In this document: positions 1 to 33,223 of the stretch, one piece after another
Layout: the number at the start of each line of letters is the position of its first letter
Numbering within the stretch: position 1 is the stretch's first letter
Assembly (NCBI GenBank): GCA_026388545.1
Contig: JAPLJS010000018.1
Span: 1-33,223 of the forward strand
Reading direction: 5' to 3'
DNA length: 33,223 nt
Source of the DNA: Deltaproteobacteria bacterium
GTDB taxonomy: Bacteria > Desulfobacterota > Syntrophia > Syntrophales > UBA2185
The notes under the pieces: generated by a model
The model's database searches: none
The model's input: only the letters and a program-made list of their open reading frames with translations
What the model was told of the DNA's origin: nothing
Position numbers and translations under genes: made by a program

Positions 1-39
1 AATCATGGCATCAGCACCTATGTCTTTAATATTTAACAT
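1..39 (-). CDS. possible 5' end of a minus-strand gene running off the window
   Basis: Reading leftwards from an ATG at 39-37 gives 13 open codons (MLNIKDIGADAMI) up to the window edge. This would be a gene transcribed away from the one at 339. No convincing ribosome-binding site precedes it and 13 codons are too few to identify a family. It could equally be chance. Confidence 0.15.
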   Translation of the reverse strand, partial: MLNIKDIGADAMI

Positions 40-118
40 TATTCATACCATTTTCGGGAAACAGTGTCAAGAGAAATATGCACAAATGTTAAATTATTTT
101 AACGCCTTACACTAATAA

Positions 119-139
119 TGACTTTTTACGATGTCGTCA
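119..139 (+). repeat. dispersed intergenic motif, copy 1
   Basis: The copy begins TGACTTTTTACGA and ends GTCGTCA, so its ends form the inverted pair TGAC/GTCA. The same ACTTTTTAC core with a nearby TCA or TCG end recurs at 9705, 10816, 13716 and 13861, always outside genes. Family identity is not established. Confidence 0.5.
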
Positions 140-338
140 AACTTAATCTTAAAAATAAAAAAACCAATCTGAGATCCTATCTTTTGACATTATCATAATG
201 CAGGGTTTTCCCCTGGATATTCCCTACGATCTATTCCTATTGCACATCCCAATAAGATTCTCTATAAAGTAACAATCATTATACTCTGACACCAAATTAT
301 ACAGTAAGATTTTCCATTATCAGAGAGGATTATTACAC

Positions 339-545
339 ATGCGTATAAAAACCATTACAGCAGAGGATAATATGGACCAAACAGAACTGAGAAAAAAAGC
401 AGAGGCGTTGGGGGTCTTAGAGACATCGATTCTTTCTGCTCATATGAAGTTTTTCAGGGTAAATTCAGAAACCCATTATCACTTGGATGGTGAGGAGTCT
501 GTTCTCTATGATTCTGTCATCAAGTATTTTACGGGCAAATCTTGA
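339..545 (+). CDS. small protein of unknown function
   Basis: A 68-residue ORF starts at ATG 339 behind AGAGG, about 11 bases upstream. An internal ATG at 372 (MDQTELRKKAEALGV) is an alternative start. I do not recognise the family. The N-terminal part (DQTELRKKAEALGV) has the look of a short amphipathic helix, and the C-terminal part carries HYHLDGEESVLYDSVIKYF. There is no signal peptide, membrane segment or cysteine. It is the first of a run of small plus-strand ORFs ending at the GT5 gene. It may be a real small gene or a fragment, and the coding call rests only on the open frame and a fair ribosome-binding site. Confidence 0.45.
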   Translation: MRIKTITAEDNMDQTELRKKAEALGVLETSILSAHMKFFRVNSETHYHLDGEESVLYDSVIKYFTGKS

Positions 546-629
546 TAGTTAGAACATTTGTGAAATCCACTAATTACCACAATGACTTGCACGGCGATAT
601 ATTTTTGAAGGTTTTTGAGGTTCACGGGA

Positions 630-881
630 ATGGCAGATAAAGGGATTACTAAACATCAAATAGTACAAGAACTCGCTGAATTGCGCTGGCGAATTAACAA
701 ATTGCAAGACTGGACGCGGCAAATGTTTGGCACTGAAGAGGAATTCCTTAATCAGAGTCAAACTTCTCAATTCTTTCTCGGTTTGGGATTATCTCAGGTG
801 GTCAAAACCGAAGATGAGTCCACCATTGAAAAAAATATCCATAGAAGATGGGGCTATAAGCAAATTAAAGGAGGATTATGA
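630..881 (+). CDS. short ORF resembling the leader of a PAS-type sensor kinase, probable fragment
   Basis: The ORF gives 83 residues from ATG 630, with GAGG at 617-620 and 9 bases of spacing. Residues 6-25 (TKHQIVQELAELRWRINKLQ) match the coiled-coil leader that precedes PAS domains in many deltaproteobacterial histidine kinases, and closely resemble residues 129-148 of the kinase at 2914. After that the sequence is not a recognisable PAS domain and the ORF ends at 881. The last codons contain the AAAGGAGG ribosome-binding site of the next gene. I infer the remnant of a truncated kinase gene whose end was fixed by what follows. A genuine small protein cannot be excluded. Confidence 0.45.
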   Translation: MADKGITKHQIVQELAELRWRINKLQDWTRQMFGTEEEFLNQSQTSQFFLGLGLSQVVKTEDESTIEKNIHRRWGYKQIKGGL

Positions 882-882
882 A

Positions 883-1065
883 ATGAAAATTCAGGAGATA
901 CGTGAGATCGCAAAGTCATGGGGTGTTGATACGAAGGTCAGCCGCTCCAAGCAGGATATCATTCGTGATATTCAGATAATTGAGGGAAATTCACCATGTT
1001 TTCGTACAATAGAAACATGCGGGAACAATTGTCTGTGGAAGAAGGACTGCACAAACGGAAAATGA
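883..1065 (+). CDS. SAP/Rho-N-like small protein with four-cysteine tail
   Basis: The start is ATG 883, with a near-perfect AAAGGAGG at 867-874 and 8 bases of spacing, giving 60 residues. An upstream in-frame start at 727 is not supported. Residues 1-34 (MKIQEIREIAKSWGVD, then KQDIIRDIQIIEG) fit a short helix-extended-helix SAP or Rho-N-like fold, normally used to bind nucleic acid. The C-terminal third has C39, C46, C50 and C56 around CFRT, NNCLW and KKDC, which suggests a metal site. From memory, similar SAP proteins with a C-terminal CF...CLW..DC motif occur in Desulfobacterota; their role is not known to me. Its TGA overlaps the ATG of the following GT5 gene (ATGA at 1062-1065), so the two are probably translated together. 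Confidence 0.7.
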   Translation: MKIQEIREIAKSWGVDTKVSRSKQDIIRDIQIIEGNSPCFRTIETCGNNCLWKKDCTNGK

Positions 1066-2699
1066 AATTACGCGTAAGTTACAAGATTAATAAAGTGCCG
1101 GGAATTTATATAAAGGACCGGAACCGTCAACGTCACGTAAACCTTCCGTCGAAGGGGTCAAAGAATGTAAGAACATTTGAAATCCTGAAAAAGACGGAAA
1201 GGACGGCCGTATTGCTGGTATCTCCGGAGACGGGGAGATTGCCGGACGCGATGGGGGATCTTGCCAGGTATATTTCCGGGAAGGCGGGGGGCCTGGGCGA
1301 GGTGGTTTCCGCGTTATGCGAAGGGCTCCGGGCCAGGGGGATTGAATGCCATCTGGCGACGCTGAATCTGAAGAAGCGGTTCCAGAGAGAAAGCAACATG
1401 GATGAAAATATGTGGAGGGAAATCAGATATAAAGTCGATCCTGATAAAGTCCACCTGGTAAGTTCATCCATTTTTGCTAACCTTTCCTGCGCATATTCGG
1501 GGGACCCACTATTAAACGCCGCCGAGTTTCAGAAAGAAGTGGTAAACAACATCATTAAGACTGTCCGGGCCAAAAACGGAGGAAGGCTGATTCTCCACAG
1601 TCACGACTGGATGGCAGGAGGGGCGGTTACGGCCTACGCGAAAGCGCGAGACTGTCCGGTACTGCATACCGTTCACAACGTTCATACGGGCCATATCCCT
1701 ATTGAGATGCTTTTCGGCGTTGATGTTGACAGCCTCTCGTGGAATATCTACTTTTCCGAAGAATATGGGAAGAAATGCATCGACAGTCAGGCAACAGCCA
1801 TTAAGAGCGCCACTCTGGTCAATTTTGTCGGGGAAAAGTTTCTTAAAGAGGTCATAGGAGATTATTTCCTAGACAGATTTTTCATCCCGCCAAGTGTAAG
1901 ACAGGAAGTCAAGGCAAAGTATAATCAAAGTGCGGCATTGAGCATCATGAATGCAACGTCCCCCAGGATGTATCCGGAACAATGTGAACACCTTGTAAAA
2001 AAATACGGTCCTGATGATGACGTTATGGCCACAAAAAGGGAAAACCTTTTGGAATTTCAGAAGAGAACCGGGCTTAATATTAATCCCGATGCGATCCTCC
2101 TTTACTGGCCATCACGATTGGACCCATCTCAAAAAGGCGTTGAACTTCTCAAAGATATCGCTCTTAAATTTGTTATAGAGCACGGCGACGTGCAGATAGC
2201 GATCGTGGGGAACGGTGTCGGGCGTGATCAGACCCATGAAGAAATCTTAGGAAGAATCGCTTGTTCCTCCGGGGGGAAGATCACGTATCAGCGTTTCAGT
2301 GAGAGGCTTTCCATGCTCGGTTATGCTGCTGCCAGTGACGTCTTCGGTGCTTCTCTCTATGAGCCGTGCGGCCAGATCGATCAGATCGGGAATCTCTTTG
2401 GAGCGACGGCGACGAACCGTGACACGGGCGGTTATCATGACAAGATAGAAGAGTTGCGGTTGAAGGTTGACGGCGCTTCCGAGGATGGGGGAAATGGATT
2501 TCTTTTTCAGAATTATGATCCCGGTGGTTTGTGGTACGGATTATCCAAGAGTGTGCAGTTTCACAGAAAACCCCTGGAAATAAGGGAAAAGCAACTCAAA
2601 AGGATCATGAGGGAGGCGAGAAAAAAGTATGATTTAGATACTATGATTGACGAATACGTAAAGGTATATGAAAGGCTCAATAGAGGACCTCTCTCGTGA
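1062..2699 (+). CDS. glycogen/starch synthase-like glycosyltransferase, family GT5
   Basis: This is a GT-B fold glucosyltransferase of the glycogen synthase type, which transfers glucose from a nucleotide sugar to an alpha-1,4-glucan. With the start at ATG 1062 (545 aa), it shows KAGGLG at about 74-79 (the KTGGL nucleotide loop), HSHDW at 179-183, SRLDPSQKG at 351-359, and YEPCGQ..Q..NLFGA...RDTGG at about 433-457, the C-terminal catalytic signature. The KAGGLG loop normally lies near residue 15. Here about 55 residues precede VSPETG, and a further segment (LPDAMGDLARYIS) separates that from the loop. I chose 1062 because it overlaps the SAP gene's stop; the frame is open from 996 but that would run inside the SAP gene. 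No glycogen branching, phosphorylase or GlgC gene is nearby, so substrate and donor are inferred from family only. Confidence 0.85.
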   Translation: MKLRVSYKINKVPGIYIKDRNRQRHVNLPSKGSKNVRTFEILKKTERTAVLLVSPETGRLPDAMGDLARYISGKAGGLGEVVSALCEGLRARGIECHLATLNLKKRFQRESNMDENMWREIRYKVDPDKVHLVSSSIFANLSCAYSGDPLLNAAEFQKEVVNNIIKTVRAKNGGRLILHSHDWMAGGAVTAYAKARDCPVLHTVHNVHTGHIPIEMLFGVDVDSLSWNIYFSEEYGKKCIDSQATAIKSATLVNFVGEKFLKEVIGDYFLDRFFIPPSVRQEVKAKYNQSAALSIMNATSPRMYPEQCEHLVKKYGPDDDVMATKRENLLEFQKRTGLNINPDAILLYWPSRLDPSQKGVELLKDIALKFVIEHGDVQIAIVGNGVGRDQTHEEILGRIACSSGGKITYQRFSERLSMLGYAAASDVFGASLYEPCGQIDQIGNLFGATATNRDTGGYHDKIEELRLKVDGASEDGGNGFLFQNYDPGGLWYGLSKSVQFHRKPLEIREKQLKRIMREARKKYDLDTMIDEYVKVYERLNRGPLS

Positions 2700-2913
2700 G
2701 GATGTATTCTTCCTCATTATGAAGGTAGATTATATGCATAACTATACTTTTGATATCCTGAATTTTGCCACTCACTTCGGCCGTTGGGAGTGAGAAAAGA
2801 CGAAGAATAGTTCTCCGGCGTTTGGGATTGATGCAGGATGAAAGAAGAAAATAGTTGAAGTGAAATATTACTTTATCAATTGATTCTTGCATGACGGGAA
2901 GGAGTTTATGAAA

Positions 2914-4944
2914 ATGTACAGTGATGATACCTCTAAATTGGAAAATATCGCACACTTAAAACGTTCTCTTGAGGAAGCTGAGATAATTAAAAGCGGCATG
3001 AAGCTGGTTTTGATGAATCCATCTTTAGATTCTATGCGCAAAGGCGAGTACGAGAAAGCGTTTACGAAGCTAAACGATGAAATTCGAGACCTGAAAATGA
3101 TGATGGGCTACGTACGAAAAAAACGCATTCCTTTGGGACTAATGAATATGGTGCTTAAAAAGTCTGACATGCTCCAATTATTTACACCGCCTTTTGTCTC
3201 GCAATTTTGTAGAATCACTTCTAAGAATATACATTCTGCGCAATTAATTTGGCTGGAAAGATTAAACACAGGGGGCAACCCGATGAAAGATCAATCCAAG
3301 ACAAAGCAGGCATTGATTCAGGAACTGGATTCTCTAAGACGGAGGATCGCAGAGCTGGAGCAATCGCAATCAGAGCGCAAGCCGGTGGACGATTCGCTAC
3401 GTCTTCAGAGCGAGATTTTGGCGAACATGAAGGAAGGTGTACATCTGACTCGCGTTGACGATGGCGTGATTGTTTATGCAAATCGATGCCTTGAGGGAAT
3501 GCTTGGTTACGATCCGGACGAACTTATCGGCAAACACGTGAGTATTCTCAATGCTCCGGGTGTCAAAAGCCCCGAGGCCGTTGCAAACGAGATTATCAGA
3601 AGTCTTGAACAACCGGGAGTATGGAATGGTGAAGTACACAATATCAGAAAGGATGGGACCTCATTCTGGTGTTATGCCAATGTTTCAAAATTTAAACATC
3701 AACAATATGGCGAAGTGTGGATATCGGTGCATCAAGACATCACCGACCGTAAGCGGGCTGAAGAGGAAAAGGCAAAACTCGAACATCAAAACCGGCAACT
3801 CCAGAAGGCCGAAAGCCTGGGCCGCATGGCCGGGGCCATTGCCCACCACTTCAACAATCAGCTTCAAGCAGTGATCGGGAACCTGGAGATGGCCATTGAC
3901 GACCTACCACAAGGTGCGGGACCCGTCAATAGCCTGACCGCAGCCCTGCAGGCGGCAGGAAAAGCGGCGGAGGTAAGCGGCCTGATGCTGACCTACCTCG
4001 GACAAACGCCCGGCAAACGTGAGCCGCTTGATCTTTCCGAAACCTGCCGCCGGAGTCTGCCCATGCTCCATGCCGTCATGCCGAAGAACGTGTGCATGGA
4101 GACTGATTTACCCACCTCCGGGCCGGCAGTCAGCGCAAACGCAAACCAGATGCAACAGGTCCTGACCAATCTGGTCACCAATGCCTGGGAGGTCGTCGGT
4201 GAAGGCCGGGGTGTCATTCGACTGTCCGTCAAAACTGTTTCCCCGGCGGATATCCCCGCATCGCACCGATTCCCCATAGACTGGCAGCCGCAGGACAATG
4301 CCTATGCCTGCCTGGAAGTGGCGGACGCGGGCAGCGGGATAGCGGACGATGATATCGAGCATATCTTCGACCCGTTTTTCTCCAGCAAGTTCACCGGCCG
4401 GGGCTTGGGCCTGCCCGTGGTCCTGGGGATTGTACGGGCGCACGGCGGGGCCGTCACGGTGGAGAGCGAACTGGGCCGGGGGAGCGCCTTCCGGGTCTTT
4501 TTCCCGGTGTCTGTGGAAGAAGTCCCCCGGCAGCCGGACAAAGAAGCCCAAGCTCCGGAAATGGAAGGGGGCGGCACGATACTGCTGGTCGAAGACGAGG
4601 AGATGGTGCACGACATGGCTGCTGCCATGCTCAAAAGTCTTGGTTTTACAGTGCTCGCAGCAAAGGACGGCGTCGAGGCTGTGGAGGTGTATCGACAGCA
4701 CCAGGATGAAATCCGTTGCGTCCTTTGCGACATGACCATGCCGCGCATGAACGGCTGGGAGACATTGGCGGCCCTGCGCAAACTCGCGCCCGACATCCCG
4801 GTGATCTTGGCCAGCGGTTACAACAAGGTCCAGGTCATGGCAGGCGACCATCCCGAATGGCCTCAGGCATTCTTAGGCAAACCTTATCGGATCAAGGAAC
4901 TTAGCGACGCGGTCAGCCAAGCCCTTATCAACAAGAAGAAATGA
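2914..4944 (+). CDS. PAS-domain hybrid sensor histidine kinase with C-terminal receiver
   Basis: Numbered from ATG 2914 (677 aa; AAGGAG at 2899-2904), domains in order are: an unrecognised region of about 120 residues, a coiled leader TKQALIQELDSLRRRIAELE (129-148), one PAS domain (about 163-273), a dimerisation helix with the H-box AHHFNN (phosphoacceptor probably H311), an N-box LTNLVTNAWE (N423), G-boxes DAGSG (471-475) and GRGLGL (495-500), and a receiver domain with ED at 561-562, phosphoacceptor D606, S634 and K656. There are no membrane segments, so it is probably a cytoplasmic redox or ligand sensor. A second credible start is ATG 3283 behind AGGGGG, which would give a normal PAS kinase of about 554 residues. 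The first 120 residues and the PAS part are AT-rich, whereas the kinase core and receiver from about 3780 are GC-rich, suggesting a mosaic gene. No output regulator lies next to it. Confidence 0.88.
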   Translation: MYSDDTSKLENIAHLKRSLEEAEIIKSGMKLVLMNPSLDSMRKGEYEKAFTKLNDEIRDLKMMMGYVRKKRIPLGLMNMVLKKSDMLQLFTPPFVSQFCRITSKNIHSAQLIWLERLNTGGNPMKDQSKTKQALIQELDSLRRRIAELEQSQSERKPVDDSLRLQSEILANMKEGVHLTRVDDGVIVYANRCLEGMLGYDPDELIGKHVSILNAPGVKSPEAVANEIIRSLEQPGVWNGEVHNIRKDGTSFWCYANVSKFKHQQYGEVWISVHQDITDRKRAEEEKAKLEHQNRQLQKAESLGRMAGAIAHHFNNQLQAVIGNLEMAIDDLPQGAGPVNSLTAALQAAGKAAEVSGLMLTYLGQTPGKREPLDLSETCRRSLPMLHAVMPKNVCMETDLPTSGPAVSANANQMQQVLTNLVTNAWEVVGEGRGVIRLSVKTVSPADIPASHRFPIDWQPQDNAYACLEVADAGSGIADDDIEHIFDPFFSSKFTGRGLGLPVVLGIVRAHGGAVTVESELGRGSAFRVFFPVSVEEVPRQPDKEAQAPEMEGGGTILLVEDEEMVHDMAAAMLKSLGFTVLAAKDGVEAVEVYRQHQDEIRCVLCDMTMPRMNGWETLAALRKLAPDIPVILASGYNKVQVMAGDHPEWPQAFLGKPYRIKELSDAVSQALINKKK

Positions 4945-4965
4945 ATCATTTAAATGAATCATTTA
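4941..4965 (+). repeat. 12-bp tandem direct repeat over the kinase stop codon
   Basis: ATGAATCATTTA occurs at 4941-4952 and again at 4954-4965, one base apart. The first copy contains the TGA stop (4942-4944) of the hybrid kinase. It looks like a small duplication, and no function is evident. Confidence 0.6.
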
Positions 4966-5220
4966 GTGGAGAAGATGCTTCACGGGTAAAGGTAATTGAT
5001 CATTTGAACTGGCAATCATCACTCCAATTCCAAATCGAAAACCCTTGACAAGGTATTGCAAATAACCAGGTGGGACTTCATTTGACAACATAAGTAATGT
5101 CGTCTTATATGGATTTCCCTTCCAACAGCCTCCTCTTCGCCCTCAGTTGAACACTCGCATACCTCTTGACGCTCTCCCTTCGAACATGATCCGTCAGCAG
5201 GTGTAAGCGTTGTAACGGCT

Positions 5221-6468
5221 TCATTCGTGGATCGATTGACTTTCCCGCATCCAGTTTCTCCCCCCCAGTATCCTGGCGACCACCATGCCGGCGACATTAT
5301 CGCCGATGGCATTCACCATGGTTGCCGGAGGGTCAACGAGGGTTCCGATCATCGTAATGATCGGGAAGACCTCCGGAGGGAATCCGTATAGTGAAATGAT
5401 CAGCAGCTCTCCAATTGTGCCGCCTCCGGGAATACCGCTCACCACCGTGCCGCACAGAATGGCGATGCCGATCGCCGTCAGGAGGGTCTGAGTCCCTGAG
5501 AAATCCATGTGGAATAACCCGAATAAAAAGGCGATTTTCAGAATAGCGGCGAGGCAGGAACCTTCCATGTGAATGGTTGCTCCAATAGGAATAACGACTT
5601 CGCTGATGTCCCTGGGGATGCCCGTGTTGTTCGCCGCCTCAAGATTTAACGGGATGGTCGCCACACTGCTCCCCGTGGCCAGGGCCGTAAGAGATGGCGG
5701 GATGATGTTTTTCCAGAACGTTCGCACACCGGTACCCCCCGCGGCAAGGTATGCGTAAAGGGTAAAGGCAATGAAGAAATAGAGGATGGTGACGGGATAA
5801 TAGAGCGTCACGGCACGGACGTAGGAACCCAGCAGTTCAGGACCGTATACCCCGATGAAATAGGCGAAATAGGCGCATAATCCGACCGGTGCATAGTACA
5901 TGATATAATGAATGACCTTCATCATCACCTCGTTTGCGGAGGTGAGAAAGGTGGAGAAGACCTTCCCCTTTTCCCCGATGGAAGAGGTGGCGAGCCCGAT
6001 GAGGATGGAGAAGATGATCAGGGCGAGCATGTTCTTCTTCGACAGGATATCCAGGAAATCGGGCGCTGCAAAGGCCTTGACGATCTGTTCTGAGGTTTTG
6101 AACTGCTCCGGGCTGGCAGGGAAAGTTAAATCCAGCGTGATTCCTGCGGCCGGCGGATAAAACTGAACGGCAATGGCCATAATCGTCGAGGCGGCAATTC
6201 CCGTCAGGATGAACACAAACAGCATGGACGAGAGAATCTTACCCAGGCGCCGAACATTGGACATGCCGGCAACGGCCGAGGCGATGGAAAAAAACACAAG
6301 GGGGACAATCGCGGTAAAGAGGAGGTTCAGAAAAAGATCCCCGAAGGGTTTTAATACAACAGCCTCCTTTTTCAGGACGATTCCCAATAGAGAGCCGATG
6401 CCGATGGAGACGATCAGCAGAATCGAAAACCCGTAGGACCTGAAAAATGTGGATGACTTTCTATTCAT
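5221..6468 (-). CDS. dicarboxylate/amino acid:cation symporter (DAACS family)
   Basis: The 415-residue protein from ATG 6468 is a cation-coupled carrier for anionic substrates such as glutamate, aspartate or C4-dicarboxylates. Evidence is the multi-helix profile of the family, ATGSSVATIP (the serine-rich re-entrant hairpin), IPIGATIHMEGS (the NMDGT-type motif, here HMEGS), IPGGGTI, and near the C-terminus NAIGDN (386-391), which holds the conserved N..GD cation/substrate signature. The frame stays open to 6759, but that extension is inside the dipeptidase gene and not membrane-like. The start at 6468 has GGAG 4 bases upstream. It is the last of four minus-strand genes, about 100 bases from the dipeptidase and separated from it by a GC-rich inverted repeat. 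The exact substrate cannot be read from sequence. Confidence 0.88.
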   Translation of the reverse strand: MNRKSSTFFRSYGFSILLIVSIGIGSLLGIVLKKEAVVLKPFGDLFLNLLFTAIVPLVFFSIASAVAGMSNVRRLGKILSSMLFVFILTGIAASTIMAIAVQFYPPAAGITLDLTFPASPEQFKTSEQIVKAFAAPDFLDILSKKNMLALIIFSILIGLATSSIGEKGKVFSTFLTSANEVMMKVIHYIMYYAPVGLCAYFAYFIGVYGPELLGSYVRAVTLYYPVTILYFFIAFTLYAYLAAGGTGVRTFWKNIIPPSLTALATGSSVATIPLNLEAANNTGIPRDISEVVIPIGATIHMEGSCLAAILKIAFLFGLFHMDFSGTQTLLTAIGIAILCGTVVSGIPGGGTIGELLIISLYGFPPEVFPIITMIGTLVDPPATMVNAIGDNVAGMVVARILGGRNWMRESQSIHE

Positions 6469-6525
6469 GAGGCTCCGATCGGCATTTCCCTTTCGCCCCG
6501 TAACATACCCTCTCCTAAGGAACTT

Positions 6526-6560
6526 CCCCTCCCCTGATGGGAGGGTATTGAGGGGAGGGG
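6526..6560. repeat. GC-rich inverted repeat with G4-forming potential
   Basis: CCCCTCCCC (6526-6534) pairs perfectly with GGGGAGGGG (6552-6560) across a 17-base loop. On the plus strand 6539-6561 also reads as G3-N1-G3-N6-G4-N1-G5, a canonical G-quadruplex pattern. It lies between the VanX-like gene and the symporter gene. There is no T-run on the minus strand, so a rho-independent terminator is unlikely; processing or attenuation between the two genes is possible. Confidence 0.55.
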
Positions 6561-6571
6561 GTTCAGGGCCA

Positions 6572-7345
6572 TCATTCGATGACAAAATCGAAATAGGTCT
6601 TCGGAAAGGGTTCGCCACGCAGGGTAAAGTGCCACCATTCTTTCTCGTAGTTCTTGAAGCAGTGTTTTTCCATGATCGCTTTGAGCAACAAACGGTGGAT
6701 TCTCTGTTTTTCGCCGATCTTTTTGTTCGCCGTATGGGATAGTTCGTGAAAACAGTCAAAACCCGTTCCCATGTCGATGCTGTTATCTTTGAATCGCTTC
6801 TCTGCGGGGAGATGACATGCGTTCATTTTCTCTCCCTCCTGATACGAAGCTTGCTCACGAACGGGGAGGGAAACAATGGTAACGTCAACGGTACTGCCCC
6901 TGGAGTGGCCTGATTTGGTGTCGATGTAGACCTGCTTAAAAAGGTCTCTCTTTTTCTTCGTGGGATAGAATTCCCTTTTGCTCCTTGTGTCACTGCCATC
7001 CCTTGCCCACCGGACAAAGTGATCGACCGACCGCTGCGGCCGGTAGCAGTCATAGACCTTGAGCGATAAGGAGAACGCCTCAAGTTCTCTCTGTACCTTT
7101 GCGAGGGCTGTTGCCGCCTCCCTCGTGAGGAGGCATTTGGGGGCGTTATAGCCGTCGATCCGCTCCCCGACGAAATTGCGAGGACCGTAGTACCGGATAT
7201 CGAGAAGGATGGAAGGGATCACCTCTTTTACATCCACAAAACGGTCGGGCATTGTGCTTTCACCGTGGCAATCATCCGCAAGCAGCGACTGGCCGAGGAA
7301 TATCAGCAGGAAAAAGGGCAGTGCAAACAGGAATATTCGTTTCAC
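6572..7345 (-). CDS. VanX-like D-alanyl-D-alanine dipeptidase, M15 family, exported
   Basis: This is a zinc dipeptidase expected to hydrolyse D-Ala-D-Ala. The 257-residue protein starts at GTG 7345, with AGAGGG in the tail of the upstream gene and about 9 bases of spacing. Residues 1-23 form a signal peptide (MKRIFLFALPFFLLIFLGQS), so it acts in the periplasm. The family signature SGHSRGSTVD gives zinc ligands H147 and D154, EWWH gives catalytic E236 and zinc ligand H239, and YRPQRS supplies R102. All key positions of VanX are present. Only three bases separate it from the stop of the L,D-transpeptidase gene, so the two are likely coupled. A periplasmic location and lack of vanHA argue for murein turnover rather than vancomycin resistance. 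Confidence 0.9.
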   Translation of the reverse strand: MKRIFLFALPFFLLIFLGQSLLADDCHGESTMPDRFVDVKEVIPSILLDIRYYGPRNFVGERIDGYNAPKCLLTREAATALAKVQRELEAFSLSLKVYDCYRPQRSVDHFVRWARDGSDTRSKREFYPTKKKRDLFKQVYIDTKSGHSRGSTVDVTIVSLPVREQASYQEGEKMNACHLPAEKRFKDNSIDMGTGFDCFHELSHTANKKIGEKQRIHRLLLKAIMEKHCFKNYEKEWWHFTLRGEPFPKTYFDFVIE

Positions 7346-7348
7346 TTT

Positions 7349-8089
7349 TCAATACCCTCTGATCGTTCCGCTCGTCCCCATGACAACCAGGGGTCTTGAC
7401 GCCGGATTAAGCCACCGGAGAATTGTAACAAGATCCTCTTCCGATAGGGCAACACAGCCTTCCGTGGGTTTTTCGTTTCCTCGCCAGAGGTGAAAAAAGA
7501 TGGCGCTCCCATGACCTTTAATGACGGGATTCATGTTATATTCCACAACGATCCCGTACTTGTACAGGTTGTCGTCCCGTTTCATTCTTTCAAACGAAGA
7601 TGCTTTGGTTGCTCCCCTCTTGACCCATCGGTTGTAGTCATCGGCGTGGACGTCATCGACCCAGAGGTCGTCATCGGTGGCCTGCCGGTAAGGCATCCTT
7701 GTCGGGAAGGAAGGATCATAGCCGAAGACCATCCCAAGGGGGAATATCCCCGAAGGAGTCCTGCCGTCTCCTTCCCTCTTCTCCCCCGGCGGTGCAAAGC
7801 CCTTCCTTCCGATTACACCGTCCATGGGAGGAAAAGGACTCTGCCAGCGGCCATTTCTCTTTTCCAGGGCAATAACGTGAACGTCAATCGAGACAGGATT
7901 CATATTTCGGATGAGGAGAATCTGGGAGGATTCGCCGATCAGTTTTTCGGGGGGAGCAGACAGAGATTTCCCTCTCACCGGCTGAACTTCCCGAAGGGGG
8001 GATGTGTCGGGAATCTGGGCGCATGCCAGGGGAAGAAAGAGCGATGCGAGAATCATCAGAGAAACCGATATGGAAACGCTTATTATCAT
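7349..8089 (-). CDS. exported L,D-transpeptidase (YkuD family)
   Basis: This is a peptidoglycan-modifying enzyme of the YkuD/ErfK type. From ATG 8089 it is 246 residues. Residues 1-24 are a hydrophobic export signal ending LACAQ, so it is periplasmic (C22 makes a lipoprotein conceivable, but the context is not a clear lipobox). The catalytic region reads FFHLWRGNEKPTEGCVAL with H200 and the nucleophile C212; TEGC replaces the common SHGC, as in the subfamily that has HVWRG...TAGCVAL. Upstream come DGRTPSGIFPLG and the KGHGSAIFFH strand. The start is uncertain: TTG 8107 has AAAAAGGAG 12 bases upstream and may be preferred. The open frame extends to 8287 but overlaps the HD gene. Confidence 0.87.
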   Translation of the reverse strand: MIISVSISVSLMILASLFLPLACAQIPDTSPLREVQPVRGKSLSAPPEKLIGESSQILLIRNMNPVSIDVHVIALEKRNGRWQSPFPPMDGVIGRKGFAPPGEKREGDGRTPSGIFPLGMVFGYDPSFPTRMPYRQATDDDLWVDDVHADDYNRWVKRGATKASSFERMKRDDNLYKYGIVVEYNMNPVIKGHGSAIFFHLWRGNEKPTEGCVALSEEDLVTILRWLNPASRPLVVMGTSGTIRGY

Positions 8090-8222
8090 GGAGGCACTGA
8101 GGGACAATCGCGATGAAAGCTCCTTTTTGATGGGCGCAGTATAGGACAAGGAGGTTTGTCTGTCAAACAGAAAGAGGGAGAGAGAACGATAACAGCGTCC
8201 CCTGAAAAACCTGGACGCCGAC

Positions 8223-9389
8223 CTACACGCCGTCCCGCGGATGAAACCCATCCTCGCAAATGCCTTCGATGCAATACTGGGGATCAATGAGGAAATTTTT
8301 GAAGATAGTCACAAACGCAAGAGCAGCCTGTATCATCAATGGTTTGTCTTTATACAGCTGATCCAGTTTTTGTTTGTGTTCCTCGGCGCTGCTGTATTCA
8401 AAGTAATTCATAAACAAGCCATCGAGCCTGGAGCGGTCACCGGACCTCGTTACCTCAAGCGTACCCCCTGCCTTGCAATAATTCATTGTATCTAAAATAA
8501 GTTTTCGCTGCTGTTCTACGTCTCTCATATGATAATTAAAAATATGAATGATGATTCGCTGCGCTTCCTCCATGCCGGCCCTGACGAGCTGTTCGAACAA
8601 GGGCTGCGCCGCCGGATCGTACGTCATGGATCGCTTCTGGCGGACAAGCGACAATAAGACGGCGTTCTTAAAAAGCTGATAGAGCCGGTAGGCGCCGTAC
8701 AGGGGATGCCGGACCGGGTGTTGCACTTCAGGTTCGGGGGGCTGGTAGTTCTTAATGTAGAGGATGTTAAACAGGGCGCCGAAAAAATCGACATGTTCGA
8801 TGGGATCATAAAATTCAGAATGCAAATCCAGAGTATTGTCGAGACGATCGGCAAGCTTCACGCGCACGAGCTCAGGCGTTTGTTGAGCCCGGTTCATGAG
8901 CCTTCCTATATAGGTGAAATATGATTCTTCTCCATGACGGGACAATAAGTCGAGCCGCTCCATGAGATACCAGTTGTCATTGGGATCGTTTTTATACAGG
9001 AATTGTTTGAATTCATTTTCCAATTGTTGATAATAATTATTCCCGTATTTATCTTCAGTGTAATTGGAGGGTTGAATATCCTCATGCTTATCGTGAAGCA
9101 GCACGGTGAGCAAATCAAGCATATCGGCTTTTTCGACGGTCCGGGAAAGAATGGCAGTGGCGCGCAGGGGATGAATCACGGACATTGGTCCCAAGCGGCG
9201 GTGCTGATCTTTATAGGCATGGTTGAGATAGGAGAGTGCATCAAGCAGGATGTTATGCTGTTCCCGACTTAGTTTCATATCGCCGATGATGATTCTCAAA
9301 ATATTCCAGCCGAAATCGCCTGAAACGGACAACTGATAATTGAGGGCCGCTGATAATTTAAAGAACTCAGTTAGATTATAACGAATCAT
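8223..9389 (-). CDS. HD-domain phosphohydrolase resembling the (p)ppGpp hydrolase half of RelA/SpoT
   Basis: The 388-residue protein starts at ATG 9389 behind AGGAG with 8 bases of spacing. The N-terminal half carries the RSH-type HD signature: H73 in IHPLRATAIL, H99-D100 followed by E103-D104 (LLHDKHED, the HDxxED arrangement of manganese-dependent ppGpp hydrolases such as SpoT and Mesh1), and D181 in VKLADRLDN. There is no synthetase, TGS or ACT domain, so it is not a full RSH protein. The C-terminal 200 residues are helical-looking and unrecognised. It begins a minus-strand run with the two cell-wall enzymes, after a gap of about 130 bases. Hydrolysis of (p)ppGpp or another nucleotide is inferred from the motif only. 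Confidence 0.75.
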   Translation of the reverse strand: MIRYNLTEFFKLSAALNYQLSVSGDFGWNILRIIIGDMKLSREQHNILLDALSYLNHAYKDQHRRLGPMSVIHPLRATAILSRTVEKADMLDLLTVLLHDKHEDIQPSNYTEDKYGNNYYQQLENEFKQFLYKNDPNDNWYLMERLDLLSRHGEESYFTYIGRLMNRAQQTPELVRVKLADRLDNTLDLHSEFYDPIEHVDFFGALFNILYIKNYQPPEPEVQHPVRHPLYGAYRLYQLFKNAVLLSLVRQKRSMTYDPAAQPLFEQLVRAGMEEAQRIIIHIFNYHMRDVEQQRKLILDTMNYCKAGGTLEVTRSGDRSRLDGLFMNYFEYSSAEEHKQKLDQLYKDKPLMIQAALAFVTIFKNFLIDPQYCIEGICEDGFHPRDGV

Positions 9390-9786
9390 ATACTCATCTC
9401 CTGAGAGCACAGGCATTTTATTTGCATTACTTTTCTTTCTTCAAGGAGACCGGTATCCCCCGATACTAAACCTTCAGGTTGGTTTTGGATGACGGCCCAC
9501 TGTCTTTTTGATAAGCATTCCATTGTGCATGGGTGAAGAACAGGTTCGTTTTTTTAACAATAATTCCCGTCCGGCTGTTGTTAGAGTATAGGAGAAAGGG
9601 TGTGGCGTGTCAAGAGCGGGTTCCTGTCAAAGCGACACATAGGTTACGGAAGCTTCCCCGTTCCCTCAAACGTGACAGGGCAAAAGGGAGCGCAACACAG
9701 CCTATTGACTTTTTACAAAGTCGTTAGTAGTGTTTATCCTTGAAGAAGCACAATACAATACAATATAAAGAAAAGAGGTAACTTTC
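9390..9786. other. divergent intergenic region between the HD gene and the CBS gene
   Basis: No gene is supported here. The region holds a 5-bp stem hairpin (GTATC/GATAC around 9452-9465), one copy of the ACTTTTTAC repeat (9705-9726), and the start signals of the CBS gene, with AGAGG 8 bases before its ATG. The TTGACT inside the repeat copy could act as a -35 (9705-9710), with only a weak TAGTGT at 17 bases. Confidence 0.4.
9705..9726 (+). repeat. dispersed intergenic motif, copy 2
   Basis: The copy begins TTGACTTTTTACAAAGTCG. It shares the GACTTTTTAC core with the copies at 119 and 13861. Its GACTTT/AAAGTC ends form a small hairpin. It sits about 60 bases before the CBS-domain gene. Confidence 0.5.
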
Positions 9787-10515
9787 ATGATCGTGAGATA
9801 TTGGATGACGGAAATGCCTATCGTAGCCGTAGACGAAATGAATCTTCTCGAGGTGATAGGACTGATTCGAAAGCATGGGATACGACGCCTTCCCGTAGTT
9901 CGTAATCAAGAACTCGTCGGTATCATTACTCTTTCTGATATTTACCAGTTTGGGCCGCCAAGTCTCTTGTTAAAAGAGGATCTGCCGGATGACCTTGCGG
10001 AAGAACTCCGGCGCCGGCGTGTTGGTGATGTCATGACAGAATCCCCTATAACATGCGAACCAAACATGCCCCTTGAAGAAGCGGGGCTGCTCATGCGCGA
10101 GAAAAAGGTGGGCTCTCTTCCTGTGATGGACAAAGGCAAACTGGTCGGTATTATAACAGGCTCCGATGTCCTGGATGCTTTGGCGAGCATTACCAGAGCG
10201 GGGGACGACAGCATAAGAATCTGCCTTTCTATCCCCGCCGCAGACAAACTGGATTTCTTCTACGACATTGTGGAGTTCTGCAGGCGTTACTGGATAGACC
10301 TTCTCACCATTCTCACCCATCCCCTTAAGGGAGACAAAAGGCATCTTGTTATGATCAGAGTCAGGGGATTCAGGTCAAATGACTTCGTTCAAGCCCTCTG
10401 GGATAACAACTACCAGATATTGACCATGGACGACAAGACCCCCCTTTCAAAAAGAAGCATGAAGACGTGCGAGTCTTTTGACGTGGGAGATGCGGAAAAA
10501 GAAGAAAAAACATAA
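9787..10515 (+). CDS. two-CBS-domain protein, AcuB-like
   Basis: The 242-residue protein starts at ATG 9787 with AGAGG 8 bases upstream. Two CBS repeats are clear: residues 1-55 (MTEMPIVAVDEMNLLEVIGLI and RLPVV..ELVGIITLSDI) and about 78-137 (VGDVMTESPITCEPNMPLEEA and GSLPVMD.GKLVGIITGSD). A Bateman module of this kind senses adenine nucleotides such as AMP, ATP or S-adenosyl compounds. The remaining 100 residues (DSIRICLSIPAADKLDFFYDIVEF) fit an ACT-like regulatory fold, as in AcuB-type proteins. It stands alone between two degenerate gaps, so the regulated partner is unknown. Confidence 0.82.
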   Translation: MIVRYWMTEMPIVAVDEMNLLEVIGLIRKHGIRRLPVVRNQELVGIITLSDIYQFGPPSLLLKEDLPDDLAEELRRRRVGDVMTESPITCEPNMPLEEAGLLMREKKVGSLPVMDKGKLVGIITGSDVLDALASITRAGDDSIRICLSIPAADKLDFFYDIVEFCRRYWIDLLTILTHPLKGDKRHLVMIRVRGFRSNDFVQALWDNNYQILTMDDKTPLSKRSMKTCESFDVGDAEKEEKT

Positions 10516-10695
10516 GCATAAAGAAGAGTAACGGATTAGTAACTGACCCTCAGGCATCGGTAGAGGCGACCCAGCCTACTTTTTCTTAGACTTCCCAAAC
10601 AGAAAAGAGCGTTCCTGTCAAATCCAATAATAAAACCCTACACGGTGATTCGATAGAAATTCATATCAATTGGAGGCAATTCAAGCGTTATTGAA

Positions 10696-10788
10696 ATGAG
10701 AGAGCACAATAAAATAAATAAGCAATTGACGGATGAATTGGCGATCATGCGCCGGCGAGTTGCATTGTACAACATGCTCCAGCGGTAA
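10696..10788 (+). pseudogene. 30-codon remnant of a PAS-kinase leader
   Basis: The ATG at 10696 opens a 30-residue frame with GGAGG about 20 bases upstream, ending in TAA at 10786-10788. It reads NKQLTDELAIMRRRVALY, which matches the (T/N)KxxLxxELxxxRxRV leader found at the start of PAS-type kinases, including residues 129-148 of the kinase at 2914. Nothing PAS-like follows in any frame by eye. I infer the left-over 5' end of a deleted kinase gene; a small functional peptide is less likely. Confidence 0.4.
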
Positions 10789-10815
10789 TCTACGAAGTGG
10801 ATTTAATATCGGGAC

Positions 10816-10836
10816 TGATGATCTCGTAAAAAGTGA
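10816..10836 (-). repeat. dispersed intergenic motif, copy 3
   Basis: On the minus strand it reads TCACTTTTTACGAGATCATC and then A. It therefore has the CTTTTTACGA core and a TCA end, like the copies at 119 and 13861 in opposite orientation. Confidence 0.45.
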
Positions 10837-10861
10837 AAACAGCATTAATATGAGGAAAGGA

Positions 10862-12463
10862 TCAGATATCTTTAAGATCTTTCGTAAATTTCAATCTCCC
10901 ATCTTTGATCATAGCTTCTTTATTCTTTTCTATCCACGAAAGCATGTGTTCGTTTTTCTTCATCCTCAGAAGCAAATTTTTCAAGGCTGACTTTTTTGCT
11001 TCGAAGTCATCGGTATTCAGTTTCCCTCTTTCCTTAAACTTCACTATTACAAAACTCCCGTTGATATAATAGACATTGTCCGGATAAGGGTTCCCTTCAG
11101 AGATCTGAATGAGGGCGCCACTCAACTCCTTGGAAAATCCGAATTTCGGTATGGTGGATCCAGGGAGAAATAGCCCTGTTTCTTCTATATTCAAGCCTTT
11201 TTCCTGGGATATTTTTTGCATTGCTTCCCCCTTCTTAAGACTCTCAAGGATGACTTCAGCATCCTTTTTGCACAGACGCACAGACTCTCCTTCCACAAAT
11301 TGTCTTGCAACCTCCCTTTCTATTTCATTCAACCCCGGAATGTGAGAGGGGTTCTTGGCAGTGAGCTTCAAAACATAATACGATTTGTCATCGGAAAAGA
11401 CAGAGCCGATCTCATCCGTTTGAAGGCTGAAGGCAATTTTGTTAAAATCTTTGATCTGCCTGAAGTCCTGAGGGGTATTTTTTGAACTGAAAAAGCTTGT
11501 ACTGATGACTTTAAGTCCGTTCTGTCCGGCGTAATCGTCGAAATTTTCTTTCTGATAAATCATATCGTGTGCTTTTTTGGCTTCCTCGGCGGCGATATAC
11601 ATGCCTTGGGCCTGCTTTAATTCGGCAATGATTTTATCTTTCACCTCTGATAAAGGGGATTCTTTACCTGCTTTTTTCATGAAGTTATCTTTGTGACGGT
11701 TATAGTATTCGGCCACATCTGTATCAGAAACCTTCACCGATGACGCATAATTCTGGCCTGGAAATGATATATATTTTATCTGAATCTGTTCCGGAACGCG
11801 GAAATCATTTTCATGTTCTTTCAGGAATGTCTCCAGATCCTCCCGGCGAGGAATGATCTTTTCCTTGTAATTCTTCGTTGAAAGGCTAAGATAGTTCACG
11901 TTTATTTTTTCATTTTGAAATCGGAACAGATCGAACACTTCTTTATCTGAAACCTTAACGGCGCTCTGGATGATATCTTCCAGCTTTATCATGGTTAATA
12001 ATTTTCTTTGCGCATCTTCAAAATCAGTAGACGTCATCTTCCTGTAGCGCAACATCTGATTGTAAATCTTTTCATCAAAAACACCTGCTCTTTGGAAAGC
12101 AGGATTAGAAAGGATAAGTTCCTTCACTTCTTCCTCGGTAACCTGTAGATTAAGTTCCGCTGCCTTTTGAAAAATAACAGCCTGATTGATAATACTGTCA
12201 TACGCCTGCTGCTTCAGATTCAGACCTTTCAGAATATCATCCGTGAGGGCGCCACCGTAACGTTGCCGATAGGAGTCAATAAGGTTCTGATATTCCCTTT
12301 GAAAATCCACATACGGAATGGCCTTGCCATCAATAATGGCAATGGCTTCAGCCCTATGTCTCCAGCTCGTAGAACCAAAATAAAGAACAAAAACAACAAT
12401 GATTATTCCAAGCATAATTTTCACGAGCCAGCTTCTGGCGTGTTTTCGCATTATTTCAAGCAT
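10862..12463 (-). CDS. SurA/PpiD-like membrane-anchored periplasmic foldase
   Basis: From ATG 12463 (AAGGAA 7 bases upstream) the protein has 533 residues. It follows the PpiD plan: a short cytoplasmic N-terminus, one membrane anchor at about residues 16-30 (IMLGIIIVVFVLYFG), then a SurA N-terminal chaperone domain (IIDGKAIPYVDFQREYQNLID to about 190, with NQAVIFQKAAELNLQVTEEE). The central region, where a parvulin domain would lie, keeps only weak features (SVKVSDTDVAEYYNRHKDNF and DEIGSVFSDDKSYYVLKL) and lacks the usual HILV and GGDLG motifs. It probably works as a chaperone for secreted proteins rather than as an active prolyl isomerase. It diverges from the mreB operon, with about 190 bases between them. 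Confidence 0.82.
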   Translation of the reverse strand: MLEIMRKHARSWLVKIMLGIIIVVFVLYFGSTSWRHRAEAIAIIDGKAIPYVDFQREYQNLIDSYRQRYGGALTDDILKGLNLKQQAYDSIINQAVIFQKAAELNLQVTEEEVKELILSNPAFQRAGVFDEKIYNQMLRYRKMTSTDFEDAQRKLLTMIKLEDIIQSAVKVSDKEVFDLFRFQNEKINVNYLSLSTKNYKEKIIPRREDLETFLKEHENDFRVPEQIQIKYISFPGQNYASSVKVSDTDVAEYYNRHKDNFMKKAGKESPLSEVKDKIIAELKQAQGMYIAAEEAKKAHDMIYQKENFDDYAGQNGLKVISTSFFSSKNTPQDFRQIKDFNKIAFSLQTDEIGSVFSDDKSYYVLKLTAKNPSHIPGLNEIEREVARQFVEGESVRLCKKDAEVILESLKKGEAMQKISQEKGLNIEETGLFLPGSTIPKFGFSKELSGALIQISEGNPYPDNVYYINGSFVIVKFKERGKLNTDDFEAKKSALKNLLLRMKKNEHMLSWIEKNKEAMIKDGRLKFTKDLKDI

Positions 12464-12554
12464 GATACATTTCCTTATCACAATGATTTAAGACGGCAAT
12501 TAGTAGTACAGTCATCTTAAAAATGCAATACCTTTTTAAAAATTCAAAAATTCA

Positions 12555-12583
12555 TTGATCAGGGGGATGAAATGCTGTATAGA
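12555..12583 (+). promoter_or_regulatory. candidate promoter of the mre/rod operon
   Basis: TTGATC (12555-12560) and TATAGA (12578-12583) are separated by 17 bases, each matching four of six consensus positions. Transcription would start near 12590 and leave a leader of about 60 bases before the mreB ribosome-binding site. This is inference from hexamers only. Confidence 0.35.
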
Positions 12584-12634
12584 AATTCACTTGATTATAA
12601 AATTACAAATGTATTCACCCAAACGATATAATAA

Positions 12635-13690
<1,056 letters not shown>

Positions 13691-14032
13691 TTTTACCCCT
13701 TTCAGAATATCTTATTGATGCTCTTGTAAAAAGTCATAAACTAGGTTGAAGATGGGCGGCTTCGTATAAAGTTCCAGAGGCATGGCACGCAAATATTGAG
13801 AACGATGGCATCCTTTGACGTACATCGCAGCAATGAGGGATGCAATCCAACTTAAGCTTTTTGACTTTTTACGAAGATGCAATCACGCTTACAAAGACGA
13901 TGGAAGATTATCATTTATGTCTGAAAGTAAAATATCGCAAATATTCCGAAGAGTTAAGTATGATACTTACAGGGTGGGATCGCGGGACATTCTCCCGGTC
14001 AACGTTTTCATCACTATCCTTGCAGGAGAGAA
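13691..14032 (+). other. mreB-mreC gap carrying a composite repeat element
   Basis: No gene is supported. Two overlapping ORFs of 68 and 83 codons lie here, but neither has a ribosome-binding site or recognisable sequence. The left half is the composite repeat at 13716-13885. The right half is unremarkable and ends in the mreC ribosome-binding site (AGGAG just before 14033). Confidence 0.5.
13716..13885. repeat. composite intergenic repeat element built from the ACTTTTTAC motif
   Basis: Three copies of the dispersed motif occur here: a minus-strand copy at 13716-13738 (TATGACTTTTTACAAGAGCA on that strand), a decayed minus-strand copy at 13756-13775 (GGAACTTTATACGAAGCCGC), and a plus-strand copy at 13861-13885 (TTGACTTTTTACGAAGATGC). 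The outer copies face each other like the ends of a miniature element about 170 bp long. I could not recognise flanking target duplications. Confidence 0.5.
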
Positions 14033-14860
14033 ATGTTATTTCCTAAAAAACATCAATCAATTATAATAGCATGTCTCTTGGTCATCATCTCTCTCATCAT
14101 ATTATCCTATAGTGTGAAACAACCAAACAAAGACGGCTTTTTCAGAAGGCTTGTACTGGAAGCCACAGCTCCGTTAGCAGATATGATAACCGTTTCTTTC
14201 AAAGGGCTTAACGAGGTATGGAAGCGGTATATAATTCTTGTGGGAATGGAAGAGGAAAACAGACGTCTGAAAAAGGAAAATGCATTGTTGACACAAGAAA
14301 TAATTCAATACCGTGAAGGGTATCTCGAAGGGATACGTTTACAAAAACACCTCGCACTTGAGGAAAAAGTCAAATATCCTACAGTTACTGCCAGGGTTAT
14401 TGACAGAGATCAAACATCGATAATCAAGACGATATTAATAAACAAGGGAACCTCCCATGGTTTGAGGGTCGATTTGCCGGTTGTAGCTGACCAGGGGGTT
14501 GTAGGAAGGATCATTGAAGCATCCTGGCACGCATCGAAAATTTTGCTTCTCATAGATGAAAATAGTAATATTGATGCATTGGTAGAGGAGACCAGAATCC
14601 AGGGGATTCTTCAAGGCGCCGGTTCATCGGGATGTTCTCTGAAATATATTCCAAAAACAGAAACGGTCGCTCTTGGAAATATCGTCATTTCTTCGGGCCT
14701 TTCCGGCCTCTTCCCTAAGGGCTTACTACTTGGCGTCGTGAAAAATGCGGACAAAACCAATAGCGGATTATTTCAGAAAATTGATATTGCGCCATTCGTT
14801 GATTTTGCGAGACTTGAAGAAGTAACGGTGATTGTATTGGATAACGGTGATAAAAAGTGA
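14033..14860 (+). CDS. mreC: rod shape-determining protein MreC
   Basis: MreC is an elongasome scaffold that links MreB to the periplasmic penicillin-binding proteins. The 275-residue protein has one N-terminal membrane helix (about residues 9-27, IIIACLLVIISLIILSYSV), a coiled coil at about 70-95 (MEEENRRLKKENALLTQEI), and the two-lobed beta domain (VTARVIDRD, INKGTSHGLRVDLPVVADQGVVGRI, LLLIDENSNIDALVEETRIQGIL, VISSGLSGLFPKGLLLGVV). The start is ATG 14033 with AGGAG close by. Its TGA overlaps the GTG of mreD. Confidence 0.95.
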   Translation: MLFPKKHQSIIIACLLVIISLIILSYSVKQPNKDGFFRRLVLEATAPLADMITVSFKGLNEVWKRYIILVGMEEENRRLKKENALLTQEIIQYREGYLEGIRLQKHLALEEKVKYPTVTARVIDRDQTSIIKTILINKGTSHGLRVDLPVVADQGVVGRIIEASWHASKILLLIDENSNIDALVEETRIQGILQGAGSSGCSLKYIPKTETVALGNIVISSGLSGLFPKGLLLGVVKNADKTNSGLFQKIDIAPFVDFARLEEVTVIVLDNGDKK

Positions 14861-15369
14861 TCTATTATATTTTATTGCCTTTTCTTTCATTGTTACTGAT
14901 AGTTATCCAGACGATGATTGCGGATATTTTTTTCTTCGGTAAAATTGGTGTGGAACTATCCCTAATATTAGTAATTTATGCAGGATTTCGACTCGATATA
15001 ATGAAAGGAGGAATCCTCAGCTTTATTCTTGGCTTTTTTCGTGACTGTATAAATTGTTCAATTTCTGGACCTTATACTTTCCTTTATGTACTCGTATTTT
15101 TAATTTCCATGCTCGCTTCTTTCAGGATTTCTCCGGGTAAGTCGTCTTTCATCATGATTTTTACCTTGCTGTGCGCATCATTTGAGATCATAGTGCTTCT
15201 CTTGTTTCACCTACTATTATATGGGGGATATATATCAACCCTTGCGTTAAAGGCTTATATACCCCAGACATTGATTCTCAGTGGCCTTAGCCCGATATTA
15301 TTTAGTACTATAAGTCGGATCGACGTACTATTGAGTGGTAAAGATGCACGGACAGTTAAACGGGCATGA
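14857..15369 (+). CDS. mreD: rod shape-determining protein MreD
   Basis: MreD is the small integral membrane partner of MreC. The 170-residue protein starts at GTG 14857, overlapping the mreC stop by 4 bases, so translation is probably coupled. It is strongly hydrophobic, with about five membrane spans beginning YILLPFLSLLLIVIQTMIA, and includes IVIYAGF-like and GFFRDCINCSISGPYTFLYV segments typical of MreD. The C-terminus overlaps the start of the PBP2 gene by 26 bases. Assignment rests on hydrophobicity plus its fixed position between mreC and mrdA. Confidence 0.9.
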   Translation: MIYYILLPFLSLLLIVIQTMIADIFFFGKIGVELSLILVIYAGFRLDIMKGGILSFILGFFRDCINCSISGPYTFLYVLVFLISMLASFRISPGKSSFIMIFTLLCASFEIIVLLLFHLLLYGGYISTLALKAYIPQTLILSGLSPILFSTISRIDVLLSGKDARTVKRA

Positions 15370-17236
15370 ACCCGGCAATTTCAGAAAGAAGTTCAAGATA
15401 GCATTTGCTATCGTTTCTATTATGCTGTCTCTTCTGATTATAAGGATGTGGCATCTTCAGGTTATTCGTGGAGATGAATTAACACAGAGATCAGAAAATA
15501 ACAGCGTACGCCTCAGAAAAATAAAACCACTGAGGGGATTGATCATGGACACCAACGGGTATGTCATGGTGGATAACCAGCCCTCCTTTGATATTGTATT
15601 CGTTCCAAACCATGCCAGAAATATCCATGATGTGGCGTCCAAATTAAAAAATTTATTAGCGGCAAGAGACATGGCGCTATCGATGGACATACCTTCTATA
15701 GGAAAGAAAAGGTGGTTCCCGTCGGTGAAACTTGAAAAAAACATAAGTATGGAAAAACTGGCTATCGTCGAAATCCATGCTGCTGATCTGCCTGGTGTAA
15801 CCGTTGAGGTCGTCCCTATCAGAAAATACCTTGGTGGAGAAATGATGGCCCACATTATCGGCTACACTGGCGAAATCAGTCAAGAGGAATTAGAAAAAGA
15901 TACATCCGGTGATTTCAGTGTTGGTGATATTGTAGGCAAAGACGGCTTAGAGAAATATTTAGATCAATACCTCAAAGGTAAAAGTGGAGCGGAACAGGTC
16001 GAAGTCAACGTGTTCGGTAAAGAAATTAAAGTCATCGGTAAAATCGAGCCGGTTTCCGGATATAATGTGGTTCTCACCATCGATTCATTTCTCCAGAAGA
16101 TCGCTTGGGATGCCCTTAAAGACAAAGCTGGTTCAGTCGTTGTCATGGATCCCCGTGACGGTTCTGTCCTTGCACTCGTCAGTTCGCCGTCTTTTGATCC
16201 AAACCTCTTCAACGGAGGGATTTCTTTCGATGATTGGGAAGATTTGGCAAATGATCCGTCACATCCCATGGGAAACAGGGCTATCTCCGGTCAATACCCT
16301 CCCGGTTCGACATATAAGCTCTTTGTGGCAGCGGCAGCACTTGAAGAAGGATTAATCACCCCTGATACGTCTTTTACTTGCAACGGGTCTTTCGAACTTG
16401 GCAACAGAACGTATAGGTGCTGGCAAAAACATGGTCATGGCCGGGTCAATCTTCACCGCGCCATTGTCGAATCCTGTGACGTATATTTCTACAATCTGGG
16501 AAAATTGATCGGTGTTGACAAGTTAGCCGAGTATGCCCGCGGATTTGGTTTAGGCCAATTTACAGGAATTGATCTACCCCGGGAAAAAAGCGGCCTTATC
16601 CCGACCAAACAGTGGAAGTTATCCAGATTCAAAGAAGCATGGCAAATGGGTGAAACGATTTCGATTGCCATTGGCCAGGGCTTCGATCTTGTTACTCCAA
16701 TTCAACTGGTGAACGCTTACTCTGCCTTAGCAAATGGGGGAACCGTCTACCGGCCCAGGATTGTCAGACGGATCGAAATGGCAGATGGCCGTGTTTTAAA
16801 GACATTCGAACCTGAGCAAAAAGCCAGACTCCCTTTGAGTCAGAAGAACATCGAGATTTTACAGTATGCGCTATGGGGTGTGGTGAATGAAAATGGGGGA
16901 ACAGGCCACGCATTAATGAGAAAAGAAGCAGATGTGTGCGGAAAAACAGGCACTTCCCAGGTTGTAGGTCTGCCGGATAATGAGAAAGCCCGCAAGAGGA
17001 AAATAATCTCCGCTAAATTCAGAGATCACGCTTTATTTGTTTGCTTTGCGCCATACAAAAACCCGGAAATAGCTATCGCAGTAATAGCCGAAAATGCAGG
17101 TCATGGGGGATCTGCAGCTGCCCCAATAGCAAGAAAAATCATAGACGCCTACTTCGAACATAAAAATTCAATACATAAAAAAAGTCAGCCGCTTGTGGCA
17201 GTCAACCAAAGGTCGCAAGCAGGTGTTTATCGATGA
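15344..17236 (+). CDS. mrdA: penicillin-binding protein 2 (elongasome transpeptidase)
   Basis: PBP2 is the D,D-transpeptidase that cross-links new peptidoglycan together with RodA. From ATG 15344 it has 630 residues; GTG 15335 is a possible earlier start. After a short cytoplasmic tail comes one membrane anchor (about 17-35, KIAFAIVSIMLSLLIIRMW), then the dimerisation domain (RGLIMDTNG, AHIIGYTGEIS, GKDGLEKYLDQYLKG), and a transpeptidase domain with nucleophile S322 and K325 in PPGSTYKLF, SCD at 377-379 in the SxN position, and KTGTS from 534. Length is normal. It overlaps mreD at the start and rodA at the end (ATGA). Confidence 0.95.
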   Translation: MHGQLNGHEPGNFRKKFKIAFAIVSIMLSLLIIRMWHLQVIRGDELTQRSENNSVRLRKIKPLRGLIMDTNGYVMVDNQPSFDIVFVPNHARNIHDVASKLKNLLAARDMALSMDIPSIGKKRWFPSVKLEKNISMEKLAIVEIHAADLPGVTVEVVPIRKYLGGEMMAHIIGYTGEISQEELEKDTSGDFSVGDIVGKDGLEKYLDQYLKGKSGAEQVEVNVFGKEIKVIGKIEPVSGYNVVLTIDSFLQKIAWDALKDKAGSVVVMDPRDGSVLALVSSPSFDPNLFNGGISFDDWEDLANDPSHPMGNRAISGQYPPGSTYKLFVAAAALEEGLITPDTSFTCNGSFELGNRTYRCWQKHGHGRVNLHRAIVESCDVYFYNLGKLIGVDKLAEYARGFGLGQFTGIDLPREKSGLIPTKQWKLSRFKEAWQMGETISIAIGQGFDLVTPIQLVNAYSALANGGTVYRPRIVRRIEMADGRVLKTFEPEQKARLPLSQKNIEILQYALWGVVNENGGTGHALMRKEADVCGKTGTSQVVGLPDNEKARKRKIISAKFRDHALFVCFAPYKNPEIAIAVIAENAGHGGSAAAPIARKIIDAYFEHKNSIHKKSQPLVAVNQRSQAGVYR

Positions 17237-18342
17237 AATTTGACCGCCGATTATTTTTCAATTTTGATTGGACCCTGTTCTTTCTTATACTGATCATAAG
17301 TTGTATCGGTCTTTTAAACATTTACAGTGCAGGTTACAGCCTGGATAATTTCAGGCAGGAGACCCTTTATATCAAACAGGCTCAATGGATAATTATCAGC
17401 CTTCTATTAATAGGGATTATCATTTGTATTGATTATCGATTCATCTGTCGATTCGCCTATGTAATCTATGCGGTCTCTATCCTTCTTCTGATAGTGGTTG
17501 CACTATACGGGTATGCCACCCACGGATCCCAACGCTGGATTGCCATAGGAGGATTTTTTTTCCAGCCTTCAGAGTTAGTAAAATTGACAATCATAATCGC
17601 ACTGGCAAAATATTTTGATGACCACATGATAGAGAGAAGCTACAGACTAAGAGAACTGCTTATACCTTTTTGTATCGTATTGATCCCTTTTCTGTTTATT
17701 CTGAAGCAACCTGATCTCGGCACGGCATTAATTCTTATCATTCTCTTTTTATCCATGGCCTTTTTCATAGGTATAGAATGGAAATCACTTATGTTGGCTT
17801 TCGCCAGCGGTGTACTCCTGGTTCCCATTTCCTGGCTTCTTTTGAAAGATTATCAAAAAGAAAGGATCATGACCTTTTTCGATCCGGAGAATGATCCCCT
17901 TGGTTCGGGATATCATATTATTCAATCCATAATTGCCATAGGTTCAGGAGGCATCTTTGGTAAAGGGTATTTGAAGGGAACCCAGACACAATTGAAATTT
18001 CTGCCGGTACAGCAGACAGATTTTGTTTTTTCTGTTTTTGCAGAGGAGTGGGGTTTCCTTGGAGGATTAATCCTGATAATCATGTTTTCCGTATTGATAT
18101 TGTGGTGTTTGAAAATTGCGTTACAGTCGAGGGATCTTTTAGGAATGTTGATATCTTTCGGCATTACGATGCTTATCTTCTGGGAGGTGTTTATCAATGT
18201 CGGGATGGTGTTGGGTATTCTTCCCGTCGTCGGCATCCCAATGCCATTTTTTAGTTACGGAGGTTCTTCAATGATTGTCCTGATGACAGCCATGGGATTT
18301 TTATTGAATATCAGCATGAGAAGGTTTATTCTCCATCCATAA
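17233..18342 (+). CDS. rodA: peptidoglycan glycosyltransferase RodA (SEDS family)
   Basis: RodA polymerises lipid II into glycan strands as the partner of PBP2. The 369-residue protein starts at ATG 17233, overlapping the mrdA stop by 4 bases. It has about ten membrane spans and SEDS landmarks: HGSQRWIAIGGFFFQPSELVKL, LKQPDLGTALIL, RIMTFFDPENDPLGSGYHIIQSIIAIGSGGIFGKGYLKGTQ (read in parts), LPVQQTDFVFSVFAEEWGF and GMVLGILPVVGIPMPFFSYGGSS. The essential Asp is expected in the QQTDF-containing loop. Only about 45 bases separate it from the bactofilin gene. Confidence 0.96.
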   Translation: MKFDRRLFFNFDWTLFFLILIISCIGLLNIYSAGYSLDNFRQETLYIKQAQWIIISLLLIGIIICIDYRFICRFAYVIYAVSILLLIVVALYGYATHGSQRWIAIGGFFFQPSELVKLTIIIALAKYFDDHMIERSYRLRELLIPFCIVLIPFLFILKQPDLGTALILIILFLSMAFFIGIEWKSLMLAFASGVLLVPISWLLLKDYQKERIMTFFDPENDPLGSGYHIIQSIIAIGSGGIFGKGYLKGTQTQLKFLPVQQTDFVFSVFAEEWGFLGGLILIIMFSVLILWCLKIALQSRDLLGMLISFGITMLIFWEVFINVGMVLGILPVVGIPMPFFSYGGSSMIVLMTAMGFLLNISMRRFILHP

Positions 18343-18387
18343 TCTTTATAAAGTCACATGAAGGTGCCAAAATCGAGGAGTTCGGTG

Positions 18388-18789
18388 ATGCTAAGCAAGA
18401 AAAAAGATGAAGGATTCAAGGCATTTCTTGGAAAAGGAACAGAATTTACCGGGAAATTAATATTTAGCGGAGCTGTCTGCATTGAAGGTAACTTCAATGG
18501 CGAGATATTTGGTGGGGGAACCTTAACGGTAGGTGAAGGAGCACACGTTGAAGCTGACATAAACGTTGGAGGCATCTTGATTTACGGAGATGTCTTAGGA
18601 CAGATTGAAGTTCAAGAAAGGATTGAAATTTATCCCCCGGGAAGGGTCCTGGGAAATGTAAAAACACCGATTTTCATAATAAAAGAGGGTGCAGTGTTCG
18701 AAGGGACTTCCAGAATGGACAACAGCAAGTTAAACAAATATAAAGGTGATAGTAAATCCATAGCCTTAGAAGAAGAGAACAAAGAATAA
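18388..18789 (+). CDS. bactofilin (polymer-forming cytoskeletal protein)
   Basis: The start at ATG 18388 is set by GAGGAG with 7 bases of spacing, giving 133 residues; an ATG at 18358 lacks a comparable site. The core (about 10-110) is a right-handed beta-helix of bactofilin (DUF583) type, with repeated G-rich turns: FLGKGTEFTGKLIFSGAV, IEGNFNGEIFGGGTLTVGEGA, HVEADINVGGILIYGDVLG and PPGRVLGNVKTPIFIIKEGA. The C-terminus is a charged, probably disordered tail. Bactofilins form filaments and often recruit cell-wall enzymes. Its position at the end of the rod operon fits a role in cell shape. Confidence 0.92.
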   Translation: MLSKKKDEGFKAFLGKGTEFTGKLIFSGAVCIEGNFNGEIFGGGTLTVGEGAHVEADINVGGILIYGDVLGQIEVQERIEIYPPGRVLGNVKTPIFIIKEGAVFEGTSRMDNSKLNKYKGDSKSIALEEENKE

Positions 18790-18821
18790 ATACAGCAAAA
18801 CCAACTTCCGCCAAAAAATAC

Positions 18822-18850
18822 TTGACATTAGCGGTAAGTTGTGATTAGAA
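18822..18850 (+). promoter_or_regulatory. candidate promoter of the ATP synthase operon
   Basis: A perfect TTGACA (18822-18827) is followed after 17 bases by TTAGAA (18845-18850), a poor -10. It would give a long leader of about 190 bases containing the G4 motif and the 19-codon ORF. The -35 is good but the -10 is weak, so the exact promoter is uncertain. Confidence 0.35.
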
Positions 18851-18963
18851 GACCGCGTTTTTTGCACTCATCTTTTGGGTTTTTTAGGTTGCTCGTGTCC
18901 ATAGTTTATGTCACAACTTGTCCAGAGCCATTTCTCAAAATGAGATCAAAAAAACGCTAATTA

Positions 18964-18984
18964 GGGAGGAGTCGGGTGGGTGGG
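18964..18984 (+). promoter_or_regulatory. G-quadruplex-type motif in the ATP synthase leader
   Basis: Four GGG tracts are arranged G3-N7-G3-N1-G3-N1-G3, the canonical pattern with single-base loops that favours a stable parallel quadruplex. It lies in the sense strand of the predicted leader RNA and overlaps the ribosome-binding site and GTG start of the 19-codon ORF that follows. Confidence 0.4.
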
Positions 18985-19035
18985 TTCTGTTCATTCACTC
19001 GGTTTTTTTTGAATTTCACGATATTTTTGGTGTGA
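18976..19035 (+). CDS. candidate 19-aa leader peptide upstream of the ATP synthase genes
   Basis: AGGGAGGAG (18963-18971) precedes GTG 18976 by 4 bases. The frame encodes MGGFCSFTRFFLNFTIFLV and stops at TGA 19033-19035, 9 bases before the GTG start of the b' subunit gene. The peptide is hydrophobic and rich in Phe (six of 19 residues). It could be a translated leader that controls access to the downstream start, or a chance ORF. No family can be assigned to a peptide this short. Confidence 0.3.
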   Translation: MGGFCSFTRFFLNFTIFLV

Positions 19036-19044
19036 GGTAAGATA

Positions 19045-19473
19045 GTGATCAGCATTGATTATACACTTTGGATTCAGATGGGCAATTTCATTCTCTTGAT
19101 GCTCATTTTAAATTTACTCCTCTACAAGCCGATACTCGGCATCATTGATAAAAGAAAAAAGCAACTACAGGATACTGAAGAAGAAATCAAGCGCCTCAAC
19201 CAATCGGTTGAAGAAAGAATGGCGGCCTATGAGGAAAAGCTTCGCCAGGCAAAGATGGACGCTGTAGAGAAAAAGCAAGAGATTATAAAAAAAGGGGCCG
19301 AACGGGCAAAAAGCATCATTGATGCCGCGAAAGGCGAGATTCCCGGTATGATGGAAAAGTTTCACGGGGAGATGAACAGGGAAGTTGATGAGGCCAGACG
19401 TACTCTGACCAATCAGTCCAAGAAAATATCTGTCGAGATTGCCGAGAAACTGTTGGGAAGGAGTCTCCAATGA
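19045..19473 (+). CDS. atpF': ATP synthase subunit b' (Fo stator)
   Basis: This stator subunit tethers F1 to the membrane. The 142-residue protein starts at GTG 19045 with GAGG 7 bases upstream. One N-terminal membrane helix (about 9-28, MGNFILLMLILNLLLYKPIL) is followed by the polar RKKQLQDTEEEIKRLNQSVEERMAAYEEKL coiled coil (read in parts) and a C-terminal EIAEKLLGRSLQ. It is the first of seven genes (b', b, delta, alpha, gamma, beta, epsilon). Having separate b and b' is usual in deltaproteobacteria and phototrophs. It overlaps the next gene by ATGA. Confidence 0.9.
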   Translation: MISIDYTLWIQMGNFILLMLILNLLLYKPILGIIDKRKKQLQDTEEEIKRLNQSVEERMAAYEEKLRQAKMDAVEKKQEIIKKGAERAKSIIDAAKGEIPGMMEKFHGEMNREVDEARRTLTNQSKKISVEIAEKLLGRSLQ

Positions 19474-20081
19474 TAACAAGGTTTTCGAAAAAGCTGTTGA
19501 AGCGATCTTATTTACGTTTTTTTCTTTTATCAATCCTGCCGATTGTTCTCACCTCTGCAGTAGCTTATGCATCGGGAGGCGGAGGTGAAGAAGACACCAC
19601 GGCTATGATGAAGGATTTCGGCTGGAGAGTACTTGCCTTTGTTATCCTGGTTGCATTCCTTTACTGGGCTACTGCAAAAAATATCAAAGAATTTTTCAGC
19701 GAAAGGCGTCAAAATATCAAGGCGACCATCGAAGAAAAAATAGCTGAAAAAGAAGAGACAGCAAAAAAATTCAGGGAATACTCTGCAAAGCTGGATAAAG
19801 CCACTGAGGAAATAAACAACATCATCGACATGATAAAAACGCAGGGAACGATAGAGAAGGAAAAGATCATCGAAGATGCAAAAAGGGCGGCCGAGAAGAT
19901 GAAAGAAGATACTCAGGCGAGAATGGCACAGGAATTCAAGGCAGCTAGAAATCAACTCAGGGCAGAAGCCGCTCAGCTTTCCGTGGAGATGGCCGAAGAG
20001 CTTCTGAAGAAGAATATAAAGCCGGAACATCACGAATACATGGTGAAAGACTATTTAGATAAGGTGGTGAAAAAACATTGA
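19470..20081 (+). CDS. atpF: ATP synthase subunit b (Fo stator)
   Basis: This is the second stator subunit, 203 residues, ATG 19470 overlapping the b' stop. Unlike typical 156-residue b subunits it has an N-terminal signal-like segment (residues 1-35, FFLLSILPIVLTSAVAYASG) ahead of the true membrane helix (about 50-67, WRVLAFVILVAFLYWATA), then a long coiled coil (KEFFSERRQNIKATIEEK onward) and SVEMAEELLKKNI at the end. From memory this extended form occurs in related deltaproteobacteria. Its TGA overlaps the TTG start of atpH. Confidence 0.9.
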   Translation: MITRFSKKLLKRSYLRFFLLSILPIVLTSAVAYASGGGGEEDTTAMMKDFGWRVLAFVILVAFLYWATAKNIKEFFSERRQNIKATIEEKIAEKEETAKKFREYSAKLDKATEEINNIIDMIKTQGTIEKEKIIEDAKRAAEKMKEDTQARMAQEFKAARNQLRAEAAQLSVEMAEELLKKNIKPEHHEYMVKDYLDKVVKKH

Positions 20082-20623
20082 TAATCAGCAATATTGCGAA
20101 GCGCTATGCCCGGGCATTTTTTGGAATAGCCAGGGAAGATGGACTCTATGAAAAGTATTACCTTGAATTGACACTTTTTTCGTCCATCATTAAAGAAAGC
20201 AAAGATCTCAAGGAATTATTGTTAAACCCTGTTTTTGGTCAGGATGAAAAAAGAGCCGTTGTAGATTCGCTTCTGAAAAAGACTGATATATCGAATGTGA
20301 CGGCAAACTTTTTAAGACTCCTGGTTGATAAGCGAAGAATCGGTATTCTTCCCGATATAGAAAGCTGTTACCGGAAATTTATGGATGATGCCCTGAAAAA
20401 AATAAGGGTTGATGTCAAAACAGCTTTCCCATTATCTGCTGAATTATCCGAAAAACTTCAGAAGCGTATGGAAGATTTAACCGGCAGAAAAGTTGAAATG
20501 GCGGTTTCAGAAGATGCCTCATTGTTGGGTGGCATTGTCGTAGGTGTAGGGGATACCCTCTACGATGGAAGTATAAAAACTCAACTGCATAATGTTAGGA
20601 ATCTCTTAGGGGAGGAAATATAG
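20078..20623 (+). CDS. atpH: ATP synthase subunit delta
   Basis: Delta (OSCP homologue) joins the stator to the top of the alpha3beta3 head. The 181-residue protein starts at TTG 20078, overlapping the atpF stop by 4 bases. Characteristic parts are IAKRYARAFFGIA at the N-terminus, LLLNPVFGQDEKRAVVDSLL, FLRLLVDKRRIGILPDIESCY, and the C-terminal DASLLGGIVVGVGDTLYDGSIKTQL (read in parts). It ends three bases before atpA and contains the atpA ribosome-binding site (GGGGAGG). Confidence 0.95.
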   Translation: MIISNIAKRYARAFFGIAREDGLYEKYYLELTLFSSIIKESKDLKELLLNPVFGQDEKRAVVDSLLKKTDISNVTANFLRLLVDKRRIGILPDIESCYRKFMDDALKKIRVDVKTAFPLSAELSEKLQKRMEDLTGRKVEMAVSEDASLLGGIVVGVGDTLYDGSIKTQLHNVRNLLGEEI

Positions 20624-20626
20624 AGC

Positions 20627-22141
20627 ATGGAGAAAATCAGGGCAGAAGAAATAAGTGAAATCATCTCCAAACAGATTAGAGACTATGAGAAGAAACTGGA
20701 CATAAGTGAAGTCGGAACAGTCCTGTCAGTGGGAGATGGTATTGCCAGGGTTTATGGCGTGGAAAATGCGATGGCCATGGAATTGTTGGAGTTCCCGGGT
20801 GGAATACTCGGCATGGTTCTCAATTTGGAATCCGACAATGTGGGTGTTGCCATTTTAGGAGAAGTTACCCATATCAAAGAAGGGGATATTGTAAAAAGAA
20901 CGGGCAGGATCGCCCAGGTCCCTGTGGGAGAGGCGGTACTTGGCCGTGTCATTGATGGAACCGGCGCACCGATTGATGGCAAAGGTCCCATAGAGACAAC
21001 CGAGTTTAGGAGAATAGAGATGATTGCCCCTGGCGTCGTTCAACGCCAGCCAGTCAACACGCCCATGTACACCGGCATCAAAGCGATCGACGCCATGACG
21101 CCAATCGGACGGGGTCAGAGAGAGCTTATTATTGGCGACAGGCAGATCGGGAAAACCGCGATTTGTGTAGACGCCATCATCAGACAGAAGGACACCGGCG
21201 TAAAGTGTATTTATGTTGCCATCGGCCAGAAGAAATCAACGGTGGCCCAGGTGGTGGAAAACCTGCGGAAGCATGGCGCCATGCCTTATACCTGTGTCAT
21301 TGCGGCATGCGCCAGTGACCCGGCAACGCTTCAGTACATCGCGGCATACTCCGGGTGCAGTATCGGCGAATATTTCCGGGACAGGAAGCAGGATGCCCTG
21401 ATCATCTACGATGACCTCTCCAAACAGGCGGTGGCTTACCGGCAGATTTCATTGCTTTTGAGAAGACCCCCCGGTCGAGAAGCCTTCCCGGGAGATATTT
21501 TCTACAACCACTCTCGATTGTTGGAACGCGCCGCTCGTGTGAGCGATGACCTCGGAGGCGGATCCCTTACGGCCCTTCCCATTATTGAGACCCAGGCAGG
21601 CGACGTATCCGCTTACATCCCGACAAACGTTATTTCCATCACAGACGGTCAGGTGTATCTCGAACCGAGTTTATTCTTTTCCGGTGTTCGGCCGGCGATC
21701 AATGTTGGTCTGTCGGTTTCGCGAGTCGGAGGCGCAGCCCAGGTAAAGGCAATGAAACAGGTGGCGGGGAGACTGAAACTTGAGCTTGCCCAGTTCCGTG
21801 AACTGGCAGCCTTTGCCCAGTTCGGAAGCGACTTGGACAAGGGAACACAGGCGCAGTTGGAACGAGGTGCGCGTCTGGTCGAAATCCTGAAACAGCCCCA
21901 GTTCGAGCCAAGGTCTCTGTCACAACAGGTTGCCATCCTGTTTGCCGGTACAAGGGGTTTCCTTGACAAATACCCAGTCGAGAAGCTGAAGGAGTATGAG
22001 CCGCAGCTCCTGAGTTTTATTGGAAGCAAGTACCCCGAGATCAACCGCGAGATTGATGAGAAAAAGGAGATCAGCCCGGACCTCGATAAGAAGATTAGTT
22101 CGGCATTGACGGAGTTTGATTCCGTGTTCGTCACCGGGTAA
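20627..22141 (+). CDS. atpA: ATP synthase subunit alpha
   Basis: Alpha is the non-catalytic nucleotide-binding subunit of F1, 504 residues from ATG 20627. The Walker A is GDRQIGKT (170-177), with isoleucine where GDRQTGKT is usual, but the GxxxxGKT frame is intact. Other landmarks are the N-terminal beta barrel ([15 protein letters not shown]), [20 protein letters not shown] (Walker B), [17 protein letters not shown], and [11 protein letters not shown] with the conserved arginine finger. Length is standard. Confidence 0.98.
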
Positions 22142-22194
22142 GGAATTGAGCGCATTCTGATAAATAGATCACATACTTAAAGAAGGAAGAATTA

Positions 22195-23070
22195 ATGGCC
22201 GCACTAAAGGACATTAGAAGAAAAATAGTTGGAGTAAAAAAAACAAAGCAGATCACCAGAGCCATGAATATGGTGGCCGCCTCGAAACTGAAAGCTGCAC
22301 AGTCGAGGATGGAAAATTTCCGTCCCTATGCGATGAAATTCATGGAGGTACTCAGCAGCCTGGCGCTCCGTGTTGATGCCAGCAATAGCCCCCTCCTGGC
22401 AGTCAGAGAACCGAAAAAAATCAGGGTAATCTGTATGACTTCGGACAGAGGTCTCTGCGGAGGTTTCAATACCAACCTGATTAAAGCAACAGAAAGATTC
22501 ATTCGGGACAAGGCCAAGGAAGGTAAAGAGATAGAATTGATTGCCGTAGGGAGGAAAGGTAGAGATTATTTCAGAAAAAAAGCGAAGCTAAACAAAGAGT
22601 TTCCCGATGTTTTTGGAAAATTCGATATAACCCTTGCTGTAAAAATATCCGATGAAATCATACCCTCCTTCGAACGGGAGGAATATGATGAATTGTATGT
22701 TATATACAATGAATTCAGGAATATAGCAGTACAAAGGCCTTCAGTCGTGAGGCTATTCCCCTTGCCCCCGATCGGGAAGGACGAAGATGTGGATCCCAAC
22801 TCCAGAATTGATTACATTTATGAACCTTCCGATGAGGTTTTATTGGATAAGCTATTAACCATGTATGTACACGTTCTGGTCTTCAGAGCACTCTTAGAGA
22901 CGTCCGCCGGAGAAAACGGCGCACGAATGGTCTCGATGGACAACGCAACAAAGAATTGCGAGGAAATGATCCAGAGCCTTACGTTAAAAATGAACAAAGC
23001 ACGACAGTCTGCCATTACAGCTGAGCTGATGGATATTGTCGGCGGCACCGAGGCCCTGGCAAAAAGTTAA
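22195..23070 (+). CDS. atpG: ATP synthase subunit gamma
   Basis: Gamma is the central shaft of F1. The 291-residue protein starts at ATG 22195 with AAGGAAG upstream. The N-terminal helix MAALKDIRRKIVGVKKTKQI and the TRAMNMVAASKLKAAQSRM segment are hallmark, as is TSDRGLCGGFNTN, and the C-terminal helix contains LLETSAGENGARMVSMDNAT and NKARQSAITAELMDIVGGTE (read in parts). It sits 53 bases after atpA. Confidence 0.97.
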   Translation: MAALKDIRRKIVGVKKTKQITRAMNMVAASKLKAAQSRMENFRPYAMKFMEVLSSLALRVDASNSPLLAVREPKKIRVICMTSDRGLCGGFNTNLIKATERFIRDKAKEGKEIELIAVGRKGRDYFRKKAKLNKEFPDVFGKFDITLAVKISDEIIPSFEREEYDELYVIYNEFRNIAVQRPSVVRLFPLPPIGKDEDVDPNSRIDYIYEPSDEVLLDKLLTMYVHVLVFRALLETSAGENGARMVSMDNATKNCEEMIQSLTLKMNKARQSAITAELMDIVGGTEALAKS

Positions 23071-23080
23071 AAAAAGTTAA

Positions 23081-24511
<1,431 letters not shown>

Positions 24512-24530
24512 TGAGGCCGGAGGAATCACC

Positions 24531-24938
24531 ATGGCTGATGAATTGATGTTGGAAATAGTCACACCTGAAAAATTAGCGTTCAGCGGTAAAGTGGAAGATG
24601 TAACGATACCCGGTACGGAGGGTGAATTCGGTGTGTTGAGAGGGCATGCGGCGCTTCTCAGCTCAGTCGACATCGGGGAGTTGAATTTCACCAAGGAAAA
24701 TAAGAAAACGTTCTATGCATTGAATACGGGCTATGCTGAAGTTACAGGCGATAAAGTTACAATCCTGGTAGAAACCGCGGAAAGGTCGGATTTGATCGAC
24801 AAGGAAAGGGCAAAAAGGGCAAAGGAAAACGCGGAAGGAAAACTAGCCAAGTTGTCCAAGGACGATGTGGAATTCGAAACCATCAGGATAGCCCTGGCCA
24901 GAGCCATCATGAGGATCAATGTAGCGGAGAAGTCGTAA
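24531..24938 (+). CDS. atpC: ATP synthase subunit epsilon
   Basis: Epsilon regulates F1 and couples the shaft to the c-ring. The 135-residue protein starts at ATG 24531 behind GGAGG with 7 bases of spacing. The N-terminal beta sandwich shows [34 protein letters not shown] and [20 protein letters not shown]; the C-terminal helices follow ([18 protein letters not shown]). It is the last gene of the operon and is followed by a strong terminator. Confidence 0.96.
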
Positions 24939-24963
24939 GGACGCAAATAACTACTTGTGCAGG

Positions 24964-25013
24964 AAAGCCAAGGGTTGAGAAATGAAGATCCATTTCGAAC
25001 TCTTGGCTTTTTT
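24964..25013 (+). terminator. rho-independent terminator after the ATP synthase operon
   Basis: AAAGCCAAGGGTT...GAAATG (24964-24984) pairs with CATTTC...AACTCTTGGCTTT (24991-25010) around a six-base loop. This gives a long, nearly perfect stem followed by TTTTTT ending at 25013. It lies between convergent atpC and greA and probably stops atp transcription; the T-run on the greA side is short. Confidence 0.85.
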
Positions 25014-25034
25014 AGTTTCTATAATGTCCTGTTT

Positions 25035-25517
25035 TTACTTCTTCCCGGCAACACTGATGTCAACAATTTTAAATTCCCGCACGCCTCCCGGTGTTTTAAC
25101 ACTGACTTCGTCACCAATGCTTTTCCCAATCAACGCCTTTCCTATGGGTGAGGTCACCGAGATTGTATTCTCATTTATATCCGACTCAAACGGACCCACA
25201 AGCTGATAGGTAATTCCCGTTCCCGTGTTTATATCTTCGAGGGTAACCGTTGATCCAAAAAATACTTTCTCGCTTGTTAAACCATCAAGGTTTACAATAT
25301 ATGACGTGGCAAGATTATTTTCGAGTTCCTGAATCCTTCCCTGTAAAAAAGATTGCCTTTCCTTGGCGGCAGCATATTCCGCATTCTCGCTTATATCCCC
25401 GTGTGCCCTTGCCGTTTCAATATCCCGTATATTTCCCGGTACGGAAGCCGTTTTTATATACTCCAGTTCCTTCTTTAATTTTTCAAATCCCGCCTTCGTA
25501 ATAGGCATTTTTTTCAT
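25035..25517 (-). CDS. greA: transcription elongation factor GreA
   Basis: GreA rescues backtracked RNA polymerase by stimulating transcript cleavage through its secondary channel. From ATG 25517 (AGGGAG 5 bases upstream) it has 160 residues, the family norm; an upstream extension to 25550 has no support. The N-terminal coiled coil has MPITKAGFEKLKKELEYIKT and the tip AHGDISENAEYAAAKERQ with the conserved acidic residues that hold the catalytic magnesium. The C-terminal FKBP-like domain has VFFGSTVTLEDINTG, SPIGKALIGKSIGDEVSV and REFKIVDIS. Confidence 0.96.
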   Translation of the reverse strand: MKKMPITKAGFEKLKKELEYIKTASVPGNIRDIETARAHGDISENAEYAAAKERQSFLQGRIQELENNLATSYIVNLDGLTSEKVFFGSTVTLEDINTGTGITYQLVGPFESDINENTISVTSPIGKALIGKSIGDEVSVKTPGGVREFKIVDISVAGKK

Positions 25518-25584
25518 ATATTCTCCCTGGGACGGTGTGCTCATATGCACCCGACACTAACACAGCCAATGAAACAGAAGTTGA

Positions 25585-25613
25585 CTTCTAATAGAGAAAT
25601 CGGCCGGTGTCAA
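25585..25613 (-). promoter_or_regulatory. probable sigma-70 promoter of greA
   Basis: On the minus strand a perfect TTGACA (25613-25608) is followed after 17 bases by TAGAAG (25590-25585), which matches four of six -10 positions. Transcription would start near 25578, giving a leader of about 60 bases before the greA ATG. Confidence 0.5.
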
Positions 25614-25721
25614 GGAAGATTTATCACGCATGGGTATCGGTTCTGCGAATGTCTTGCCATGTTTTTATAAGTATGTTACAGGATTGATCCTTCAGACAAA
25701 AAGTATGAAATTGTGAGAAAA

Positions 25722-26726
25722 ATGACAGGCCCGATGCTTGATAGATATAATAGAGAAATCAATTATCTGAGAGTTTCCATCACAGACAGGTGCAACCTTC
25801 GGTGTATCTACTGCATGCCTAAGGAGGGAATATCTCAGCTCGGACATGATGATATCCTGAAGTTTGAAGAAATATCACGGATCGTTCGTATTGCTGTGAG
25901 TATGGGAATCAGCAAGATCAGGATAACGGGCGGCGAGCCTCTGGTAAGACGCGGTGTCGTTGATTTTATTTCTTCACTGTCAGGAACAGTTGGTCTTAGT
26001 GACATCAGCCTGACAACCAACGGGATACTTCTGGAGGCATTTGCAGCAAAACTATTCGCTGCGGGAGTAAAAAGAGTCAACATCAGCCTTGATTCCCTCA
26101 ACGCCGAGAAGTACACCCTCATTACCAGGGGGGGAGACTTAAGCGCAGTGCTCTCGGGAATCGATGAAGTTCACAGGATCGGTTTTTCACCGATCAAGAT
26201 TAATATTGTGGCAATAAAAGGATTTAACGACGATGAGATACTGGATTTCGCAAAACTCAGCATTGACAAACCGTATCAGATCAGATTCATCGAGTTTATG
26301 GAATTGGGCCATGCCGCCCTCGATCATAGCAACCAGTATCTATCCAACACTCATATCAGGGAAATAATCAACAATAATTACCCTCTCGAACCTGTAAACA
26401 GTGAAAGGCATAAAGGTGACGGCCCGGCGAAGATTTACAGGATTGCAGACGGCGCCGGAGAAATCGGTTTTATAAGCCCGCTAAGTCATAAATTCTGCAA
26501 TGAATGCAACAGACTTCGGCTTACAGCGGACGGTCATCTCAGAGTGTGCCTGCTTTCAGACGAAGAGGTCGATTTGAAAGGTCCCCTGCGTGATGGCTGC
26601 AGTGATGCGGATCTGATTGATCTCATAATAAGGGCAATAGTAAAAAAGCCCATACGGCACTATATCTCCTGTGATGAAGGCCATAGAAAGAAATGTATGA
26701 CAGACATGTCTTCAATTGGTGGTTGA
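25722..26726 (+). CDS. moaA: GTP 3',8-cyclase MoaA
   Basis: MoaA is the radical SAM enzyme that rearranges GTP in the first step of molybdenum cofactor synthesis. From ATG 25722 it has 334 residues; GTG 25713 and ATG 25734 are also possible, and none has a good ribosome-binding site. The N-terminal cluster is C24, C28 and C31 in CNLRCIYC, the SAM-binding ITGGEPLVRR follows, and the second [4Fe-4S] cluster uses C259, C262 and C276 (CNECNRLRLTADGHLRVC). The protein ends in the conserved GG dipeptide (MSSIGG), so it looks functional. No other moa/moe gene is nearby; a methyltransferase gene starts 20 bases downstream. Confidence 0.96.
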   Translation: MTGPMLDRYNREINYLRVSITDRCNLRCIYCMPKEGISQLGHDDILKFEEISRIVRIAVSMGISKIRITGGEPLVRRGVVDFISSLSGTVGLSDISLTTNGILLEAFAAKLFAAGVKRVNISLDSLNAEKYTLITRGGDLSAVLSGIDEVHRIGFSPIKINIVAIKGFNDDEILDFAKLSIDKPYQIRFIEFMELGHAALDHSNQYLSNTHIREIINNNYPLEPVNSERHKGDGPAKIYRIADGAGEIGFISPLSHKFCNECNRLRLTADGHLRVCLLSDEEVDLKGPLRDGCSDADLIDLIIRAIVKKPIRHYISCDEGHRKKCMTDMSSIGG

Positions 26727-26746
26727 CGTGATATCGAGGGTTCCTG

Positions 26747-27520
26747 ATGATTTTCAACACTGAGGAGATCGCCAGATCGTACGATGACTGGCTTAACACA
26801 CCTGCCGGCCGCTATATTGACGGGAGGGAAAAAAGCCTGATTCTTGACCTTACCGCACCCAGGGTGGGTGAAAAAGTCCTTGACGTGGGGTGCGGAACGG
26901 GCGAACACCTCCTCCTTTTCATGAAAAAAGGATGCGATATCACGGGTGTTGATCCATCACCCTCTATGTTGGATATTGCTAAACAAAAGTTAGGAAACCG
27001 TGCGGATCTTTACATGGGCAAGGCTGAAGACCTTCCTTTTTCCGATAATGAGTTCGATATCGTTACCATGATCAGCTCCCTCGAATTCATAGAGGACCCC
27101 CAGAAGGCGATCTGTGAAGCCATCAGGGTATGCCGGGGAAGGGTCTTTTTGGGGGGAATGAATAAGTTATCCGTAGCAGGAACCCACTGGAAGTATCAGA
27201 GACTCGGATCTCCATCCATTTATAAAAGCGCCCGTTTCTTCCATATCGGTAAGTTATACGGCATGGTCAGGAACCAGCTTCAAGGGGTCCGTATCCAGTG
27301 GGGGAGCGTGATTTTCCTGCCCTATCGTTGGTATACATTTGCGACCGGAATTGAAGAGGCGATCCCCATCATGAAAAATCCGTTCGGCGCCTTTTTGGGT
27401 ATGTCATTTCCTGTAACCTTCACCTACAGGGCACTCCAGGATGTTATCAGGGAACCATTCAAGATTGAGGGACAAAGCAGACAGCCGGCGCACGGAATCA
27501 CGAGGGGAATAAGGAAATGA
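26747..27520 (+). CDS. class I SAM-dependent methyltransferase
   Basis: The 257-residue protein starts at ATG 26747 with GAGGG close upstream. Motif I is VLDVGCGTGEH (44-54), followed by GVDPSPSMLDIAKQKL (SAM ribose-binding acid), a KAEDLPFSDNEFDIVTMISSLEFIEDP motif II/III region (read in parts), all typical of UbiE-like small-molecule methyltransferases. The C-terminal 120 residues are less conserved, with a WKYQRLGSPSIYKSARFFHIGKL stretch (read in parts). Its stop overlaps the ATG of the radical SAM gene downstream (27517-27520), so the two are probably co-translated. Substrate unknown. Confidence 0.85.
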   Translation: MIFNTEEIARSYDDWLNTPAGRYIDGREKSLILDLTAPRVGEKVLDVGCGTGEHLLLFMKKGCDITGVDPSPSMLDIAKQKLGNRADLYMGKAEDLPFSDNEFDIVTMISSLEFIEDPQKAICEAIRVCRGRVFLGGMNKLSVAGTHWKYQRLGSPSIYKSARFFHIGKLYGMVRNQLQGVRIQWGSVIFLPYRWYTFATGIEEAIPIMKNPFGAFLGMSFPVTFTYRALQDVIREPFKIEGQSRQPAHGITRGIRK

Positions 27521-28527
27521 CGCGAGAGGCAATGCTCTATGAAAAAACGGAAAATAACCAGGTAAGATGTAACCTCTGCGCTCACCGGTGCAGAATTAAA
27601 CCGGATGAACGGGGCATTTGCGGTGTCAGGGAAAATAGAAGCGGGATGCTTGAAAGCCTGGTCTACGGAAAGGTTATCGCGGAAAATGTAGACCCTGTCG
27701 AAAAGAAGCCCCTCTTTCATGTATATCCGGGATCAAAGTCGTTTTCCATTGCAACGGTCGGATGTAATTTTCGCTGCATATTCTGTCAGAACCATGACAT
27801 CTCCCAGATGCCGCGGGAAACCGGGAGCATCGCGGGAAGGGATGTATCCCCCTCCTCTATTGTAGAGAGGGCTCTTACGTCAGGATCAAAAACCATTTCA
27901 TACACCTACACAGAGCCAACGATCTTTTTTGAATTTGCTTATGATATTGCGAGCATTGCCACCGGAAAGGGACTGAAAAATGTCTTTGTAACAAACGGAT
28001 TCATGACAGAAGAGGCGATCGAGACGATATCACCATACCTTCACGCGGCAAATGTGGACCTGAAATCGTTCAGCGATGATTTCTACAGAAAAAGATGCGG
28101 GGCACGCCTCCAGCCTGTTCTTGACAGTCTGAAAAAGATGAAAGCGCTGGGTATCTGGGTGGAGGTGACCACTCTTTTGATCCCGACCTTAAATGACAGC
28201 GACGATGAACTTCGGCAGATCGCCGGTTTCATATTTTCCCTGGGCGCTGAAACCCCCTGGCATATAAGCCGTTTTCATCCCCGGTACCAGATGCAAAACC
28301 TGCCCCCCACCGCGGTTGCCTCCATTGGCAGGGCCGCCGAAATCGGTAAGGCAAGCGGTTTGAAATACGTATACAGCGGCAATGTTCCGGGAAATGAGGG
28401 AGAGGATACACTATGCTCACAATGCGGGGAACATCTCATCGACCGCTACGGCTTCTCCATCGAAAGGATTAATCTCAAAGGAACGCATTGCCCCCGGTGC
28501 GGAACCGCTCTTGACGGAATAGTGTAA
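27517..28527 (+). CDS. amrS: AmmeMemoRadiSam system radical SAM enzyme (AmrS)
   Basis: The 336-residue protein starts at ATG 27517, overlapping the methyltransferase stop. It has the AmrS arrangement: an N-terminal cysteine set C18, C21, C25 and C35 (CNLCAHRCRI...GICGVREN), the radical SAM motif C83, C87 and C90 (CNFRCIFC), and a C-terminal zinc-ribbon-like pair C300, C303, C325 and C328 (LCSQCG...HCPRCG). It resembles pyruvate formate-lyase activases but the extra cysteines and YTYTEPTIFFEF are typical of the AmmeMemoRadiSam family. Partners of the AMMECR1 and MEMO1 type are not in this window. The reaction of the system is not settled as far as I know. Confidence 0.88.
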   Translation: MTREAMLYEKTENNQVRCNLCAHRCRIKPDERGICGVRENRSGMLESLVYGKVIAENVDPVEKKPLFHVYPGSKSFSIATVGCNFRCIFCQNHDISQMPRETGSIAGRDVSPSSIVERALTSGSKTISYTYTEPTIFFEFAYDIASIATGKGLKNVFVTNGFMTEEAIETISPYLHAANVDLKSFSDDFYRKRCGARLQPVLDSLKKMKALGIWVEVTTLLIPTLNDSDDELRQIAGFIFSLGAETPWHISRFHPRYQMQNLPPTAVASIGRAAEIGKASGLKYVYSGNVPGNEGEDTLCSQCGEHLIDRYGFSIERINLKGTHCPRCGTALDGIV

Positions 28528-28580
28528 AATAACTTTCAAAAGAATTTTTTTTGGTGTTTACAGATGATATCCCCTATTTA

Positions 28581-28832
28581 TCAAGATCCCTCCCAGTCCA
28601 TATCTTTATCGTCATACGTTCGTGACAGGACTTCACGGGCCTTCTCCAAATGGCTCACAGGAACCAGAATCGCCACTGCACCAAGGCCATTTATCGTGAT
28701 TGCGTAAATGGCTCCTACGGCCTCGTATTTCAGTCTGGCGGGGATACCTTCCGTCTGCAGTCTTCCCATAACAATATTCGCATTGGTCATGCCCGATGCC
28801 GTAGAGGCTACTTCCCACTTTTCTTCATCCAT
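28581..28832 (-). CDS. DUF2007-type small protein
   Basis: From ATG 28832 (AGGA 7 bases upstream) this is an 83-residue protein; the frame extends to 28898 without support. The pattern WEVASTASGMTNANIVMGRL then LQTEGIPARLKYEAVG, and GAVAILVPVSHLEKAREVL is that of DUF2007 (putative signal-transducing, PII-like fold), in which a short beta-alpha-beta unit covers the whole protein. It is convergent with amrS. Function unknown. Confidence 0.75.
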   Translation of the reverse strand: MDEEKWEVASTASGMTNANIVMGRLQTEGIPARLKYEAVGAIYAITINGLGAVAILVPVSHLEKAREVLSRTYDDKDMDWEGS

Positions 28833-28874
28833 GATTATATCCTGTTTGGTTCTTCTGCAATTTAGTTGTAAAAA

Positions 28875-28947
28875 GGATTCAAGGATTCGAGGGTTCAAGT
28901 GTTTGAACCATTCACTTGAATCCTTGACCCCCTGACCCCTTGAATCC
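28875..28947. repeat. hairpin-forming GGATTCAAG repeat cluster
   Basis: GGATTCAAG (28875-28883) pairs with CTTGAATCC (28939-28947); an inner pair TTCAAGTG (28894-28901) matches CACTTGAA (28913-28920); and GGTTCAA/TTGAACC around 28893-28909 can form a competing small hairpin. The left arm also reads as imperfect tandem 8-9-mers (GGATTCAAG, GATTCGAG, GGTTCAAG). It lies upstream of both the DUF2007 gene and smc. Confidence 0.6.
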
Positions 28948-29068
28948 TGAAGATATATTATATAACATATTTATTGATATCCCAAAAGCATCATTCAATG
29001 AGACAGGCACTTATTGATACTATATATTGTGGTCAAATATTCCAGGATACATTTAGTTGTATTTTTTC

Positions 29069-29097
29069 TTTACAATGGACATTTCTTCTGTTAGTAT
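29069..29097 (+). promoter_or_regulatory. probable promoter of smc
   Basis: TTTACA (29069-29074) and TAGTAT (29092-29097) are separated by exactly 17 bases, matching five and four of six consensus positions. Transcription would begin near 29104, about 28 bases before the smc ATG. Confidence 0.5.
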
Positions 29098-29131
29098 TTA
29101 TGCAATTTAATTTCCACCGGATAGCAAAGAG

Positions 29132-32100
29132 ATGAGACTTAAGAGACTGGAAATAGCCGGGTTTAAATCTTTCCGGGATAAGGTTGTCCTCGATTTTTCG
29201 AAAGGGATATCCGCCGTCGTTGGTCCTAACGGATGCGGCAAGAGTAATATCGTTGATGCGATCCGCTGGGTCATGGGGGAGCAGAGGGTTAAAACGCTGC
29301 GCGGGAAAAAGATGGACGATGTCATCTTCCACGGAGCTGAAAATGCGGCGCCTGTCGGTATGGCCGAAGTATCGATGATCTTAGACTGTAACGGTCTGCA
29401 ATTTCCCGGGGCATACGCCGAATGCAGTGAAGTTATGATTTCGAGGAAACTATTCCGTGAAGGCGAAAGCGAATATACCATCAACAAGGCGCCCTGCAGG
29501 CTGATCGATGTCAGAGACTTCTTTATGAGTACGGGAACCGGGGTCAGAACATACTCTCTCGTTGAACAGAACAGCGTTGCCGGTCTTGTTGAAGCAAAAC
29601 CTGAAGAGAGAAGACAGTTTATTGAAGACGCCGCGGGCATCTCAAAATATAAAACCAGGAAAGAGTCAGCCTCCCGGAAAATGGAAGCAACACGGCAAAA
29701 TATAGTCCGCCTGGATGATATTATCAGGGAGGTAAAATCTCAGCTCAATGCAGTATCACGACAGGCCAAAAAGGCTGAACAGTACAAAGCATTAAAGAAG
29801 GAAATCAAAGAGGCTGAATTAACTCTGGCGCTTCAAACTTACGCGGATTTATCCGGAAAGAAGGAAGCTCTGGAAATAGCGCGTGGCGCCCTTAATAAAA
29901 GGGAACTGGAAGTAAAAACAAAACTGCAAGAATTCGAGGCTTCGATCGAAGAGTTAAAAGCGGAGGTACTCCATAGTGAGGAGTCCGTTTCAGAATACCA
30001 AGAGAAGCTCTATGACAATAGAAACTCGATCAACATCAAGGAACAGGGAATTGAATATTGTAAGGGCAAAATAAAAGATATAGCCTCACAAAAACTGAAA
30101 AATACATCAGAGATAGATTTGCTCCGCGTCAGGCAGGAAAATTTGGGTAAAGAGATGGAAACTCTTGCCGCAATGGCAGGCAAATCGGATGATAAGATTA
30201 ATACTATCAGAAACAATGTCCTGTCAAATCAGACGAAGGTCGAAGAACTCAAGACAATGGCCAAATCCGTTCACATGGAACTTGAGGAAAAGAAGGTCGA
30301 GTTCATCGATATTGTTACGGAGAAAGCGAAAGCGAAGAACACCCTGACCAGCCTTACAAAGGGAATTGAGGATATCGGAAAAAGAAAAGAGAGGGACATC
30401 AGGGAAATAAATGAAAACAGGGAAAGACTCTCTGCTGCCGGTAAAAATCTCAATCATTTGAAGTCGGGGTTAACAAGGGACGAGGAAACACTCGACCATC
30501 TCAGGGAAAGGGAAAAGCTTATCTCCCAGGAGCATGCACAAGCGAAATATGATCTGCAGCTGCTTGACGAAAACATCTCAGAAAAAAAGGAGGAAACGGG
30601 AGGGAAATCATCACGGCTTTCATCCTTAAAGGAACTGCAGGAAAGCTATGCCTGGTGCAGCGAAGGCACGAAGTCCATTATGAAAGAGAAGGTCGATCGC
30701 CTCGATACGCTGCCGCGCGAAACCTTTCTGGGACTCGTGGCAGATATTCTCGACGTCCCCGAAGAACACGAAACGGCTGTTGAGGCTGTCCTGGGGGAAA
30801 AACTCCAGTATGTAGTAGTTAAAAGTCAGAGAGACGGCGTGAAGGCCATCGACTACCTGAAAAATTCTTCTTCAGGGAGGGGAAGTTTTGTTCCCCTTGA
30901 GGTCAGGAATCACCTCCTCGGTTATGAGGCAGACCATCTCAAGGAAGCGGTCAGGCTCATTGATAGGGTCGATGTTCATCAGGGCTTTGAAAAAATAGCC
31001 GATTACCTGCTGGGGGATGTCTTATTGATACCGAATCTCGTAAGCGGCATTTCGCTCTGGGAGCGAAACGGTTTCAGAGGTACTTTTGTTACATCCGAAG
31101 GAGATATCATAAACCCGCATGGAGTATTAACAGGAGGAAGCAGAACGAACGGCGAAAAAAGCCTCCTCCGTAATAAGCGAGAAATCACCGAGCTGGAAGA
31201 AGAGGTAAATCAGTTACAAGCTTTGCTTGAGGAGGAAACGAAAAAGAAAAAGGCAACGGCATCTCTTATCCTGCAATGGGAAGAAGAATTACTTCAAATA
31301 AAATCTGAAATCCGTGATCTTGAACTCCAGGTCAAAGGCAAGCAAAAAGATGTGGAGAGGTTTGAGGCTGAGAGAAAAGGGATCGAGCAGAGAATAAAAA
31401 TACTCGATTTCAGTTGTGAGAATCTGCAGTCGGAAGAAGCAAGTATTTTAGAGAAGATAATAACTATCAAGGAAGATATCGCATCCTGCGAAACGAGCGA
31501 AGAAATGGTCAACGATGCTATCTCTTCCCTCCAGGAAAAGTGGGAGGCGTTAAAAGCTGAAGCAGAAGAGCAGGAAGGACGTCTCACCAAAGAAAAAGTC
31601 CTTCTGGCATCCCTTGAAGAAAAGAGCAATGCCGACCGTAAAACGATAGCAAGACTGGAAACCGACAGGGAAAACACCTCCCGTGAAATCGATGTCAGAA
31701 TCAGGGAGCTAAAGCTCAGTGATCATGAATTCGAGATCATAACCAATCAAATATCGGCTGAACAGGAACTCCTCGAACACCTGTACTCGGATCATGAGAA
31801 CGTTGAAAGTACCCTCTCGGAAGCAAGGGCTTCACAGCAGGAAAGGGAATCTTTATTAAGAAACCGGGAGACGGAACTCAGGGAGGTAAAAAAATCCCTC
31901 GACCAGGTCGTTAAGGAATCCAATGATCTGGAGATGGCATATCGGGAGTTCTCTTTCCAGATGGATAGCTTAACGAAAGGCATTCAGGGAAAATACTATG
32001 TGGATTTGGAAGCCTTAGTCCCCTGTTTTCAACGACTCGATGAACCGGACATACAGGAACTCAGTGTCAAACTCGATAAAGACAGACAATCTGCCGAAAA

Positions 32101-32695
32101 TTTTGGTGAAGTGAATCTGCTTGCGCTCAGTGAATATGAGCAGCTAAAAGAACGCTTTGACTTCCTTACGGGCCAGGTTTCAGATCTTAATGCCTCCATG
32201 GATGCACTCCAGAGGACAATAACAAAAATTAATAACGAATCCCGAAAAAGGTTCGCAGAGACATTTGAGGCAGTGAATCGGTGTTTCAAGGAAGTGTTCG
32301 CCAGAATGTTCCCGGGCGGCAGAGGTGAACTGCGCCTTACGGATGATGAAGACATGCTGGAAACGGGTGTGGACATCGACATTCAGATTCCCGGAAAGCG
32401 GGCTCAGAGTATCAGTCTGTTGTCGGGTGGTGAAAAGTCCCTCGCTGCCATTGCCCTCATTTTTGCCATTCTGCTCTATCGACCCGTCCCCTTTCTGGTC
32501 TTAGATGAGGTAGACGCCGCGCTTGACGATGCAAATATATCTCTGTTTAATAACCTCGTTAAGGACCTCTCGTCAAATTCCCAGATAATCATGGTTACCC
32601 ACAACAAAAGGACCATGGAAGTTTCCGAATATCTTTTTGGCATCACCATGCAAAAACAGGGCATTTCAACCATGGTCTCCGTGGCTCTTAACTGA
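29132..32695 (+). CDS. smc: chromosome segregation ATPase SMC
   Basis: SMC forms the condensin ring that organises and segregates the chromosome. At 1187 residues it has full family length. The head begins MRLKRLEIAGFKSF with Walker A GPNGCGKS (31-38); two long coiled coils flank a hinge at about 510-680 (including FLGLVADILDVPEEHETAVE and GVLTGGSRTNGEKSLL); the C-terminal head has the signature LSGGEKS (1097-1103) and Walker B LVLDE (1122-1126) followed by VDAALDDAN, and ends with a switch-like MVTHNKRTM. All ATPase elements are present. The start ATG 29132 has only a weak GGA upstream. No scpA or scpB is in the window; ftsY follows about 90 bases later. Confidence 0.97.
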   Translation: MRLKRLEIAGFKSFRDKVVLDFSKGISAVVGPNGCGKSNIVDAIRWVMGEQRVKTLRGKKMDDVIFHGAENAAPVGMAEVSMILDCNGLQFPGAYAECSEVMISRKLFREGESEYTINKAPCRLIDVRDFFMSTGTGVRTYSLVEQNSVAGLVEAKPEERRQFIEDAAGISKYKTRKESASRKMEATRQNIVRLDDIIREVKSQLNAVSRQAKKAEQYKALKKEIKEAELTLALQTYADLSGKKEALEIARGALNKRELEVKTKLQEFEASIEELKAEVLHSEESVSEYQEKLYDNRNSINIKEQGIEYCKGKIKDIASQKLKNTSEIDLLRVRQENLGKEMETLAAMAGKSDDKINTIRNNVLSNQTKVEELKTMAKSVHMELEEKKVEFIDIVTEKAKAKNTLTSLTKGIEDIGKRKERDIREINENRERLSAAGKNLNHLKSGLTRDEETLDHLREREKLISQEHAQAKYDLQLLDENISEKKEETGGKSSRLSSLKELQESYAWCSEGTKSIMKEKVDRLDTLPRETFLGLVADILDVPEEHETAVEAVLGEKLQYVVVKSQRDGVKAIDYLKNSSSGRGSFVPLEVRNHLLGYEADHLKEAVRLIDRVDVHQGFEKIADYLLGDVLLIPNLVSGISLWERNGFRGTFVTSEGDIINPHGVLTGGSRTNGEKSLLRNKREITELEEEVNQLQALLEEETKKKKATASLILQWEEELLQIKSEIRDLELQVKGKQKDVERFEAERKGIEQRIKILDFSCENLQSEEASILEKIITIKEDIASCETSEEMVNDAISSLQEKWEALKAEAEEQEGRLTKEKVLLASLEEKSNADRKTIARLETDRENTSREIDVRIRELKLSDHEFEIITNQISAEQELLEHLYSDHENVESTLSEARASQQERESLLRNRETELREVKKSLDQVVKESNDLEMAYREFSFQMDSLTKGIQGKYYVDLEALVPCFQRLDEPDIQELSVKLDKDRQSAENFGEVNLLALSEYEQLKERFDFLTGQVSDLNASMDALQRTITKINNESRKRFAETFEAVNRCFKEVFARMFPGGRGELRLTDDEDMLETGVDIDIQIPGKRAQSISLLSGGEKSLAAIALIFAILLYRPVPFLVLDEVDAALDDANISLFNNLVKDLSSNSQIIMVTHNKRTMEVSEYLFGITMQKQGISTMVSVALN

Positions 32696-32783
32696 TTCCC
32701 CGCAATCATTATTACATCCTTTACATCTCCCTATAAAAATGGTTATAAAAAGACGGAATCAAACAATAAAATGGATGTAGAAA

Positions 32784-33223
32784 TTGGCAAATGATACTGA
32801 AAACAGAGGATTTTTTGACAAATTAAAGTCAGGCCTTGCCAAAACAAGGAAATTCCTCGTAAAAAATATTGACGACATCCTTCTGGGGGACAGGGTCATT
32901 GACCAGAAGCTCTTTGAAGAACTGGAGGAAACCCTGATAACGTCTGATGTTGGTCCTGCTTTTACCTATGAGCTGATTGAAAAAATGAAAGAACAGGTAA
33001 AAAGAAAAGAACTCGGAGACCCGGAACTTCTCAGAAAAATTCTGCGGGATACCATCACGGATACTCTAAGAAAAAGTGAAGCGCCCCTTTCTATCCCACA
33101 GAATGAACTTTTTACCATTATGGTAGTAGGTGTCAACGGGACAGGCAAGACCACAACCATAGGAAAACTTGCGCGCAATCTGAAAAATAGCGGGCTGTCT
33201 GTAATGCTCGTCGCAGCCGACAC
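32784..33223 (+). CDS. ftsY: signal recognition particle receptor FtsY, 5' part
   Basis: FtsY is the GTPase that docks SRP-ribosome complexes at the inner membrane. The frame runs off the right edge after 146 codons. A TAG at 32778-32780 lies just upstream in frame, so the start is most likely TTG 32784. The sequence MANDTENRGFFDKLKSGLAK opens the N-domain with no long acidic A-domain; LEETLITSDVGPAFTYELIE is the typical N-domain helix, and the G1 loop is GVNGTGKT (116-123), followed by TTIGKLA. VAADT at the very end is the beginning of the G2 region. It was not visible as a closed ORF because its stop is outside the window. Confidence 0.93.
   Translation, partial: MANDTENRGFFDKLKSGLAKTRKFLVKNIDDILLGDRVIDQKLFEELEETLITSDVGPAFTYELIEKMKEQVKRKELGDPELLRKILRDTITDTLRKSEAPLSIPQNELFTIMVVGVNGTGKTTTIGKLARNLKNSGLSVMLVAAD

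Follow-up and report, generated by a model that had tools for sequence, protein, structure and literature searches.

A four-cysteine mini-protein gene paired with divergent GT5 glycogen-synthase-like genes in Syntrophales, a possible accessory factor of alpha-glucan metabolism

What role could a 60-residue protein with four cysteines play when its gene runs directly into the gene of a glycogen-synthase-like enzyme? The question was raised by a preliminary description of a 33,223-nt stretch of DNA from a Deltaproteobacteria bacterium of the order Syntrophales (assembly GCA_026388545.1, contig JAPLJS010000018.1, positions 1 to 33,223; hereafter the window). It had reported a small protein with cysteines at positions 39, 46, 50 and 56 and a SAP/Rho-N-like N-terminus, overlapping the start of a GT5 gene by ATGA, and had suggested that an RNA- or metal-sensing protein could thereby regulate carbohydrate storage. 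The open reading frame (ORF), its cysteines and the overlap were found as described, and the following features were assigned to the locus:

139-198, forward strand: C-terminal remnant of a PAS-LuxR regulator, 19 codons and stop (alignment with loci L054 and L055)
372-545, forward strand: 57-codon ORF, putative gene (conserved in the paralogous locus L054)
630-881, forward strand: 83-codon ORF, putative gene, stopping 1 nt short of the mini-protein (conserved in L054, where the length differs by 18 nt)
867-874, forward strand: probable ribosome-binding site of the mini-protein, AAAGGAGG (sequence; similar in L054, L055 and L061, weaker in L058)
883-1065, forward strand: SAP/Rho_N-like four-cysteine mini-protein, 60 aa, MKIQEIREIAKSWGVDTKVSRSKQDIIRDIQIIEGNSPCFRTIETCGNNCLWKKDCTNGK (sequence, family alignment, fold model)
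883-984, forward strand: Rho_N/SAP-like helix-loop-helix, residues 1-34, with invariant K23, Q31 and E34 (alignment, Rho_N matches, model)
997-1050, forward strand: four-cysteine (Cys4) tail C39-x6-C46-x3-C50-x5-C56, including W52 (invariant cysteines, 56/56 members)
1062-1065, forward strand: ATGA start/stop overlap (also in L054, L055, L058 and L061)
1062-2699, forward strand: divergent GT5 glycosyltransferase, glycogen/starch-synthase-like, 545 aa (PF08323, TIGR02095, motifs, 2qzs)

The TGA stop of the mini-protein (1063-1065) overlaps the ATG (1062-1064) that opens the GT5 frame, and the two genes are probably translationally coupled at this ATGA; we infer coupling at the operon level as well. 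The overlap is not peculiar to the window genome, since five junctions of the window's family, from four genomes, have ATGA (the window and the four loci listed above), and the other 18 of 23 junctions examined have a gap. Across these 23 loci the distance was -4 nt in five, +23 to +64 nt in 15, and 115, 196 and 393 nt in the remaining three, as measured to the first plausible in-frame ATG and with a cut, lower-scoring homologue in one locus. Upstream of the pair, the PAS-LuxR regulator is longer in homologous loci and is cut down in the window to its last 19 codons. The two putative genes at 372-545 and 630-881 are conserved in the C58 paralogous locus and absent from the corresponding locus of genome G002.

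In an alignment of 56 members of the mini-protein family K23, Q31, E34 and the four cysteines were invariant, and position 52 was W or F in all 56. The Cys4 tail is probably a metal site, with zinc as the most likely ion; a broken gene in genome G383, which lay outside the alignment, has lost one of the four candidate ligands. No Pfam or NCBIfam model matched the window mini-protein above its cut-off. The dN/dS ratio against relatives of the window copy was 0.11-0.35 (computable in 4/6 pairs), and this, together with the invariant cysteines and the conserved gene pair, argues that the gene is more than a chance ORF.

The SAP/Rho-N-like character of the N-terminus stands at the level of the family, the window protein itself falling below threshold. 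The window mini-protein scored 17.1 bits against Rho_N (PF07498; Pfam gathering cut-off 24.9) and had no match to SAP (PF02037) at E ≤ 1, while at E ≤ 0.01 Rho_N was matched by 38/56 family members (best E-value 7.7e-10) and SAP by 3/56 (best 3.6e-5). The family profile A2 matched the Rho chain 3l0o with an E-value of 0.0052. An AlphaFold model of the mini-protein (mean pLDDT 85) has helices at residues 3-13 and 23-34, followed by a cysteine-rich tail with a short helix, and it could be superposed on the N-terminal helices of Escherichia coli Rho (residues 9-44) over 36 residues with an rmsd of 1.6 Å and a Z-score of 3.7, which is weak on the program's own scale. A Foldseek search with the model gave no match at E ≤ 0.001, and no clear counterpart of the Cys4 tail emerged from the fold searches, which barely test this part. 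A helix-loop-helix like that of the Rho_N/SAP helical domains is predicted for the mini-protein, which differs from them in being small and free-standing and in carrying an invariant Cys4 tail beyond the part matched by Rho_N (residues 1-29).

The partner enzyme scored 53 bits against the starch/glycogen synthase catalytic domain (PF08323, cut-off 22.7), which confirms the earlier GT5 assignment, and 133.7 bits against the GlgA model TIGR02095 (NCBIfam cut-off 328.45); with one cut-off passed and the other missed it is GT5-like yet divergent. Its best PDB match was the glycogen synthase 2qzs (E-value 1.3e-12). The window enzyme carries the motifs KxGGLGEV, HDW, SRLxxxQKG and EPCG, of which the last three align to 2qzs, and KxGGLG (with L/M variation), HDW, SRLxxxQKG and EPCG recur in eight aligned members; presumably these motifs have catalytic roles. 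The PF08323 signature and the motifs are shared with the ADP-glucose glycogen synthase GlgA, but the window type is set apart from GlgA by its TIGR02095 score, by QIDQ instead of LTQ after EPCG, and by its occurrence also as a fusion behind a GH57 domain.

Mini-protein homologues were detected in 22/60 relatives (E ≤ 0.01) and in 37/119 genomes of the order (E ≤ 1e-6). For the pairing analysis 57 mini-protein matches were cross-tabulated against 118 GT5 matches in the 119 order genomes. Matches of at least 90 bits, a line set after the scores were known, were considered as close homologues (41 matches), which left 13 matches at 60-90 bits and three below 60 bits. A divergent GT5 gene lay within 2.5 kb downstream on the same strand of 22/41 close homologues; the other 19 had none in this range, a few of them being cut by contig ends. 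Such contig-edge cases (e.g., contigs C107 and C90 of genome G005) were counted as unpaired, and the G383 copy was counted within the 41 despite its broken gene, next to which the GT5 gene is intact. Among the matches of 60-90 bits one of 13 was paired (genome G365, 70.6 bits, cut by the contig), and it precedes a GH57-GT5 fusion. Seen from the enzyme, a mini-protein stood in front of 14/41 GT5 frames shorter than 600 aa, a standalone set in which fragments and six more distant GT5s, full or partial, are included, and in front of 9/77 longer, fusion-length frames. A divergent GT5 was present in each of the 34 order genomes that have a close homologue and in 52 of the 85 that have none (Fisher p = 2e-6, uncorrected for kinship). 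The window genome has two intact mini-protein/GT5 pairs. In front of another GT5 paralogue of this genome (L080; genome G000, contig C115, 34242-35962) the mini-protein has decayed, and the cysteine tail alone is still recognisable.

The pair spans standalone GT5 enzymes and GH57-GT5 fusions and occurs in three gene arrangements. In the first a GT3-GT35 fusion, the mini-protein and a GH57-GT5 fusion follow one another (L074, L185, L188, L189, L191 and L194, and L076 and L195, which are cut by contig ends), and seven of the 23 junctions (the six complete loci and L076) lie between these phosphorylase and synthase fusions. Counted from the last sense codon of the upstream enzyme, the distance to the mini-protein start is 16-28 nt in all six complete loci. 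The second arrangement has a GT35 phosphorylase, the mini-protein and GT5 (L186 and L192), with an upstream gap of 68-69 nt. In the third a PAS-LuxR regulator precedes the mini-protein and GT5 (L054, L055, L058, L061, L063, L042, L183 and L078), in some loci with a Usp gene behind; here the gap in front of the mini-protein is approximately 120-715 nt in the first seven loci, L078 having longer gaps, so that a control site is possible there. In L062 the LuxR gene, the mini-protein and Usp lie beside a divergently oriented GH57-GT5 gene. The mini-protein is not required in such surroundings, since LuxR and GT5 occur without it in five fetched loci (L198, L199, L201, L202 and L205), and GH57-GT5 in 13 (L200 and L209-L220). 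The Pfam scan covered five regulators, a phosphorylase and a single example of either fusion type, and the remaining labels were transferred by tblastn with those proteins. A histidine kinase upstream of the mini-protein was considered and rejected, as Pfam gave PAS and LuxR-type GerE domains in 5/5 regulators scanned; phmmer searches with kinase fragments gave almost no matches. The two fusions are giant and stand side by side in L074 (GT3 glycogen synthase/GT35 phosphorylase, 2125-6399, approximately 1,425 aa; GH57/GT5, 6643-9342, approximately 900 aa), and similarly in L185, L188, L189, L191 and L194.

At the level of the phylum, 86 of the 297 genomes sampled gave matches to the mini-protein (E ≤ 1e-3). 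A few were partial; those in open frames of approximately 420 aa that aligned to residues 1-31 alone are probably Rho itself. A total of 60 phylum stretches, mostly from the top of the match list and thus non-random, were searched for neighbours using GT5, GH57, GT3, GT35, GDE, GT4 and CBM48 queries; GH13 and GH77 were left out and GlgC was recognised by eye. GT5 was next door in five stretches, all of one family (f58), and other same-strand alpha-glucan genes in four more. In f58 the mini-protein lies directly before an ordinary GlgA, with a GTGA overlap (-4 nt) in L122 and L125 and a distance of +1 nt in L124, L127 and L133, if GTG is the start; GH57-type genes follow the pair in L124 and L125. 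A sixth f58 match (genome G096) has an internal stop. In 3/4 loci of family f59 the order is mini-protein, small protein, GlgC and Usp, so that GlgC is the second gene downstream (Pfam run on L132 alone), and in L123 a GH57 gene with a branching-enzyme C-terminus, a GT4 and a further GH57 gene lie upstream of the mini-protein. A GT4 gene just upstream in L156 and a convergent GT35 gene in L164 were not counted as glycogen neighbours. The remaining 51/60 stretches had no same-strand gene matched by these queries beside the mini-protein. A preference for GT5 neighbours, whose absence would have spoken against the preliminary description, is seen within the order and recurs with GlgA in a second lineage, but it does not extend to most of the wider phylum sampled. 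The four-cysteine part was also found at the C-terminus of two long frames, L177 (3683-5089), which is a PAS-histidine kinase (PAS-HATPase, Pfam), and L178 (around 4723-4875), from the same genus.

When the rows of a 51-row GT5 tree were given four labels, by presence or absence of the mini-protein and by fused or standalone enzyme, 11 changes were needed, as compared to a mean of 27.9 for shuffled labels. The labels are thus clustered, with several gains or losses, and the 22 pairs represent far fewer independent events. The window GT5 gene is a mosaic, positions 1681-2220 being 97-100% identical to the G002 copy and the adjoining 60-base blocks 68-92%. A second tract (approximately 781-1020) shares 95-97% identity with the C58 paralogue, against which synonymous divergence was 0.18 for the mini-protein and 1.1 for GT5. 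A conserved nucleic-acid element was set aside as the cause of this low synonymous divergence, because the 781-1020 tract and the similar GT5 tracts shared with another genome point to a mosaic formed by recombination or gene conversion. A known RNA element near the pair was likewise rejected, as no Rfam family reached its gathering score in positions 1-5000 of the window.

The recurrent pairing suggests that the mini-protein helps to run or control the carbohydrate store of the cell. We lean, with somewhat less than even confidence, toward its being a factor that assists or regulates alpha-glucan (glycogen) metabolism by acting on the enzymes themselves. The partnership with GT5 is read from gene order; that the enzyme rather than RNA would be the target is favoured by the place of the mini-protein between phosphorylase and synthase genes, with a short gap to either side, in eight loci, and by its position immediately ahead of the synthase gene in two lineages of GT5. 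In such a mechanism the mini-protein would be translated just ahead of the GT5 synthase, in the window probably coupled to it, and coupling of this kind would keep the two proteins at a fixed ratio. The N-terminal Rho_N/SAP-type helix-loop-helix may serve as a docking module, on protein or on RNA, and the Cys4 tail, probably folded round a metal ion, could double as a redox or metal switch. Possible actions on the enzymes include activation, assembly, or a shift in the balance of synthase and phosphorylase. A stricter version is rather doubtful. In it the mini-protein would be a stoichiometric subunit of a glycogen machine in bacteria, responsive to metal or redox state, and a switch that is encoded between the phosphorylase and the synthase and sets the direction of turnover. 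It would also be a dedicated small regulatory subunit of the synthase, one that different GT5 lineages have acquired on at least two occasions.

A different role, possible if on the unlikely side, is that of a nucleic-acid-binding regulator whose helix-loop-helix binds RNA or DNA and whose Cys4 tail is a zinc knuckle, and which adjusts its own glycogen operon here and other genes elsewhere in the phylum. The Rho_N matches, the superposition on the Rho N-terminus, the scattered neighbours in the wider family and the PAS-LuxR regulator upstream in eight loci are in its favour, and a basic, Rho_N-like N-terminus would suit the binding of nucleic acid no less than docking on a protein. The helical N-terminus of Rho, however, is not known as its main RNA site, the 16-28 nt behind the enzyme gene in six loci leave little room for a control site, and the Rfam search speaks against it as well. 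Charge points both ways. The N-terminal 34 residues are basic across family members (mean net charge +4), most of all in the GlgA-paired f58 members (mean +5.8), but the window protein has a net charge of only +1 and GT5-paired members are less basic than other phylum members (means 3.1 and 4.4, p = 0.0065, without kinship correction); against unpaired close homologues (mean 3.8) the difference gave p = 0.26. Given these mixed results net charge was given no weight as an arbiter between mechanisms.

The four invariant cysteines, the fusion to a PAS-HATPase kinase and the PAS-LuxR regulators in front of the mini-protein would also suit a general redox or metal sensor module of the signalling kind, placed beside energy-store enzymes as these are among its outputs. 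We regard this as improbable, for the long-frame fusions number two, both in one genus, and a change of state of the cysteines is putative. Least probable, and in our judgement very much so, is that the small gene is a bystander fixed beside GT5 through shared ancestry and duplication, with no functional link. Paralogous copies and recombination tracts in the window's family, the many GT5 loci without a mini-protein and the clustered labels on the GT5 tree would be expected of a bystander, but the mini-protein recurs with two GT5 lineages and in three arrangements, immediately in front of the enzyme gene where the spacing is tight, and this and a dN/dS below 0.35 argue against one. Should the pair work by enzyme-level action, as we favour, it would represent a separate way of gating the energy store in these anaerobic bacteria and would give the uncharacterised Cys4 family a first testable function.

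No publication that connects a small SAP or Rho_N protein with glycogen genes of bacteria emerged from the literature searches; among the matches listed, papers combining "SAP domain" and "glycogen synthase" were by title on eukaryotic biology or medicine. A 2024 review of prokaryotic alpha-glucan enzymes (PMC11046441) contains no "SAP", "Desulfo" or "Deltaproteobacteria" in its first 300,000 characters. The controls of bacterial glycogen metabolism named in passages of this review are allosteric regulation of ADP-glucose pyrophosphorylase, HPr acting on phosphorylase, PhoP-PhoQ, the PTS, CsrA and cAMP-CRP; neither a small protein encoded together with the synthase as its partner nor the giant GT3-GT35 and GH57-GT5 fusions appear in these passages. 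HPr, described there as a protein regulator of E. coli glycogen phosphorylase, is a precedent for a small protein controlling a bacterial glycogen enzyme by binding, but it is a different, PTS-associated protein, and the mini-protein is known here from sequence and gene order.

The 21 homologue loci with record titles came mostly from metagenome assemblies labelled Syntrophaceae, Syntrophales or "Deltaproteobacteria". A phage origin of the mini-protein was rejected, as 50,697 phage records held no match to it. A search of plasmids matched two records, from Leptospirillum and Megamonas. The Leptospirillum ferrooxidans plasmid p49879.2 (NC_006909.1, L180), which was typed as mobilizable, encodes a homologue from outside the phylum with 44% identity, and no annotated glycogen gene lies within 4 kb of it on that stretch. 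A second, lower-scoring mini-protein occurs in L079, L082 and L085-L089 within a conserved gene order that also comprises Lgt, a SpoU methylase, CutA, a glucokinase and a LytR_C protein, beyond which a patatin gene lies on the opposite strand in some loci (labels from one member of each scanned). In six loci of the window's family, one of which was scanned, a lower-scoring mini-protein is found two genes downstream of a gene of the glucokinase type.
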